This document shows positions 1 through 64,000 of a stretch of DNA of 64,000 bases, piece after piece; position 1 is the stretch's first letter, and each line of letters starts with the position of its first letter. Both the position numbers and the translations under genes were made by a program. The notes beneath the pieces were generated by a model. That model was given only the letters and a program-made list of their open reading frames with translations. It made no database searches and had not been told where the DNA came from. The stretch comes from an uncultured Pelagibacteraceae bacterium (GTDB lineage Bacteria; Pseudomonadota; Alphaproteobacteria; Pelagibacterales; Pelagibacteraceae), in the NCBI GenBank assembly GCA_902601705.1, contig CACKNV010000001.1, positions 62,001-126,000 of the forward strand, read 5' to 3'.

Positions 1-416
1 GTGACTCAATCCAATTTGTTAATGGAGAACTACTCATTAATAATAATAAAATTTTGCGAAAAAAAATTGAATACAAAAAAATTATAAGATGCGGAAATTT
101 TTTACTGGAAACTGATACTTATGAGGAAACATTACCAAATGGATTTAAACATTTAGTGGCTTATAAAAAAAGAGGATCATTACAAAATACTAAAACATTC
201 AAAGTTCCTGAAAATCATTATTTCTTACTTGGTGATAACAGGGATTGCTCTAAAGATAGCAGGTATCTTGATAGTGTTGGATATGTAAATAATCTAAATT
301 TAGTTGGAGAGGCAAAATTAATATTTTTTTCGAACGACACAAAGATAAGCAGCTTATTGAAATTTTGGAATATCAACAAATCATTTAGAACAGAGAGATT
401 ATTTAAAAGTTTATAA
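1..416 (+). CDS. lepB: Signal peptidase I, C-terminal part (cut by window edge)
   Basis: Membrane-bound serine/lysine protease that removes signal peptides from exported proteins. The reading frame is open from base 3, so this is the last 137 residues of a gene that begins outside the window. The diagnostic box is the stretch LLGDNRDCSKDSRYL at 229-275, matching the conserved GDNRxxSxDSR motif of type I signal peptidases. The catalytic serine and lysine lie upstream and are not visible. Its stop codon overlaps the rnc start by one base (TAATG), so the two are almost certainly co-transcribed. A TTG at 54 could be read as a start, but the frame continues upstream with signal-peptidase-like sequence. 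Confidence 0.9.
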   Translation, partial: DSIQFVNGELLINNNKILRKKIEYKKIIRCGNFLLETDTYEETLPNGFKHLVAYKKRGSLQNTKTFKVPENHYFLLGDNRDCSKDSRYLDSVGYVNNLNLVGEAKLIFFSNDTKISSLLKFWNINKSFRTERLFKSL

Positions 417-1081
417 TGGATAAAAAACTTAAAGAGCTTGAAAAAATCATTAAATACAATTTTAAAAAATCTATTATATTAGTAAGAGCTTTAACTCACA
501 AAAGTTTTGATAATAATATTAATAATGAAAAATTAGAGTTTTTAGGTGATAGAGTTCTAGGTTTAATAATTTCTGAAAAGCTCCTGGAAAAATTTCCTGA
601 TGAAAAAGAAGGAATAATTGATAAAAAATTTGCTAATTTAGTTAATAAAAAAACATGTTCTCTTATTGCCAAAAAAATCAATTTAAAAAAATTTATCTTA
701 TTAGGGTCTTCACACAAGAAACAAGAAAGATCAGCTGATAAGATTAGCAGCGATTGTTTGGAAGCTATTGTTGGAGCAATTTATATAGATGGTGGACTTA
801 AGTCTGTAGAAAAATTTATTCTTAATTTTTGGAATGAATATTTACTCAGATCCAATGTTACTATGATAGACTCAAAAACAAAACTTCAAGAGTTTAGTTT
901 AAAGAAATATAAAGAGCTTCCAACATACGTCTTTTTTAAAAAAACCGGTCCACAACATAGACCACTATTTAAAACTGAGGTACAAATTCCAAACTCAAAA
1001 AAAATTATTGGCATAGGTTCATCCAAAAAAAATGCACAACAAAATGCTGCAGCTAAACTTTTAGAAATTTTGAATATATGA
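416..1081 (+). CDS. rnc: Ribonuclease III
   Basis: Double-strand-specific endoribonuclease that processes rRNA precursors and structured mRNAs. The 221-residue protein has the family signature NEKLEFLGDRVLGL near residues 37-50 and the second acidic motif DCLEAIVGAIYIDGG near 117-131, which together supply the metal-binding carboxylates. A C-terminal double-stranded RNA-binding domain ends in SSKKNAQQNAAAKLLE. Length is normal. It starts on the last base of lepB and its stop overlaps the recO start (ATGA). In many alphaproteobacteria era lies between rnc and recO; here it does not. Confidence 0.95.
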   Translation: MDKKLKELEKIIKYNFKKSIILVRALTHKSFDNNINNEKLEFLGDRVLGLIISEKLLEKFPDEKEGIIDKKFANLVNKKTCSLIAKKINLKKFILLGSSHKKQERSADKISSDCLEAIVGAIYIDGGLKSVEKFILNFWNEYLLRSNVTMIDSKTKLQEFSLKKYKELPTYVFFKKTGPQHRPLFKTEVQIPNSKKIIGIGSSKKNAQQNAAAKLLEILNI

Positions 1082-1758
1082 TTTGGGAAGATGAATGTTA
1101 TTTGTTATCTAAAAGAAAGTTTAGAGAAAATGCAAATATCATTAATATTTTTACTCAAAAAAAAGGAAAAATAGATGGCATAGTTTACGGTGGCACCTCT
1201 CGTAAAGTGAGAAATTATTTACAGATTTCTAATAAACTTTTTGTATCTCATACATCAAAAAGTGAAAATAAAATTGGGTATTTTAAAACAGAACTGATTA
1301 AACCAATTTCACCTAACTATTTTAACGATAAACAAAGAACCTCTGCGTTAATTTCCATATGTTCTTTATTGAATATTTTATTACCTGAATCACAACCCAA
1401 TAAAAAGATTTACGATAACTTTGAAAAATTAGTTAATTCAATAGATTTAGAAAATTGGATATTCTTATATATATTTTTTGAAATTAATCTAATTAAAGAA
1501 TTGGGTTACGATACAAATTTAGTCGAACATTTAAATGATATAAAAGATGACAGAAATTATCTTAAAATTAAGATTGATGGATTTATTTATGAAATACCAA
1601 ATTACTTAATACAAAAGAAAATACCCGAAAATTGCTCAAATTTACTTATTCGTAAATCACTATTATTTACAAGGCAAGTTATGCTAAATAAATTTTTTAT
1701 ACCAAATAATCTTATATTTCCTAAGTCTCGCGTTATTCTTGAAAATTATTTTAATTGA
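1078..1758 (+). CDS. recO: DNA repair protein RecO
   Basis: RecO helps load RecA on SSB-coated single-stranded DNA in the RecFOR pathway. The N-terminus (MIWEDECYLLSKRKFRENA, then GKIDGIVYGGTSRK) is a typical RecO OB-fold, followed by a helical domain. The protein has 226 residues, near the usual length, and lacks the cysteine pairs that bind zinc in some RecO proteins. It overlaps rnc by four bases and overlaps the 3' end of the convergent hemB gene by eight bases (1751-1758). Confidence 0.85.
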   Translation: MIWEDECYLLSKRKFRENANIINIFTQKKGKIDGIVYGGTSRKVRNYLQISNKLFVSHTSKSENKIGYFKTELIKPISPNYFNDKQRTSALISICSLLNILLPESQPNKKIYDNFEKLVNSIDLENWIFLYIFFEINLIKELGYDTNLVEHLNDIKDDRNYLKIKIDGFIYEIPNYLIQKKIPENCSNLLIRKSLLFTRQVMLNKFFIPNNLIFPKSRVILENYFN

Positions 1759-2746
1759 AACTTAATTTTTTAGCGATATCTAAAGCAAAATAAGAAACAA
1801 TAGCAGTTGCACCAGCTCTTTTGAAACACATTAAACTTTCAATTATAGAATTTTTATTTATCAAATTTTTTTCAATTCCATTTTTAATTAAACTATATTC
1901 ACCAGATACTTGATAAGCTAAAACAGGTATTTTAAAATTTTCTTTTACTTTTTGTATTACATCTAAATATGGTAGACCAGGTTTTACCATAACCATGTCT
2001 GCGCCCTCTTTAATATCTAAGGCAACTTCCCTAATTGCTTCATTGATATTTGAAAAATCCATTTGATAATTTTTCTTATCGCTCTTTAACGATTTTTTTG
2101 ATCCAACAGCATCTCTAAAAGGACCGTAGAAATTTGATGCAAATTTAACTGCATATGAAAGAATTTGTACATCGTGGTATCTATTTTTATCAAGATACTT
2201 TCTTATTTTTCCAACTCTCCCATCCATCATGTCTGAAGGTGCTATCACATCACAGCCCATTTGAGCTTGAATTAAAGCTTGTTTAGTTAAAATTTTTACA
2301 GTTTCATCGTTAATAACATAACTGTTCTTTAATAATCCGTCATGACCATGAGCTGTGTAGGGATCTAGTGCAACATCAGACATTATTCCAATATTATTTT
2401 TAAATCTTTTTTTTATAAATCTTATAGCTCTACAAACTAAATTATTTTCATTTAATGCTTCTGTTCCTAACTTATCTTTTTTATTAATTGGTGTTGATGG
2501 AAAGAGAGCCACCATTGGTATTTTGTGTTTTACAACATTATTTAAAATTGATCCTAATTGATCTATGGAATATTTATAAATACCGGGCATTGACCTAACT
2601 GGTTGTTTTTTATTTTTTCCATCCATTAAAAAAATTGGATATATTAAATCACTGCTAGATAAGTTGTTTTCTTGGACCAATCTTCTAGACCAATCGTATT
2701 TTCTGGTTCTACGAAGTCTTAAACTAGGATATTTTCCGGTAATCAT
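1751..2746 (-). CDS. hemB: Delta-aminolevulinic acid dehydratase (porphobilinogen synthase)
   Basis: Condenses two 5-aminolevulinate molecules to porphobilinogen in heme synthesis. The 331-residue protein begins with the family-typical RLRRTRKYDWSRRLVQEN. The metal region reads SDVALDPYTAHGHDG: aspartates replace the cysteines of zinc enzymes, so this is the magnesium/potassium-type alphaproteobacterial enzyme and should not need catalytic zinc. Schiff-base lysine regions are present in GCDVIAPSDMMDGRVGKIR and MVMVKPGLPYLDV. It is convergent with recO and divergent from the hydroxylase gene at 2820, across a 73-base AT-rich spacer. Confidence 0.95.
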   Translation of the reverse strand: MITGKYPSLRLRRTRKYDWSRRLVQENNLSSSDLIYPIFLMDGKNKKQPVRSMPGIYKYSIDQLGSILNNVVKHKIPMVALFPSTPINKKDKLGTEALNENNLVCRAIRFIKKRFKNNIGIMSDVALDPYTAHGHDGLLKNSYVINDETVKILTKQALIQAQMGCDVIAPSDMMDGRVGKIRKYLDKNRYHDVQILSYAVKFASNFYGPFRDAVGSKKSLKSDKKNYQMDFSNINEAIREVALDIKEGADMVMVKPGLPYLDVIQKVKENFKIPVLAYQVSGEYSLIKNGIEKNLINKNSIIESLMCFKRAGATAIVSYFALDIAKKLSFN

Positions 2747-2819
2747 GCTTTATTTTATGTAATATGCGACAAATGTATTATACACATATATATTACAAAT
2801 AGATAAATAACAATAACAG

Positions 2820-3461
2820 ATGACAACAGATCAAAAAAATATAGTAAATCTGGATTTTAAAAAAGATAAAAAAATTTTAAATTTTTCAGACTTTCAAAAG
2901 CAAAATATAAAATTTGATATTACTAAACTTCAAGAAGCTTACAATCAAATCGTACAAACAAAAAAATTTGATGATGGAGGTGGAATTTCTCATTTTGGCG
3001 CAATATGTTTGACAAGAATACCTGGAGACCCCGAGTCAGTTAAAGGTCAGAAGGCAAGAGGATTATATTGGACTAAGCCTGACAAATCAGGAAAAGAAGT
3101 AGCGAGAGATATATCTATAGACGAGTCTGCTTATTCAGAATTTATACCGGATTTTGAAAACACATATTTTAAAGAGGTATTCGATGTTTTATCTTCTAAA
3201 TATAAGTTAGGTAGAGTGAGAATTTTATTAAAAGAACCTAGATCAACTTTAAGTTGGCATAGAGATCCAGAACCAAGATTACATATTCCAATAATAACAA
3301 ATCCAGGTTGCTTAATGGTCATAGATAACGTTGCCAAACATATGCCAGCTGATGGATCTGTTTGGATTACAAATAACACGAAGTATCATAACGCATTTAA
3401 TGGAGGAGAAGAAAATAGAATTCATCTTGTTGCTTGCGTATTAGATTATAAATTTAATTAA
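2820..3461 (+). CDS. Aspartyl/asparaginyl beta-hydroxylase-like 2-oxoglutarate/Fe(II) oxygenase
   Basis: 213-residue protein with an HxD motif in LSWHRDPEPRLHIPI (His147, Asp149), a later histidine in KYHNAFNG (His190) and a following arginine in ENRIH (Arg200). This layout fits the cupin-fold aspartyl/asparaginyl beta-hydroxylase family: two His and one Asp for iron, Arg for 2-oxoglutarate. The substrate is not evident; bacterial relatives act on peptides, lipids or free amino acids. It is followed two bases later by rpiB. Family assignment is moderately sure, function unknown. Confidence 0.65.
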   Translation: MTTDQKNIVNLDFKKDKKILNFSDFQKQNIKFDITKLQEAYNQIVQTKKFDDGGGISHFGAICLTRIPGDPESVKGQKARGLYWTKPDKSGKEVARDISIDESAYSEFIPDFENTYFKEVFDVLSSKYKLGRVRILLKEPRSTLSWHRDPEPRLHIPIITNPGCLMVIDNVAKHMPADGSVWITNNTKYHNAFNGGEENRIHLVACVLDYKFN

Positions 3462-3462
3462 A

Positions 3463-3900
3463 TTGAGTTTTATATTTAAAAAAATTTGCATTGCTTCTGA
3501 CCACGCTGGTTACAATTTAAAAGAAATAATAAAAGATCATCTTATTAATAAACATGTTTCAATTTTTGATTTAGGACCATATGAAAATAAGTCTGTAGAT
3601 TATCCAGATTATGCTAAGAAGCTTGCTAAACGAGTAAAAGCTAAAAAAAGCGAAATAGGAATCCTAGTGTGCGGATCTGGAACAGGAATGGCTATAAGTG
3701 CTAATAAAATCAAAGATATAAGGGCAGCTGTTTGCTATAATTCGAAGTCTACTAGATTGTCTAGACAACACAATAATGCTAATATAATAGCTTTAGGGGC
3801 CAGATTAACAAAAAACAGGTTGTCGCTGAAATTAGTAGATTTGTTTTTAAAAACTAAGTTCGAAGGCGGCAGACACTTAAAAAGAGTTAAAAAGATATAA
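3463..3900 (+). CDS. rpiB: Ribose-5-phosphate isomerase B
   Basis: Interconverts ribose 5-phosphate and ribulose 5-phosphate in the pentose phosphate pathway. The 145-residue protein shows [13 protein letters not shown] near the N-terminus and the active-site stretch [14 protein letters not shown] with the catalytic cysteine of the RpiB/LacAB family. The start is a TTG at 3463, immediately after the upstream stop; no ATG suits the family N-terminus better. The stop shares one base with the glyA ATG. The rpiB-glyA-nrdR-rib order is a common alphaproteobacterial arrangement. Confidence 0.9.
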
Positions 3901-5198
3901 TGTCGGTTATTAAAATAGATAAATATTTAAACAGCTTTTTCAAATTGAAATTGCAAGACGCTGATAAAGAACTTTATAATTCAATCAAAGATGAATTTAT
4001 GAGACAGCAAAATCATATTGAATTAATTGCATCAGAAAATATTGTATCAAAAGCTGTTTTAGAAGCTCAAGGATCAGTCTTAACAAACAAATATGCTGAA
4101 GGTTATCCCTCAAAAAGATATTATGGTGGATGTGAGCACGTTGATGTTTCTGAAAACTTAGCTATTGAGCGAGCAAAAAAACTTTTTGATTGTAAATTTG
4201 CAAATGTACAACCACACTCTGGAGCTCAAGCTAATGGTGCAGTTTATTTAGCGCTTTTAAAACCTGGAGATACAACTTTAGCTATGAGTTTAAATTCTGG
4301 TGGTCACTTAACACATGGCGCTAAACCAGCTCAATCTGGTAAATGGTTTAATGCACTTCATTACGAAGTTGATAAAGAAACAGGTTTAATCGATTATAAT
4401 GCAGTTGAAAAACTTGCTGTAGAAAATAAACCAAAACTTATTATTGCAGGAGGAAGTGCTTATTCAAGAATAATTGATTTCAAAAAGTTTCGAGAAATAT
4501 CCGATAAAGTAGGAGCGTATTTATTAGTTGATATGGCGCATTTATCTGGTTTAGTCGCTGGAGGAGCTTATCCTAATCCTACTAAGTATGCTGATGTTGT
4601 AACTTCTACAACACACAAGGTTTTGAGAGGCCCGAGAGGTGGGATTATTTTAACAAATAACGAAGAGCTAGCTAAAAAATTTAATAGTGCAATTTTTCCT
4701 GGTTTACAAGGTGGACCATTAATGCATGTTATAGCAGCTAAAGCAGTTTGTTTTAAAGAAGCTTTGTCAGATGATTTTAAAACCTATACAAAAAACGTAA
4801 TTAAAAATGCTAAAGTTTTATCAGAAAGACTTTCAGAAAAAGGATTTAAAATCTTTTCTGGAGGAACAGATACACATTTAATGCTTCTTGATTTAAGATC
4901 TTATAAAGTTACCGGAAAAGATGCTCAAGCTTCACTAGGAAGAGCTAATATAACTTGTAATAAAAATGGAATTCCGTTTGATACAGAAAGTCCGTTTATA
5001 ACTTCTGGCATTAGATTAGGAACACCTGCTTGTACAACAAGAGGATTTAGAGAGGAAGAATTTAAGCTTGTAGCAAATTTAATTCACAAAGTAATTAAAG
5101 GTTTAAGTGAGAATAAATCAGATAATTCAAAAATAGAAAATGAAGTAAAAAAAGAAATTATTGATCTTTGTTCTGCTTTTCCTATATATGGAAATTAA
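3900..5198 (+). CDS. glyA: Serine hydroxymethyltransferase
   Basis: PLP enzyme converting serine plus tetrahydrofolate to glycine plus methylene-tetrahydrofolate, the main one-carbon entry point. The 432-residue protein carries [20 protein letters not shown] and [19 protein letters not shown] near the N-terminus, and the PLP lysine in [16 protein letters not shown]. Length is normal. It begins on the last base of rpiB. No riboswitch-sized leader exists directly upstream, so any glycine-responsive control would have to act further up the transcript. Confidence 0.97.
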
Positions 5199-5206
5199 AA
5201 AAATTT

Positions 5207-5668
5207 ATGCTTTGCCCTTTTTGTAGAGAAAAAGATACTTCAGTAGTTGACTCAAGACCTACCGAAGATGGCACGGCTATAAGAAGAAGAAGACTTTGCG
5301 GATGTGATAGAAAAGAAAGGTTCACTACTTTTGAACGTGTTCAGTTTCAAGAATTGACAGTAATTAAAGGTAACGGAAAAAGAGAGCCGTTTGATAGAGA
5401 TAAAATTTCTAAATCTATAAGAATAGCCACAAGAAAAAGACCAATTGACTCTGAAACAATTGAAAAATTTATTTCAAAAATAGTGAGAAACTTGGAAGGT
5501 CTTGGTGAAAGTGAAATACCAACCCCAACAATTGGAAAATTTATTATGGATGGTTTGTCGTCTCTAGATAAAGTTGCATATGTTCGTTTTGCCTCTGTTT
5601 ATAAAAATTTTAAAGAAGCAAAAGATTTTGAACAGTTTGTAGGCAATTTAGATGACAATAAATCATAA
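5207..5668 (+). CDS. nrdR: Transcriptional repressor NrdR
   Basis: ATP/dATP-sensing repressor of ribonucleotide reductase genes. The start at ATG 5207 gives the family N-terminus [20 protein letters not shown]; a longer frame from 5168 would overlap glyA and add an unrelated leader. The first zinc knuckle (Cys3, Cys6) is intact. The second reads [18 protein letters not shown]: Cys31 and Cys33 form C-x-C with one extra residue before RFTT, instead of the usual C-x2-C. The ATP-cone domain follows, with [16 protein letters not shown] and [15 protein letters not shown]. The 3' end overlaps ribD by 17 bases. Confidence 0.92.
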
Positions 5669-6716
5669 TTATTTTCTAGATCTTGCTTTCCAGCTTGCAG
5701 AACAAAATTTGGGTAAAACTAAATTAAATCCTTCTGTTGGTTCGATTGTAGTAAAAAATGGTACAGTGATATCGTCTGGTGTAACATCACTTAATGGTAG
5801 ACCCCATTCAGAATATAATGCTTTATCTAAAACGAAAAATTGTGCAGGAGCAACGTTGTATACTACTTTAGAACCTTGCACACATCATGGCAAAACTCCA
5901 CCATGTGTAGATATAATTATTAAAAAAAAAATTAAAAATGTTTTTTATGCTTTTGAAGATCCTGATATAAGAACTTTTAGAAAAGCGAAAAAAATTTTCA
6001 ACCAAAAAGGTATTAAAAGTAAATTAATATCTTCAAAAAACTATAGTAAATTTTACAAAAGTTATTTTATTAATAAAAAATTAACTCTTCCTTTAATAGC
6101 TGCTAAAATTGCTATATCTAATGATTATTTAACGATTAATAAAAAAAACAAATGGATAACAAATGAAACCTCAAGAAATATAGTTCATTTATTAAGAAGC
6201 AGATATGACTGTATTGTATCTACATCAAAATCTATTAATAATGACAACTCTTTACTTAATTGCAGGATTGAGGGAATAAACAATAATAAGCCAGACTTAT
6301 TTATTATTGACTTAAAATTAAAATTAAAAAAGAAATTATCATTGAATAAATATTTAAAAAAAAGAAAAACATATTTATTAACCTGTAAAAGTAATTTAAA
6401 TAAAGTCGAAATATACAAAAAAAAAGGATTTAAAATTATATTTTTAAATCAATTAAATAAAAAAGAAGATTTTGTATCACTTTTTAAAAAAATTTACAAA
6501 AAAGGTTACTCAAGAGTTCTAATTGAGACAGGTTTAACTTTTTTAAATACCTTACTTAAAAACAATTTACTAAATGATTTGTATATTTTTAAAAGTAATA
6601 AAAAATTAGGAATAAATGGTACAAATAACGATACAGCTAAATATCTAAAAAAAATTTCCACAAAATTGCTAACAATTAATTTAAATGGTGATAATCTTTT
6701 CAAAAAAGAGTTTTAA
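5652..6716 (+). CDS. ribD: Bifunctional riboflavin deaminase/reductase RibD
   Basis: Catalyses deamination and side-chain reduction of the pyrimidine intermediate in riboflavin synthesis. The N-terminal deaminase domain has the zinc motifs HSEYNAL and [15 protein letters not shown]. The C-terminal reductase domain, about residues 145-354, is strongly divergent and lysine-rich but keeps the fold-typical [14 protein letters not shown] and [15 protein letters not shown] stretches. At 354 residues it is near normal length. It overlaps nrdR and is followed two bases later by ribE. Confidence 0.9.
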
Positions 6717-6718
6717 TT

Positions 6719-7306
6719 ATGTTTAATGGAATAATTTTCAATTCGGGAAAAGTCAAACAAATTAAAAAGAACAAAAAAAGTATTTATGTTGGAATACAAA
6801 CTAAAATTGATTTTAATAAAAAAGATATAGGATCATCAATATGCTGTGACGGTGTATGTTTAACTGTAGAAAAAGTTAAAAAAAATAAAATATTTTTTTA
6901 TATATCTAACGAAACAATTAAAAGATCTCATTTTAGATCCTTAAAATTAAATCAAATAATAAATTTAGAAAAATCATTATCATTTGGCAAAGATATTTCA
7001 GGACATTATATACAAGGCCATGTTGATACAGTGGCTAAAGTAAAAAAAATTACACTTATTGATAAAACTTGGATTATTAAGTTTAAGATTTTAGAGAAAA
7101 AATTTAATAAATTTTTAATAGAGAAAGCCTCTATTTCTATCAATGGAGTATCTCTTACTATATCTAAAATTAATCGAAATTTTTTTGAAGTTACTGTTAT
7201 TCCACATAGCTTGAAACTTACTAATTTAAAAAATTTAAAAGTGAATAGTTTTGTAAACGTAGAGTTAGATATTTTTGGCAAATATATATATAAATATTCA
7301 AACTAA
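6719..7306 (+). CDS. ribE: Riboflavin synthase, alpha chain
   Basis: Dismutates two 6,7-dimethyl-8-ribityllumazine molecules into riboflavin and the pyrimidine precursor. The two internal beta-barrel repeats are visible: MFNGIIFNSGKV with CCDGVCLTV in the first, GHYIQGHVDTVAKV with SISINGVSLTI in the second. 195 residues is normal for the family. It ends directly before the ribB start (TAAATG). Confidence 0.93.
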   Translation: MFNGIIFNSGKVKQIKKNKKSIYVGIQTKIDFNKKDIGSSICCDGVCLTVEKVKKNKIFFYISNETIKRSHFRSLKLNQIINLEKSLSFGKDISGHYIQGHVDTVAKVKKITLIDKTWIIKFKILEKKFNKFLIEKASISINGVSLTISKINRNFFEVTVIPHSLKLTNLKNLKVNSFVNVELDIFGKYIYKYSN

Positions 7307-8362
7307 ATGCCTAAAAATAGATTTTCAAAAATATCATCAATTATAAAGGATGCTAAAAAAGGCAAAATGTTTATTCTTGTTGATGATAAGAATAGAGAGA
7401 ATGAAGGCGATCTAATTATTCCAGGTTCTAAATGTAATTCAAAAAATATTAATTTCATGGCTAAACATGGCAGAGGTTTAATTTGTTTAGCTCTAACTAA
7501 AAAACAAGTAGATAATTTAAAATTGCCACTGATGTCCTCTATCAATAAATCCAGGATGCAAACTGCGTTTACTATTTCCATTGAAGCTAAGAGAGGAATT
7601 ACCACTGGTATATCTGCGCAAGATCGTGCTAGGACAATTAAAATTGCAATAAACCCCAACGCAAAAAAAAGTGAAATAGTATCTCCGGGACATGTTTTTC
7701 CTCTAGTAGCTAGAAATGGTGGCGTTTTAGAAAGAGCTGGACATACAGAAGCATCAGTAGATATTTCAAAATTATCTAAACTAAATCCTAGCTCAGTAAT
7801 TTGTGAAGTAATGAATGAAGATGGAAGAATGGCTAGATTAAATGATCTTTTTAAATTTTCTAAAAAACATAAAATAAAATTAGCATCAATAGAAGATTTA
7901 ATTTCATATCGTTTAAAATATGAGAATTTAGTTAGTAGATTATCTTTTAAATCATTAAATATTAGAAATTTTGGTAAAATTAATATCCATAAGTATAAAG
8001 ATAAATTAGATAATAATATAAATTTTGTGATTACTAAGGGTCAATTTAATAAAAAAAAGTCTATACCAGTAAGAGTTCTTTCAAATAAAATAAAAAATAT
8101 GAAAATTTTACAAAATAATAATGTAAAAAAAACTCTCAAAGTCATGTCGAAATATAAAAATTTTCTATTATTGATCATAAATAATAGAAATAATATTTCT
8201 AAAGAAAATGATATTAGTACTCTTAGATATTATGGAATTGGAGCACAAATTATTAAGGACCTTAAAGTTAGAAATATGATATTAGTATCAAGGAGTAAAA
8301 AAAAAATAATTGGACTTGATGGTTTTGGACTTAAAATTAAAAAACAAATAATTATAAAATGA
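7307..8362 (+). CDS. ribB: 3,4-dihydroxy-2-butanone-4-phosphate synthase with degenerate GTP cyclohydrolase II-like domain (RibBX type)
   Basis: Residues 1-205 are a DHBP synthase making the four-carbon unit of riboflavin: VDDKNRENEGDLIIPG near 25-40, then QDRARTIK and GHVFPLVARNGGVLERAGHTEA. Residues 206-351 resemble GTP cyclohydrolase II only at the end (YGIGAQIIKDLKVRNM, LDGFGLKI). The zinc-binding cysteine motif and catalytic residues of RibA are missing, so this half should not hydrolyse GTP. Such RibB-X fusions are known in proteobacteria. A true RibA must be elsewhere. The stop overlaps the ribH start by four bases. Confidence 0.9.
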   Translation: MPKNRFSKISSIIKDAKKGKMFILVDDKNRENEGDLIIPGSKCNSKNINFMAKHGRGLICLALTKKQVDNLKLPLMSSINKSRMQTAFTISIEAKRGITTGISAQDRARTIKIAINPNAKKSEIVSPGHVFPLVARNGGVLERAGHTEASVDISKLSKLNPSSVICEVMNEDGRMARLNDLFKFSKKHKIKLASIEDLISYRLKYENLVSRLSFKSLNIRNFGKINIHKYKDKLDNNINFVITKGQFNKKKSIPVRVLSNKIKNMKILQNNNVKKTLKVMSKYKNFLLLIINNRNNISKENDISTLRYYGIGAQIIKDLKVRNMILVSRSKKKIIGLDGFGLKIKKQIIIK

Positions 8363-8784
8363 AAAAAATATTGATCGTAAACGCGAATTATTATGGTGAA
8401 ATATCTAAAAGATTATTTCTTGGTGCTAAAAAAAAATTACAAAAAAAAAAAATTAAAATAAATGTTATAGAAGTACCTGGCGTCTATGAAATTCCAATCG
8501 CTATAAGAAAAAATATATATAAATACAATGGTTTTGTAGCATTAGGGTGTGTAATTAAAGGTCAAACCCCTCATTTTGATTTAATATGTTCATCTTTATT
8601 TTATTCAATTTTAAATCTTTCTATTACATTTAATAAACCTATAGGTAACGGAATTATTACTGCTTATAATATTAACCAAGCCCGTCAAAGATGTAGTAGT
8701 GGAAATATTAAAAAACCAAACAAAGGATTGGAAGCTGCAAATGCAGTTATGTCTATTTTAGAAAATGGACCAAAAAAAATCTAA
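8359..8784 (+). CDS. ribH: 6,7-dimethyl-8-ribityllumazine synthase
   Basis: Condenses the pyrimidine and the four-carbon phosphate to lumazine, the penultimate step of riboflavin synthesis. The 141-residue protein has VPGVYEIPIAI, ALGCVIKGQTPHFDLI with the catalytic histidine, and the C-terminal NKGLEAANAVMSI. It overlaps ribB by four bases and nusB by 20 bases, continuing the rib operon into nusB as in many alphaproteobacteria. Confidence 0.94.
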   Translation: MKKILIVNANYYGEISKRLFLGAKKKLQKKKIKINVIEVPGVYEIPIAIRKNIYKYNGFVALGCVIKGQTPHFDLICSSLFYSILNLSITFNKPIGNGIITAYNINQARQRCSSGNIKKPNKGLEAANAVMSILENGPKKI

Positions 8785-9166
8785 AAATTTATCTCCACGG
8801 ATTAAAGTAATTCAAAAACTTTATAATATCTTAATGAATCCCGATTCCTTAGTTGACTATCCTAAGAGTCAGTATAAAAAATTTATTAAAGATGTGGTAA
8901 CTGGAACTTTAGAGAGATCTGAGTTAATTGAAGATCAGATAAATTCTTATTTAGCTGAAGATATTAATCTTGCAAAAACAGATAAATTATTAAAAATTAT
9001 ACTGTTTGCTGCTATTTTTGAGCTTATGTTTAAACATAATACTCCCAAAAAAGTAATAATTAATGAATATTTGTTAGCTTCTGAGCATTTTTTAGAAAAA
9101 ATCCAGATAGGTTACTTGAATGCAATTTTAGATAAAATATCTAAAGAATTAAGAAAAGGGGACTAA
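8765..9166 (+). CDS. nusB: Transcription antitermination protein NusB
   Basis: All-helical protein that pairs with S10 (NusE) on boxA RNA to prevent premature termination in rRNA operons. The 133-residue protein shows RIKVIQKLYNILMNPD at the start and PKKVIINEYLLASEHF plus YLNAILDKISKEL near the end, matching the conserved NusB C-terminal helices. Its start lies within ribH. No obvious terminator hairpin follows before hppA, 70 bases downstream. Confidence 0.88.
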   Translation: MDQKKSKNLSPRIKVIQKLYNILMNPDSLVDYPKSQYKKFIKDVVTGTLERSELIEDQINSYLAEDINLAKTDKLLKIILFAAIFELMFKHNTPKKVIINEYLLASEHFLEKIQIGYLNAILDKISKELRKGD

Positions 9167-9236
9167 AAGCCTGATATTTACATTGAAGTTTAGCTTGCGT
9201 TTTTAACATTTATTTGGCATTTATGCGCTTTATACA

Positions 9237-11339
9237 ATGACTGATTTTTTAGAATTACTTTACTTAATAGCCTTTATTGGAGTTTTAGCCGTAGCTTATA
9301 GTTATTTATTATCTGGTCAAATTATTTCGTCAAGTGCCGGAAATTCAAGGATGCAAGAAATTGCTGAAGCTATTCAGATAGGTGCAAAGGCTTATTTAAA
9401 TAGACAATATAAGACTATTGCAATTGTAGGAATTTTAGTGCTTGCAATTGTAACCTATTTTTTTAGTTTTCTTGTAGGTATCGGATACTTTATTGGTGCT
9501 TTTTTATCTGGTGTTGCTGGTTATGTTGGAATGCTTATATCGGTAAAAGCTAATGTTCGTACAGCTGAAGCAGCAAGACAAAGTTTACAATCAGGTTTAA
9601 CTATTGCTTTTAAATCTGGAGCAATAACAGGATTATTAGTTGCAGGTCTGGCTTTATTAGCTATTACTTTTTATTATATAATTTTAATCAATTTAAATGT
9701 TGATAATAGAGAGATCATTAATGCTTTAGTGGCTCTTGGTTTCGGCGCATCTCTAATTTCTATTTTTGCGAGACTTGGTGGAGGTATTTTTACGAAAGGT
9801 GCTGATGTAGGTGCTGACTTAGTAGGAAAAGTTGAAGCAGGTATACCGGAAGATGATCCAAGAAATCCAGCGGTTATAGCAGATAATGTAGGAGATAACG
9901 TCGGTGATTGCGCTGGCATGGCAGCAGACTTGTTTGAAACCTACGCCGTGACAATTGTTGCAACAATGGTTTTATCCTCTATTTTCTTTCCATCAGATTA
10001 TAATTTGATGATTTATCCATTAGCCATTGGCGGTGCATGTATCATAACATCAATTATTGGGACATGGTTTGTTAAACTCGGGAGAAATAAAAATATAATG
10101 GGAGCATTGTATAAAGGTTTTATTGTTACAGCTATTACATCTCTTTTAATTTTGTATCCTGTGACAGACTCAATTGTAGGTCTTAAAGAAACATATTCAA
10201 ATAGTGGAAAAACTTTTAATGGAATGGATTTGTATATTTGTGGAGTAGTCGGATTTATTATTACAGGTTTATTAATATGGATTACAGAATATTACACTGG
10301 TACGAATTATAGACCGGTAAAAAGCGTTGCACAGTCTTCAACGACTGGTCATGGAACAAATGTAATTCAAGGGCTGGCAATTTCAATGGAAGCCACGGCA
10401 ATCCCAGCTTTAATTATTGTTGCTGGTATATTATACACAAATGAACTTGCTGGTTTGTATGGTATAGCAATTGCAGTGACAGCAATGTTAGCGTTAACAG
10501 GCATGGTTGTTGCCTTAGATGCTTATGGACCAGTAACTGATAATGCTGGAGGTATAGCAGAAATGTCAAAACTTCCAAAGAATGTGAGAAAAACAACTGA
10601 CGCTTTAGATGCAGTAGGTAACACCACAAAAGCTGTAACTAAAGGATATGCTATCGGCTCTGCTGGATTAGGCGCTTTAGTTTTATTTGCAGCATATACA
10701 GAAGATATAAAATATTTTTCAACAGTAAAAGATTCAGCTTTAGAGGGTGTAAAAGTAACTTTTGATTTATCGAATCCTTTTGTTGTAGCAGGTTTATTAA
10801 TTGGTGGAATGTTGCCTTATTTATTTGGGTCAATGGGCATGCAAGCTGTAGGAAGAGCAGGTGGAGCAGTTGTAATTGAAGTAAGAAGACAATTCAAAAA
10901 AATTCCTGGAATAATGAAAGGAAAAAGAAAACCTGATTATGGTAGATTAGTAGATTTACTAACTAAAGCAGCGATTAAAGAAATGATAATTCCGTCACTA
11001 TTACCAGTATTGTCGCCAGTAATTCTTTACTTTGTTATATTTCAAATTGGCGGCATGGAAGCTGCCTTATCATCTTTAGGAGCAATGTTACTAGGGGTAA
11101 TTATAACTGGATTATTTGTTGCTGTGTCTATGACCGCTGGTGGTGGCGCATGGGATAATGCTAAAAAATATATAGAAGATGGAAATTTTGGTGGAAAAGG
11201 TTCTGAAGCACACAAATCTGCTGTAACAGGAGATACAGTTGGCGATCCTTACAAAGATACCGCAGGACCGGCTGTAAACCCTATGATTAAAATTACAAAT
11301 ATTGTAGCTTTATTACTATTGGCTGTAATCGCACATTAA
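9237..11339 (+). CDS. hppA: Membrane-bound proton-translocating pyrophosphatase
   Basis: Integral membrane pump coupling pyrophosphate hydrolysis to proton export. The 700-residue protein has about 15-16 membrane segments and the pyrophosphate-binding motifs [19 protein letters not shown] and, near the C-terminus, [18 protein letters not shown]. The segment [15 protein letters not shown] carries lysine where potassium-dependent enzymes have alanine, pointing to the potassium-independent proton-pumping class. The start ATG at 9237 follows a 70-base AT-rich spacer. It is convergent with bamE, two bases apart. Confidence 0.95.
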
Positions 11340-11341
11340 AT

Positions 11342-11806
11342 TTATTTATTTCTATACATTTTTGATTTTATACTATTAAGAAATTTCTCAACAAAACTTT
11401 TTTTTGCTAAATCGTTTTCTGTTATCTCATTTGAAAAAGATAATTTATTTAGATCCTCTTTATCAAGGAATTTTTTTTCTTTTAAAATCCCAAATTTATT
11501 AAAAGTCAAAACTAAAACGTTATTAGTGGTTAATACATTTTTTCCTAATTTATGAAATTTTCCTCTAGAAAATACACGCTCAATATAAATCCAGTTCAAT
11601 TCATTATTTATACCTTTTGAGTGAGGTTGGCCGACAATATTAATAACATCATTTGTATTAGAATAATTGATTATTAATTTTTTGGCTCTATTTTCCAAAT
11701 ACGCAATACCGTGTTTATTTTTTGCTTCTTTTAATTGACATGCTTGCAATAAAATTAATATAAGAAATAAGAGGTTTATAAAAATATGTTTAGTTTTAAA
11801 AATCAT
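11342..11806 (-). CDS. bamE: Outer membrane assembly lipoprotein BamE (SmpA/OmlA family)
   Basis: Small lipoprotein subunit of the BAM machine that inserts beta-barrel proteins into the outer membrane. The N-terminus is a lipoprotein signal peptide with lipobox LLQAC (Cys23). The SmpA/OmlA core includes INIVGQPHSKG and LNWIYIERVFSRGKF, and 154 residues is typical. Its first 21 bases overlap, on the opposite strand, the annotated start of the gene at 11786, so its promoter would lie inside that neighbour. The same pairing of bamE with a ubiquinol-cytochrome c chaperone is common in alphaproteobacteria. Confidence 0.85.
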   Translation of the reverse strand: MIFKTKHIFINLLFLILILLQACQLKEAKNKHGIAYLENRAKKLIINYSNTNDVINIVGQPHSKGINNELNWIYIERVFSRGKFHKLGKNVLTTNNVLVLTFNKFGILKEKKFLDKEDLNKLSFSNEITENDLAKKSFVEKFLNSIKSKMYRNK

Positions 11807-12286
11807 AGTTACAATTTGTATAATACACTTTTAGTTTTATCTAGAAACTCTTTTTTTTATAAAACAGTCGGGTTAAAAGATTCTTTTGAAACTAGAATTT
11901 ATCTTATGTTTATCCATTTCTCAATTTTAATGATTATATTTAAAAAAAAAGGATCAAAACTTGATCAAAAATCATATGATTTTTTTTTTCATAATATTGA
12001 ATATAATCTAAGAGAGTTGGGATTTGGTGATGTGACTGTAAATAAAAAAATGAAAGATTTAAACAAAATCCTTTATGATATTTTATTAAAGATAGATAAC
12101 AAGAAAGACATTAACAATTCGTTCGAACTTAATCAGTCTTTAATAATTAAATATTTTGATGTTTTAAAAGGTAATAATAACTCAAAATATACTAATTTTG
12201 AGAAATATTTTTCTAATTTCTTTAATTTTTGCTTTGAACTATCATTGGATAATATGCTAAAAGAAACAATAAATTTTAAAAATTAA
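11786..12286 (+). CDS. Ubiquinol-cytochrome c chaperone family protein (CBP3/UQCC1-like)
   Basis: 166-residue protein with the family pattern [21 protein letters not shown], then [19 protein letters not shown] followed by [13 protein letters not shown]. Relatives assist cytochrome b biogenesis for the bc1 complex. An ATG at 11786 overlaps the divergent bamE start by 21 bases, with a GAGG 11 bases upstream; a TTG at 11816 would remove the overlap and still include the conserved core. It is followed directly by rpmF and plsX. The DUF177/YceD gene often found here is absent. Confidence 0.8.
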
Positions 12287-12288
12287 TC

Positions 12289-12462
12289 ATGGCAGTTCCT
12301 AAAAGAAAAACTTCAATTTCACGTAAAAAGATGAGAAGATCTCATCACAAATTGACTGCAATTAATATCGTTGAAGATAAAAAAAGTGGTGAATATAAAC
12401 TTTCACATCATATTGATTTAAAATCTGGTTATTATAACGGTAAAAAAATTTTAGACATTTAA
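12289..12462 (+). CDS. rpmF: 50S ribosomal protein L32
   Basis: Small ORF of 57 residues starting [20 protein letters not shown], the unmistakable L32 N-terminus, and ending [12 protein letters not shown]. It contains no cysteines, so it is the zinc-free form. It sits two bases after the chaperone gene and ten bases before plsX, the conserved rpmF-plsX pairing. Confidence 0.97.
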
Positions 12463-12472
12463 ATTCGAAATC

Positions 12473-13507
12473 ATGAAAAAAAAAATTTCTATTGCAATAG
12501 ATGCAATGGGCGGTGACAATTCACCAAATAAAATAATAGAGGGTATTAAATTTTTCCTAGACGAAAACAAATCTAAAAATGATTTTGTCATTAATTTATT
12601 TGGTAAAGAAGAAATTCTGAAACAAAAAATTGAAAAAATTAATATGGCGTCTGATTTAATAAAAATTTACGACTCTAAATCTATTGTTTCTGATGATGAA
12701 AAACCATTAACTGCTGTAAAAAATGCAAAGAATACTAGCATGTGGAATTGTATTCAACATCAATTAGATGGTAAATCTGATATAAGTTTATCGGCTGGAA
12801 ATACGGGAGTTCTGCTAGTAATTTCAAGAATGATTTTAAAAATGATGAATGAAGTTAGTAAACCAGCTTTAGCAGGTTTATGGCCAAACCAAAATGGCAT
12901 GAATGTTGTTCTCGATTTAGGTGCAAACATTGAGTGTAATGATCAAAATCTTGTAGACTTTGCCGAATTGGGTTCAGCTTTATTCAAGTCTTTATTTCCA
13001 AACGAAAAACCAAAAGTATCACTATTAAATGTAGGATCTGAAGAAATGAAAGGAACAGAAACGTTAAAAACAGCTTCTAAGAGATTACGAGAGTTATCTA
13101 GTGAAGATAACTTTATTTACAAAGGATATATCGAAGGAAATAATATTATGAGCGGGGACTCAAACGTAATTATCACAGATGGATTTACGGGAAATGTTGC
13201 TTTAAAAACAGCAGAGGGGACGGCTAAGTTTATAACAAAAAATTTAAAAAAATCACTTACAGAAAACTTTATTTCAAGGATATCAATTATATTTTCCTAC
13301 TTTTCACTTAAAAAATTTAAAGACAAATTAGATCCGAGAAAATATAATGGTGCAATATTCTTAGGATTAAATGGTCCTGTTGTAAAAAGTCATGGAGGAA
13401 TTGACTCAATTGGTTTTTATCATTCAATAGACCTATGTTATAAAATAATAAAAGGTGATTTGATGTCAGAGATAAAAAAAAATTTAAGACATTCAAAAAG
13501 TGTTTAA
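12473..13507 (+). CDS. plsX: Phosphate acyltransferase PlsX
   Basis: Makes acyl-phosphate from acyl-ACP, the first step of the PlsX/PlsY phospholipid route. The 344-residue protein begins KKISIAIDAMGGDNSPNKII and contains SLSAGNTGVLLVISRMIL and ITDGFTGNVALKTAEG, the family's core motifs. fabH, which usually follows plsX, is missing: the next gene is ihfA, overlapping by eight bases. Confidence 0.96.
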   Translation: MKKKISIAIDAMGGDNSPNKIIEGIKFFLDENKSKNDFVINLFGKEEILKQKIEKINMASDLIKIYDSKSIVSDDEKPLTAVKNAKNTSMWNCIQHQLDGKSDISLSAGNTGVLLVISRMILKMMNEVSKPALAGLWPNQNGMNVVLDLGANIECNDQNLVDFAELGSALFKSLFPNEKPKVSLLNVGSEEMKGTETLKTASKRLRELSSEDNFIYKGYIEGNNIMSGDSNVIITDGFTGNVALKTAEGTAKFITKNLKKSLTENFISRISIIFSYFSLKKFKDKLDPRKYNGAIFLGLNGPVVKSHGGIDSIGFYHSIDLCYKIIKGDLMSEIKKNLRHSKSV

Positions 13508-13796
13508 AAAAAACTTTAAAAAAATTGATATAGTAAATAGCTTAAGTAAAAAAACAGGCTTTTCAGTAAACTTATCTAAAAAAATTGTAGATGATTTCAT
13601 TAGTATTTTAATTTTTAATATTAAAACAGGAAATTTAAATTTAAAAAATCTAGGATCTTTTAAGATTATAAATAAAAATAAAAGAATGGGAAGAAATCCG
13701 AAAACAAAAAAAGAATTTATAATAGACTCAAGAAAAACGATTTCATTTAAACTTTCAAAACAAATATTAGAAAAGGTAAATAAAATATATGAATAA
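13500..13796 (+). CDS. ihfA: Integration host factor alpha-subunit-like / HU-family DNA-bending protein
   Basis: 98-residue HU/IHF fold protein. The DNA-binding arm is visible as MGRNPKTKKEFIIDSRKTISF, preceded by LKNLGSFKIINKNK. It starts with GTG at 13500 inside the plsX tail and overlaps the MerR-type gene by eight bases. The position between plsX and a MerR regulator is the standard alphaproteobacterial ihfA locus, which supports the alpha-subunit assignment; sequence alone does not separate IHF from HU strongly. Confidence 0.8.
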   Translation: MFKKNFKKIDIVNSLSKKTGFSVNLSKKIVDDFISILIFNIKTGNLNLKNLGSFKIINKNKRMGRNPKTKKEFIIDSRKTISFKLSKQILEKVNKIYE

Positions 13797-14169
13797 ATTA
13801 AAGAGCATTTCAGAAGTCTCAAAGATTTTAGAATTGTCTGATCCAAAAACAAACAAACCACTTAATCATACATTAAGGTATTGGGAAAAAGAATTTAAGA
13901 TTATACAACCAAAAAAGATTAATAATCGTCGATATTATTCTTCAGATCAAGTTGAAATAATTAAGATGATTAAGTTTTTATTAAAAAATAAAGGTTTAAC
14001 CATTTCTGGAGTAAAAAAAATCTTAAATTATGGTGTAAATAAACTTGACGCTTATGACTCACATAGTTTAAAAGCTGAGTATTATAAAAAAAATCTTAAA
14101 GTTAAGAGTAAGTTATTACTTGAAAAAATAAACAACATAAAAAAGTATGGCAAAAAAAACTCATCTTAA
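13789..14169 (+). CDS. MerR-family transcriptional regulator
   Basis: 126-residue protein with an N-terminal MerR winged helix-turn-helix: SEVSKILELSD, then HTLRYWEKEFKIIQPKK and NNRRYYSSDQVEIIKMIKFL. The C-terminal third is a lysine-rich dimerisation helix with no recognised ligand domain or cysteine cluster. The pairing with ihfA is conserved in alphaproteobacteria, where its target is generally not known. It overlaps rpmG by 23 bases. Confidence 0.82.
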   Translation: MNKLKSISEVSKILELSDPKTNKPLNHTLRYWEKEFKIIQPKKINNRRYYSSDQVEIIKMIKFLLKNKGLTISGVKKILNYGVNKLDAYDSHSLKAEYYKKNLKVKSKLLLEKINNIKKYGKKNSS

Positions 14170-14338
14170 AGTTCGAATGGTTCCTGAAAGTAATCCGGAT
14201 AGTAAATTTATCTATTATGCAAAAAAACCTACTAAAGGTGAAAAAGCTAAAGAAAAACTTAAATTAAAGAAATATAATCCAAATACACGTAAACACGAAT
14301 TCTTTGTAGAAAAAAAACTACCTCCTCATAGTAAATAA
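14147..14338 (+). CDS. rpmG: 50S ribosomal protein L33
   Basis: 63-residue basic protein beginning MAKKTHLKVRMVPESNPDS, with the L33 core FIYYAKKPT and LKLKKYNPNTRKHEFFVEKK. It contains no cysteines, so it is the C-minus, zinc-independent form. The gene begins inside the MerR reading frame and abuts the convergent chorismate mutase gene with no spacer. Confidence 0.88.
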   Translation: MAKKTHLKVRMVPESNPDSKFIYYAKKPTKGEKAKEKLKLKKYNPNTRKHEFFVEKKLPPHSK

Positions 14339-14620
14339 TTATTTTTTATTAAAATTTCTAAACTCATAATCTATAAAAGCACTTATCATCGATTTCCATA
14401 TTTTCTTGGTAATCAATGGATCTATTTTTTTTCTTTTCGATTTTTTTGATATATTCTTAAGAATTATTAATATTCTTTTTCTATCAACAATATCTTTTTT
14501 GAATTTTTTATTTTGAATTACTTTATCAACTAGTTTGGTTCTTTTTTTAATTATTTCTAAAAGGCTATTATCTAATTTATCTAATTCTTTCCTAATTTTA
14601 AGTATGTTTTTATTTACCAT
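14339..14620 (-). CDS. Chorismate mutase, AroQ type
   Basis: Short all-helical enzyme of 93 residues that turns chorismate into prephenate for phenylalanine and tyrosine synthesis. It shows the AroQ pattern IRKELDKLDNSLLEIIKKRT, then a lysine in helix 2 and DRKRI, giving the expected Arg, Arg, Lys, Asp and Arg ligands of the active site. The terminal glutamine of the E. coli enzyme appears to be replaced by glutamate (DYEFRNF). It stands alone, divergent from ctaA over a very AT-rich 51-base spacer. Confidence 0.78.
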   Translation of the reverse strand: MVNKNILKIRKELDKLDNSLLEIIKKRTKLVDKVIQNKKFKKDIVDRKRILIILKNISKKSKRKKIDPLITKKIWKSMISAFIDYEFRNFNKK

Positions 14621-14671
14621 AGCGACAATATAAAAATTTAAGAATATATAAATAAATATATATTATATAAT

Positions 14672-15697
14672 ATGTTCGCAAACGAGAAAAAAATAGACAA
14701 ATTATTTTTTTATTGGTTGGTTTCATCTTTAATATTAGTGTTTTTTATAATTATAGTTGGTGGGTTAACTAGATTAACAAATTCAGGTCTTTCAATTACA
14801 GAGTGGGAACTATTAAAAGGAATTTTTCCACCTTTTGATGATGCAAAATGGAATAAATATTTTAACGAATATAAGAAAATTCCACAATATAAATTATTAA
14901 ATTTCAACATGAGTTTAGCCGAATTCAAAATTATATTTTACTGGGAATACTTACACAGAATTATCGCTAGGATTATTGGTTTATTTTTTTTTCTACCTCT
15001 TATTTATTTTTATTTTTCTAAAAAAATTGATTTAAAATATATAAAAATATGTTGTCTAATTTTTTTACTTATTGTTTTTCAAGGTGTAATAGGTTGGTAT
15101 ATGGTAAGAAGTGGTTTAGTTAATAATATAACAGTTAGTCATTATAGATTATCAATTCATTTATCTACAGCAATTATAATAATATCGTCAATTTTTTGGT
15201 TGTTAAAAAATTTTGTCTCAAAAGAAAACAAAATATTTTTTTCACTTTCAAAACATAATTTACCCTTTTTGATTTTAATCTTTCTTATTTTTTTTCAAAT
15301 AATATTTGGAGCATTTGTATCAGGGCTTGATGCAGGAAGAATTTATCAAACATGGCCATTAATGGGTGAGAGTTTATTTCCCAATGATATAGTAACAATA
15401 AATATAGTAAAATTACTTGAATTTGATAATCACTCTTTAGTTCAATTTTATCATAGAAATCTTGCCTATATTATAGTTTTGTACGTTTTATATCTTGCAA
15501 TTATAATCTATAAAATGAAAATTGTATTATTGTATAAATCTATAAATATTTTAATATTTTTTTTATTTTTTCAAGCTTTGTTAGGTATTTTTACTTTAAT
15601 AAGTAATCTTAATATTTATTTAGCATCCGCACACCAAATCACAAGTGTGTTGTTAATTTTAAGCGCTTTAAATCTATATTATTTAAGAGTTAAATAA
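14672..15697 (+). CDS. ctaA: Heme A synthase (CtaA/Cox15)
   Basis: Oxidises the heme O methyl group to make heme A for aa3-type cytochrome oxidase. The 341-residue protein has eight predicted membrane helices in two pseudo-repeats, with the heme-ligand histidines in YWEYLHRIIARIIG, TVSHYRLSIHLSTA, QFYHRNLAY and SAHQITSVLL. The N-terminal GGLTRLTNSGLSITEWELLKG is diagnostic for the type 2 Cox15 enzymes of alphaproteobacteria and mitochondria. It has its own spacer upstream; rplM follows. Confidence 0.94.
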   Translation: MFANEKKIDKLFFYWLVSSLILVFFIIIVGGLTRLTNSGLSITEWELLKGIFPPFDDAKWNKYFNEYKKIPQYKLLNFNMSLAEFKIIFYWEYLHRIIARIIGLFFFLPLIYFYFSKKIDLKYIKICCLIFLLIVFQGVIGWYMVRSGLVNNITVSHYRLSIHLSTAIIIISSIFWLLKNFVSKENKIFFSLSKHNLPFLILIFLIFFQIIFGAFVSGLDAGRIYQTWPLMGESLFPNDIVTINIVKLLEFDNHSLVQFYHRNLAYIIVLYVLYLAIIIYKMKIVLLYKSINILIFFLFFQALLGIFTLISNLNIYLASAHQITSVLLILSALNLYYLRVK

Positions 15698-15698
15698 A

Positions 15699-15727
15699 TT
15701 GACTTTAATACTCTTTCTTTGTATTTA
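15699..15727 (+). promoter_or_regulatory. Putative sigma-70 promoter of rplM-rpsI
   Basis: TTGACT at 15699-15704 and TATTTA at 15722-15727 are separated by exactly 17 bases. Transcription would begin near 15734, only about six bases before the ATG at 15740, giving an almost leaderless message. No Shine-Dalgarno is visible there, which is consistent. This is a prediction from spacing and match only. Confidence 0.45.
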
Positions 15728-15739
15728 TCGCCCATTATT

Positions 15740-16201
15740 ATGACACCTTTTATAAAAAAAAAAGAAATTAAAAAAGACTGGTATATTATTAACGCTCAAG
15801 ATGCAGCTGTAGGAAGACTTGCGGCATATATATCAAAAGTCTTGAGAGGAAAAAATAAAGCTACATACAACCCTCATATGGACAATGGTGATTTTGTTAT
15901 TGTAACAAATATTGATAAAATTAAATTTACTGGTAAGAAATTTTTAAAAAAAAAATATTATAGACACACTGGTCATCCAGGTGGAATTAAACAGTCTAGT
16001 CCATTATTATTAAAAGAAAAAAATAAAACAGAACAAATTCTTAAATTAGCGGTCAAAAGAATGTTACCTGGAGGACCGTTAGCAAAAAAACAGTTAACTA
16101 AACTAAAAATTTATAACGGTGAAAAACATCCTCATGAAATGCAAAAACCTAAAGTAATTGACTTTCAAAAACTAAATAAAAGAAATGTAGTTAAATTATA
16201 A
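15740..16201 (+). CDS. rplM: 50S ribosomal protein L13
   Basis: The protein shows WYIINAQDAAVGRLAAYISK, DFVIVTNIDKIKFTGKK and KRMLPGGPLAKKQLTKLKIY, all typical of L13. ATG 15740 is preferred over an in-frame TTG at 15719, because the extra seven residues are not family-like and the best promoter candidate would start transcription after the TTG. The stop shares one base with the rpsI start. Confidence 0.95.
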   Translation: MTPFIKKKEIKKDWYIINAQDAAVGRLAAYISKVLRGKNKATYNPHMDNGDFVIVTNIDKIKFTGKKFLKKKYYRHTGHPGGIKQSSPLLLKEKNKTEQILKLAVKRMLPGGPLAKKQLTKLKIYNGEKHPHEMQKPKVIDFQKLNKRNVVKL

Positions 16202-16641
16202 TGGAAAATACTAATCAAACTTCTTTAAGACCAAAAAAATTAAAGTTAGATTTTAAAGATAGTAAATATGCAACTGGTAGAAGAAAAAGATCGATAGCTA
16301 AAGTATGGGTAAAAAAAGGTTCAGGAAATATACATGTTAATGGTTTAAAAATGAACGAATACTTTAAAAGACCTGTTCATCAAATCATTGTCACAAGACC
16401 TTTAGAAATTTCTGAAGTATCTAAAAGCTATGATGTAAAATGTTCAGTAAAAGGTGGCGGTTTATCGGGTCAAGCAGGAGCTATTATTTTAGGCATATCT
16501 AAAGCCCTTATTTCACATGATGAAAATTTAAAGAAAAATTTAAAAAAAGACAAACTAACCACTAGAGATTCTAGAGTTGTTGAACGTAAAAAATACGGTC
16601 ATAGAAAAGCAAGAAGAAGCTTTCAATTCTCTAAGAGATAA
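16201..16641 (+). CDS. rpsI: 30S ribosomal protein S9
   Basis: 146-residue protein with YATGRRKRSIAKVWVKKGSG, VKGGGLSGQAGAIILGISKAL and the C-terminal RKKYGHRKARRSFQFSKR, whose final SKR reaches the ribosomal P site in S9. It forms the usual L13-S9 pair. A 43-base spacer containing GAGGCGGTGA precedes argC. Confidence 0.97.
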   Translation: MENTNQTSLRPKKLKLDFKDSKYATGRRKRSIAKVWVKKGSGNIHVNGLKMNEYFKRPVHQIIVTRPLEISEVSKSYDVKCSVKGGGLSGQAGAIILGISKALISHDENLKKNLKKDKLTTRDSRVVERKKYGHRKARRSFQFSKR

Positions 16642-16684
16642 TCATTTAAATTTAATTATTATTGAGGCGGTGATATAAGACTAT

Positions 16685-17722
16685 ATGTCTAAGTATAACA
16701 AAATTAATATAGCTGTAATCGGTGCAACAGGATATACGGGTTTAGATCTAATTTTACTTTTATCAAAACATCCTAAAGTAAAAATTAAATATCTTTGTGC
16801 AACTAAAAAATTAGGAAAAAAAATAAGTTTTTTTGATAAAAGAATAAAAAAGAATTTACCAACAATTTCATCAGTGAAAAATGTTAAATGGCAAAATCTT
16901 GATTTAATTTTTTTATCTTTGCCAAACGGTAGAGCACAGGAATTAGTTAAAAAAGTTTTGCCAAAAAATAAGAAACTTAAATTTATTGACCTATCAGCTG
17001 ATTTTAGAATAGAAGATACTAATGTATATAAAAAAAATTATGCAAAAAAACATAAAGCAAAAGACTTAATAAAGAAAAGCATTTATTCTATTCCAGAACT
17101 AAATAAATTTTCAATTAAAGCTTACAAAATAATCGCAAATCCAGGTTGTTACCCTACTTCTATCCAAATTCCTTTGATCCCTTTAATAAATAACAATTTA
17201 ATTAATATAAATGATATTACGATAGACTCAAAATCCGGATATTCAGGTGCAGGTAAAAGTTTAGATAAAAAATTTACACATAAAAATTTATATACTTCTA
17301 CGTTCGCGTATAGCACAAAAAATCATAGACATATTTGTGAAATTGATCAGCAATTTTCTAAACTAACCAACAAAAGGGTGAGTTTTACTTTTAATCCACA
17401 TTTACTTCCTACTTTTAGAGGAATACTAACAACAATATATGTTTATGTAAAAAAAGGCAAATCGGCAAAATCTTTAAGAAATTGTTTAATAAAATTTTAT
17501 AAAAAATCAAATTTTGTAAAAATTCAAAAATTAAACTCTTCTTTAGGATCAGGAAATGTTTTAAATACAAACAATTGTGAAATTTCTGTATGTGAAACAA
17601 GAATGAAAAATAAAGTAATTATATTTTCTGCAATTGATAATTTAGTAAAAGGAGCATCCGGTCAAGCTGTTCAAAATATGAATCTCCTATTTAAATTTCC
17701 AGAGCAATTAGGTCTAAAATGA
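16685..17722 (+). CDS. argC: N-acetyl-gamma-glutamyl-phosphate reductase
   Basis: NADPH-dependent reduction of N-acetylglutamyl phosphate in arginine synthesis. The 345-residue protein has the nucleotide-binding IAVIGATGYTGLDLILLLS and the active-site IANPGCYPTSIQIPL with the catalytic cysteine. The tail KGASGQAVQNMNLLF is also typical. An rpsI-argC neighbourhood is common in alphaproteobacteria. The stop overlaps the next start by four bases (ATGA). Confidence 0.94.
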   Translation: MSKYNKINIAVIGATGYTGLDLILLLSKHPKVKIKYLCATKKLGKKISFFDKRIKKNLPTISSVKNVKWQNLDLIFLSLPNGRAQELVKKVLPKNKKLKFIDLSADFRIEDTNVYKKNYAKKHKAKDLIKKSIYSIPELNKFSIKAYKIIANPGCYPTSIQIPLIPLINNNLININDITIDSKSGYSGAGKSLDKKFTHKNLYTSTFAYSTKNHRHICEIDQQFSKLTNKRVSFTFNPHLLPTFRGILTTIYVYVKKGKSAKSLRNCLIKFYKKSNFVKIQKLNSSLGSGNVLNTNNCEISVCETRMKNKVIIFSAIDNLVKGASGQAVQNMNLLFKFPEQLGLK

Positions 17723-18267
17723 GAATAACTTTAATAATTTTATTATTTTTTTTAATAACAAACTGCACTAAACCAAAAACAGTTTTAATATGTGGAGATC
17801 ATGCTTGTATTAATAACTCTGAAGCAGAACAATATTTTGAGGAAAATTTATCAATTGAGGTGAAAATAATTAATAGAAAATTTAAGAACGATATAGATTT
17901 AGTTGAGCTTAATCTCCAGGAAAATACAAAAGGGGATAGAAAGGTAAATATTTTTTCTAAGAAAAACGATAATAAAAAATTAAAAGAATTATCTAAAAAA
18001 GAAAAAAATGAGATAAAAGAAAAAATAAAAGACAAGAAAATAAATAAAAAAATCGTTAAAAAAATTAAAAAAAATCAAGACTTAACAAAACTCAAAATAA
18101 AAGAGCAAAAGAAAATTAAAATGCAAAAAACTAATGTGAAAAATGAAGGAAAAAATGTTGTCGATGTTTGTACAATTTTAGATAAATGTAGTATTGATGA
18201 AATATCTAAATATTTACTTAACCAAGGGAAAAAAAAAGATTTTCCGGATATTACAAGAAGACAATAA
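17719..18267 (+). CDS. Lysine-rich putative lipoprotein of unknown function
   Basis: Not recognised. The N-terminus is a short lipoprotein signal (MRITLIILLFFLITNC, cysteine 16). CGDHAC follows near residue 25-30, then a long strongly charged lysine/glutamate segment from about 70 to 145 likely to form a coiled coil. The end contains VVDVCTILDKCSIDEISKYLL, a second Cys pair. It overlaps argC by four bases and precedes hom by six, so it may simply ride in that amino-acid operon. An envelope location is inferred from the signal. Confidence 0.6.
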   Translation: MRITLIILLFFLITNCTKPKTVLICGDHACINNSEAEQYFEENLSIEVKIINRKFKNDIDLVELNLQENTKGDRKVNIFSKKNDNKKLKELSKKEKNEIKEKIKDKKINKKIVKKIKKNQDLTKLKIKEQKKIKMQKTNVKNEGKNVVDVCTILDKCSIDEISKYLLNQGKKKDFPDITRRQ

Positions 18268-18273
18268 TTAATT

Positions 18274-19560
18274 ATGAAAAAACTTAATATAGCAATAATA
18301 GGTCTTGGAAATATAGGCAGTTATCTATACAAATATTTAAAAGACAACAAGAATATCTTAGCTGAAAAAAATAATTGTTTACCAATAGTAAAATATGTAT
18401 CTGCAAAAAATAAAAAGAAAAAAAGAAATATAAAAATAAAGAAATCGCAGTGGTTAAAAGATTATTTACATTGTACAAAACTTAAAGACGTAGACTTGAT
18501 TGTTGAACTAATTGGAGGTGCAGAAGGACCTGCGAAAAAATTAGTTTTTGATGCCCTAAAAAATAAAAAACATGTGGTTACAGCTAATAAGGCTCTGATA
18601 GCGAAATATGGAGATCAACTAGCTAAAATTGCGGAGAAAAATAAAGTTAATTTAGAATTTGAAGCAGCTGTTTGTGGCGGTTTGCCTATAATAAGATCTT
18701 TAAAGGAAGGTCTTATTGCAAACAAAATATCTCGAATTTATGGAATTTTAAATGGAACATCTAATTATATTTTGTCTTCAATGGACAAGCAAAACAAAAG
18801 TTTTAAAGAGGTGCTGCATGATGCAAAAAGGCTAGGTTATGCGGAGTCAAACCCTTCTGCAGATTTAAATGGTGATGATGTGTCGTCAAAGTTAAAAATA
18901 CTTTCCTCTTTGTGTTTTAATTCTTTTTTAAACAGCAATATTTATGTCGAAGGCATTAAAGAAATTGACAAAATAGATATAGATAACGCAAATAATCTTG
19001 GTTATAAAATCAAATTGTTAGGTTTTGCAGAATTTTTCAAAAAAAACGTTTATCAAAGTGTTCATCCAACTTTAATTAAAAAAGACTCTTATGTAGCTAG
19101 AATTGATGGAGTACTTAATGCTGTAATTGTAGATGGAAAACCTGTTGGGCAAAGCACTATACAAGGTGAGGGCGCTGGTCCTTCAGCAACAACGTCTGCG
19201 TTGGTTTCAGATATTTCTTCTATATCTAGAGGAAATATAAAATTTCCATTTTCTATTTCAAGTAAAGAGAGAAAAAACCTAAAATTCAAAAATATAGAAG
19301 AAAGAATATTTTCAGCTTATTTACGTTTTGAAGTGTTAGATAAACCTGGTGTGTTATCTAATATCACTAATATTTTTTCCAAAAATAAAGTTTCAATAAA
19401 AAGATTAGTTCAGAATCCTATCAAAAATAAAAGATCTTCATCCATTATAATAATTACTCATGACGCAAAAAATAAGCGCCTAAAAAAAATTTTAGCGAAG
19501 ATTTCAAAGCAAAAATTTATTAGACAAAAACCAAAATTAATAAGAATAAATAATCTTTAA
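18274..19560 (+). CDS. hom: Homoserine dehydrogenase
   Basis: Reduces aspartate semialdehyde to homoserine on the way to threonine and methionine. The 428-residue protein has the nucleotide motif IAIIGLGNIGSYLYKYL, catalytic-domain stretches VVTANKALIAKYGDQLA and IYGILNGTSNYILSSM, and YAESNPSADLNGDD. A C-terminal ACT domain (FEVLDKPGVLSNITNIFSKN, from about residue 350) suggests amino-acid feedback. The stop shares a base with the glpX ATG. Confidence 0.95.
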   Translation: MKKLNIAIIGLGNIGSYLYKYLKDNKNILAEKNNCLPIVKYVSAKNKKKKRNIKIKKSQWLKDYLHCTKLKDVDLIVELIGGAEGPAKKLVFDALKNKKHVVTANKALIAKYGDQLAKIAEKNKVNLEFEAAVCGGLPIIRSLKEGLIANKISRIYGILNGTSNYILSSMDKQNKSFKEVLHDAKRLGYAESNPSADLNGDDVSSKLKILSSLCFNSFLNSNIYVEGIKEIDKIDIDNANNLGYKIKLLGFAEFFKKNVYQSVHPTLIKKDSYVARIDGVLNAVIVDGKPVGQSTIQGEGAGPSATTSALVSDISSISRGNIKFPFSISSKERKNLKFKNIEERIFSAYLRFEVLDKPGVLSNITNIFSKNKVSIKRLVQNPIKNKRSSSIIIITHDAKNKRLKKILAKISKQKFIRQKPKLIRINNL

Positions 19561-20501
19561 TGTCTATTGACAAAAAATTCTTAAATTTATTTACTAAAGT
19601 CACTGAAAAAGCTGCTATAGGTGCTTCCAAATATATTGGCAAAAAAGACAAAATTGCTGCTGATAAAGGTGCAGTAGATCCAATGCGGAGAGAACTTAAT
19701 AAAATTAATATGGAAGGCACCGTTGTTATTGGTGAAGGAGAAATGGATGAAGCGCCTATGCTTTATATTGGTGAAAAACTTGGCACTTTAAATGGTCCTA
19801 AATTTGATATAGCAGTTGATCCTCTTGAAGGCACTAAGTTTACTGCCAACGGTGAATCCAATGCTTTTTCCGTTTTAGCTATTTCTGAAAGAGGAGGCTT
19901 ATTATCCGCACCAGATACATACATGGAAAAGATTGCTATTGGGTCAAACCTACCTAAAAATTTAATGGATTTAGACCATGGTGTAGAAAAAAATATAAAA
20001 TTACTTGCTGAAGCGAAAAATAAAAAAATAAATGAATTGAAAGCTTGTATATTAAAACGGCCACGACACGATCATATAGTAAAAGTTTTAAATAAATTAA
20101 GTGTAAAAATTAATTATATTACAGATGGTGATATTGTAGGAGCTCTTAGCGTAATTGGAGATAACCCTAAAAATGACATTTATTATAGCACAGGAGGTGC
20201 TCCAGAAGGTGTTGTGGTCGCCGCAGCCCTATCTTGTTATGGTGGTCAAATTCAGGGTCGATTAGTACTCGATGAAGAAGGAAGAGTTAAAGCAAAAAAA
20301 CTCGGAATAACTGATTATGATAAAAAATATAATATTGAAGACATGGTTAAAGGCGATGTAATTTTTTGTGCTACAGGTGTTACAAATGGAGATTTAGCAA
20401 AAGGTGTAAAAGACTTAGGAAACGAATATGAAGTGAATTCATTTGTTTTACATAAAAGTCAAAAAACGATTAAGTCAATTACTAATATTTACAATAAATG
20501 A
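19560..20501 (+). CDS. glpX: Fructose-1,6-bisphosphatase, class II (GlpX)
   Basis: Hydrolyses fructose 1,6-bisphosphate for gluconeogenesis. The 313-residue protein carries DKGAVDPMRRELNKI, VIGEGEMDEAPMLYIGE and IAVDPLEGTKFTANGE, the Li-sensitive phosphatase metal motifs, plus YYSTGGAPEGVVVAAAL. The hom-glpX-recJ order is conserved in alphaproteobacteria. It overlaps the recJ start by four bases. Confidence 0.95.
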   Translation: MSIDKKFLNLFTKVTEKAAIGASKYIGKKDKIAADKGAVDPMRRELNKINMEGTVVIGEGEMDEAPMLYIGEKLGTLNGPKFDIAVDPLEGTKFTANGESNAFSVLAISERGGLLSAPDTYMEKIAIGSNLPKNLMDLDHGVEKNIKLLAEAKNKKINELKACILKRPRHDHIVKVLNKLSVKINYITDGDIVGALSVIGDNPKNDIYYSTGGAPEGVVVAAALSCYGGQIQGRLVLDEEGRVKAKKLGITDYDKKYNIEDMVKGDVIFCATGVTNGDLAKGVKDLGNEYEVNSFVLHKSQKTIKSITNIYNK

Positions 20502-22282
20502 ATTCACTTTCTGTAAATGGCAAGAATTGGATTTTAAAAAAATATAATCAAGAAAATTTAATTTTTTTTAAAGAAAATTTTTCTTTAGATGAAATTACTT
20601 CAAAACTTTTATCAATAAGAAAAATTAATAGAGAAGATGTTTTATCTTTTTTAAATCCCTCGATAAAAAATATTTTACCTAATCCAAATAATATGACGGA
20701 TATGAAAAAATCCACGTTAAGAACTGTTGAGGCTATATCTAAAAATGAAAAAATAGCAATTTTCGGCGACTATGATGTGGATGGAGCAACTTCTACAGCT
20801 ATTTTGGGAAATTATTTTACAGAATTAAATTTAGATTATGAAATTTATATTCCCGATAGAAAAAAAGAAGGATATGGTCCATCTATTGAAAGTTTTGAGG
20901 AATTAATTAATAAAAAAGTAAAAATAATTTTTACTGTAGATTGTGGAACTCTTTCTTTTGAAGCTATTAATTTTGCTAAAAAAAAAAATGTAGATGTTAT
21001 AGTGCTTGACCATCATCAGTCAGAAGTAAAATTACCAAGCGCATTCTCAATAGTTAATCCAAATCGTATAGACGATCGATCAAATCTTAATTATTTATGT
21101 GCTGCTGGTGTTTCTTTTATGTTTTTAGTTTCTTTAAATAGAGAATTGAGATCAAATAAATGGTTTAATCAAAATAAAATAATTGAGCCAAATCTAATTA
21201 ATTATTTAGATTTGGTATCTTTGGGTACAGTGTGTGATGTAGTCCCTTTAATAGGATTAAACAGAGCTATAGTTAAGCAAGGTATTAAAGTACTGCAGAC
21301 AAGAAAAAACTTAGGACTTAAAACTTTATTGGATATTTGTAAAATTGAAACAAATCCATCTGTTTACCATTTAGGTTTTTCACTTGGTCCAAGAATTAAT
21401 GCTGGAGGTAGAGTAGGTAAATGTACTCATGGCGCAAATTTATTATTAAACAAAGATCCTAAGATAACTTTCAAAATAGCTATGGAATTAGACCAATTTA
21501 ATAAAGAAAGACAAATGTTAGAAAAAGATCTTTTGCAAAAAATTTTAAATGAAACAAAAGATTATTCTGAAGATCCAATTTTAATATTAAGCGGAAAAAA
21601 TTGGCATGAAGGAGTCATAGGCATAGTTGCAGCGAGATTAAAAGATAAATTTAATAAACCAGTAATAATGATCTCAATAGATGGAGATATTGGTAAGGCA
21701 TCTGCAAGATCCATTGTAGGATTTGACATCGGAACAATGATAATTTCAGCTATGCAAGCAAAAATTTTGGTTAAAGGTGGGGGTCATAAAATGGCAGGAG
21801 GATTTTCTATAAAAATAGAAAATATTGAAAAATTTAAAGATTTTGCTTTTAGAAAAATAAGAAATTTAAATCAAAATTTAACTGCAGAAAAACCTTTATA
21901 CTTAGATAGTGTTATTGCGCCATCAGCTGTAAATTTTGATTTTTATAAAAAAGTTGCATTATTATCTCCTTTTGGATCCGGTAATCCTGAGCCTAAATTT
22001 ATTATAGAAAACTTAAAAACTATTGATGGAAAAATCGTAGGGGAAACTCATATTAAATCTCTATTATTAGGTGAAGACGGTTCTACTATTAAATCTATAG
22101 CTTTTAATGCCGTAGAAAGTGATTTAGCCAATTATCTTCTCAAAAAGAATAGTAAGTCATTTAATATAGCGGGAAAATTATCCCTTAATGAGTGGAGGGG
22201 GCAATCAAATGTAGAGTTTATTATCGATGATATTTCTGTTAATAAGACTTTCAAAAAAACGGTCCCATCGTCTATCGGTTAG
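20498..22282 (+). CDS. recJ: Single-stranded-DNA-specific exonuclease RecJ
   Basis: 5'-3' single-strand exonuclease of recombination and mismatch repair. The DHH domain shows IAIFGDYDVDGATSTA, FTVDCGTLSFEA and VIVLDHHQSE; the DHHA1 half has VIGIVAARLKDKFNKPVIM and LVKGGGHKMAGGFSI. The 594-residue length is normal. The last six codons and stop (VPSSIG, then TAG) are encoded by the first 22 bases of the following tRNA-Glu gene, so the gene and the tRNA share sequence on the same strand. Confidence 0.95.
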   Translation: MNSLSVNGKNWILKKYNQENLIFFKENFSLDEITSKLLSIRKINREDVLSFLNPSIKNILPNPNNMTDMKKSTLRTVEAISKNEKIAIFGDYDVDGATSTAILGNYFTELNLDYEIYIPDRKKEGYGPSIESFEELINKKVKIIFTVDCGTLSFEAINFAKKKNVDVIVLDHHQSEVKLPSAFSIVNPNRIDDRSNLNYLCAAGVSFMFLVSLNRELRSNKWFNQNKIIEPNLINYLDLVSLGTVCDVVPLIGLNRAIVKQGIKVLQTRKNLGLKTLLDICKIETNPSVYHLGFSLGPRINAGGRVGKCTHGANLLLNKDPKITFKIAMELDQFNKERQMLEKDLLQKILNETKDYSEDPILILSGKNWHEGVIGIVAARLKDKFNKPVIMISIDGDIGKASARSIVGFDIGTMIISAMQAKILVKGGGHKMAGGFSIKIENIEKFKDFAFRKIRNLNQNLTAEKPLYLDSVIAPSAVNFDFYKKVALLSPFGSGNPEPKFIIENLKTIDGKIVGETHIKSLLLGEDGSTIKSIAFNAVESDLANYLLKKNSKSFNIAGKLSLNEWRGQSNVEFIIDDISVNKTFKKTVPSSIG

Positions 22283-22335
22283 GACAGTTGGTTTTCATCC
22301 AACAAAGAGGGGTTCGATTCCCCTTGGGACCGCCA
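22261..22335 (+). tRNA. tRNA-Glu (anticodon TTC)
   Basis: A cloverleaf can be drawn: acceptor GGTCCCA pairs with TGGGACC, the anticodon loop has TTC, the T arm is GGGGTTCGATTCCCC, the discriminator is G, and CCA is encoded. Its first 22 bases are also the 3' end of recJ. The gene is likely read from the recJ operon transcript and cut out by RNase P and 3' processing, which would remove the end of the recJ message. Confidence 0.97.
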
Positions 22336-22342
22336 AAATTCT

Positions 22343-23299
22343 ATGAAAAAAATTGCTGTTATCGAACAAATTCATAAAGATGGGTTAGAACTTCTTAAAA
22401 AAAGATCTGATTATGAATACGAACTGATAACAGATGTTTCAGAAGAAAACTTAATTAAAAAACTACCAGAATTTGATGGTTGTACATTAAGAGTATCTAA
22501 ACTTGGTGAAAACATTTTAAAACATTGTACTAAACTAAAAGTTATTTCTAGACATGGTGTGGGTTATGACAATGTGGATTTATCTTTTATTAAAAAGAAA
22601 AATATTTCACTATTAATCACCGCTACAGCTAATGCTGTGGCCGTTGCTGAGCATGTTATTTATATGATGCTATCTATATCGAAAAGTATAAATCAATATG
22701 ATAACGAAGTGAGATTAGGAAATTTTAAAAAAAATGCATCTAAAATAGAAACCTTAGAATTATTTAAAAAAGAAATTCTTATTGTAGGTTTTGGTCGTAT
22801 TGGGAGAAGTTTAATAAAAAGATGTTTAGGATTTGATATGAAAATAAATGTTTTTGATCCATTTGTTGAAGAAAAAATAATTAAAAAATTTGGAGGAAAT
22901 AAAGTTGAAAATTTAGATAAAGGTTTAGAAACTTGCGATTATCTCTCATTACACATTCCTTTAACAGAAAAAACAAAAAATTTAATTAATTATGAAAAAA
23001 TTAAAACTATGAAAAAAAATGCAATTATTATTAATACTTCAAGAGGCGGTATAATTAATGAAAACGATTTAAATAAAGCATTAGAAAATAATATTATATT
23101 TGGAGCAGGATTAGATGTGTTTGGAAATGAGCCTATTGAAAAAGACAACCCTTTGATTAATAACAAAAAAGTTTTGTTAAGTCCCCACTCAGCAACGTTT
23201 ACAAATGAATGCAAATCAAGAATGGCTATTGAAACTACAAAAAATATTATTGATTTTTTTGAAAATAAGTTAGATAAATCAATGATAGTCAAATTATGA
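22343..23299 (+). CDS. D-isomer-specific 2-hydroxyacid dehydrogenase (phosphoglycerate dehydrogenase-like)
   Basis: 318-residue NAD-dependent dehydrogenase. Substrate domain: VISRHGVGYDNVDLS. Nucleotide fold: ILIVGFGRIGRSLIKR. Catalytic residues appear in INTSRGGIINENDL (Arg), GAGLDVFGNEPIE (Glu) and LLSPHSATFTNE (His). It is closest in style to short SerA-like enzymes without the regulatory ACT domain, but the physiological substrate cannot be told from sequence. It follows the tRNA-Glu by seven bases and overlaps the next gene by four. Confidence 0.82.
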   Translation: MKKIAVIEQIHKDGLELLKKRSDYEYELITDVSEENLIKKLPEFDGCTLRVSKLGENILKHCTKLKVISRHGVGYDNVDLSFIKKKNISLLITATANAVAVAEHVIYMMLSISKSINQYDNEVRLGNFKKNASKIETLELFKKEILIVGFGRIGRSLIKRCLGFDMKINVFDPFVEEKIIKKFGGNKVENLDKGLETCDYLSLHIPLTEKTKNLINYEKIKTMKKNAIIINTSRGGIINENDLNKALENNIIFGAGLDVFGNEPIEKDNPLINNKKVLLSPHSATFTNECKSRMAIETTKNIIDFFENKLDKSMIVKL

Positions 23300-23805
23300 T
23301 AAACTTAAGCAGAAGGTTAAAAAATTTTGGACCTTTAGAATTTTTAGTTACAAGTTCCTTAGCATACGTAATTATTATGTTAATTTGGACTGCATCAACA
23401 CGTTCTGCTGTTGTTCAAAAAGCAAATGATATAAAATTTAATCATAAAACTGTTGTTGAATTTATTAATAATGAGATTAATAAATGTAGCTCAAATGAAA
23501 ATGGGAAAACCTCCTGGGGAGAGAATTGTAATTCTTCTTGGACATCATCAAATATAGTAAGATATATTTTAGATAATTTTAAATTAAATAATCCATATAA
23601 AATTGAAAAACCATTAATTCAAATTTCACAAGACCCAAGAATCCAAGCTGAAGGAAAGGCAGGTCAATCAACTGACAAAGGAATAATTTTCGTTTCAGAG
23701 AGTAATTTTGAATCAGAAGCTGGTTCAGAGTGGGTGATAGGCACATGTGTAAAATCACCATGTGTAGCTGCAGGTAACAACGAGCTGATTTCAGCCTATC
23801 GTTAA
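23296..23805 (+). CDS. Single-pass membrane or pseudopilin-like protein, unknown function
   Basis: Not recognised. 169 residues: a basic head (MINLSRRLKNFG), one hydrophobic helix about residues 17-31 (FLVTSSLAYVIIMLIW), then a soluble domain with four cysteines, two near 64 and 77 and two in GTCVKSPC near the end, that could form disulfides outside the cytoplasm. The short N-terminal helix plus small cysteine-containing domain recalls minor pilins, but the canonical GFTLxE cleavage motif is absent. It overlaps the dehydrogenase by four bases and shares its stop palindrome (TTAA) with convergent iolE. Confidence 0.5.
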   Translation: MINLSRRLKNFGPLEFLVTSSLAYVIIMLIWTASTRSAVVQKANDIKFNHKTVVEFINNEINKCSSNENGKTSWGENCNSSWTSSNIVRYILDNFKLNNPYKIEKPLIQISQDPRIQAEGKAGQSTDKGIIFVSESNFESEAGSEWVIGTCVKSPCVAAGNNELISAYR

Positions 23806-24701
23806 GAAACTATTTCAAAACCACATTCTTTAGCAACTTTACTTAAGTAATTATAACCAATTTTAGCATATTTAAATGGGTTGGCTTTAGCTGGATCTTG
23901 CTCAGCTTCAACCACTAACCAGCCGTTGTAATTCTTACTTTTTAAAACAGTTAAGAAAGGTTTGTAATCGATGCATCCGTCGCCAGGAACTGTAAAAGCT
24001 CCATCTAAAAAAGCTTGTCTAAAAGTGCTATCATTTTTTAAAGATTTTTCCAAAATATCTTTTCGTATATCTTTACAATGAACATGAATTATTCTGTCTA
24101 TAAAATCTTCAGTCAATTTTATTGAATTTCCTCCTGCAAAAAGCATGTGCCCGGTATCTATTAATAGTTTAACATCATCGTTTGTGCTTTCTATTAATCT
24201 TCTTGTTTCTGCTTCTGTTTCAATTACTGTTCCCATGTGATGGTGATAAGCGAGTGGCATATTTTCATTTAGCATCATTTTTCCCAATTCATTAATTCTT
24301 GAGATTAATAATTTCCATTCGTCTTCAGAAAGTTTAGGTTTTTGTGACAGAGGTGTTTTAGGGTCCCCTTGTATAGAATTTGTCACTTCAGCAAAAACCA
24401 TACATGGACATTTACAATCTTTAAATAAATTCATTTGTTCACGCATCAGTTTGAACTCTTCTTTTGGTGTATTTCTTAAAAGTGTGGCTCCATACCAGCC
24501 AGAGCAAAGTTGTAAATTTTCTTTTTCTAATTTTGGTAATAATTCTTTAGAATCTTTTGGAAATTTTCCACCAGACTCTATTCCTGTAAAACCAGCTTTG
24601 CTTGCTTCAGATAAACATTGCTCTAATGTGGTTTCCCCGCCAAGTTCAGGCATGTCATCGTTGCTCCAAGCTATAGGCGCTATACCTAATTTTATAGACA
24701 T
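23802..24701 (-). CDS. iolE: Inosose dehydratase
   Basis: Dehydrates 2-keto-myo-inositol to the trihydroxycyclohexanedione in inositol catabolism. The 299-residue TIM-barrel protein has GIAPIAWSNDDMPELGG at the N-terminus, PLAYHHHMGTVIETEAE, LLIDTGHMLFAGG and HVHCKDIR, giving metal-ligand residues typical of IolE. It is divergent from iolG across 53 AT-rich bases that probably hold both promoters. Confidence 0.92.
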   Translation of the reverse strand: MSIKLGIAPIAWSNDDMPELGGETTLEQCLSEASKAGFTGIESGGKFPKDSKELLPKLEKENLQLCSGWYGATLLRNTPKEEFKLMREQMNLFKDCKCPCMVFAEVTNSIQGDPKTPLSQKPKLSEDEWKLLISRINELGKMMLNENMPLAYHHHMGTVIETEAETRRLIESTNDDVKLLIDTGHMLFAGGNSIKLTEDFIDRIIHVHCKDIRKDILEKSLKNDSTFRQAFLDGAFTVPGDGCIDYKPFLTVLKSKNYNGWLVVEAEQDPAKANPFKYAKIGYNYLSKVAKECGFEIVS

Positions 24702-24754
24702 AATTTTAATAAAGTACTAAGTTTATATTACAAATAATAACTTTATACAAAAAT

Positions 24755-25747
24755 ATGATTAATGTAGCTCTTTTTGGTTTTGGAAGAATTGGACAAATGC
24801 ATGCTGAAAATCTTAGCAAAAATAAAGAAATAAAGTTATTATATGTACATGAAAAAATTGATCAATTAAGCAATAAAGCTAAAAAAGTTTATGGTTGCAA
24901 AATTGAAAAAAATTATAATAAAATCTTTAATGATAAAAATGTAGATATAATTTTTATCTCTAGTCCTACAAATACCCACATCAAATTTATTGAAGAAGCA
25001 ATGAAAAGAAAAAAAACAATTTTTTGTGAAAAACCTTTAGATTTAAATATCAATAAAATAATTAAAAGTTTAAAAAAAGTAAAAAAAATTAAACCTAAAA
25101 TTCAATTAGGATTTAATAGACGATACGATCCAGGACATTTTTCAATAAAAAAAGACTTAGACAAAAAAAAAATTGGAAAATTAGAAAAAATTATTATTAC
25201 AAGTAGAGATCCTGCACCACCAGCTATTTCTTATTTAAAATCATCAGGAGGAATTTTTAGAGATATGATGATACACGATTTTGATCTGTGCAGATTTTAC
25301 TTAGGAAATGATGAAATAATTGAAATCCATGCTTTTGCCTCATCATTTGTTCCTTTTTATAAAAGAATTAAAGATCATGAGTTAGCAGTCGTTACAATGA
25401 AATCAAAAAATGGAGTTATTTGTGTTGTTACTAATTCTAGGCATTGTTCTTTTGGTTACGATCAAAGAGTTGAATTATTTGGTAAAAAAGGAATGTTAAT
25501 TTCAGGTAATAAAAAAGAAAATTCTACTGAGTTATTTAACTCAACTCAAACAAATTCTCAAAAGCCTTTTTTAAATTTTTTTATTGAACGTTATTACGAT
25601 GCATACAATATTCAACTTAAAGAATTAATCTCTCTACATAAGAATAAAATTAAATCTAGGTCTACATTTGAAGATGGTTATCTAGCTTTAAAGTTAGCAA
25701 ATGCTGCATATAAATCTTTAAGATTAAAAAAAACAATTAAAGTCTAA
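24755..25747 (+). CDS. iolG: Inositol 2-dehydrogenase (Gfo/Idh/MocA family)
   Basis: NAD-dependent oxidation of myo-inositol to 2-keto-myo-inositol. The 330-residue protein has a Rossmann GFGRIGQMHAENL, the catalytic lysine in FCEKPLDLN, GFNRRYDPGH, and MIHDFDLCRFYLGND with the catalytic Asp/His typical of IolG. Being paired with iolE strengthens the call, although sequence cannot distinguish myo-, scyllo- or chiro-inositol preference. Confidence 0.87.
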   Translation: MINVALFGFGRIGQMHAENLSKNKEIKLLYVHEKIDQLSNKAKKVYGCKIEKNYNKIFNDKNVDIIFISSPTNTHIKFIEEAMKRKKTIFCEKPLDLNINKIIKSLKKVKKIKPKIQLGFNRRYDPGHFSIKKDLDKKKIGKLEKIIITSRDPAPPAISYLKSSGGIFRDMMIHDFDLCRFYLGNDEIIEIHAFASSFVPFYKRIKDHELAVVTMKSKNGVICVVTNSRHCSFGYDQRVELFGKKGMLISGNKKENSTELFNSTQTNSQKPFLNFFIERYYDAYNIQLKELISLHKNKIKSRSTFEDGYLALKLANAAYKSLRLKKTIKV

Positions 25748-25812
25748 TAACTATAATAACTTTTAAATATACTGTAGGTTGTATCTAAAATGTTTTTTTT
25801 TGATATTATCCC

Positions 25813-25857
25813 TATAATTTGTTTAAATGCGCACAATTTAATTAACAACAAAGAGGG
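25813..25857 (+). promoter_or_regulatory. Promoter -10 and strong ribosome-binding site for the sugar-binding protein
   Basis: A perfect TATAAT at 25813-25818 lies in the 115-base spacer after iolG; the -35 region is a poor match within a T-rich run. GAGGG at 25853-25857 is a strong Shine-Dalgarno five bases before ATG 25863, unusual in this window, where most starts have weak ones. The sequence around TGCGCA at 25828-25833 is weakly dyad-symmetric near the expected transcription start and could be an operator, but this is speculative. Confidence 0.45.
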
Positions 25858-25862
25858 AAATA

Positions 25863-26786
25863 ATGAAAAAAGTATACTTAACAATTGCTGCTCTTTTAAC
25901 TTGGGCGATGACATCTGTTGCTGCATTAGCTGTAGATATTATCGTTGTGTCACACGGGCAAGCTAATGACCCTTTCTGGTCAGTTGCAAAAAATGGTGTA
26001 GATAAAGCTTGTAAAGATATGAAAGTATCTTGCAAATATACTGCTCCAGCAACATTCGACATGGTAGAAATGGCTAAATTAATAGATAACGCTGTTTCTC
26101 AAAAACCAAAAGGTATCGTAATTACTTTACCAGATGCTGCCGCTTTAGGTAAATCTGTTAAAGCTGCTATATCTGCAGGTATTCCAGTAATCTCTATGAA
26201 TTCAGGCTCAGATGACTACATGAAACTAGGAATTAGTGCTCACGTCGGTCAAACTGAATTTGAAGCAGGAGTAGGTGGCGGACAAAAAATGAAAGCTGCT
26301 GGTGGAAAAAAAGCATTATGTGTTAACCACGAAGTTGGTAACGTTGCTTTAGATAGAAGATGTGCTGGTTTCAAAAAAGGTTTTGGAGGTTCTGTAGAAA
26401 TTTTAGGAACATCTAATGACCCAACTGAAATTCAAAAAGCTGTAGCTGCTAAATTAGGTGGTGGATATGACACTATTCTTACTTTAGGAGCTGGTCTAGC
26501 AGGTGAAGCTGCTCTTAAAGCATTAGAGTCAGCTGGTAAAGTTGGAAGCGTTAAGCTTGGAACATTTGATATGTCTCCAGGAATGTTAAAAGCTGCAGCT
26601 GCTGGAAAAGTTGAGTTCTTAATTGATCAACAACAGTACTTACAAGGTTATTTACCTATAGCTATCTTTTCTCAATATATGAGATATGGAACTATGCCAG
26701 CTGGTGTAGTTATGACAGGACCTGGTTTTGTTACACCTAAAAATGCTAAGAGTGTAATTAAATGGGCTGCTCAAGGTTATAGATAA
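25863..26786 (+). CDS. Sugar/inositol ABC transporter, periplasmic binding protein
   Basis: 307-residue binding protein of the ribose/fructose (type I, periplasmic-binding-protein-4) group. A signal peptide of about 23 residues ends ALA, followed by VDIIVVSHGQANDPFWSVAK, the usual first strand and ligand loop. PKGIVITLPDAAALGKSVKAA and VNHEVGNVALDRRCAGFKKG are typical of the family. It is encoded just after iolG and ahead of its permease and ATPase, so inositol or a related polyol or sugar is the likely ligand. The strong ribosome site and the terminator after the gene fit high periplasmic abundance. Confidence 0.87.
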   Translation: MKKVYLTIAALLTWAMTSVAALAVDIIVVSHGQANDPFWSVAKNGVDKACKDMKVSCKYTAPATFDMVEMAKLIDNAVSQKPKGIVITLPDAAALGKSVKAAISAGIPVISMNSGSDDYMKLGISAHVGQTEFEAGVGGGQKMKAAGGKKALCVNHEVGNVALDRRCAGFKKGFGGSVEILGTSNDPTEIQKAVAAKLGGGYDTILTLGAGLAGEAALKALESAGKVGSVKLGTFDMSPGMLKAAAAGKVEFLIDQQQYLQGYLPIAIFSQYMRYGTMPAGVVMTGPGFVTPKNAKSVIKWAAQGYR

Positions 26787-26800
26787 AAAATATATTAAAA

Positions 26801-26834
26801 AGGCCTAGTGAATTTTCACTAGGCCTTTTTTTTT
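26801..26834 (+). terminator. Rho-independent terminator/attenuator between binding protein and permease
   Basis: A perfect ten-base stem AGGCCTAGTG / CACTAGGCCT around the loop AATTTT, followed by nine T residues. It sits 14 bases after the binding-protein stop and 12 bases before the permease start, so it should stop most transcripts and let only a fraction continue into permease, ATPase and kinase. Confidence 0.92.
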
Positions 26835-26845
26835 AAATTTTTATT

Positions 26846-27973
26846 ATGTTTACAAAGTCTAAAAGTATAAAAAATAAAACTGATTTTAATCAGGATGAAA
26901 GACTTAAAAAAGTATCAAATTTAAAAATTTTATTAAATAGACCCGAGTTGGGGGCTCTAGGTGGAGCAATTTTAGTTTTTATTTTTTTTGGTATTGTTGC
27001 AGGTGATACTGGGATGTTTAGCGCTTACGGTATTTTAAATTTTTTAGATGTTTCAGCTAATCTAGGAATTATAGCTATTGCTGCAGCAATGTTAATGATT
27101 GGTGGAGAATTTGATTTATCAATAGGTTCAATGATTGGTTTTGCAGGAATCTGCATAGCAATCCCAGCTATTTACTGGGGGTGGCCTTTATGGATGAGTA
27201 TTATATTTGCTTTTTCAATGGCAGTTCTAGTCGGTTATTTTAATGGGATACTCGTTGTCAGAACTGGCTTACCGTCTTTTATAGTCACACTTGCAATGTT
27301 GTTTATCTTAAGAGGAGCAACATTAGCTTTAACAAGATTAATCACAGGACGTACACAAGTACCAGGTTTAAGAGTTTTAATTGAAAACGATCCTATAGCA
27401 TGGATATTTGCAACAGACTCATTTAAATGGGTTTTTACATGGCTAGGTTCAATGAATTTAATTGCTTTAAGAACAGATGGTACTCCTTTAGCTACGGGCA
27501 TTCCTCCTTCGGTTATTTGGTTTATAGCTCTTGCAATTTTAACAACTTGGATACTTATGAAAACAAGATATGGGAATTGGATTTTTGCTTCCGGTGGAGA
27601 TAAAAATGGAGCGAATAATGTAGGTGTGCCAGTGGGTAGAGTTAAAATAAGTTTATTTATTGGAACGGCAGTGGCCGCAACGATCTTTGCAACTATTCAA
27701 GTCTTAGATGCTGGATCAGCTGATACTATGAGAGGTACTTTGAAAGAACTAGAGGCCATTGCAGCTGCCGTGGTAGGTGGATGTTTACTTACAGGAGGTT
27801 ATGGATCAGCTATTGGGGCTGCTTTTGGAGCAATTATTTTTGGCACGGTATCTATGGGAATTTTTTATACAGATGTGGACACAGACTGGTTTAAAGTATT
27901 TCTGGGAGCAATGATGCTTATAGCCGTAATATTTAATAATTATATAAGAAGAAAAGTAACAGAAAGCAAATAA
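26846..27973 (+). CDS. Sugar/inositol ABC transporter, permease
   Basis: 375-residue inner-membrane permease of the ribose/fructose class with about ten hydrophobic helices. Family motifs: [17 protein letters not shown] (first third), [19 protein letters not shown] and [20 protein letters not shown], and [19 protein letters not shown] near the end. The start follows an AT-rich stretch without a good Shine-Dalgarno, in contrast to the binding protein. It shares one base with the ATPase ATG. Confidence 0.93.
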
Positions 27974-28764
27974 TGTCAGACTATTTAGTTCAATTTAATA
28001 ACATCAGTAAGTTTTTTGGAAAAGTTATTGCGCTCAAAGATGTAACAATGAAGTTACGCAAAGGTGAGATAATGTGTTTATTGGGTGATAATGGAGCAGG
28101 AAAATCGACTTTGATTAAAACACTTGCTGGAGTCCATAAACCTGATGAAGGAGAAATTATTTTTGAAGGTGAAAAAATTATTTTTGATAGTCCAAAAGAC
28201 GCTTTAGATATAGGTATTGCTACAGTATATCAAGATTTAGCCTTGGTACCGTTAATGAGTGTTACAAGAAATTTTTTTATGGGCAGAGAACCTTTAAAGG
28301 GACCTCCATTTTTAAAAACTTTTGATGTAGAGAAGGCAAATAAAATTGCTGCAGAAAGAATGGGACAAATAGGTATTGATGTAAGAGATCCATCACAAGC
28401 AGTAGGAACTATGTCGGGCGGTGAAAGGCAGTGTCTTGCAATAAGTAGAGCTATCTACTTTGGTGCAAAAGTTTTAGTTCTTGATGAACCGACTTCTGCT
28501 TTAGGAGTTCACCAAGCATCTGTGGTTTTAAAATATATAGTTAAAGCTGCCTCACAGGGTTTAGCAGTAATTTTAATTACACATAATGTTCATCACGCAT
28601 ATCCAGTCGGAAACAGTTTCACAGTTCTCAATAGAGGTAAAAGTTTAGGAACATATGAAAAGAAAGATATTTCCAGAGAAAAACTTTTAAGCATGATGGC
28701 AGGTGGAGAAGAACTTGATAAGCTAGAAGTTGAACTTAAAGAAATGAATAGAATTTCTTCATAG
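27973..28764 (+). CDS. Sugar/inositol ABC transporter, ATP-binding protein (single-domain)
   Basis: 263-residue ATPase: Walker [14 protein letters not shown]-loop [13 protein letters not shown], signature [11 protein letters not shown], Walker [12 protein letters not shown] and switch histidine in [11 protein letters not shown]. Most sugar importers of this class use tandem ATPases of about 500 residues; a single domain followed by a kinase is the arrangement of rhizobial FrcA, which it resembles in style. It would act as a homodimer. Confidence 0.93.
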
Positions 28765-28766
28765 AA

Positions 28767-29669
28767 ATGCAAATCGGTATAGATTTAGGTGCTACAAAAA
28801 TTGAATACGTTTTATTAGATAATAATAATAAAGAATTATTACGAAATAGAATTGAAACACCAAAAAACTATAGTGAAACAATAACTTCTATAATCTCAAT
28901 TATTAGAGATATCGAAAATAAGAATAAAAATAATTTGAATGTAGGGATTTGTCACCCAGGTGCGACTGATAAAACAACAGGTTTAATTAAAAATGCTCAC
29001 AATTCACTCTGGTTAAATGATAAAAATTTAATCAAAGATCTAAAGAAAAAAATTAATAATAATATTTACCTAGAAAATGATGCAAATTGTTTTTGTTTAT
29101 CTGAGGCATTTGATGGTTCTGCCAGCCATTATGAAACTGTTTTTGGTATAATTCTTGGTTCTGGTTGTGGTGGGGGGTTAGTAATAAATAAAAAAATAAT
29201 TTCTGGTTCAAATGGTTTAGGAGGTGAATGGAGTTTAAATCAAATGCCTGATATGAAAGTTCAAAACTTAAAATCAGAAGAAAAAATAGATTTCTCTAAT
29301 AGAATAGAGGGTTTTCTCTCTGGAAAGTCTATAGAAAAAAATTTCTATTTAAATTTCAAAAAAAAAATGACAGCTAAAGAAATTTTTTTCAATTACAAAA
29401 AAGATGAAAAAGATGCTAGCAAATTTATAGATGATTATAAAATAAAATTAGCTAGAGCGTTAGTTGTTATAATCACTACTATTGATCCAGATGCGATTGT
29501 TTTCGGTGGGGGAGTTTCAAATGAAATTGATTTTTTAGACGAAATCAAACAAATTACATCTAAATTTATTAATGAACCAAATTTAAAAACAATTTTTCTA
29601 AAACCATTATACGGTGATGCAAGTGGTGTTAGAGGTGCAGCACTATTAGGAAGAGAAAACTTTATTTAA
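28767..29669 (+). CDS. ROK-family sugar kinase (FrcK-like position), zinc motif absent
   Basis: 300-residue actin-fold kinase: IGIDLGATKIEYVLLD (phosphate 1), LENDANCFCLSEA with the catalytic Asp, and FGIILGSGCGGGLVIN (phosphate 2). ROK proteins normally show GEWGHN and a CxCGxxGCxE zinc site; here the equivalents are GEWSLNQ and NRIEGFLSG, so the histidine and all cysteines are gone. It ends the importer operon and probably phosphorylates the imported sugar or a breakdown product. It overlaps the convergent oxidoreductase by eight bases. Confidence 0.82.
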   Translation: MQIGIDLGATKIEYVLLDNNNKELLRNRIETPKNYSETITSIISIIRDIENKNKNNLNVGICHPGATDKTTGLIKNAHNSLWLNDKNLIKDLKKKINNNIYLENDANCFCLSEAFDGSASHYETVFGIILGSGCGGGLVINKKIISGSNGLGGEWSLNQMPDMKVQNLKSEEKIDFSNRIEGFLSGKSIEKNFYLNFKKKMTAKEIFFNYKKDEKDASKFIDDYKIKLARALVVIITTIDPDAIVFGGGVSNEIDFLDEIKQITSKFINEPNLKTIFLKPLYGDASGVRGAALLGRENFI

Positions 29670-30822
29670 TTATATTCTTAATTTCTTTTTTAGTGAAAAT
29701 TGTTGGTCGTTCACATAATTGATTTATTTTAACTTTTTTACCTTTTTTTGCGGAATTATGTATTGCATCGATTATATTCAACACATGTAAAGATAATTTT
29801 CCATTACATTTATGCAATTTTTTCTTTTGAATAGAACTTATCATTTCAGACAAACCCACGCCTCTATAATTTGCATTAGTAGGTGACTCGTTAGCTCTTG
29901 AACTCTGTGATCGAATATTGATTTTTCCGAGTGTCATTTTATTTGTCTTAAAATTTTTCCATGAACTTCCTAATTTTTTACTAATTAAAACTGATCCACC
30001 AAACATATTTGGATCAGGGACAATCATTGATCCCTCATTACCATATAATTCAATATGATTTCTTAAATGCGAAATTACATCGAAAGAGAGTGTTAGTCTG
30101 ATTATAGTTCCATTTAAAAATTTAATTGTTGAAAAATAAGTTGTTGGACATTCTACTTTAAACTTCTTTCCTTTTTTGGGGCCAATGCCAATAACTCTTT
30201 TTGATTTACCTTTTTCAGATTGACTAAAAACTTCTTTTGCGGGACCCAATAAATTTACTAAAGCAGTTAAATAATATGGCCCCATATCTATTACAGGTCC
30301 GCCACCTTTTTTCGCAAACCATGGTTCTGGATTTGGATGATAAGATTGGACACCTGGATATGCGAAGATAGCATTTCCAAATTTAACCTTACCAATAATT
30401 TTTTTATCTAGTAGCTCTCTTGATTTCTGAATACCACCCCCCAAAAAAGTGTCTGGTGCATTTCCAACGTACAATTTCATTTTTTTTGCTAATTTAATTA
30501 ATCTTATTCCATCAGCTAAATTTATAGCTAGAGGTTTTTCCGAGTAAACATGTTTACCATGTTTAAGAGCAAGTTTTGCAACAGAATAATGAGCTGTAGG
30601 AATTGTTAAATTTAAAATTAATTTTATATTTTTATCATTTAATAATTCTTTTATTGAAACAGCTTTAATTTTATTCGCTTTAGCACATTTAATTGCAGCT
30701 TTGTTATTGATATCAGCACATTTTATAATTTTAAAATTATTAAAATACTTATGTGCTCTAAAGTACGTTTCAGCTATATGGCCACAACCTATCAGGCCTA
30801 CTTTAAAAATTTTCTTCATCAA
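29662..30822 (-). CDS. Gfo/Idh/MocA-family oxidoreductase
   Basis: 386-residue NAD(P)-dependent oxidoreductase. Rossmann motif VGLIGCGHIAETYFRAH, catalytic lysine in VYSEKPLAIN, and GGGPVIDMGPYYLTALVNLLG in the substrate domain. It differs clearly from IolG, lacking the IHDFD motif and being longer, so it likely oxidises another inositol isomer or a pathway intermediate. It lies two bases downstream of iolD on the same strand, so they are co-transcribed. ATG 30819 is an alternative start one codon later. Confidence 0.83.
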   Translation of the reverse strand: MMKKIFKVGLIGCGHIAETYFRAHKYFNNFKIIKCADINNKAAIKCAKANKIKAVSIKELLNDKNIKLILNLTIPTAHYSVAKLALKHGKHVYSEKPLAINLADGIRLIKLAKKMKLYVGNAPDTFLGGGIQKSRELLDKKIIGKVKFGNAIFAYPGVQSYHPNPEPWFAKKGGGPVIDMGPYYLTALVNLLGPAKEVFSQSEKGKSKRVIGIGPKKGKKFKVECPTTYFSTIKFLNGTIIRLTLSFDVISHLRNHIELYGNEGSMIVPDPNMFGGSVLISKKLGSSWKNFKTNKMTLGKINIRSQSSRANESPTNANYRGVGLSEMISSIQKKKLHKCNGKLSLHVLNIIDAIHNSAKKGKKVKINQLCERPTIFTKKEIKNIIK

Positions 30823-30824
30823 TT

Positions 30825-32669
30825 TTAAACACCTTTTCTTTGTTTTTTCTTTCCTTCAAGATGTTCTTTTAGAGATTTTTTGTTTTCTTCTGTTGTAGGA
30901 ATTCCAAGAGTAGGGCTTTCCCAGTACGCCGAACCTTCTAACCACTGATAACCATCTGTATGAATTGAAATTACATAAGTTTTTTTTGATTTCTTTGCTC
31001 TTTTAAATGCCTCCTCTAATTCAGCAATAGAATTTACATGTTCACCATCTGCTCCCATGCTTTTTGCGTGTCCTGCAAAATCTACAGGCACTAAGTTAGT
31101 AGTCTTTGAACTTTTGAGTAAGCAATTAAATTCTTTGCCGCCTTTATATAATTGCAATCTATTAATTACAGCGTGACCGCCATTGTCACAAACTATTAAT
31201 ATTAATTTATTGTCTGTTATGACAGAGCTGTAAATGTCTGAATTATAAAGTAGGTAAGATCCATCGCCGACAAATGAAACTACTTCCTTGTCTGGATTAG
31301 CCATTTTAATACCAAGTGCTCCGGAAATTTCGTAACTCATACAACTAAAACCCCATTCCGTTTCATGTGTATTTAGTTCTCTAGGTTTCCAAACCTGTAT
31401 TACTTCACCAACCAATCCTCCAGCTGCTGTCACTGCTATATCGGTAGGATCTGAATTTCTATAGCATGCACCAATAACTTGGGCGTAACTTGGAAGTTTT
31501 TGGTTAGTTGGTCCACTTTCTTTATCAACATACGCTTCCCAGTCTTTCAATTCTTTTCTGGATTTTTTATACCAATTGTCATCAGCTTTCCAACTTCCTA
31601 ATGCTTGTGATAATTCCATTAAAGACACTTTGGCGTCTCCAACAATTGCTTGTGCCATGTGTTTATTCGCATCAAATCGTGCAGCATTAATAGAAACTAA
31701 TTTAAAATTAGGATTCTCAAAATTAGCCCAAGAACCAGTTGTAAAATCTGCAAGTTTAGTTCCAATAGCAATTGCTGTATCAGTTTCTTTACTTAAATTG
31801 TTTGCAGCTCTTCCACCTAAACCACCAATAGTTCCTAAATAATGAGTATGATCTTTTTTTATAGATGAATAACCCATGACAGTTTGTGTTACAGGAACGT
31901 TATGTTTTTTTGCAAAATCGCTTAATTCATCTGTGGCATCTGAATAAAAAACTCCCCCACCAGCAATGATTATTGGTTTCTTAGATTTTTTAATAAGTTC
32001 AGCAGCCTCTTTGATTTGAAAATCATCTGGTCTGGGTCTTCTAATCGTATGAACTCTTTCCTTAAAGAATTCCTCTGGATAATCGTAAACCTCGCCTTGA
32101 ACATCTTGGCTTAATGAAATACATGCTGGACCACAATCTGCTGGATCTAACATAATTTGAATTGCTTGCTGTAAACTTGAAATGATTTGTTCTGGTCTAG
32201 TAATTCTATCAAAATATCTCACAACAGATTTAAACCCATCATTCTGAGTTATCCCTGGGTTATTAAAGTGCTCAACTTGTTGCAATACTGGGTCGGGCAT
32301 TCTATTTGCAAACGTATCTCCAGGTAAAAAAAGTATAGGAAGCCTATTACTCATTGCTACAGCAGCTGCTGTAATCATATTTGTTGATCCGGGTCCAACT
32401 GAAGAAGTTGCAACAAAAATCTGTTTTCTTCTTTTAGCTCTTGAATAAGCAATTCCTGTAAGAGCCATGTTCTGCTCGTGATGTCCTCGCCAAGTAGGAA
32501 GCTTTTTTTGGTTTTCTTGAAGTGCCTGACCTAAACATGCAACATTACCATGACCAAAAATTCCAAACACACCTGGAAATAAAGGCTCTTTTTTTCCCTC
32601 TATAAGAGTTTTCTGTGAAGTTAAGAATTTAACTAAAGCGTGAGCACAAGTAAGTTGAATGTTTTTCAT
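30825..32669 (-). CDS. iolD: 3D-(3,5/4)-trihydroxycyclohexane-1,2-dione acylhydrolase
   Basis: Thiamine-diphosphate enzyme that opens the ring to 5-deoxy-glucuronate in inositol breakdown. The 614-residue protein has TWRGHHEQNMALTGIAYSRA with the cofactor-activating glutamate, VATSSVGPGSTNMITAAAVA, and the diphosphate/metal motif VSFVGDGSYLLYNSDIYSSV ending in CDNGG. Length and N-terminus (TCAHALVKFL) match IolD rather than acetolactate synthase. It is divergent from the aldehyde dehydrogenase gene across 49 bases. Confidence 0.93.
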   Translation of the reverse strand: MKNIQLTCAHALVKFLTSQKTLIEGKKEPLFPGVFGIFGHGNVACLGQALQENQKKLPTWRGHHEQNMALTGIAYSRAKRRKQIFVATSSVGPGSTNMITAAAVAMSNRLPILFLPGDTFANRMPDPVLQQVEHFNNPGITQNDGFKSVVRYFDRITRPEQIISSLQQAIQIMLDPADCGPACISLSQDVQGEVYDYPEEFFKERVHTIRRPRPDDFQIKEAAELIKKSKKPIIIAGGGVFYSDATDELSDFAKKHNVPVTQTVMGYSSIKKDHTHYLGTIGGLGGRAANNLSKETDTAIAIGTKLADFTTGSWANFENPNFKLVSINAARFDANKHMAQAIVGDAKVSLMELSQALGSWKADDNWYKKSRKELKDWEAYVDKESGPTNQKLPSYAQVIGACYRNSDPTDIAVTAAGGLVGEVIQVWKPRELNTHETEWGFSCMSYEISGALGIKMANPDKEVVSFVGDGSYLLYNSDIYSSVITDNKLILIVCDNGGHAVINRLQLYKGGKEFNCLLKSSKTTNLVPVDFAGHAKSMGADGEHVNSIAELEEAFKRAKKSKKTYVISIHTDGYQWLEGSAYWESPTLGIPTTEENKKSLKEHLEGKKKQRKGV

Positions 32670-32718
32670 AAATTCAATATAAACTATTTAATTAATATTC
32701 TTTATTCAACAATAATAT

Positions 32719-34164
32719 ATGTACGATAAATACGGACAGTTCATTGATGGTAAGTGGCAAAAGTCTGCAAGTGGTGAAACCTATGATGTTATAAATCCAG
32801 CAACAGAGGAAGTAATTGGTAAAGCTTCAAAAGCAAACAATACAGATATCCAAAATGCTCTTAAATCTGCTGAAAACGGTTTAAAAATATGGAGAAATAC
32901 GTCTCCCTGGGAGCGGTCAAAAATTATAAGAAGAATTTCTGAATTAATAAGAAAAAAATCTGATGTTTTATCTAAATGGATGACTTTAGAAGTTGGAAAA
33001 CCCTTAACAGAAGGACCGGGAGAAATAAATGGAGCTGCGGATATTTTTGAGTGGAATTCAGAAGAAACTAAAAGAATATATGGTGAAACAAACCAGAGTC
33101 GATTCCCTAACACAAGAATACATGTTTATTATCAACCCGTTGGAGTAGTTGCAGCTCTAATACCATGGAATTTTCCAGTTATTTTGGCATCTAGGAAAAT
33201 TTCTACAGCCTTAGCAGCAGGATGTTCGGTGATAGTTAAACCAGATGTAATAACACCAGGAAGTGTTATGGAAATAGTTGATATTTGTAAAGAAGCGGGT
33301 GTACCTCCAGGAGTAGTAAATTTATTATCTGGAGATCCAGCTGGAATTTCAGAGGAGCTTATAAAGTCTGATATCATTAAAAAAATATCTATTACTGGTT
33401 CAACTAGAGTAGGTAAATTAATATTGAAACAAGCAGCCGATAAAGTTCAAAGGGTAACAATGGAATTAAGTGGACACTCTCCTTTTATCGTTTTTGATGA
33501 TGTAGATTTAAATAAAGTTACTGATATGGCTATAGCAGCAAAATTTAGAAATAATGGTCAAGTTTGTATATCTCCTAATAGATTTTATATTCATGAAAAG
33601 AAAAAAGATGACTTTGCAAAATTAATGATTGATAAAACAAAAAAATTAAAAATAGGTAATGGGATGGATAAAAACACATTATTAGGTCCATTATGTACAA
33701 AACAAAGATTAGAGGGTGTTGAAAAATTAGTTGAAATAACAAAAAATGAAGGAGGCAAAGTTTTATTAGGTGGTAAAAGAGCCGCAAATTTTAATAAAGG
33801 CTATTATTTTGAACCAACGATATTTGATAATGTAAAAGATAATTTTACAATCATGAAAGAAGAACCATTTGGCCCTATAGTTCCTATTTTAACTTTCAAA
33901 AATTTTGATGAGGTAATAGAAAGAGCAAATAATAATGATCTTGGTCTATGCAGTTACATATACACCACAGACTTAAAAAAGGCACAAGTTGCCTCTGAAA
34001 AAATGGAAACCGGTTGTGTAGCGGTGAATACGGCAGCAGTAGCAGTGGCTGAAGCACCTTTTGGTGGCATTAAACAAACAGGTTATGGAAGAGAAGGTGG
34101 ATCAATGGCAATAAAGGACTATCTGAATATAAAGTATACTCATTTTGGAATATCTTACGAATGA
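32719..34164 (+). CDS. NAD(P)-dependent aldehyde dehydrogenase
   Basis: 481-residue aldehyde dehydrogenase: IPWNFPVILASRKISTALAA, nucleotide ISITGSTRVGKLI, catalytic glutamate in TMELSGHSPFIVFDD and catalytic cysteine in NNGQVCISPNRFYIH. It resembles succinate-semialdehyde/2-oxoglutarate-semialdehyde enzymes more than the CoA-acylating IolA/MmsA type that finishes inositol catabolism. Overlap by four bases with the aldolase gene implies that the two act together, possibly oxidising the aldehyde the aldolase releases. Confidence 0.88.
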   Translation: MYDKYGQFIDGKWQKSASGETYDVINPATEEVIGKASKANNTDIQNALKSAENGLKIWRNTSPWERSKIIRRISELIRKKSDVLSKWMTLEVGKPLTEGPGEINGAADIFEWNSEETKRIYGETNQSRFPNTRIHVYYQPVGVVAALIPWNFPVILASRKISTALAAGCSVIVKPDVITPGSVMEIVDICKEAGVPPGVVNLLSGDPAGISEELIKSDIIKKISITGSTRVGKLILKQAADKVQRVTMELSGHSPFIVFDDVDLNKVTDMAIAAKFRNNGQVCISPNRFYIHEKKKDDFAKLMIDKTKKLKIGNGMDKNTLLGPLCTKQRLEGVEKLVEITKNEGGKVLLGGKRAANFNKGYYFEPTIFDNVKDNFTIMKEEPFGPIVPILTFKNFDEVIERANNNDLGLCSYIYTTDLKKAQVASEKMETGCVAVNTAAVAVAEAPFGGIKQTGYGREGGSMAIKDYLNIKYTHFGISYE

Positions 34165-34949
34165 GAAAAAACAAATTAAAAGAATTATTCAAAAAAAATA
34201 TACCAATCATAAATACATGGTTAGCAATACCAAGTTCCTTTTCTGCAGAAGTTATGGCAAACCAAGGATGGGACTCGGTGACTATTGATATGCAACACGG
34301 GCTAATAGATTATTCTAATGCTGTAAATATGTTACAAGCAATTTCAACGACAAATACTATACCTTTGGCAAGGGTAAATTGGAACGAGCCAGGTCAAATA
34401 ATGAAAATTCTAGATGCGGGTTCTTATGGTGTGATTTGCCCTATGGTCAGTAATAGGATACAAGCTGAAAATTTTGTTCAGGCCTGTCAATATCCCCCTA
34501 AGGGCTATAGAAGTTTTGGTCCTATAAGAGCGAGTATTTATGGCGGAAGTGACTATGCAAAACACGCTAATGAAGAAATTCTTAAATTAGCAATGATTGA
34601 AACTAAAGAAGCATTAGAAAAACTTGATGAAATTTTAGACACTCCAAATTTGGATGGGGTATATATAGGACCAGCAGATTTAAGTTTAGCCGTAGGTGAA
34701 GAACCTGGTTTTGATAGACCAGAAAATACAAAAGCATATAAAGAAATATTAAGGATTCTCGAGTCTGCAAAAAAAAGAAATTTGTTGGCTGGTTTACATA
34801 ATGGTACGGCAGAATATGCCAATAAAATGATTAAAAAAGGTTTTAATTTAGTGACAGTGGGTTCTGATAGTAGATACATTGCTTCAGGTGCAAAATCTGA
34901 TCTAGAAAAACTCAAAAATATAAAATCTAAAGATACAAAAGGCTACTAG
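34161..34949 (+). CDS. HpcH/HpaI-family class II aldolase
   Basis: 262-residue metal-dependent aldolase that cleaves 2-keto-3-deoxy-type acids to pyruvate plus an aldehyde. Motifs: WDSVTIDMQHGLIDYSNA (catalytic His), IPLARVNWNEPGQIMKILDAG, MIETKEALEKLDEIL (metal Glu) and GVYIGPADLSLAVG (metal Asp). Family relatives include GarL (5-keto-4-deoxyglucarate) and RhmA. It is not part of the classical inositol route, whose aldolase (IolJ) belongs to another family. Confidence 0.87.
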   Translation: MRKNKLKELFKKNIPIINTWLAIPSSFSAEVMANQGWDSVTIDMQHGLIDYSNAVNMLQAISTTNTIPLARVNWNEPGQIMKILDAGSYGVICPMVSNRIQAENFVQACQYPPKGYRSFGPIRASIYGGSDYAKHANEEILKLAMIETKEALEKLDEILDTPNLDGVYIGPADLSLAVGEEPGFDRPENTKAYKEILRILESAKKRNLLAGLHNGTAEYANKMIKKGFNLVTVGSDSRYIASGAKSDLEKLKNIKSKDTKGY

Positions 34950-34955
34950 ATAATA

Positions 34956-35216
34956 ATGTTTTATGTTTATATGCTCAAATCAAAGAGCATAAAACCTATT
35001 ACTTACGTTGGTTACACAAACAATTTAAAAAAAAGAATCATCCTTCATAATTCAGGGAAAGGAGCAAAATTCACTAAGGGGAGAAAATGGGTATTAATTT
35101 ACAAAGAGAAATTTAAGTCAAAAAATAAGGCAATTTCTAGAGAATATTATATAAAGAAAAATAGAACTTTGAGAAATAAGATTAAAAATGAATATATCAA
35201 TATTGCTTCCTTATAA
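34956..35216 (+). CDS. GIY-YIG nuclease-like small protein
   Basis: 86-residue protein with the GIY-YIG core: FYVYMLKSKS, then ITYVGYTNNLKKRIILHN, and AISREYYIKK carrying the glutamate. This is the stand-alone UPF0213 type found widely as single genes of uncertain function. It follows the aldolase by six bases and its last 29 bases overlap the glycosyltransferase start. Confidence 0.82.
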   Translation: MFYVYMLKSKSIKPITYVGYTNNLKKRIILHNSGKGAKFTKGRKWVLIYKEKFKSKNKAISREYYIKKNRTLRNKIKNEYINIASL

Positions 35217-37320
35217 AGAAAATTTCTCACCAGAATATCCGGGTGCAGTTTCTTTATTTGTTTATGAAACTTCGAAAATAAGTAAATTTAAAAAAAAAAT
35301 CACAGTATTTGGGAACACTAATTATAAAAAAAAGTTCAACATACGTTACGTAAATATTGATCTTAAGAAAGATTTATTTTCGAGCCAAACTAAAATTTAT
35401 GTAAATAAATTTATAAATTTGGAAAAAAAATACAAGTCATCAATAATAGAAATTCATAATAGACCAAGCTATATCTATATTCTCGACAAAAAACTTAAAA
35501 ATAAAATTTTTACACTTTATTTTCATAATGATCCATTATCAATGGATGGATCAAAAACTATAGATCAGAGGAAAACGCTATTAAAAAAATGTTATAAGAT
35601 AATTTTTAACAGTTCGTGGTCAAAAAAAAGATTTTTAGAAGGATTAGAAAATAAATTTGTTAATAGTAATAAATTATTAATATTCTATCAATCTGCAAAA
35701 AGAGGAAGTTTATCTTTATTAAATAAAAAGAAAAAATGGATAACATTTGTTGGGAAACTTAATAAAGCAAAAGGATACGACATATTTTCAAAATCGATTG
35801 TTAAAATTTTAAATAAACATCCCGATTGGAAAGCTTTAGTTATTGGAGATGAAAAAAGAGAAAAAATTTTACTTAAACATAAAAATGCGAATATTCTTGG
35901 TTTTAAAAAACATAATGATGTATTAAAAATTTTTGAAAAAACAAGTATTACAGTAGCTTGTTCAAGATGGGATGAGCCATTTGGACGAACTAGTTTAGAA
36001 GCATCAGCTAATGGTTGTGCAGTAATTATTACCAATAAAGGTGGATTACCAGAAACAGTTACTGATGCCAAAATTCTTGAAAACCTAAGCGAAAAAAATT
36101 TAACAAAATCAATCTCAAATTTAGTCACAAATAATAAATTGAGAAAAAGTTTACAATCAAAATCAATAAAAAATTTTTATTTAACGCATCAATTTGTTTC
36201 AAATAAAATAGACAACTACAGAACTGAAAAGTTATTTCTTAATAAAATTTTTTTTACCAAAAAGAAATTAAAAAATTTAAGAATATTACATGTAACTAAC
36301 TTTAATGAAAGATTAGATGGAAGACTTTTTTTTAATACAGGTCGCAGGATAAATAATGGTTTTATAAGATTAGGTCATAGTGTTTTAGGGTTTAGTGATA
36401 GAGACATACAAAAATATTATAAATCAATTGGTGATATTAAGGGTAAGAAAACACTTAACGATAAATTAAAAAAAACCTGTTACAATTATAAACCAGATTT
36501 AATTGTAACTGGTCACGCAGATTTAATCTCTAAAGAACAAATACAGGAGCTTAAAGAAGATAATCCCAATACCAAATTTGTCCAATGGTTTTTAGATCCG
36601 TTAAATAAAAGAGGACCTGATTATTTAAGAAATAAAGATAGAATTTTGGATAAAATAGATGTTATGGATGCAACTTTTGTAACAACGAGTCCTTCCGCTT
36701 TAGATTTTCTACCTCAAAATAATAAAAATTTCTACATTCCAAATCCAAGTGATCATTCATTTGAGACATTAGATAATTTTAAAAAGTCATGTAATGTTGA
36801 TGTTTTTTTTGCATTAAGTCATGGAGTGCATAGAGGTAAACTAAAATCTGGTAAAGAAGATGACAGAATAGTTTTTTTAGAAAAATTGCAAACAATTACC
36901 TCCGATATTAAATATGATTTATATGGAATTAACAACGTGCAGCCAATTTGGGCTGACCATTACTTTAAAACTATATCTAATGCTAAAATGGGTTTAAATT
37001 TAAGTAGGGGAGAGGCAATAAAATATTACAGTAGTGACAGGATCACCCAAATTGTTGGTAATGGACTTGTTTGTCTTATTGATGAAAAAACTAAATATAG
37101 AGATTTTTTTAGTGATCAAGAAATGGTTTTCTATAAAAATTTAGACGATCTAGCAGAAAAAATTCAAAAAATATCAAGAAACGATCAAATGAGAAGAAAA
37201 ATAGCAAAAAAAGGAAAAGAAAAATATATGAAATATTTTAACTCAACTAAAGTCGCTGAATTTATAATCGATAAAGGATTAGATCTCAAAAATAAAAATA
37301 AATATTTTTGGCATAATTAA
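35188..37320 (+). CDS. Large fused glycosyltransferase: GT4-type domain plus CgeB-like glycosyltransferase domain
   Basis: 710 residues with two transferase units. Residues 1-350: GT-B fold, LLPYKENFSPEYPGAVSLFV at the start, FVGKLNKAKGYDIFSKSI, and SRWDEPFGRTSLEASANGC with the EX7E-like donor site of GT4. Residues about 368-700: a second GT-B unit, ILHVTNFNERLDGRLFF, GHADLISKEQ, VQWFLDPLNKRG and NLSRGEAIKYYSSDRITQI, as in CgeB/Glyco_trans_1_2 proteins. Donor and acceptor sugars are unknown; a role in surface glycan synthesis is inferred from the neighbouring GT2 gene. Confidence 0.82.
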   Translation: MNISILLPYKENFSPEYPGAVSLFVYETSKISKFKKKITVFGNTNYKKKFNIRYVNIDLKKDLFSSQTKIYVNKFINLEKKYKSSIIEIHNRPSYIYILDKKLKNKIFTLYFHNDPLSMDGSKTIDQRKTLLKKCYKIIFNSSWSKKRFLEGLENKFVNSNKLLIFYQSAKRGSLSLLNKKKKWITFVGKLNKAKGYDIFSKSIVKILNKHPDWKALVIGDEKREKILLKHKNANILGFKKHNDVLKIFEKTSITVACSRWDEPFGRTSLEASANGCAVIITNKGGLPETVTDAKILENLSEKNLTKSISNLVTNNKLRKSLQSKSIKNFYLTHQFVSNKIDNYRTEKLFLNKIFFTKKKLKNLRILHVTNFNERLDGRLFFNTGRRINNGFIRLGHSVLGFSDRDIQKYYKSIGDIKGKKTLNDKLKKTCYNYKPDLIVTGHADLISKEQIQELKEDNPNTKFVQWFLDPLNKRGPDYLRNKDRILDKIDVMDATFVTTSPSALDFLPQNNKNFYIPNPSDHSFETLDNFKKSCNVDVFFALSHGVHRGKLKSGKEDDRIVFLEKLQTITSDIKYDLYGINNVQPIWADHYFKTISNAKMGLNLSRGEAIKYYSSDRITQIVGNGLVCLIDEKTKYRDFFSDQEMVFYKNLDDLAEKIQKISRNDQMRRKIAKKGKEKYMKYFNSTKVAEFIIDKGLDLKNKNKYFWHN

Positions 37321-38162
37321 TGTTTTCGGTAATTGTTCCTACATTTAATAACTTTGAATATTTAAAGCTTTGTTTAGACAGTCTTAAAAAAAATTCTTTT
37401 TATAAACATGAATATATTATACATATTAATGAGGGCTCTGATAAAACTTTAGAATTTGTTAAATCCAATAATTACAAATTTAGTTATTCAAAAATTAATG
37501 AAGGCGTCTGTGTGGCATTCAATAAAGCAGTTAAATTAGCCTCAAAAAAATTTATTGTATTAGCACATGATGATATGTATTTTTGTCCTGACTGGGATAA
37601 AGTTTTTCAATCTGAATTAAGCAAGTTACCCGATAATTCTGATTTTTTTTTATCAGGGACAATGGTCCAACCTTTTCAGTCTTATATAAATCTTAATTGC
37701 GGTGACTCTATTAAAAATTTTGATGAACAGAAATTGCTAGCAGAACTTCCTAAAATTAAATTTAAAGATTTTCAAGGCACACACTGGCAGCCATCATTAA
37801 TTCCTTTAAAAACTTGGAATAAAGTTGGTGGTTTTAGTGAGGAATTTAGTCCCGGCTTAGGTTCAGACCCAGACTTTAATATGAAACTTTGGAAAGAAGG
37901 TGTTAGATTGTTTAAAGGTCTTGGTGATTGTAGAGTTTATCATTTTTCATCTTTATCTTTAAGGAAAAAAGTATGGAATAATGGCGCAAAGACTTTTTTA
38001 CTTAAGTGGGGAATAAGTATTAAATTTTTTAAAAAATATTATCTTAAAACTGATGAAAAATTTGAGAATATCTTAGACGAGCCAAAGAAAAATTTTTTTT
38101 ATTATCTGGACCTACTGAAGTGTAAGATTTCTGTATTTTATCATCGAATGGTAGGGATCTAA
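37320..38162 (+). CDS. Family 2 glycosyltransferase
   Basis: 280-residue GT-A transferase: SVIVPTFNNFEYLKLCLDSL at the N-terminus, INEGVCVAFNKAVKLASKKF and the metal-binding LAHDDMYFCPDWD (DxD-like). WNKVGGFSEEFSPGLGSDPD follows in the acceptor half. It shares a base with the preceding glycosyltransferase stop, so the pair is one unit. Likely acts on a cell-surface polysaccharide or glycolipid. Confidence 0.88.
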   Translation: MFSVIVPTFNNFEYLKLCLDSLKKNSFYKHEYIIHINEGSDKTLEFVKSNNYKFSYSKINEGVCVAFNKAVKLASKKFIVLAHDDMYFCPDWDKVFQSELSKLPDNSDFFLSGTMVQPFQSYINLNCGDSIKNFDEQKLLAELPKIKFKDFQGTHWQPSLIPLKTWNKVGGFSEEFSPGLGSDPDFNMKLWKEGVRLFKGLGDCRVYHFSSLSLRKKVWNNGAKTFLLKWGISIKFFKKYYLKTDEKFENILDEPKKNFFYYLDLLKCKISVFYHRMVGI

Positions 38163-38218
38163 TCTTTCAAATATTTTATTTACCATCATCTAAAAAAAAA
38201 CTTCTTATTTTTATCTCT

Positions 38219-39172
38219 TCATATTTTAATTTTACTTAACGCACTATTTTTAAATATATTTGCATCTCTTATATAACGCCTTACCATTTGTGTTGTTTTA
38301 TGACCTGTCATCGCCATTATACTTCTTTCATCTGCGCCGGAGTCTGCAGCTACTGTTGCAAAGCCTGATCTTAAACTGTGACCTGAAAAATCTTTATTTT
38401 CTATTCCTGCTAATCTTAAACAATCCTTAATTATTAATACTACTGATTGATCTGTTAATCTGTGACAAGTTAATATTGAGCCTTTTGCAAATCTTCTGAA
38501 TATTGGACCATTTTTTATTTTTGATAAGTTTAACCAGTTCTTTAAACTTCTTACTGGACAATATTTTTCGTTAGTGAAGAAGGGCAGTCCTTTTACCTGA
38601 CCTTCTCCAAATTGATCTGTTTTTGATCTTCTCAGAGTTATTTTTACACCCTCATCAACAAAATCTAAGTCCTCGTGATCTACAGAAATTAATTCTGTTC
38701 GTCTAAATCCTCCGCTAAAACCTAAAAGTATTAAAGTTCTATTTCTTAATTTTTTTATTTTTTCAATTTTTTGTTCGTCTATTACATTTATAATTTGTTT
38801 TAAGTGATTGATTAATATAGGTTTTTTTCCAATTTGAATGCTTCCTTTTTTCCTTTTGATACCCATTAAGTTTTCAATAATAACTGGATGTTTCGTATCT
38901 AAATAATGACCTTTAATTTTATGAACCACCCCTATAGATACTAATCTTCGTCTTAAAGTGCTTATTTTTGAGCTAGCAGAAAGGTGTGTAAGGTACAAAG
39001 ATACAACTTTCGGATCTGTTGGAATTGAATTAAATCCGTGCTTTGCGCAAAAAGCACCAAAATCTTTAAAATCTGATTTATACGCTCTCAGCGTGTTATT
39101 TGCTTTTGAGCTTTTGAGGTTTTCTAAGGTTTCCTCATGAAGCTTTTTTACATCTGTTAATAACTCATTCAT
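38219..39172 (-). CDS. Tyrosine recombinase / phage-type integrase
   Basis: 317 residues. N-terminal SAM-like DNA-binding domain about 1-105 (TLRAYKSDFKDFGAFCAKHG). Catalytic domain with the full set: Arg157 in SGGFRRTELISVD, Lys184 in RRSKTDQ, His265 and Arg268 in GHSLRSGFA, His291 in MTGHKTT, and nucleophile Tyr300 in RRYIRD. All residues needed for strand exchange are present. It is not next to a tRNA. A near-perfect 35-bp palindrome lies three bases upstream of its start codon. XerC/XerD identity is not clear. Confidence 0.9.
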   Translation of the reverse strand: MNELLTDVKKLHEETLENLKSSKANNTLRAYKSDFKDFGAFCAKHGFNSIPTDPKVVSLYLTHLSASSKISTLRRRLVSIGVVHKIKGHYLDTKHPVIIENLMGIKRKKGSIQIGKKPILINHLKQIINVIDEQKIEKIKKLRNRTLILLGFSGGFRRTELISVDHEDLDFVDEGVKITLRRSKTDQFGEGQVKGLPFFTNEKYCPVRSLKNWLNLSKIKNGPIFRRFAKGSILTCHRLTDQSVVLIIKDCLRLAGIENKDFSGHSLRSGFATVAADSGADERSIMAMTGHKTTQMVRRYIRDANIFKNSALSKIKI

Positions 39173-39175
39173 ATA

Positions 39176-39210
39176 ATTACTATTGATAACAATTAATTAT
39201 CATTAGTAAT
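39176..39210. repeat. 35-bp imperfect palindrome upstream of recombinase gene (candidate recombination core or operator)
   Basis: Two 14-base inverted arms, ATTACTATTGATAA at 39176-39189 and TTATCATTAGTAAT at 39197-39210, match at 13 of 14 positions and flank the 7-base spacer CAATTAA. Arms of 11-14 bp with a 6-8 bp spacer, and inner GATAA/TTATC ends, are the architecture of tyrosine recombinase crossover sites such as dif. It lies between the divergent starts of the recombinase and the small membrane protein, so an autoregulatory operator is the alternative. Confidence 0.6.
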
Positions 39211-39227
39211 ATATTAAGTGATTTTAG

Positions 39228-39419
39228 ATGTCAATACGTATAATTTTAAATCAGATGATTAAATTTATTCTTCCTATAGTAGTATTCATAGCTGCTGTTT
39301 ACGGAATTTCATACTTCTGGACCAACTCAAGCTCTAAAGGCAAAAAAATGATAGCTTTAGGCTTAATAATAGCCCTAATAATAGGAATATCTTTAACAAT
39401 TTACTTAATTTTTGACTAA
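39228..39419 (+). CDS. Small two-helix membrane protein, unknown function
   Basis: 63 residues made almost wholly of two hydrophobic helices (about 12-30 and 42-61) joined by a short loop NSSSKGKK. No known family recognised. Its stop overlaps the alkyltransferase start by one base (TAATG), and its start is 17 bases from the palindrome, so it and the alkyltransferase form a short operon divergent from the recombinase. Confidence 0.6.
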   Translation: MSIRIILNQMIKFILPIVVFIAAVYGISYFWTNSSSKGKKMIALGLIIALIIGISLTIYLIFD

Positions 39420-39694
39420 TGAAGCTAGTGGGTACTGAATTTCAGCTAAAAGTATGGGCTTATTTGAGAAAAATACCTCGCGGAAGCGTTAAAACATACT
39501 CTCAAGTGGCAAAAGGCATAGGAAAACCGCTTGCTGTACGTGCTGTGGCCAATGCTATAGGAAAAAACCCCTATGCACCCAAAATTCCCTGCCATAGAGT
39601 TATAAGATCTGACGGATCGCTTGGAGGCTATTCAGGCAAAGGAGGAGTAAAAACAAAGAGATTTTTGCTAAAAAAAGAGGGTATAAGGCTCTAG
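39419..39694 (+). CDS. Minimal methylated-DNA--protein-cysteine methyltransferase (catalytic domain only)
   Basis: 91 residues corresponding to the C-terminal DNA-binding and acceptor domain of Ogt/Ada: FQLKVWAYLRKIPRGSVKTY, AVRAVANAIGKNP with the arginine finger region, and IPCHRVIRSDGSLGGYSG with acceptor Cys58. The N-terminal RNase-H-like domain of normal 150-180-residue enzymes is missing. Alkyltransferase-like proteins of this size usually carry PWHR; here the cysteine is kept, so repair activity is plausible. The gene is visibly richer in G and C than its surroundings. Confidence 0.85.
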   Translation: MKLVGTEFQLKVWAYLRKIPRGSVKTYSQVAKGIGKPLAVRAVANAIGKNPYAPKIPCHRVIRSDGSLGGYSGKGGVKTKRFLLKKEGIRL

Positions 39695-39712
39695 AATTGT
39701 TATTTGACGGGC

Positions 39713-39750
39713 GATCGGGTCTATTAGCCCCGATTTGACTGTATTTTTTA
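39713..39750 (+). terminator. Weak terminator after alkyltransferase gene
   Basis: Stem ATCGGG / CCCGAT with a nine-base loop at 39714-39734, flanked by a G-T wobble pair, followed after about nine bases by a run of six T. The distance to the T run makes it a weak intrinsic terminator candidate. Confidence 0.35.
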
Positions 39751-39788
39751 TCCACACACTAGTCAGTTGTACTCTAAAATGAAAGATT

Positions 39789-39815
39789 GCAAAAAAAACG
39801 CCCTCTATGGCCGTT
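39789..39815 (-). terminator. Putative terminator of the AEC transporter transcript
   Basis: Read on the minus strand, a hairpin closed by AACG / CGTT with an inner GC-rich step and one bulged base is followed directly by eight T (the A run at 39791-39798). If used, the transporter messages would carry an untranslated tail of roughly 300 bases. Confidence 0.45.
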
Positions 39816-40106
39816 TAAACGCTATATTCTATACACGCAAAGCTTGTAGAATTATTGATTATTGCTACTTTTAGAGCAGTCTAAAACACCCTATTTTACT
39901 GGTTTTTAAGCTTTCAATAGTTAATTTTTATGAATTTATCTTGTAAATCCTCAATTTTAAGCACCTCTTTGAAATTATTAATTATTTTTTTTAGCTTAAA
40001 TAAGCATTATTTTTCAACATTTATTTACATTTATTATTATATGTATAAATAATACTTACCTATTTCTTCAAATATTACTTTAATTATATATTATAAGTTA
40101 CTGTAT

Positions 40107-41006
40107 TTATTGAAAATATTTTAAGCTTAAATAAACTACTATTGGGATAGTTATAAATGACATGACTGTAGATGTCACGATAACACTTGCTACGCTATCG
40201 ACTACCTTTTTCTCTGAATACATTGAGCCCACCAAATAAGTTAAAATCGCACTAGGCATACATGATTGAATTAAAAGAACACCAGCTGCAAAACCGTTTA
40301 AATTAAGAAATTTAATTAATCCAAATCCTATTAAAGGTCCGATAATAACTCTAACCGCTCCTAGAATAGATGCATGAGTCCAAGACACTACTTTTAATCT
40401 TGATAAAGCAATACCTAAAGACATTAAAACTAAAAATATAGTAGCGTATGTAAGTAAAAATGTAGTGTTTTCTAAATACCCAGGAACATCCCATTCAAAA
40501 TATAAAAAAATGACCGAAATAATTATTCCGTAAATTGGCATATTTTTAATTAATATTTCAAATGAAAAGCTTTTTTTGGCCAATAAAACTCCAAGTGTAA
40601 AGTGAAGAAGAATAATTACTGATGCAATAGCAGATGCGACCCCTAGCCCAGCTATTCCATAAGCAAATAAACAAATTGGAATACCCATATTTCCCGTATT
40701 AGGTAAAATTAATGGTGGCAATTCACTAATAAAATCTTTTTTAAGCAATAAAAGAAATATAATACCTACAATTGAAAAACCTCCGATTATTATAAGTGCA
40801 TAAATAAAATATTCAGTAAAAACACTTAAGGTTACACCGGTAGTCGTTATCGTATAAAAAATCATTGCAGGTGTACCAACGTTACCAGCAAATGTGGTTA
40901 TAAAATCTGTATTAATTTCGGGATTTTTTCTTCCAAGATAATAACCTACCCCAATAACAAAAAAAACAGGGGCAATAACATCAATGAGTTTTAAGTAGAG
41001 CTCCAT
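40107..41006 (-). CDS. AEC-family transporter (auxin efflux carrier type permease)
   Basis: 299-residue integral membrane protein with about ten helices. The N-terminus VIAPVFFVIGVGYYLGRKNP and the following TFAGNVGTPAMIFYTI, plus LPNTGNMGIPICLFAYG in the middle, are the asparagine- and proline-containing motifs of the AEC family. Relatives move organic acids such as malate. The substrate here is unknown. The start shares a base with the upstream SbmA/BacA-like stop. Confidence 0.87.
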   Translation of the reverse strand: MELYLKLIDVIAPVFFVIGVGYYLGRKNPEINTDFITTFAGNVGTPAMIFYTITTTGVTLSVFTEYFIYALIIIGGFSIVGIIFLLLLKKDFISELPPLILPNTGNMGIPICLFAYGIAGLGVASAIASVIILLHFTLGVLLAKKSFSFEILIKNMPIYGIIISVIFLYFEWDVPGYLENTTFLLTYATIFLVLMSLGIALSRLKVVSWTHASILGAVRVIIGPLIGFGLIKFLNLNGFAAGVLLIQSCMPSAILTYLVGSMYSEKKVVDSVASVIVTSTVMSFITIPIVVYLSLKYFQ

Positions 41007-42010
41007 TAAGCTCTTACATCAGATTTCCTTGGCTTTCTCAACTTATTTTTGAAATTTATAGCTTCTTCAAATTCCATTAAACGTTTGTGAATTGATCTTA
41101 ATTCAGTAATTCTAGTCCAATTTTGTAAGAATAGTGAAAAACTACTTTGTACTTCTCTAAAAGCACTAGATGTTTGAATTAAAACACCTAACGTCATGGC
41201 ACCAGTAAATAAACCTGGACCCATTAACAAATACGGTACAATAATCATAGTTTGGTTATACATAATTAACCAAAGATCAAAATATCCATAATGTAAGAAA
41301 AGCCTGTGATAATTAAATTTTATGCCCGTAAATAATTGTAAAATAGAGGGTGCTTGAGCATAATTTTTTCTATCATCCTCACCATAAACTAACTCTTTTC
41401 TAAAAGCAGCTTCTACTTTTTGATTATTATATTCAAGTCCGGGCAGTTTAATTCCAACAATCCAACTTATAACTAAACCACCTAAACTAGCCACTAAAGA
41501 TACCCACACAAGTGACCCGGAAATGTCTTTAAAAAAAGGAATTACTACATTAGAAGAAAGCCCCCAAAGTATAGGGAGAAAGGCAATCAATAACATAATT
41601 GCCCTTACAACTTGTAAGCCTAAACTTTCTACAATTTTAGCAAAATTCATCGCATCTTCTTGTATACGTTGTGAAGCTCCTTCGACTTTTGCATCAACAG
41701 CTCTCCAATAAGGCATGTAAGAAAAAGTCATTGCTTCTCTCCACCTAAAAGCCCACAATCTTGTAAAATAATTAGTCACTGTGTAAATAATTACGTAAGG
41801 TATAGCTAACTTCATAAATAATGCTATTCCATCATAAAATTCAGATAATTCCCTATTAGGAGCATCCTGTAAAAGATCGTAAAATCCTTTGTACCACTCA
41901 TTAATCTTAACATCGATATAAGTTTGGGCTAAAAGTGATAATATTATGAAAGCAAAGCCGCCCCATGACCATAGTAACCACTTATTTTCTGTGAAATAAC
42001 TACGCCACAT
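41006..42010 (-). CDS. SbmA/BacA-like inner membrane transporter
   Basis: 334-residue protein with about seven membrane helices and no ATPase domain. The pattern WRSYFTENKWLLWSWGG, INEWYKGFYDLLQDA, YFTRLWAFRWREAMTFSYM and GASQRIQEDAMNFAKIVESLG is that of the SbmA/BacA family, proton-driven importers of peptides and, in rhizobia and Brucella, contributors to very-long-chain fatty acid modification of lipid A. It lies two bases downstream of the NDUFS4-like gene. Confidence 0.88.
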   Translation of the reverse strand: MWRSYFTENKWLLWSWGGFAFIILSLLAQTYIDVKINEWYKGFYDLLQDAPNRELSEFYDGIALFMKLAIPYVIIYTVTNYFTRLWAFRWREAMTFSYMPYWRAVDAKVEGASQRIQEDAMNFAKIVESLGLQVVRAIMLLIAFLPILWGLSSNVVIPFFKDISGSLVWVSLVASLGGLVISWIVGIKLPGLEYNNQKVEAAFRKELVYGEDDRKNYAQAPSILQLFTGIKFNYHRLFLHYGYFDLWLIMYNQTMIIVPYLLMGPGLFTGAMTLGVLIQTSSAFREVQSSFSLFLQNWTRITELRSIHKRLMEFEEAINFKNKLRKPRKSDVRA

Positions 42011-42012
42011 AA

Positions 42013-42297
42013 TTAATTTTTAATAAAATTATCCGCATAAGATTTTATAACAAATTCTTTTTTCTTCGGTTCAATAACTTTGTAGGAAATATTATTTTTT
42101 TTTGCATATTCTATAGCTTGTTCTTTTGTAGAGAATTTGAGAATAACCTCTTCCAATGTATCTGTTGATGTTTCCCATCCCATAAGAGGATTTATGGAGG
42201 GGTCTTTAGTTTCAAATTCTAAAACCCATTTCTTTAACTTTCCCCTGCCCGATTGCATTGCAGTTTTAGACGGTATGTAAATTTTAGCTTTTTTCAT
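42013..42297 (-). CDS. NADH dehydrogenase (complex I) NDUFS4-type accessory subunit
   Basis: 94-residue protein: AKIYIPSKTAMQSGR, WVLEFETKDPSINPLMGW, and LKFSTKEQAIEYAKKNNISY are the signature of the 18-kDa subunit shared by alphaproteobacterial and mitochondrial complex I. It stabilises the NADH-oxidising module. It is encoded apart from the main nuo operon and next to tRNA-Pro, a frequent alphaproteobacterial arrangement. Confidence 0.9.
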   Translation of the reverse strand: MKKAKIYIPSKTAMQSGRGKLKKWVLEFETKDPSINPLMGWETSTDTLEEVILKFSTKEQAIEYAKKNNISYKVIEPKKKEFVIKSYADNFIKN

Positions 42298-42305
42298 ATT
42301 TATAA

Positions 42306-42382
<77 letters not shown>

Positions 42383-42413
42383 ATCGTCTGTTTTATAGGT
42401 TAATTATACCTTT

Positions 42414-42441
42414 TTGGCAATTGAAAGATAACCGCTATAGA
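42414..42441 (+). promoter_or_regulatory. Putative sigma-70 promoter of nhaA
   Basis: TTGGCA at 42414-42419 and TATAGA at 42436-42441 with 16 bases between. The transcript would start near 42448, about eight bases before ATG 42456, again nearly leaderless. Prediction only. Confidence 0.4.
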
Positions 42442-42455
42442 AGTAAATAGTACCT

Positions 42456-43628
42456 ATGATCCAACAAATAACTAAACCGTTTAGAGAATTTTTTAAATTG
42501 GAAGCGTCCTCTGGAATTATGCTTTTGATAGCAGCGATACTAGCATTAATTATAAGTAACGGCTCATATAGTAATGAATATTTTTCAATTTTACAAAAAT
42601 ATGTAACACTCGGAACAGATAGTTTTGGACTTAAATTAAGCGTTTTGCATTGGATCAACGACGTCTTAATGGCAATTTTCTTTTTTTTCGTATCTCTGGA
42701 AATTAAAAGAGAATTTTTGCAAGGTGAATTATCAAATCCTAAACAGGCTTTATTACCTATAATAGGAGCTGTAGGAGGTATGGTTGTGCCTGCTCTATTT
42801 TACATATTCATTAATTACTCAGATAACACAACATTAAACGGATGGGCTATTCCATCAGCAACCGATATTGCTTTTTCTTTAGGTGTGTTATCATTATTAG
42901 GAAAAAGAGTTCCTATTTCTTTAAAAGTTTTTTTAACGGCTTTAGCAATTATAGACGATCTGGGTGCCATTGTAATTATAGCTTTCTTCTATTCCGGAAA
43001 TATTCAATCTACATATTTAATTTTAATGTTATTATCAGTAATAGTTTTAATTGGATTAAATAAATTTAAAATAAACAATTTTTTACCGTATTTAATTGTC
43101 GGAATTTTTTTATGGGACTTTACTCATCAATCTGGTATCCATGCTACTATAGCAGGAGTTCTATTAGCATTAACAATTCCACATGATATCAAAAATAATA
43201 AAAATTCATTATTATTAAAGTTAGAACATACGCTCTCCCCTTATGTTGCATTCGGAATTATGCCACTTTTTGCTTTCGCAAACGCAGGTGTATCTCTACA
43301 AGGATTAACTTTTGCTACATTGTTAAATCCTGTTCCGTTAGGAATAGTTCTAGGTTTATTTTTTGGAAAACAAATTGGAGTTTTTGTCTTATCTTATTTA
43401 TCAGTCAAACTAAAATTTGCAGACAAACCAACTGACTCTACCTGGCCTGCCTTTTATGCGGTTTCTATACTTACGGGAATTGGTTTTACGATGAGTTTAT
43501 TTGTAGGGAACTTAGCTTTCGCAAATAATATGGAATATATGGACGGTGTAAAAATTGGTGTTTTAGCTGGATCATTATTATCAACTTTATTTGGCTATTT
43601 CTTATTATTATTTTTCTCAAAAAAATGA
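42456..43628 (+). CDS. nhaA: Sodium/proton antiporter NhaA
   Basis: 390-residue 12-helix antiporter exporting sodium for protons. It shows FFVSLEIKREFLQGELS, GGMVVPALFYIFIN, PSATDIAFSLGVLSLLGKRV, the paired aspartates in AIIDDLGAIVIIAFFYSG and MPLFAFANAGVSL. N-terminus and length are normal. It overlaps the next gene by four bases. The role fits a marine, sodium-rich habitat. Confidence 0.96.
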   Translation: MIQQITKPFREFFKLEASSGIMLLIAAILALIISNGSYSNEYFSILQKYVTLGTDSFGLKLSVLHWINDVLMAIFFFFVSLEIKREFLQGELSNPKQALLPIIGAVGGMVVPALFYIFINYSDNTTLNGWAIPSATDIAFSLGVLSLLGKRVPISLKVFLTALAIIDDLGAIVIIAFFYSGNIQSTYLILMLLSVIVLIGLNKFKINNFLPYLIVGIFLWDFTHQSGIHATIAGVLLALTIPHDIKNNKNSLLLKLEHTLSPYVAFGIMPLFAFANAGVSLQGLTFATLLNPVPLGIVLGLFFGKQIGVFVLSYLSVKLKFADKPTDSTWPAFYAVSILTGIGFTMSLFVGNLAFANNMEYMDGVKIGVLAGSLLSTLFGYFLLLFFSKK

Positions 43629-44026
43629 TTAACAAAGAAATTATTAAAATAGCCTCTAATACATCTAATGTCGGCTTAAAAAATAAATACTCACATAAAA
43701 TCTCTTTAAAGAATAAATTATGTGGAGATAAAATAACTTTAGAATTAATTGTGTTAAAAAAGAAAATATTATCAATGAAATATGAAACTGAGTCTTGTGT
43801 ATACTGTGAAGCCTCTGCAAGTCTATTATCTAAAAAGATTAAAAAATTTAATATTCAAACTATAAAGAAAGAATTTAAAAATTTAAAAAATATGTCAAAT
43901 TGTAAAGATTATATAATGCCTAAAAAATTTGCTGGTTTTGATAAACTTTTTAATAGCGACAATTTTAATAGATATAATTGTATATTTTTGCCTTTTGATG
44001 CAGTAATTAGAGCATTAAAATTATGA
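43625..44026 (+). CDS. NifU/IscU-like iron-sulfur cluster scaffold family protein
   Basis: 133 residues with three cysteine positions matching the scaffold fold: NKLCGDKITLEL, TESCVYCEASASLLSKKI, and NRYNCIFLPFDAVIRAL. The order and spacing are those of the NifU N-terminal domain. The middle cysteine motif is C-x2-C rather than a single Cys. It overlaps nhaA and the glutathione peroxidase gene by four bases each. Whether it builds clusters or only stores iron is not evident. Confidence 0.75.
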   Translation: MINKEIIKIASNTSNVGLKNKYSHKISLKNKLCGDKITLELIVLKKKILSMKYETESCVYCEASASLLSKKIKKFNIQTIKKEFKNLKNMSNCKDYIMPKKFAGFDKLFNSDNFNRYNCIFLPFDAVIRALKL

Positions 44027-44559
44027 AAAAATTTTTAATTATACTATTTATGTTTAATTTTTTTAACAGTTCAGTTTATGGTAACTCAGGTCTAGCTTAT
44101 GATTATAATTTTAAAAAAATAGATGGAGGCCAAATTAAACTTAGTGACTATAAAAATAAGGTAATTGTAATCGTCAACGTTGCTAGTAGATGTGGATATA
44201 CTCCCCAGTACGAAGATCTTCAATCATTGTATAATAATTATAAAGATAGAAATTTGATTGTAATAGGAGTACCAACTAATAACTTTAAACAAGAACCAGG
44301 TTCAAATGACCAAATAAAAGATTTTTGTGAGACAAATTTTGGTATAACATTTCCGATGACAGAAAAAATAAATGTAATTGGAAAAAATTCTCATCCATTT
44401 TACAAGTGGGCAAAAAAAGATTATGGAATTGGTGCTATACCTAAATGGAACTTTCATAAAATTATTATAGATAAAAATGGTAAAGTTGTTGATACATTTG
44501 CCTCTTTTACAAAACCTACATCAAATAAATTTATAAAATTAATCGAAAAATTAATTTAA
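44023..44559 (+). CDS. Exported glutathione peroxidase-like thiol peroxidase
   Basis: 178 residues with a signal peptide (cleavage near VYG-NSG), then VIVNVASRCGYTPQYEDLQS (peroxidatic cysteine, not selenocysteine), IGVPTNNFKQEPGSNDQIKDF and IPKWNFHKIIIDKNGKVVD with the catalytic Trp-Asn. An additional Cys in KDFCETNFG fits a thioredoxin-dependent two-cysteine mechanism. An extracytoplasmic place is inferred. It shares the TTAA stop palindrome with the convergent metallo-hydrolase. Confidence 0.9.
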   Translation: MKKFLIILFMFNFFNSSVYGNSGLAYDYNFKKIDGGQIKLSDYKNKVIVIVNVASRCGYTPQYEDLQSLYNNYKDRNLIVIGVPTNNFKQEPGSNDQIKDFCETNFGITFPMTEKINVIGKNSHPFYKWAKKDYGIGAIPKWNFHKIIIDKNGKVVDTFASFTKPTSNKFIKLIEKLI

Positions 44560-45323
44560 AAATTAAAATTTAATCCATCATAGGCAGGAATGATATTTTT
44601 GGGTAATTTTCTTTTAAGATCAAAATAATCTAAATCAATATGTAAGTTAGTTAATATCGTTTTTTTTGGTTTAACGAATTTGGCAAAATCAATCGCATCT
44701 TTATAATTGAAATGAGATGGATGTTTATTTTTTCTTAAACAATCAATAATTAAAAAATCTAAATTCATTAATTTTTTTGAAATTTTTTTACTAATGAAGT
44801 TACAATCGCTTATATAAGCTATTTTATCGAATAAATAACCTGTGGCTTTTATCATTCCATGTGTAACTTCAAAAGGTTCTATATCAATTTGATGTTTTTT
44901 ATTAATAATCTTAAACTTTTTTTTTACAATATTAGCTTTCATGATTGGTTTATAGCCATGTCTTTGTTTGAAGCAAAAAGTATATTTATCTTTTAACTCA
45001 TTTATTGTTCTTAAAGATCCGTAAATTGGTATTTTTTTTTTATTTTTCCAAAAAAAAGGTCTCATCTCAAAAATACCTGTTGTTTGATCAGCATGCTCGT
45101 GAGTGTAAATTATTGCATCTAAGGATCTAATCTTATTTTTTAAAAATTGATTTCTAATATCAGGTGAGGTGTCGATGAGAATTGAAAGATCACCTTTCTG
45201 AATATGAGCACAACATCTAGTTCTTATATTTTTAGAATTTTTTTTTAATTTTCCTAAGTAACTAGTTATCCACGGTGATCCGAGAGAACTACCACATCCT
45301 AAAATAGTAAATCTATTTTTCAA
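44556..45323 (-). CDS. Metallo-beta-lactamase-fold hydrolase (PhnP-like)
   Basis: 255-residue hydrolase: FTILGCGSSLGSPWITSYLG, LIDTSPDIRNQFL, the metal motif IIYTHEHADQTTGIFEMRPF, and later YISDCNF and LTNLHIDLDYF. This family hydrolyses cyclic phosphates (PhnP) or related phosphodiesters; no phn genes are near. It overlaps tatD by four bases, the usual tatD-MBL pair of alphaproteobacteria. Confidence 0.85.
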   Translation of the reverse strand: MKNRFTILGCGSSLGSPWITSYLGKLKKNSKNIRTRCCAHIQKGDLSILIDTSPDIRNQFLKNKIRSLDAIIYTHEHADQTTGIFEMRPFFWKNKKKIPIYGSLRTINELKDKYTFCFKQRHGYKPIMKANIVKKKFKIINKKHQIDIEPFEVTHGMIKATGYLFDKIAYISDCNFISKKISKKLMNLDFLIIDCLRKNKHPSHFNYKDAIDFAKFVKPKKTILTNLHIDLDYFDLKRKLPKNIIPAYDGLNFNF

Positions 45324-46102
45324 TCTAATTTACCAAAAAGATTAAAAAAATTTTTTGTAGTTATATTCGAAAACTCTTCAAAAGAGAGATTCTTTAATTT
45401 TGATAAAAACTTAACTGTATGAATTATATAACTTGGTTCATTTGGTTTTCCTCTCAGTGGTACTGGTGCCAAATAAGGTGAGTCTGTTTCTACTAATATT
45501 CTTTCATTTGGTAATACTTTAAATGTATTGGCTAAATCTTCAGATTTTTTAAATGTAACAACTCCACTAGCTGAAATATAAGCACCCAGATCTAATAATT
45601 TATATGCAAATTGTTTCGAACCCGTAAAACAATGCATTAAAATTTTGAAATTCATTTCCTTTAATTTACTTTTAAGTATTTCTAAAGTTTCTGTCTCTGC
45701 ATTTCTACTATGTACAATTAATGGGAGTTGTGTTTTCTGAGACGCAATTATATGTTCTTCAAAACTCTTTATTTGATCTTTTTTATCAGAATAATTGTAG
45801 TAAAAATCAAGACCGCTCTCTCCTATTCCAATTATTTTTTTATTAAGTTTAGTTTTCTTAATTATATCATCCGATTTTATTGAGCGATGGTTTTTAGCTT
45901 CATGAGGATGAATTCCATATGAGCCAAAAACACATTTATTTCGAGATATGATATTGAGAATTTTATCATAGCTTTTATCTTCGGTTGAGATTGTAAGTAA
46001 ATAACTTACACCATCATTATTTGCTCTATCAATAGTTTCTTTTAAAGATAGAGACATAGGCTCGTAATTCAAGTGACAGTGGGAATCAATTATCATCTTC
46101 AA
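45320..46102 (-). CDS. tatD: TatD-family deoxyribonuclease
   Basis: 260-residue metal-dependent hydrolase: IIDSHCHLNYEPM (HxH), IGIGESGLDFYYNYSD (Glu), PLIVHSRNAETET, ILMHCFTGS and VETDSPYLAPVPLRG give the full ligand set. Associated with DNA or peptide processing and 3'-5' exonuclease activity. The 5' end overlaps metG by 17 bases. Confidence 0.93.
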   Translation of the reverse strand: MKMIIDSHCHLNYEPMSLSLKETIDRANNDGVSYLLTISTEDKSYDKILNIISRNKCVFGSYGIHPHEAKNHRSIKSDDIIKKTKLNKKIIGIGESGLDFYYNYSDKKDQIKSFEEHIIASQKTQLPLIVHSRNAETETLEILKSKLKEMNFKILMHCFTGSKQFAYKLLDLGAYISASGVVTFKKSEDLANTFKVLPNERILVETDSPYLAPVPLRGKPNEPSYIIHTVKFLSKLKNLSFEEFSNITTKNFFNLFGKLD

Positions 46103-47627
46103 TTTTAGTAAATAATATATCTAAATTACCTATTTCCTTTTTATAATTTAGAATATTGTCATCGTTTATTTTATCAATACAAATATTTTGTTCTGATATA
46201 TTTATCATAGATAGCACTTTATTTGTAGCATTAGGGATTATAGGGTTAAGCAATATACTAATATTTTTTATCTGCTCTACAATTGTGAATAATATAGCAT
46301 TCATTCTGTCTGGATTTTTTTTTTTAACCGCCCAAGGTTCTGAGTCGTTAAAGTATTTATTTGCATCGAAAGAAAAGCTTACAACTGTTTTTATATACTC
46401 ATTTAATTCTTGATTATTCATTAATGATATAAGTTTTGGTAAGCTATTTTTTAAGTTATTTAAAAGTTTTTTATCAGTATCGTTTAATTTTGAACCTAAA
46501 GGTATTTTGTTGTCACAATTTTTTTTTATAAAAGAAAAAACTCTTTGGCACAGATTGCCATAATTATTAGCTAAATCATTATTAATACAATTTTTTAAAT
46601 TCTCTAGCGAAATGGATCCATCGTTGCCAAGTGAAACTTCTTTAACAAGATAGTATCTTAATTGATCAATTCCATATTTATCAATAATTTCAATAGGATC
46701 TAAGATGTTACCTAAAGATTTTGACATTTTTTTATCATCAGAAAGTATCCATCCATGTCCAAAAACTCTTTTAGGTAAAGGTAATTTAGCAGCTAATAAA
46801 AATGCAGGCCAAAACACTGCATGAAATCTCAGAATATCTTTACCAATAATATGAACATCCGCGGGCCAAAAATCTTTATATTTTTTATCTTCTGTGTCGG
46901 GGAAGTTTAAGGCACTTATATAATTAGTCAAAGCGTCTAACCAAACATAAATTACATGCTTTTTATTTTTAGGAACAGGTATCCCCCATGAGAATGATGT
47001 TCTGCTTATAGATAAATCTTTTAAACCTTTTTCTACAAATTTAACAACTTCATTTTTTCTAGACTCAGGGAGAATAAACTTAGGATTTTTTTTATAAAGC
47101 TCTAAAAGTTTTTTTGACCAAGCTGATAATTTAAAAAAATATGACTCCTCCTCAACCCATTCAACTGGGGAACCAGAGGATTTAGATCTTTTATTACCGT
47201 TAATTTCTTCTATCTCGTCATCATCATAAAAAGCTTCATCAGAAATTGAATACCAACCGCTATATTTATCTAAATAAATGTCACCGGACTCCACTAGTCG
47301 ATTCCATATTTCATTTACTGATTGATGATGTCTTTTTTCAGTAGTTCTAATAAAATCATTATTTGATAAATTCAAGATTTTAGTTAATGATCTAAAAGTT
47401 TCTGACAATTCATCACAAAAAACTTTTGGATCTTTGTTATTTTTTTTTGCCTCTTTTTCAATTTTTTGTCCGTGTTCATCTGTTCCCGTCAAAAATAGAA
47501 CTTTATATCCCTCTAATCTTTTGAACCTTGCGAAGATATCAGAAATAATACTGGAGTAAGCATGACCCATATGAGGTTTCCCTGAGGGGTAATATATTGG
47601 GGTAGTAATATAAAAATTTTTACTCAT
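46086..47627 (-). CDS. metG: Methionyl-tRNA synthetase
   Basis: Class I synthetase, 513 residues. HIGH motif TTPIYYPSGKPHMGHAYSS, TGTDEHGQKIEKEA, and KMSKS motif SDDKKMSKSLGNILDP. The connective domain reads GWYSISDEAFYDDDEIE and SPVEWVEEESYFFKL with no CxxC knuckles, which is the zinc-free MetG variant common in alphaproteobacteria. The C-terminal dimerisation domain is absent. It overlaps holB by eight bases. Confidence 0.96.
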   Translation of the reverse strand: MSKNFYITTPIYYPSGKPHMGHAYSSIISDIFARFKRLEGYKVLFLTGTDEHGQKIEKEAKKNNKDPKVFCDELSETFRSLTKILNLSNNDFIRTTEKRHHQSVNEIWNRLVESGDIYLDKYSGWYSISDEAFYDDDEIEEINGNKRSKSSGSPVEWVEEESYFFKLSAWSKKLLELYKKNPKFILPESRKNEVVKFVEKGLKDLSISRTSFSWGIPVPKNKKHVIYVWLDALTNYISALNFPDTEDKKYKDFWPADVHIIGKDILRFHAVFWPAFLLAAKLPLPKRVFGHGWILSDDKKMSKSLGNILDPIEIIDKYGIDQLRYYLVKEVSLGNDGSISLENLKNCINNDLANNYGNLCQRVFSFIKKNCDNKIPLGSKLNDTDKKLLNNLKNSLPKLISLMNNQELNEYIKTVVSFSFDANKYFNDSEPWAVKKKNPDRMNAILFTIVEQIKNISILLNPIIPNATNKVLSMINISEQNICIDKINDDNILNYKKEIGNLDILFTKIEDDN

Positions 47628-48555
47628 AGTTTAATTTATTATTCAATGCATTTATTACTGTATTTTGATTAATATTATAAATTAAAAAATTATTTAGGCT
47701 TTTAAAGATAAAATTTTTAATATTATTAACATTATCAATATTTAAATTTGATTTGGATGAGATATTTTTAAAATAGTAATTGACAACAAAAAAAGCCAAA
47801 TTCATAAATATTATATCTTTATTTTTTTTGTATAAATTCAATAAATTAGAGAGACTAGATATTAAATCTTGATCTATTGAAATATTATTCTCCTGTAATA
47901 TGTAATCGAATTTAATAAAATTTCCAGGTGTTAAACTCGTCTCATTCAAATCTAAGATAGTTTTTAATTCAAAAAATTTAGTCAAATCATTTATAATTTG
48001 TGATTGAGAGCTCCTATTTAAAATAATCTTTAATTCAATCGATCTTGATTTAACAGTCTCTAATAAAGGTTTTGATTTATTATTAATAAGAAAAAAGTAA
48101 TTATTCTTACCTGGTTCCTCAATAATTTTTAATAAAGCATTGAGACAATTAATATTAAACAGTTCAATATCATCAAAAATTATAAATCTTTCTTTATTTA
48201 AAATTGATGATTGAAAAATTTTTTTTTTAAGATTTTTTATTTCTTCAACCTTAATTGTCTTAAAATTTGCTCCATTTAAATAAACTATATTTGCAAATAT
48301 ATCATTATTGAATTGTTTGAAAATAGTAGATGAATCCGAAATTGAAAAATCTTTAAAATTATAATTTTTTTTATCAAATATAGAAAAAAGAAAATGATTA
48401 ATTAACGTTGATTTACCAAGACCTTTATTGCCAGTAAACGTCATCACTTTAGGTAATTTTTTTTGATTATAAAGTGTCGTCAAAAAAGTAAAATGTTGTC
48501 GATGACCAAATAGATTTAAAGATTTTTTAGCTTCAAAAAAAGATGGGTAATTCAT
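47620..48555 (-). CDS. holB: DNA polymerase III delta-prime subunit
   Basis: 311-residue clamp-loader subunit. Walker A TGNKGLGKSTLINHF, then RFIIFDDIELFNINCLNALL and LLKIIEEPGKNNYFFLI with the SRC-like region LLETVKSRSIELKI. The zinc-ribbon cysteines of E. coli delta-prime are not visible. It shares a base with tmk. The C-terminal third is divergent and AT-driven. Confidence 0.87.
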   Translation of the reverse strand: MNYPSFFEAKKSLNLFGHRQHFTFLTTLYNQKKLPKVMTFTGNKGLGKSTLINHFLFSIFDKKNYNFKDFSISDSSTIFKQFNNDIFANIVYLNGANFKTIKVEEIKNLKKKIFQSSILNKERFIIFDDIELFNINCLNALLKIIEEPGKNNYFFLINNKSKPLLETVKSRSIELKIILNRSSQSQIINDLTKFFELKTILDLNETSLTPGNFIKFDYILQENNISIDQDLISSLSNLLNLYKKNKDIIFMNLAFFVVNYYFKNISSKSNLNIDNVNNIKNFIFKSLNNFLIYNINQNTVINALNNKLNYE

Positions 48556-49199
48556 TAGTTTTTTAAAAATTTATCGACAATTAAAAATATTTTTTTTTCA
48601 AGATTATTATCATTTAAAGATGAATCCAATACATAATAGTTTTTTTTATTTTTTGAAAGTTTTATAAAAGATTTTTGAGCTTTTGAATAAAATGATTGAG
48701 CAAAATTATCATATCTATTTTTAGTTTTTCTTTTTAAAAGTCTAGATCGAGAGGACTTTGACGAAACTTTTAATATAAATACTATATTGGGTTTTACACC
48801 ATCAAGTATTTTTTTGTGTATATTATTTATAAATTTTATATCCACTTTTTTTCCATGTGCCTGATATGCTATTGTTGAGTCTGTAAATCGATCACAAATT
48901 ACTACTTTTTTTTTATTTAATGCCGGTTTAATTTTATTTTTTATATGCTCGTTTCTAGCTGCGAGATATAACAATGTGTCTGTATATTTATCAAATTTGT
49001 CTTTAGTGTTTTTGTTAAAATAATCTTTAAGAATTAAATTTCTGATAAGCTCAGAACTTTTAGTGCCACCAGGTTCTCTTGTCAAAATAACATCTACACG
49101 TCTTTTTTTAAGTTTTTTGAAAAGCTTTTTACTTTGAAAGGATTTACCACACCCTTCAACTCCTTCGAAGACAATTAAGAACGGTTTTTTTTTATACAT
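48555..49199 (-). CDS. tmk: Thymidylate kinase
   Basis: Phosphorylates dTMP to dTDP. 214 residues with P-loop FEGVEGCGKSFQSKKLF, DVILTREPGGTKSSELIRN, and VVICDRFTDSTIAYQAHGKK, the DRF/Y motif of the family, and a lid region after RSRLLKRKTKN. The start overlaps dacC by eight bases. Confidence 0.94.
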   Translation of the reverse strand: MYKKKPFLIVFEGVEGCGKSFQSKKLFKKLKKRRVDVILTREPGGTKSSELIRNLILKDYFNKNTKDKFDKYTDTLLYLAARNEHIKNKIKPALNKKKVVICDRFTDSTIAYQAHGKKVDIKFINNIHKKILDGVKPNIVFILKVSSKSSRSRLLKRKTKNRYDNFAQSFYSKAQKSFIKLSKNKKNYYVLDSSLNDNNLEKKIFLIVDKFLKN

Positions 49200-50340
49200 C
49201 TCCCCATATCAAATAATTTAAGGATGTGAGCAGACTTTTAAAAAAATTAACTTTTTTTAAATCTTCAGCCGCATAGAGAGGTAATTTCTTTATAATCTCA
49301 TCTTTTTTAGAAACAATTATATTTGCAATTTTTGTACCTTCATCCACAGGCGCAGAAATAGGCCCGTCATAGTCTAGCGATACATTAAGATGGTTAATAT
49401 TTTTTTTATTTATTGTTATATAATAATCTTCTTTCGTAGTAGCTTTAATTTTATTTTTTTTACCTAACCAAGTATCTAATTCAAACGTGGTCTCCCCTTT
49501 TTTTGAAATTTCAAACGTGTTTGTATTCCTAAATCCCCAGTTAAGCAACTTCAATGATTCTAAGCTTCGCGATTTTTTACTTTCAAAACCTGACGCTACT
49601 GCAATTATTCTTCTATCTTTTTTTTTCATTGAACTGGCAAGAGAATATTTCTCAACAGCTAAATATCCAGTTTTAACACCATCAACTCCAATATTTTTAT
49701 AAAGTAATGGGTTTCTATTGCCTTGTTTAATCGGCTCGCCACCAGTTCTATCCCATGTAAAAGTTTTTTCAGCAAATAATTCATAATAAATCGGATAATT
49801 TTTTATTAAGTATTTTGACATTATTGCGATGTCTCTCACTGTTGATATATTGTCAGGATCGTTAATTCCTGATGAATTTGTAAAGTTTGTTGATGTCATA
49901 CCGATCTCACCTGCTTTCTCATTCATCATATCCGCAAAATTTTCCTCAGATCCAGCAATTCCTTCAGCTAAAGCGATACAAGCGTCATTACCTGATGCAA
50001 TGATTATTCCTTTAAGTAAGTTTTCAACTGAAACTTGATCGTTGATCATTATAAACATTGATGAATACCCAGCCTGTGAAAGTCTCCAAGCATTTTCTGA
50101 AATAGTAAATTTATCATCTAATGACAGTTTATTTTCTTTTAGTAAATCAAAAGCTATAATCGCTGTCATAATTTTCGTCATTGAAGCTGGATAAATTTGA
50201 CTATCAGGATCCAATTCAAACATGATTTCATCAGAATGAAAATCTACAAGTATAGCCGTCCTTGCTTGAAGATTAGGATTGGCATTAATTTTAAAATTAA
50301 TACAAAAAAACAGAAAAAATAAAATTATAAATTTATTCAT
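49192..50340 (-). CDS. dacC: D-alanyl-D-alanine carboxypeptidase (penicillin-binding protein 5/6 type)
   Basis: 382-residue periplasmic enzyme trimming peptidoglycan stem peptides. Signal peptide about 1-20. Active-site motifs: SxxK in YPASMTKIMTAI, SxN in IASGNDACIALAEG, and KTG in VDGVKTGYLAVEKYS. A C-terminal beta domain and an amphipathic tail ending in NYLIWGDV complete the PBP5-like layout. It belongs to the mltB-rlpA-dacC-tmk block and overlaps the rlpA-like gene by eight bases. Confidence 0.92.
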   Translation of the reverse strand: MNKFIILFFLFFCINFKINANPNLQARTAILVDFHSDEIMFELDPDSQIYPASMTKIMTAIIAFDLLKENKLSLDDKFTISENAWRLSQAGYSSMFIMINDQVSVENLLKGIIIASGNDACIALAEGIAGSEENFADMMNEKAGEIGMTSTNFTNSSGINDPDNISTVRDIAIMSKYLIKNYPIYYELFAEKTFTWDRTGGEPIKQGNRNPLLYKNIGVDGVKTGYLAVEKYSLASSMKKKDRRIIAVASGFESKKSRSLESLKLLNWGFRNTNTFEISKKGETTFELDTWLGKKNKIKATTKEDYYITINKKNINHLNVSLDYDGPISAPVDEGTKIANIIVSKKDEIIKKLPLYAAEDLKKVNFFKSLLTSLNYLIWGDV

Positions 50341-51076
50341 TGATAAAAATATCTAACTCTTCGAATCCAAAATTTTTAAACTTAATGTAATCATTTTTTA
50401 GTAAATTAACAGAACTATATGGCCCTGAAATCACTTGAGTTTCTTTTAAATTAATTTTTTTAATTTTTAATTTCTCTTTATCATAATCAATTAATTCATT
50501 AGTGATTCTCTTTTTTAACAATTTGGCGTTATCCACAGAATAAAAGGTAGCTATATGCAAAAATATTTTATTTTGATCTTTTTTAAATTTCTTTACTTTA
50601 TCTTTTGAAATATTAGAAATTCGAACTGAAGCAATTGGTGCTTTAGAGGGAATTTTTTTTTCATCGTCATGAATTTTTGCTTTTTTAGCTACAAAAGATT
50701 TATTTTTTTTAATTTCAATAATTTCTATAATTGGTAAATCTTTTCTTAAATTAAGCTCTTTTGCAACTCGTTTTGTTATAAGTATTTTATAAAAATCTGG
50801 ATATTTTGTTCTTCTAAAATTTTTTAGAACAATGCTTTTTTGATTTGTTGGATTTAATATTTTTATTAACGCACCGGTTTTAATATTTTGTTGAGAGATC
50901 TGCATTTCATCGTTATTCATTTTTATTTTTATAATTTTATTATCAAAATCATGGTCATTATAAATATATGCAAAACCTTTTGCTGCATATAGTTTTTTTG
51001 GATTTAAGGAACTGTATTGAGGATCGCAAGATAGGATAAAAAAAAAGACAAATAATAATTTAAATTTCATTTTCAA
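50333..51076 (-). CDS. RlpA-like lipoprotein with degenerate barrel and C-terminal SPOR domain
   Basis: 247 residues. The lipoprotein signal ends FFILSC (Cys17). The middle keeps the family skeleton (GALIKILNPTNQKSIVLKNF, ILITKRVAKELNLRKDLPII) but lacks the FHGxxTASGE histidine and the DRGP aspartate that make RlpA a lytic transglycosylase. The end, from about residue 168, is a SPOR domain (IFLHIATFYSVDNAKLLKKR) that would bind denuded septal glycan. Position between mltB and dacC supports the RlpA origin. Confidence 0.72.
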   Translation of the reverse strand: MKMKFKLLFVFFFILSCDPQYSSLNPKKLYAAKGFAYIYNDHDFDNKIIKIKMNNDEMQISQQNIKTGALIKILNPTNQKSIVLKNFRRTKYPDFYKILITKRVAKELNLRKDLPIIEIIEIKKNKSFVAKKAKIHDDEKKIPSKAPIASVRISNISKDKVKKFKKDQNKIFLHIATFYSVDNAKLLKKRITNELIDYDKEKLKIKKINLKETQVISGPYSSVNLLKNDYIKFKNFGFEELDIFINE

Positions 51077-52070
51077 AACTTTGTTTAAGTGTACATACTG
51101 CTAAGGCAAATCTTAAAGATCTATTCCAATTCAAAATTTTTTCATAATTTTCAAAAACAATATAAGCAGGAGAAAGTGTCTCTGCTCCTGGTATAATATC
51201 TTTATCTGGAATAATAATTGCAGCTGTTAGATTTTCTTTAACCTCTAATTTATCGAAATTTTTAATATATTTTTTTAAAAATTTTAATTTCTTCTTATTT
51301 TGTATATTTCTTGCGGAGGAATTAAGATATTTTTTAGGTATATTTTCATTTAACTCTATTTTATAAAAGCAAGGTTGATTTTTTTTCCAACCTATTCTCT
51401 TTAAATAATTTGCAGCTGAAGCAAACGAGTCTTCAATATTTTTTAATTCAATTGTTTTGTTATTGTTATAATCAATAGCATAGTTTCTTATAGTCCTAGG
51501 CATAAACTGAAAATTACCAAATGCACCGGCCCATGAACCAAAAAGTATTTTTTTATCTATAATATTTTGGTCAACTAACTTTAATAAAATTAATAATTCT
51601 TCAGTAAAGAAAGCACTTCTACGTTTATCAAAACTTAATGTTGCTAATGAAGAAACAATATCCATTTTACCCAGGTATTTTCCAAAATTAGTCTCGATAC
51701 CCATTAAAGCCAATAGTAACTCTTTTTCTACTTCAAAATCTTTTTCAATTGTTTCAATTGTAATTTTTTCTTTATCAAAAAGCTTAAGGCCTTCTTTTAC
51801 TTTTTTATTAGAAGACCTTTTTTTTATGTAAGTAAATGTATCCTCGTAAAATTCCGGTTGATATCGATCGTATTCTATAACTTTAGGTAAATATTTAACT
51901 TTTGACATCACTTCATTTACAACTTTGCTAGAAATTCCAGATTCAACAGCTGTAATTTGAAATTTTTTTAGCCATTGATCGAAATCTTCTGCTGCAAACA
52001 AGTGAGTGATTATAAAAAAATATAAAAATAAAGATTTAAGAATTAATTTAAACATTTTACTAATTATCAT
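51060..52070 (-). CDS. mltB: Lytic murein transglycosylase B
   Basis: Cleaves peptidoglycan glycan strands. Up to 336 residues; a start at the second Met (52055) gives a better signal peptide (MFKLILKSLFLYFFIITHLFA, then AEDFDQW). The catalytic glutamate is in LMGIETNFGKYLG (Glu126 in the longer form). Further motifs are FGSWAGAFGNFQFMPRTIRNY and DSFASAANYLKRIGW. It heads the block running through rlpA, dacC, tmk, holB, metG and tatD. Confidence 0.93.
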   Translation of the reverse strand: MIISKMFKLILKSLFLYFFIITHLFAAEDFDQWLKKFQITAVESGISSKVVNEVMSKVKYLPKVIEYDRYQPEFYEDTFTYIKKRSSNKKVKEGLKLFDKEKITIETIEKDFEVEKELLLALMGIETNFGKYLGKMDIVSSLATLSFDKRRSAFFTEELLILLKLVDQNIIDKKILFGSWAGAFGNFQFMPRTIRNYAIDYNNNKTIELKNIEDSFASAANYLKRIGWKKNQPCFYKIELNENIPKKYLNSSARNIQNKKKLKFLKKYIKNFDKLEVKENLTAAIIIPDKDIIPGAETLSPAYIVFENYEKILNWNRSLRFALAVCTLKQSFENEI

Positions 52071-52168
52071 AATTAATAAGTATTAACTAGTTTAACAAAT
52101 ACTACTTATTTATTGTTATTTCGCCACTTTGATAGTAATAAAGAACGTAAATCCGATTTAAAGTTTAA

Positions 52169-52258
52169 GGAGAGGTGGCTGAGCGGTTGAAAGCACTGGT
52201 CTTGAAAACCAGCAACGGGGCAACTCGTTCGTGGGTTCGAATCCCACCCTCTCCGCCA
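52169..52258 (+). tRNA. tRNA-Ser (anticodon TGA)
   Basis: Acceptor GGAGAGG pairs with CCTCTCC, anticodon arm CTGGT-CTTGAAA-ACCAG contains TGA, a long variable arm (GCAACGGGGCAACTCGTTC) is typical of serine tRNA, and the T arm is GTGGGTTCGAATCCCAC. The discriminator is G and CCA is encoded. It directly abuts the sdhE stop codon on the opposite strand. Confidence 0.97.
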
Positions 52259-52516
52259 TCAAATTTTAAAACTTTTAAAAATTTTAGAAATCTTGTTTTT
52301 ATCAATATCACTCTCTATTAAATCATAGTGATAATAATTTAGGATTGTTTCATCCTCAAAGTTAAGAAAATTATTAAGTTCGTTCAAAAGTTTTTCATCA
52401 AAAGAATCAATATATTTGTTAACAAATGAGCTTAATAAAATATCCATTTCTTTAGTGCCTCTATAACCTGCTCGATAAATTAATTTTTTTTTAAATATTT
52501 CTAATTTATTGTGCAT
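52259..52516 (-). CDS. sdhE: FAD assembly factor SdhE
   Basis: 85-residue protein that assists covalent flavinylation of succinate dehydrogenase. The motif YRAGYRGTKEMDILLSSFV contains the essential RGxxE. The remainder, FNFEDETILNYYHYDLI, fits the five-helix fold. It is divergent from recG across about 30 bases, the usual alphaproteobacterial order. Confidence 0.88.
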   Translation of the reverse strand: MHNKLEIFKKKLIYRAGYRGTKEMDILLSSFVNKYIDSFDEKLLNELNNFLNFEDETILNYYHYDLIESDIDKNKISKIFKSFKI

Positions 52517-52550
52517 AAAATTATATTATACATAATTATAAGTATTTGTG

Positions 52551-54596
52551 ATGAAAAAAGATTTTCTATTTAGCGATATTAATTTACTTAAAGGAGTTGG
52601 CCCTAAGTTATCAAGTTATCTTAAAAAAAAAAAGATAGAAAAAATCAAAGATTTACTATTAAATTTACCATATAGCGAAACCGATAGATCAAAAATTTTT
52701 AAATTAAATAAACTTGAGGTGGGAAAAATTCAATCTATTAAAGTTCTGGTCAAAAAACTTAATTTCCCTAGATTAAGAAATTTACCAAATAAAATTATCT
52801 GCGAAGATGAAACTGGAAAAATAGACATTGTTTATTTTAATAGCCGTGAAGGTTATCTAAGAAAACTATTCCCTATCAATGAATGGGTTGTCATTAGTGG
52901 TAGAATAAACTTTTATAATGGTAAATATCAAATTACAAATCCAGACTATGTTATAACTGTAGATAAACAAGAATATGTAATTAAAAATATTCCAAAATAT
53001 AACCTAACAAAAGGAATAAATGAAAAAAAATATAGATTAATAAATGAACAAGTAATTGATGACTTACCTGAAATAAAAGATTGGTTAGATGACGATTTTA
53101 TTAAAGCAAACAATTTAGAAAATTGGAATAATAGTATAAAAAATCTTCATAAAAAAAAAGATGCTTTAAATTGTCATTCTAAAAGTTATAGGAGACTTGT
53201 TTTCGACGAATTATGTGCAAATTATTTAGCTTTATCAGAAAACAGAAAAAGAATTAAAAAAAATAAATTACCAAAAAATTTTAAAAATATTTATTCAAAT
53301 TTAATTATTAAAAATTTACCATTTAGATTAACTGAAAGTCAAAAAAAAGTTTTAAAAGATATCAATAGTGATCTATTAAGCAATAAAAAAATGTTCAGAA
53401 TAATTCAGGGAGATGTTGGTTCTGGAAAAACAATCGTTTCTTTATGTGCTGCATCAAATATTATAGAAAGTGGTTATCAATGTGCTTTAATGGCTCCTAC
53501 AGAAATTTTGGCAAAACAACATTATGAGTTAACAAAAAAAATTTTAATAAATTTAAACATTAAAATTGAATTTTTGACCGGAAAAACTGAATACAAAAAA
53601 CGAAAAAAGATCCTAAACGGTATAGAAAATGGAGAGATTAGATTTTTGATTGGAACGCATACTTTGTTTCAAAAAAAGATAAATTTTAAAAAATTGGGTC
53701 TTGTTATTATTGATGAGCAACATAAATTTGGCGTTAAACAACGAAGTGATTTTTCAAAAAAAGGAGGTGAAAATTGTGACGTATTACTTATGTCCGCTAC
53801 ACCAATACCAAGAACAATGATGATGTCTTTATATGGGGATATGGATATATCTAAAATTACTGAGAAACCTGCTAATAGAAAAAAAATTGTTACCTTAAGT
53901 AAACCTGAAAAAAAAATAAATGAACTCTGGCCATATATTGAAAAACAAATAAAAAATAATAATCAAGTTTTTTGGGTTTGTCCTTTAATTGAAGAGTCTG
54001 CTTTTCTAGATTATTCGTCTGCTAAAAAGAAGTTTGATTTAATTAATAAAAAATTTCCAATGGATGTGGGTCTTATCCATGGTTCATTAAAACAAGATAA
54101 AAAAAATGAAATTTTGAAAAAATTCTTAACTAAAAAAATTTCTATTCTTGTATCTACTACAGTAATAGAAGTTGGTATTGATTTTCCTAATGCTAATTTA
54201 ATAATTATTGAAAATGCAAATAAATTTGGTCTTGCTCAGTTACATCAACTTAGAGGTAGAGTTGGAAGAGGTTTAAATCAAGGAACCTGTATTTTGTTAT
54301 TTAAAGAAGGATTAAGTAAAAATGCAATTAAGAGAATCAAAATTTTGAAAAACTCAGATGATGGATTTCATATAGCTGAAGAAGACCTTAAATTAAGAGG
54401 TTTTGGCGATCTGATTGGTTATCAACAAAGTGGTCTTAAAAATTTTAGGTTTGCAGACCCTGTAAATCATGAGGATTTATTTAAACTTGCTGAAAAATAT
54501 ATTTTAAATATAAGAAATAAAATTAATCAAAATAAATATATCTTTCTATTGAAACTTTTTGATAAAGCTGAAATTATAAACATTGAAGAAACTTAG
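52551..54596 (+). CDS. recG: ATP-dependent DNA helicase RecG
   Basis: Remodels stalled forks and Holliday junctions. About 681 residues: N-terminal wedge domain (GVGPKLSSYLKKK), OB-fold, then helicase motifs RIIQGDVGSGKTIVSLCA (Walker A), VIIDEQHKFGVKQR (DExH variant), MSATPIPRTMMMSLYGDMD, and VSTTVIEVGIDFPNANLI, LAQLHQLRGRVGRG. ATG 52551 is chosen over GTG 52548 one codon earlier. The last four bases are the stop palindrome shared with the DUF502 gene. Confidence 0.96.
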   Translation: MKKDFLFSDINLLKGVGPKLSSYLKKKKIEKIKDLLLNLPYSETDRSKIFKLNKLEVGKIQSIKVLVKKLNFPRLRNLPNKIICEDETGKIDIVYFNSREGYLRKLFPINEWVVISGRINFYNGKYQITNPDYVITVDKQEYVIKNIPKYNLTKGINEKKYRLINEQVIDDLPEIKDWLDDDFIKANNLENWNNSIKNLHKKKDALNCHSKSYRRLVFDELCANYLALSENRKRIKKNKLPKNFKNIYSNLIIKNLPFRLTESQKKVLKDINSDLLSNKKMFRIIQGDVGSGKTIVSLCAASNIIESGYQCALMAPTEILAKQHYELTKKILINLNIKIEFLTGKTEYKKRKKILNGIENGEIRFLIGTHTLFQKKINFKKLGLVIIDEQHKFGVKQRSDFSKKGGENCDVLLMSATPIPRTMMMSLYGDMDISKITEKPANRKKIVTLSKPEKKINELWPYIEKQIKNNNQVFWVCPLIEESAFLDYSSAKKKFDLINKKFPMDVGLIHGSLKQDKKNEILKKFLTKKISILVSTTVIEVGIDFPNANLIIIENANKFGLAQLHQLRGRVGRGLNQGTCILLFKEGLSKNAIKRIKILKNSDDGFHIAEEDLKLRGFGDLIGYQQSGLKNFRFADPVNHEDLFKLAEKYILNIRNKINQNKYIFLLKLFDKAEIINIEET

Positions 54597-55207
54597 TCTA
54601 TATTAGTTGTGCCCGCTGAAACTATAAATTTAGAGGCTTGTTCAAAAGAAACATCAAGATAAATTAAATCTTTTTTTGGCACCATTAATAAAAAGCCACT
54701 AGTAGGATTTGGTGTAGTTGGCACAAAAACGTTAATTATTTCCTCCTTAACTTGATCCTTGATTAGACCTTCATTTTCTTTCGTTGCAAAACCAACCGCC
54801 CAAACTCCTTTACGAGGATATTCTAAAAGCACAACACTTTTTTGCTTATTATCTGTTTTCGTAAAACTTTCAGTCATCTGACCAATAGCTGAATAAATAG
54901 TTCTAAGAATTGGTATTTTTTTTAAAATATTATTAAAAAGTTCAAAGAATTTTTTACCTAGAAAAGAAAGTGATAACCATCCAATTAAAGTTATGATTAT
55001 TAACGCTATTAAAATTTCAACACCAGGAATGTTAAATGGCAGATAATTATTAGGATTGATTTCTTTTGGTATTATCTTTCCTGTAAACCTAATTAAAAAA
55101 AGAGTTAAATATAAAGTAATACCAATTGGTATTAAAACAACAATTCCTGCAATAAAATTATTCCTCAATTTTGCAAAAATAGATTTTTTTACGTTAAAAT
55201 TAGACAT
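54593..55207 (-). CDS. DUF502 family membrane protein
   Basis: 204 residues with two membrane helices (about 16-38 and 57-82) and the family motif GIVVLIPIGITLYLTLF, then PILRTIYSAIGQMTESF and PNPTSGFLLMVPKKDLIYLD. Function unknown, but it is found beside recG across alphaproteobacteria. The stop overlaps recG by four bases (TTAG). Confidence 0.9.
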   Translation of the reverse strand: MSNFNVKKSIFAKLRNNFIAGIVVLIPIGITLYLTLFLIRFTGKIIPKEINPNNYLPFNIPGVEILIALIIITLIGWLSLSFLGKKFFELFNNILKKIPILRTIYSAIGQMTESFTKTDNKQKSVVLLEYPRKGVWAVGFATKENEGLIKDQVKEEIINVFVPTTPNPTSGFLLMVPKKDLIYLDVSFEQASKFIVSAGTTNID

Positions 55208-55293
55208 TATGAATAGCTAGAGTATACGATAAATAATACTATCAAGATAAAAATTGCAATTAATAATTTATTATTTAAAATCATGAATCTAAA

Positions 55294-56127
55294 ATGTATA
55301 ACATAAATAGACGAAAATTTCTTGGCTATTTTGGATGTAGTTGTTGTTCATTAATACTACCTTCTTGCACAACAGTTCCAATCACAGAAAGAAAACAACT
55401 AAGCATTATTCCTGAGTCACGTATTAACAGACAGGCTGCTGCTGCGTATGAAAATTTTAGGAGTAAGTCAAAATTGATTACTAGTGGTCGACAATTTAAT
55501 GAAATTGTAGAAATAGGAAAAAAAATGGAAGTCGCTGTTAGTACATTTTTTGAAAGTCAAAATAAAAATGACCCTACTAAAAATTTTGGGTGGGACTATA
55601 TATTAGTAGATAACGACAAAGTAGTTAATGCTTGGTGTATGCCTGGAGGAAAAATTGCCGTATATACAGGATTATTAAAAATTACTAAAAATACTGATGC
55701 TCTTTCGATTGTAATGGGGCATGAAATAGCTCACGCTGTTGCACGTCATTCTTTAGAGAGAATGAGTCATGCAATGACAATAAATTTGGGAACAACTGTG
55801 GCAGATATATTTTTAGGAGGAGCTATTAATAGAACAAGGAATACAGTAGGTCAAAATACTGGTTTTGATATTTTTCAATTAGGTATAATGAATCCTTTTG
55901 GTAGAAAACAGGAGACAGAAGCAGATTACCTTGGCTTAATTTTTTCATCTTTGACTGGATACGATATTAGAGAGTCAATAAATCTATGGAAAAGAATGGC
56001 TGAAAAAAATAAAGGAAAAGAACCACCGGTTTTCTTGAGCACTCATCCAAGTAGCAAAAAAAGGATTGAAAATTTAAGTAATTGGATCAATGAAGTTATA
56101 ATAAAATATCCACCAATAAAAATATGA
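55294..56127 (+). CDS. Exported M48-family zinc metalloprotease lipoprotein
   Basis: 277 residues. N-terminal twin-arginine-like signal (NRRKFLGYFGCSCC) and lipobox LPSC, so likely exported folded and lipid-anchored. Zinc motif IVMGHEIAHAVARHSLERM (HExxH), third ligand Glu in GRKQETEADYLGLIF. Relatives (YcaL/LoiP/BepA-like) degrade misfolded outer-membrane proteins. It ends four bases before the tRNA-Lys 3' end on the other strand. Confidence 0.88.
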   Translation: MYNINRRKFLGYFGCSCCSLILPSCTTVPITERKQLSIIPESRINRQAAAAYENFRSKSKLITSGRQFNEIVEIGKKMEVAVSTFFESQNKNDPTKNFGWDYILVDNDKVVNAWCMPGGKIAVYTGLLKITKNTDALSIVMGHEIAHAVARHSLERMSHAMTINLGTTVADIFLGGAINRTRNTVGQNTGFDIFQLGIMNPFGRKQETEADYLGLIFSSLTGYDIRESINLWKRMAEKNKGKEPPVFLSTHPSSKKRIENLSNWINEVIIKYPPIKI

Positions 56128-56131
56128 GTTT

Positions 56132-56207
56132 TGGTGAGCCCTGATGGACTCGAACCATCGACACCCTCCTTAAAAGGGAGGTGCTCTACCAACTGAGCTA
56201 AGGGCCC
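56132..56207 (-). tRNA. tRNA-Lys (anticodon TTT)
   Basis: Minus-strand reading: acceptor GGGCCCT with AGGGCTC (one G-T pair), D arm GCTC/GAGC, anticodon stem CCTCC/GGAGG around CTTTTAA with TTT, T arm GATGGTTCGAGTCCATC, discriminator A, encoded CCA. Lysine AAA codons dominate this region, so this tRNA is heavily used. Confidence 0.97.
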
Positions 56208-56252
56208 TCAAAAAATAGTCTTTTATATACTTATTAATTAAAATTCAAATAA

Positions 56253-57368
56253 TTAATCAAATAATTTTATATATTTTTTGTAAAAAGATTGAAATGCGCC
56301 ATTCTGAATACTTTTTCGAATTTCCCGCATAAATTGTTGATAAAAATATATATTATGAAGTGAAATTAGCATTGAAGCCATCATTTCGTTAGATTTGATT
56401 AGATGATTTAAATAGCTCTTAGAATATTTATTTAGGTGTCTAATTGAACAATCTTTATCTAAAGGCGACTTATCTTTTTGATACTTTGAGTTTTTAAGAT
56501 TAATTTTACCTTGCCATGTAAAAGCTAAACCTGTTCTGCCTGATCTTGTGGGCATTACACAATCAAACATATCAATTCCCTCGTTAACAGCGCCCAATAT
56601 ATCTGAAGGCGTACCAACTCCCATAAGATATCTTGGCTTTTTTTTAGGAAGATATCTAGTTGTCTTATTTAAAATACTGAACATGTCTTGCTGTTTTTCA
56701 CCAACGGCTAGTCCACCCATTGCGTACCCATCAAAATTAATTTCGATTAATTTTTCTATACTTTCAAGACGTAAATCTTTATACAAACCACCTTGGACAA
56801 TTCCAAACAAACCTTTAGTTTTATCATTACCAAATTCTGTTTTACTTCTTCTCGCCCAATTTGTTGAAACATTTATAGCTCTTGATAAAACTTTCTTATC
56901 ATTAGTTAACTTTGGACACTCATCTAAAACCATTATTATATCTGAATTAATAGATTTTTGAACTTGAATACTTTTTTCCGGACTTAAAATTATTTTTTTA
57001 CCATCTAAATGTGAATTGAAAATTGCCCCTATTTTTAAATCAATTTTATTAAATTTTGACAAAGACATTATTTGATAACCGCCTGAGTCAGTCAAAATTG
57101 GTTTTTTCCAGTTCATAAAATCGTGCAAACCATTAAATTTATTTAATATTTGAACCCCAGGTCTCAGCAATAAATGATATGTGTTCCCTAAAATAATTTG
57201 GGTATTAGTTTTTAATATATCATCAGTAAATATACCTTTTACAGTTCCCTGCGTTCCAACAGGCATGAATGCTGGTGTGTCTATCTTACCGCGAGAGGTA
57301 TGTATTTTACCCAATCTAGCTCTGCCATCTTGAGTAATTAACTCAAAAGAAAAATTTTTAACTGACAT
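56253..57368 (-). CDS. tgt: Queuine tRNA-ribosyltransferase with two zinc cysteines missing
   Basis: Exchanges guanine 34 for the queuosine precursor in Asn, Asp, His and Tyr tRNAs. 371 residues: FELITQDGRARLGKIHTSRG, LTDSGGYQIMSLSKF with the general-base Asp, GGLAVGEKQQDM, and MFDCVMPTRSGRTGLAF with the nucleophile Asp. The zinc site, normally CxCxxC with a later His, reads LDKDCSIRHLNKYSKSYLNH: only the first Cys remains, though the His in SLHNIYFYQQ is kept. Six bases from the cyclophilin gene on the same strand. Confidence 0.93.
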   Translation of the reverse strand: MSVKNFSFELITQDGRARLGKIHTSRGKIDTPAFMPVGTQGTVKGIFTDDILKTNTQIILGNTYHLLLRPGVQILNKFNGLHDFMNWKKPILTDSGGYQIMSLSKFNKIDLKIGAIFNSHLDGKKIILSPEKSIQVQKSINSDIIMVLDECPKLTNDKKVLSRAINVSTNWARRSKTEFGNDKTKGLFGIVQGGLYKDLRLESIEKLIEINFDGYAMGGLAVGEKQQDMFSILNKTTRYLPKKKPRYLMGVGTPSDILGAVNEGIDMFDCVMPTRSGRTGLAFTWQGKINLKNSKYQKDKSPLDKDCSIRHLNKYSKSYLNHLIKSNEMMASMLISLHNIYFYQQFMREIRKSIQNGAFQSFYKKYIKLFD

Positions 57369-57374
57369 TTATTA

Positions 57375-57935
57375 TTATTTTGAAGATCTTATAGAGATAA
57401 TCTTATCTGGATCTGTAACTGAACCACTATTTGGGTCACCTTTTTTTATCATATCAATAAACTCCATGCCCTCGACAACTTTTCCAAAAGCCGAATATTG
57501 TCTATCTAAGTGAGGAGCTGAGTCGAAACAAATAAAAAATTGACTATTTGCACTATTAGGATCTGCAGATCTTGCGGCTGAAATAATACCTCTTGTATGA
57601 GCAATATCTGAAAATTCAGCTTTAAGATTTGGTAAATCAGAGCCTCCAGTTCCGGCTAAAGATAAATTAAAATTTTCATTTTTTGAATTACCAAATTTAA
57701 CATCTCCTGTTTGAGCCATAAAACCGTCAATTACTCTATGAAACACTACACCATCATATTTTCCACTGTCTGCTAGATCTTTAAATCTTTTAACATGGTT
57801 AGGCGCTTTCTCTGGATAGAGTTCAATTTTTACTTCACCATATTTTATTGTTAATATCATAAAATTGTTTTGAGCGAGTATATTATTATTTACTAAACTA
57901 AATATCAGAATAAATAAATAGTTAATTATTTTCAT
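57375..57935 (-). CDS. Periplasmic peptidyl-prolyl isomerase, cyclophilin type
   Basis: 186 residues with a signal peptide of about 20 residues. Cyclophilin core: VVFHRVIDGFMAQTGDVKFG (catalytic Arg, Phe), GIISAARSADPNSANSQFFI with Gln-Phe-Phe, and YSAFGKVVEGMEFIDMIKKG. Export implies folding of envelope proteins. Located between coaD and tgt, an ordering often seen in alphaproteobacteria. Confidence 0.93.
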   Translation of the reverse strand: MKIINYLFILIFSLVNNNILAQNNFMILTIKYGEVKIELYPEKAPNHVKRFKDLADSGKYDGVVFHRVIDGFMAQTGDVKFGNSKNENFNLSLAGTGGSDLPNLKAEFSDIAHTRGIISAARSADPNSANSQFFICFDSAPHLDRQYSAFGKVVEGMEFIDMIKKGDPNSGSVTDPDKIISIRSSK

Positions 57936-57940
57936 AAAAC

Positions 57941-58423
57941 TTAATTTTGAAGCTTTTTTACCGTAGATCTTGTTACAAATTTATCTATGTTTCCACCTAA
58001 ACTTGCAATTTCTTTAACAAACTTTGATGAAATAATTTGATTTTCAATATCAGACATTAGAAACATTGTTTCAATTTTTTTATTTAATTTTTTATTCATG
58101 CCTGCTAATTGAAATTCATATTCGAAATCAGAAACAGCTCTTAGACCCCTTATAATGGTGGAGGCTTTATATTTTTTACACAAATCAATAGTAAGGTTTT
58201 CAAATGAAACAACTTTAACTTTATTTTTATTTAATTTGAGGTCTTTGAATAAAGAGTTATTAATTATACTTAGTCTATCCTCAATAGAAAAATGATAATT
58301 CTTGTTAATATTGTCTGTGGTAGCTACAATTACCCTATCAAAAATATTTAAAGACTTTTTGATTACATCTATATGGCCATACGTTATTGGATCAAATGTG
58401 CCTGGATAAATAGCTACTTTCAT
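57941..58423 (-). CDS. coaD: Phosphopantetheine adenylyltransferase
   Basis: Penultimate step of coenzyme A synthesis. From ATG at 58423 the protein starts MKVAIYPGTFDPITYGHIDV, containing the nucleotidyltransferase TxGH motif. Further motifs are KASTIIRGLRAVSDFEYEFQ and MFLMSDIENQIISSKFVKEI. A longer frame from 58444 would overlap gyrA and add seven residues with no family match. One base separates it from the gyrA stop. Confidence 0.94.
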   Translation of the reverse strand: MKVAIYPGTFDPITYGHIDVIKKSLNIFDRVIVATTDNINKNYHFSIEDRLSIINNSLFKDLKLNKNKVKVVSFENLTIDLCKKYKASTIIRGLRAVSDFEYEFQLAGMNKKLNKKIETMFLMSDIENQIISSKFVKEIASLGGNIDKFVTRSTVKKLQN

Positions 58424-58424
58424 T

Positions 58425-60995
58425 TTAATGAATGTTGTCCTCAATTTTAATTACTGATACTACCTTCTCATTTCCAGATAATTTTTTTATTCTTACACCT
58501 TGGGTATTTCGACCAGCAACTCTTATCTCTTTTACGGCACATCTCATGATGCTTCCTTTGTCGGTAGATAAAATAATATCATCTGTTTCATTAACAACTA
58601 AGGATGATGATATGTTTCCATTTCTTGGTGAATTTATAATACCAATAATTCCTTTTCCACCTCGATTGGTAACTCTATAATCTAAATAAGAGGATCTTTT
58701 ACCATATCCATTTTCTGAAACTGATAAAATGAATTTATCTACTCCAGTTTTTATTTTTTTATCCTTATTTAAAGTTTTAGTATCTATCTTACTGTTATCC
58801 AAAATAGAAAGAGAGATTACTTTGTCTCTTTCTTTAAGTTGAATACCTTTAATTCCTTTAGATGATCTTCCTTTGAATAATCTTAATTTCTTAGATTTAA
58901 ATCTTATACATTTTCCAAATTGAGTACTCAAAAGAATATCTTGATCGTCTCTACATATTTTAACACCTATAATTCTGTCATCTTGATCTAATTTCATTGC
59001 AATTTTTCCACTGTTATTGATGTTTACAAAATCCTCTAAAGTGTTTTTTCTGATATTTCCTTTAGCAGTAACAAAAACAACCATAAGATTTTTCCACTCT
59101 GACTCGTCTTCTGGCAATGGCATTATTGAACTTATTGAATGGTGGCTTTTAAGAGGCAATATATTAAATATCGATTTTCCTTTTGATGCAGCTGTTCCTT
59201 CAGGAATTTTATGGGCTTTTATTTTATAGACCAATCCTTGTGTTGAAAAAAATAATACTGGTGTGTGAGTATTTGCGGTAAATATCTGAACAACAAAATC
59301 TTCTTCTCGGGTTGAAATACCAGTTTTACCTTTTCCTCCTCTCTTTTGAGTCTTTAAAGAACTTAAAGGACTGCGTTTAATATAACCTTGATTTGTAATG
59401 CTAATAACAACGGACTCTTTTTGTATTGTTTCTTCTATATTATAATTAAGAACAGCATCTATAATTTTAGTTTTTCTTGGAGTGGCAAATTTATCTTTAA
59501 TTTTTTCTAATTCTTCAGTTATTAACTTATAAAGTTCTTTTTTTGAATTAATAATTTTATTATATTCTATTATTAATTTGGCAAGTTTGTTAATTTCATT
59601 TTCTATTTCACCTATTCCGTAAGCCGTAAGCTTTTGTAATTTTAATTCTAAAATTGCATTTACCTGTTCGTGAGAAAGTGAGTAACTTGTTACGTTCTTT
59701 TTTTTTTCTATTAATGAAATTAATTTTACACTTTTTTTAATTTTCCACTTTTTTGATGAAAGATTTTTTTTGGCTATATCTGTATCTTTAGAACTTTTAA
59801 TGATTTTAATTATTTCATCTATGTTTTCTACAGCAGTTGCTAAACCAATTAAAATATGTGCTCGTTCTTCTGCTTTTTTTAAATCAAACTTTACTCTTTT
59901 TATAACTGTATCTTCTCTAAATTTTAAAAATTCAGAAATAAATTCCTTCAGATTAAGTATTTTTGGTTTGTTGTTAACAATCGCTAAAGTATTAAAACCA
60001 AAAGAACTTTCTATGTTTGTTAACTTATAAAGTTGTCTTCTAATAGTTTCTGGTTCAATTGCTTTTCTTAATTCTATAACTACTCTTATTCCTTCTCTAT
60101 TAGATTCATCTCTTATATCTCTAATGCCCTCGATCTTTTTATCTCTTACAAGTTGAGCAATTTTTTCAATTAGAATTGACTTGTTAACTTGATAGGGAAT
60201 CGATTTAATTATGAGCGTTTCTCTTCCACCTTTTTTTTCTTCAAGATCTATCTCTCCTCTAATTTTAAATGATCCTCTACCTTTATTGTAACCTTGCTTA
60301 ATAATATCTTTACCAATTATAATTCCTCCTGTAGGAAAATCAGGACCAGGCACATGTTTCATTAATTGAGCTATAGTTATGTCTTTGTTATTTATGTAAG
60401 CTATAGTTCCATTAATGATTTCACCCAAGTTATGAGGTGGGATACTTGTAGCCATACCAACAGCTATACCACCTGCGCCGTTAACTAAAATATTTGGATA
60501 TTGTGAAGGTAAAACTTCTGGTTCTTTTTCTGTTTCATCATAATTACTACGATAACTTACAGTGTTTTTTTCTAGATCTTCGGTTAAAAATTGTGCAATT
60601 TTTCCTAATTTTGTCTCTGTATATCTCATTGCGGCTGGGGGGTCTCCATCAATTGACCCAAAGTTTCCTTGGCCAGCTATTAAAGGAACGCTCATCGAAA
60701 AATCTTGTACTAGTCTTACTAAAGCATCATAAACTGATTGGTCTCCGTGTGGATGGTATTTACCAATTACATCTCCTACTATACGAGCAGATTTTCTAAA
60801 AGGTTTTGACCAGTCATAACCACCTTTATACATTGCGTATATAATTCTTCTATGCACTGGCTTTAATCCATCTCTTACATCAGGTAGAGCCCTACTAACA
60901 ATAACGCTCATTGCGTAAGATAGATAAGATGAACTCATTTCATCTTGAACAAAAATAGGTTTGAATTTCTTACTCTCTACAATATTTTTTTCCAT
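58425..60995 (-). CDS. gyrA: DNA gyrase subunit A
   Basis: 856 residues. Breakage-reunion domain with catalytic Tyr125 in AAMRYTETKLG. The drug-contact helix reads HPHGDQSVYDALVR: Gln86 stands where E. coli has Ser83, and Asp90 matches Asp87. The C-terminal beta-pinwheel carries the GyrA box QKRGGKGKTG, which separates gyrase from ParC. Six bases downstream of ssb and one base upstream of coaD on the same strand. Confidence 0.97.
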   Translation of the reverse strand: MEKNIVESKKFKPIFVQDEMSSSYLSYAMSVIVSRALPDVRDGLKPVHRRIIYAMYKGGYDWSKPFRKSARIVGDVIGKYHPHGDQSVYDALVRLVQDFSMSVPLIAGQGNFGSIDGDPPAAMRYTETKLGKIAQFLTEDLEKNTVSYRSNYDETEKEPEVLPSQYPNILVNGAGGIAVGMATSIPPHNLGEIINGTIAYINNKDITIAQLMKHVPGPDFPTGGIIIGKDIIKQGYNKGRGSFKIRGEIDLEEKKGGRETLIIKSIPYQVNKSILIEKIAQLVRDKKIEGIRDIRDESNREGIRVVIELRKAIEPETIRRQLYKLTNIESSFGFNTLAIVNNKPKILNLKEFISEFLKFREDTVIKRVKFDLKKAEERAHILIGLATAVENIDEIIKIIKSSKDTDIAKKNLSSKKWKIKKSVKLISLIEKKKNVTSYSLSHEQVNAILELKLQKLTAYGIGEIENEINKLAKLIIEYNKIINSKKELYKLITEELEKIKDKFATPRKTKIIDAVLNYNIEETIQKESVVISITNQGYIKRSPLSSLKTQKRGGKGKTGISTREEDFVVQIFTANTHTPVLFFSTQGLVYKIKAHKIPEGTAASKGKSIFNILPLKSHHSISSIMPLPEDESEWKNLMVVFVTAKGNIRKNTLEDFVNINNSGKIAMKLDQDDRIIGVKICRDDQDILLSTQFGKCIRFKSKKLRLFKGRSSKGIKGIQLKERDKVISLSILDNSKIDTKTLNKDKKIKTGVDKFILSVSENGYGKRSSYLDYRVTNRGGKGIIGIINSPRNGNISSSLVVNETDDIILSTDKGSIMRCAVKEIRVAGRNTQGVRIKKLSGNEKVVSVIKIEDNIH

Positions 60996-61001
60996 GAAGC
61001 T

Positions 61002-61460
61002 TTAAAAAGGAATTTCATCATCTAAATCAGAACTATCCTGATTTAAATTATCGTTTGGTAATGAACTTTTGTTTTCAGATACTAAATTTGAATTTCCATT
61101 ATTTCCTCTACTATCGAGCATCGTTAAGCTAGAGTTATATCCTTGAAGGACGATTTCTGTTGAATACTTATCTTGACCAGTAGACTCGTCTTTCCATTTT
61201 CTTGTACTCAATTGACCTTCTATATAAACATTAGCGCCTTTTTTAACGTATTGTTGAACAACGTTCACAAGACCTTCGTTAAAAATTACAACTCTATGCC
61301 ACTCAGTTTTTTCCTTTCTTTCTCCGCTAGATTTATCTTTCCAGCTTTGACTAGTTGCTATACTAAGTCTAGCAACACTTTTTCCATTTACCATTTGCTT
61401 AATTTCAGGGTCTGCGCCTAAACGACCTATTAATTGTACTTTATTTAAACTTCCAGCCAT
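61002..61460 (-). CDS. ssb: Single-stranded DNA-binding protein
   Basis: 152 residues: OB-fold beginning [20 protein letters not shown], then [20 protein letters not shown] and [21 protein letters not shown] short Asn/Ser-rich linker leads to the acidic tip DLDDEIPF that recruits partner proteins. Divergent from uvrA, a conserved arrangement. Confidence 0.96.
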
Positions 61461-61502
61461 AATAATTTTGAATAAATTTTGATTATTTATATATAAATAT
61501 AA

Positions 61503-61555
61503 TTGTTTATATCATAATTAACTAATAATTATAAGGTGTATGTTATTTTAAGGAA
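61503..61555 (+). promoter_or_regulatory. Putative uvrA promoter and ribosome-binding site
   Basis: TTGTTT at 61503-61508 and TAATTA at 61526-61531 are 17 bases apart; AAGGA at 61550-61554 is a Shine-Dalgarno six bases before the ATG. No GTTC- or GAAC-type alphaproteobacterial LexA box is visible in the 100-base ssb-uvrA spacer. Confidence 0.35.
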
Positions 61556-61560
61556 AAAAT

Positions 61561-64000
61561 ATGTTGAAAAAAATCGTTGTAAAAGGCGCTAAAGAACACA
61601 ACTTAAAAAATGTTTCTCTTGAAATCCCAAAAGAGAAATTAGTTGTTATTACAGGTCTTTCTGGATCAGGAAAATCGTCTTTAGCTTTTGATACAATCTA
61701 TGCGGAAGGACAAAGAAGGTACGTAGAAAGTCTTTCATCTTACGCAAGACAATTTTTGGATAAAATGAAAAAACCTAAAGTGGATTTAATCGAGGGCTTA
61801 AGCCCAGCTATATCGATAGAGCAAAAAAATACCTCAAAAAATCCAAGGTCGACAGTAGCAACAGTGACTGAAATTTATGATTACATGAGAGTCTTATTTG
61901 CTCGTGTTGGAATTCCCTACTCCCCATTCACAGGAAAGCCTATCGTTTCTCAGCCAATAAGTGAAATGGTTGATAAAATTAAAAAATTGCCGAAGGATAG
62001 TACAATTTATCTTCTTGCTCCAATAGTACGGGGAAGAAAAGGTGAATATAAAAAAGAAATTTTAAATTATAAAAAACGTGGTTTCTCAAAAATTAAAGTA
62101 GATGGGAAATATCTTAATATTGATGAATTTCCGAATTTAAATAAAAAACTCAAACATGAAATTTCTATAATTGTAGATAGATTAATTTTAAATTCTAGTC
62201 TCGGAAATAGATTGGCTGATAGTGTTGAAACTGCAGTAAATTTGTCTAATGGATTACTTGTGGTCGAGTATGAAAATGAAACTTTACCCAAAAAATTTAG
62301 AAAACGAGAAACTATAACTTTTTCTTCAAAGTTCTCATGTCCAGAAAGTGGCTTCACTATTGAAGAAATTGAACCAAGACTTTTTTCTTTTAACTCTCCT
62401 TATGGTGCATGCGAAGAATGTGAGGGAATAGGACATAATCTTAATGTTGACCCGAACCTGGTTGTTTCGGATCCAAAAAAAAGTCTTCAAGACGGAGTAA
62501 TTGAACCTTGGGCTAAATCAACCTCCCTTTACTATGCACAAACTTTAGCATCAATTGCTAAACATTATAAAATATCAATGACAGATTCGTGGAGAAAAAT
62601 TTCAAAGAAAATTCAAGATGTTATTTTATACGGTTCAGATGAAGAAGAAATTAAATTTTCATATGATGATGGATACGAGGCTTATACTACTAAAAAAACA
62701 TTTGAAGGTGTAGTTAACAACCTTGAAAGACGATATTTAGAAACAGACAGTGAATGGAAACGAGAAGAAATATCTCAGTATCAAAGTGAGACAGCATGTG
62801 AAAAATGCAAAGGGATGAGACTAAAAGATGAGGCTCTTTGCGTAAAAATTAATTCATTAAATATAAGTGAGGTTACAGAAAAATCAATTGATGAGGCTCA
62901 AAAATGGTTTGAAAATTTACAAAATGTTTTAACAGAACGTGAAAACAAAATAGCTCAACATATTTTAAAAGAGATTAACGAAAGACTTAACTTCCTTTTA
63001 AATGTTGGTTTAAATTATTTAACCTTATCAAGAGAGTCAGGTACTTTGTCAGGAGGGGAAGCGCAAAGAATAAGGCTGGCTTCTCAAATTGGTTCAGGAC
63101 TAACAGGTGTTTTGTATGTGTTAGATGAACCTTCAATAGGTTTACATCAAAGAGATAATAAAAAATTAATCAAAGCACTTAAAAAATTAAGAGATTTAGG
63201 AAATACTGTGATTGTGGTTGAGCATGATATTGAAACTATGGAGAATTCAGATCACATAATAGATATTGGACCTGAGGCTGGATTAAATGGAGGACAAATA
63301 GTAGCAAATGGAACTGTCAAAGAAATAATTTCTAATGAAAAAAGTATAACTGGTGACTATTTATCTGGAAAAAAATTTATAGCAGTTCCTAAAAAAAGAA
63401 GATCTGCAAAGAATGGAAGATTTATTGAAATAAATGGTGCAAGTGGAAACAATTTAAAAAAAGTTAATTTAAAAATTCCAGTCGGAACTTTTACTTGTGT
63501 TACAGGAGTTTCCGGTAGTGGAAAATCAACTTTAATTTTACATACTTTGTATAATGCATTCAATTTAATGTTAAATAAAAATAAAAGTCGCAAAGTTCCA
63601 AAAGCTTTCACTGGTTTTAAAGGAACTGAATTGATAGACAAAATAATAGATATTGATCAATCCCCTATTGGAAGAACGCCTAGATCTAACCCTGCTACTT
63701 ATACAGGTGCGTTTGGACCTATTAGGGAATGGTTTGCAGGATTACCCGAGTCTAAAGCAAGAGGATACAAAGTTGGTAGGTATTCTTTTAATGTTAAAGG
63801 TGGGAGATGTGAAACATGTGAAGGTGATGGAGTAATAACCTATGAAATGCATTTTTTACCTGATGTATTTATTCCTTGTGATACATGTAAAGGTGCAAGA
63901 TATAATAGGGAAACATTAGAAATAAGGTTCAAAAATAAGAATATTGCAGACGTTCTAGATATGACTGTTGAAGAGGGATGCGAGTTTTTTGAGAACATAC
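61561..64000 (+). CDS. uvrA: Excinuclease ABC subunit A, N-terminal part (cut by window edge)
   Basis: Damage-recognition ATPase of nucleotide excision repair; about 813 of roughly 950 residues are inside the window. Motifs: first Walker [21 protein letters not shown], signature [16 protein letters not shown] and Walker [18 protein letters not shown], second Walker [17 protein letters not shown], and the DNA-binding zinc knuckle [11 protein letters not shown] / [12 protein letters not shown]. The first zinc module is CPESGF with [11 protein letters not shown], where one cysteine is serine; I recall this substitution from other alphaproteobacterial UvrA. Confidence 0.97.

Follow-up and report, generated by a model that had tools for sequence, protein, structure and literature searches.

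A palindrome in the promoter of a single Xer-like recombinase gene as the probable chromosomal dif site of SAR11 bacteria, with paired imitations in pelagiphage-like contigs

The stretch of DNA analysed in this study, referred to below as the window, comprises 64,000 nucleotides from an uncultured member of the Pelagibacteraceae and contains on its minus strand a gene (38219-39172) for a single Xer-like tyrosine recombinase of 317 amino acids, designated type A. The protein matches the Pfam integrase catalytic domain (PF00589, 1.1e-19) and the N-terminal SAM-like domain (PF02899, 3.2e-5). An alignment of 17 SAR11 sequences, which includes the window's and spans lengths of about 304-317 amino acids, contains invariant R (GFRRTEL), K (SKTDQ), H and R (HSLR), H (GH) and Y (RRYIR) residues that we take to be catalytic. 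Scores against the NCBIfam models fall short of the cut-offs for XerD (70.3 versus 329.6), XerC (63.5 versus 335.15), XerA (66.4 versus 220) and XerS (34.7 versus 267), while profile comparison with solved structures returns XerD (1.3e-11), Cre (3.7e-11), 4a8e, an entry named XerC-like (1.8e-10), and XerH (5jjv, 6.5e-8). The AlphaFold model of the recombinase is weak, with a mean pLDDT of 66.7 and values below 50 for residues 263-317. The only other PF00589 match in this genome, which amounts to 1.08 Mb in 15 contigs, is a phage-type integrase of 446 amino acids. It is encoded at 1390-2730 of locus L002 (contig C1 of the same genome, at about 250.5 kb) and is adjoined by same-strand open reading frames of 142 and 133 amino acids.

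A palindrome at 39176-39210 lies three bases (39173-39175) away from the recombinase ATG at 39172. Its 14-nt arms are complementary at 13 positions (93%) and flank a 7-bp spacer. On the minus strand it reads ATTACTAATGATAA-TTAATTG-TTATCAATAGTAAT, and this is the sequence that we propose as a type-A dif site. As read on the forward strand, it is composed of a gene-proximal arm, ATTACTATTGATAA (39176-39189), located 3 nt from the start codon, an asymmetric spacer, CAATTAA (39190-39196; TTAATTG on the minus strand), that is the proposed crossover region, and a gene-distal arm, TTATCATTAGTAAT (39197-39210). On the minus strand the distal arm has an inner GATAA that recurs in the sites of either host type and in the phage imitations described below. 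The first-pass annotation had reported a palindrome with one mismatch per 14-base arm around CAATTAA, beside a recombinase that retains its catalytic residues, and both statements hold; the range that it assigned, 39173-39227, does contain the palindrome but also takes in promoter sequence. Palindromes with 14-nt arms, at least 13 pairs and a spacer of 6-8 nt occur at only two places in a scan of the 64-kb window, where 50 Markov shuffles of the window yield a mean of 0.26. The other place, near 26796-26831, is terminator-like, with perfect 14-bp arms AAAAAGGCCTAGTGAATTTTCACTAGGCCTTTTT that give two overlapping matches. The whole genome contains one copy of the 35-mer when up to three mismatches are allowed.

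The palindrome also overlaps a putative recombinase promoter on the minus strand, formed by a -35-like hexamer, TTGACA (39229-39234), and, at a 17-nt spacing, a -10-like hexamer, TATTAC (39206-39211), that extends into the outer arm of the site. A consensus promoter scan did not list this TTGACA/TATTAC pair. Of 115 related loci, 103 have a TTGAC whose first base is 33 bp ahead of the core GATAA, and TATAAn stands at the -10 place in the type-B consensus. Given this overlap, recombinase bound at the site would be expected to occlude the promoter of its gene. Autorepression through the site is therefore plausible, and the site may serve both as a recombination site and as an operator. A divergent open reading frame of 63 amino acids lies at 39228-39419. 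Its start may be an internal ATG at 39255 (MIKFILP), which is kept in many relatives, and the part upstream of that ATG shares bases with the -35 hexamer of the recombinase.

The recombinase is detected (E of at most 1e-20) in 191 of the 247 genomes of the family and in 90 of 102 good ones, with one match per genome except for two in G034, and all 11 single-contig genomes among those listed carry it. Twenty of the 56 genomes without a match are described in the genome listing and 36 are not. Two of high completeness, G012 (99%) and G019 (96%), have neither a recombinase match nor a PF00589 match, and PF00589 was not found in 9 of the 16 genomes asked. Directly upstream of the gene, the same sequence is present in all 30 gene-anchored close relatives, and it persists in several loci where the neighbouring gene changes (L005, L024, L026, L032). 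Among 25 further loci, four of which (L038, L043, L112, L131) were picked through the site, the core is visible in 20 of the remaining 21, and the last of these, in G015, has it at one mismatch.

Genome-wide searches gave a corresponding distribution. With up to three mismatches tolerated, 122 of the 247 genomes contain the consensus 35-mer, always as a single copy, and none contains its reversed control. A 17-mer core, for which at most one mismatch was tolerated, is found in 194 genomes, 17 of which have a second core-like match; the reversed control of this shorter query matches 9 of 247 genomes, so that a few of the 17-mer matches are background. This core is matched in 190 of the 191 genomes with the recombinase, the sole exception (G185) having a variant spacer, and is lacking in 52 of the 56 genomes without the gene. 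A scan of named genomes returned at least 120 stretches, the best 80 of which are all assigned to Pelagibacteraceae, Candidatus Pelagibacter or Pelagibacterales, i.e., SAR11. The recombinase begins 5-21 bp after the core in 117 of 120 stretches, and the remaining three stretches end at the site, where the start of the gene would be expected. In one locus (L131 of G221) the full site is 79 bp from the recombinase start rather than the usual few bases, and the interval (623-702) contains a half copy, consisting of the left arm and spacer.

The 117 loci fall into two types. Type-A recombinases are accompanied by ACTAATGATAA arms and type-B recombinases, which are 55-65% identical to that of the window, by TTCCGATAA arms, with the type of the recombinase matching that of the arms in 115 of 117 loci. 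The scan behind these loci fixed the core TTAATKG and part of the arms, with both arm types allowed, and placed no constraint on the promoter or on the outer letters of the arms. The sequence GATAA-TTAATKG-TTATC is kept in both types, with a spacer of TTAATTG in 68 and TTAATGG in 11 of 79 type-A loci, and of TTAATGG in all 36 type-B loci; since the scan itself fixed TTAATKG, it is the gene-anchored loci that provide an unbiased view of the spacer. Covariation of arms and protein would be expected from direct recognition, and common descent of both would yield the same pattern. If recognition is direct, the arm types would represent a natural specificity switch between recombinases that are 55-65% identical.

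The position of the site relative to the replication terminus was assessed in six closed genomes (of 11 listed), each sampled in 20 stretches and fitted with a two-arc GC-skew model. In all six the site lies 0.3-7.0% of the genome length from the fitted terminus (G003 2.1, G035 7.0, G063 1.7, G009 1.1, G005 0.9 and G040 0.3%), at widely different contig coordinates. Random placement would produce this with a chance of about 2e-5 if the six genomes were independent, a combined value that is too small since the genomes are related. The GC skew of SAR11 is noisy, and permutation p values of the fits, obtained for five genomes with G040 excluded, are weak in three cases (0.150, 0.103 and 0.147) and strong in two (0.003 and 0.000). 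Correction of the skew for gene strand, which covers the two genomes G003 and G035, leaves a nearly flat curve with its peak at the site window in G003, and in G035 places the maximum in the 825-kb window, one before that of the site at 920 kb.

We also examined the distribution of XerC and XerD in 97 genomes of the order. An XerD model matches 46 of 49 sister-family genomes at an E of 1e-74 or better, and most of these genomes contain another strong match, at around 1e-75, which is taken for XerC. No protein of XerD grade was found with this model in 48 genomes of the window's own family, where the best E is 4.7e-25 and the best matches are the single recombinase itself. XerD was the one model used in this search, which covers XerC through the kinship of the two proteins. 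The FtsK-gamma domain is present in all 16 genomes asked. In a tree of 31 proteins, drawn with its root on a very long phage-integrase branch, E. coli XerC and XerD cluster with the sister-family XerD proteins (98/96) apart from the SAR11 recombinases, which together with scattered alphaproteobacterial relatives form an open, poorly resolved fork. On the combined evidence of the NCBIfam scores, the order-wide XerD search and the tree, we rejected a canonical XerC or XerD identity for the protein. Relatives outside the family that are 30-42% identical to the SAR11 protein occur in 14 of 286 other genomes sampled in the class and are spread across families (L312-L327), and recombinases of this kind are a possible source of the SAR11 replacement.

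These observations lead us to conclude, with a probability of roughly 0.87, that SAR11 (Pelagibacteraceae) has an Xer system with a single recombinase, for which the palindrome serves as the chromosomal dif site. This reading of the genome sequences is based on conservation of the site, its linkage to the gene, its position near the terminus and the covariation of arms and recombinase, as well as on the lack of proteins of XerC/D grade in the sampled genomes and the presence of FtsK-gamma. Recombinase protomers would bind the two similar arms, and two such sites on a dimeric chromosome would synapse near the terminus, probably brought together by FtsK. Strand exchange across the 7-bp asymmetric spacer, presumably through cleavage by the recombinase, would then resolve the dimer into two monomers. 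Binding at the site would probably also limit expression of the recombinase.

Operators, too, are typically found at such a short distance from a start codon, and a purely regulatory element, at which the recombinase or some other regulator represses the recombinase gene while recombination takes place elsewhere, would account for the 3-nt distance from the ATG in the window and for the fixed place over the -10 hexamer, with TTGAC at a constant 33 bp from the core in those 103 of 115 loci. We nonetheless regard this as unlikely, as an operator alone leaves unexplained the position near the terminus, the conserved asymmetric spacer and the copies on phage contigs that have no SAR11-type recombinase gene; moreover, the window's own genome contains the 35-mer only once, with up to three mismatches allowed. 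Less probable still is that the inverted repeat immediately before the ATG acts in RNA, by folding into a hairpin in the 5' leader and thereby restricting recombinase translation. The transcription start that follows from the promoter would fall inside the site, such that the full hairpin may not be transcribed, and a leader element would explain neither the tracking of protein type by arm type nor the phage copies, which stand in another context.

A further alternative is the self-contained mobile or inversion unit suggested by the first-pass annotation, in which the palindrome would be the attachment or inversion site of an element that encodes the recombinase. The ancestor of the gene may indeed have been mobile, given that outside relatives of 30-42% identity occur in just 14 of 286 other genomes of the class, and the same arms are found on some phages. 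However, the locus is family-wide and near the terminus in the six genomes sampled, and each of the 122 matching genomes has a single full site and hence no pair around an element, which makes a present-day mobile unit very improbable; second copies of the 35-mer, for which the annotation had suggested a search, did not appear in the own genome or in those 122 genomes. What does agree with our analysis is its suggestion that the palindrome resembles a recombination site of the adjacent recombinase and echoes dif, and the operator that it also proposed may be a second role of the site. The opposing case that it raised, in which the recombinase uses the chromosomal dif instead, dissolves if the palindrome is, as it appears to be, itself the best dif candidate.

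The site is also imitated in phage sequences. The full site occurs in 15 IMG/VR contigs, and no SAR11-type recombinase was found in the stretches examined of 29 core-bearing phage contigs. The four loci examined individually (L265, L272, L274, L278) encode phage proteins, among them, in L265, a TerL with 85% identity to its counterpart in pelagiphage HTVC106P, which was isolated on HTCC7211. At least 80 contigs have a related TerL. Thirteen were set aside, one for want of the TerL N-terminus and 12 because the sequence upstream was short or duplicated, which left 67 HTVC106P-like contigs, some of which are closely alike and a few of which had already come from the site scan. The 46,348 bp upstream of terL in this set contain 58 exact GATAA-N6..8-TTATC motifs, spread over 44 of the 67 contigs, and the 241,082 bp downstream contain none. 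Models of the arms detect separate A-type and B-type sites in 45 of 67 contigs at a threshold of 0.77 and in 30 of 67 at 0.80, mostly 31-33 bp apart and upstream of terL. With one shuffle per contig, either type appears in 5 of 67 and both in none at 0.75, and there are no matches at 0.80. Tandem A/B imitations upstream of terL can be seen in the pelagiphage-like contigs L390-L469 and also in L297-L308.

Spacers of the phage sites measure 6-8 bp and are identical to the host spacer in only 4 of 105 cases, so that for most of them integration at dif is less likely than recombination between phage copies or a role as binding decoys. The 15 contigs with the host spacer may integrate at the host dif. 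Lysogens at dif were considered as well and are unsupported, since a TerL match is present in 4 of the 247 family genomes and in none of them beside the recombinase; in G123 TerL is on the recombinase contig, 180 kb away. Among 12 isolated phages the best ungapped score, computed with a fixed 7-bp spacer, exceeds the best of five shuffles in six, clearly so in HTVC035P and HTVC024P. HTVC028P beats its shuffles, but at a place within a gene, while HTVC010P, HTVC106P, HTVC203P and Skadi-3 tie with theirs and Lederberg, Greip and Methylophilales phage Venkman fall below. By inspection of stretches chosen by eye and uncontrolled, 11 of the 12 have at least one motif with up to one mismatch, several of these weak, and HTVC028P has none; in stretches of the same kind Greip and HTVC106P have sites with other spacers.

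These results can be joined in a broader scenario that we offer tentatively, at somewhat less than even odds. SAR11 would have exchanged XerC and XerD for one separately descended recombinase with dif in its own promoter, so that occupancy of the site sets the level of the enzyme, and recombinase and arms would then have split into two specificities. The two tandem sites of pelagiphages related to HTVC106P would each correspond to one specificity, enabling the phages to use or sequester the Xer protein of hosts of either class, chiefly in recombination between phages and not for integration. Such paired mimics would provide an independent handle on the use of host recombination by tailed SAR11 phages.

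SAR11 bacteria are among the most abundant in the ocean. In the text available as PMC2731167, Carnoy and Roten (2009) describe Pelagibacter ubique as being without a dif/Xer system and cite Pelagibacter as a case in which genome fitting discarded it. The terms Pelagibacter and SAR11 do not occur in the main text of PMC3025954. Among the papers listed in searches of mostly open-access journal literature, no title or abstract opening describes a SAR11 dif or dif mimics in pelagiphages. If our reading is correct, dif/Xer has been replaced in SAR11 and not discarded, which would answer, for this group, the question of whether bacteria reported to be without dif/Xer have a substitute.

Single-recombinase systems are already known as XerS, XerH, XerL and XerA. 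The proposed system shares inner ATAA and TTAT sequences around a short spacer, a terminus position and FtsK-gamma with XerCD/dif, but it has one recombinase that falls outside the XerC/XerD branch in the tree and a spacer of 7 rather than 6 bp. XerS/difSL of streptococci and lactococci and XerH/difH of Campylobacter and Helicobacter likewise employ one recombinase with dif beside or near its gene, according to PMC5357621 and PMC9765430. The SAR11 protein differs from XerS in length (about 304-317 versus 354-362 amino acids) and in its NCBIfam XerS score (34.7 versus the cut-off of 267), and its site differs from difSL in having a 7-bp and not an 11-bp spacer and arms that are unrelated by eye. 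XerL/dif of Legionellales, as portrayed in PMC9765430, is likewise a single-recombinase system where a survey had reported none, with strongly symmetric dif arms and a mobile element that carries a dif mimic. To judge from the same description, xerL of L. pneumophila is more than 400 kb from dif, whereas the SAR11 site is in the promoter of the gene. Finally, the phage contigs resemble IMEX such as CTXphi and LME-1, which exploit host Xer, in having dif arms of host type while lacking a SAR11-type recombinase. Integration at dif is not their obvious use, as the host spacer is found in those 4 of 105 sites, even though 15 contigs selected by site do have it; here, unlike in IMEX, the phages are tailed and carry two mimics that fit the two host recombinase types.
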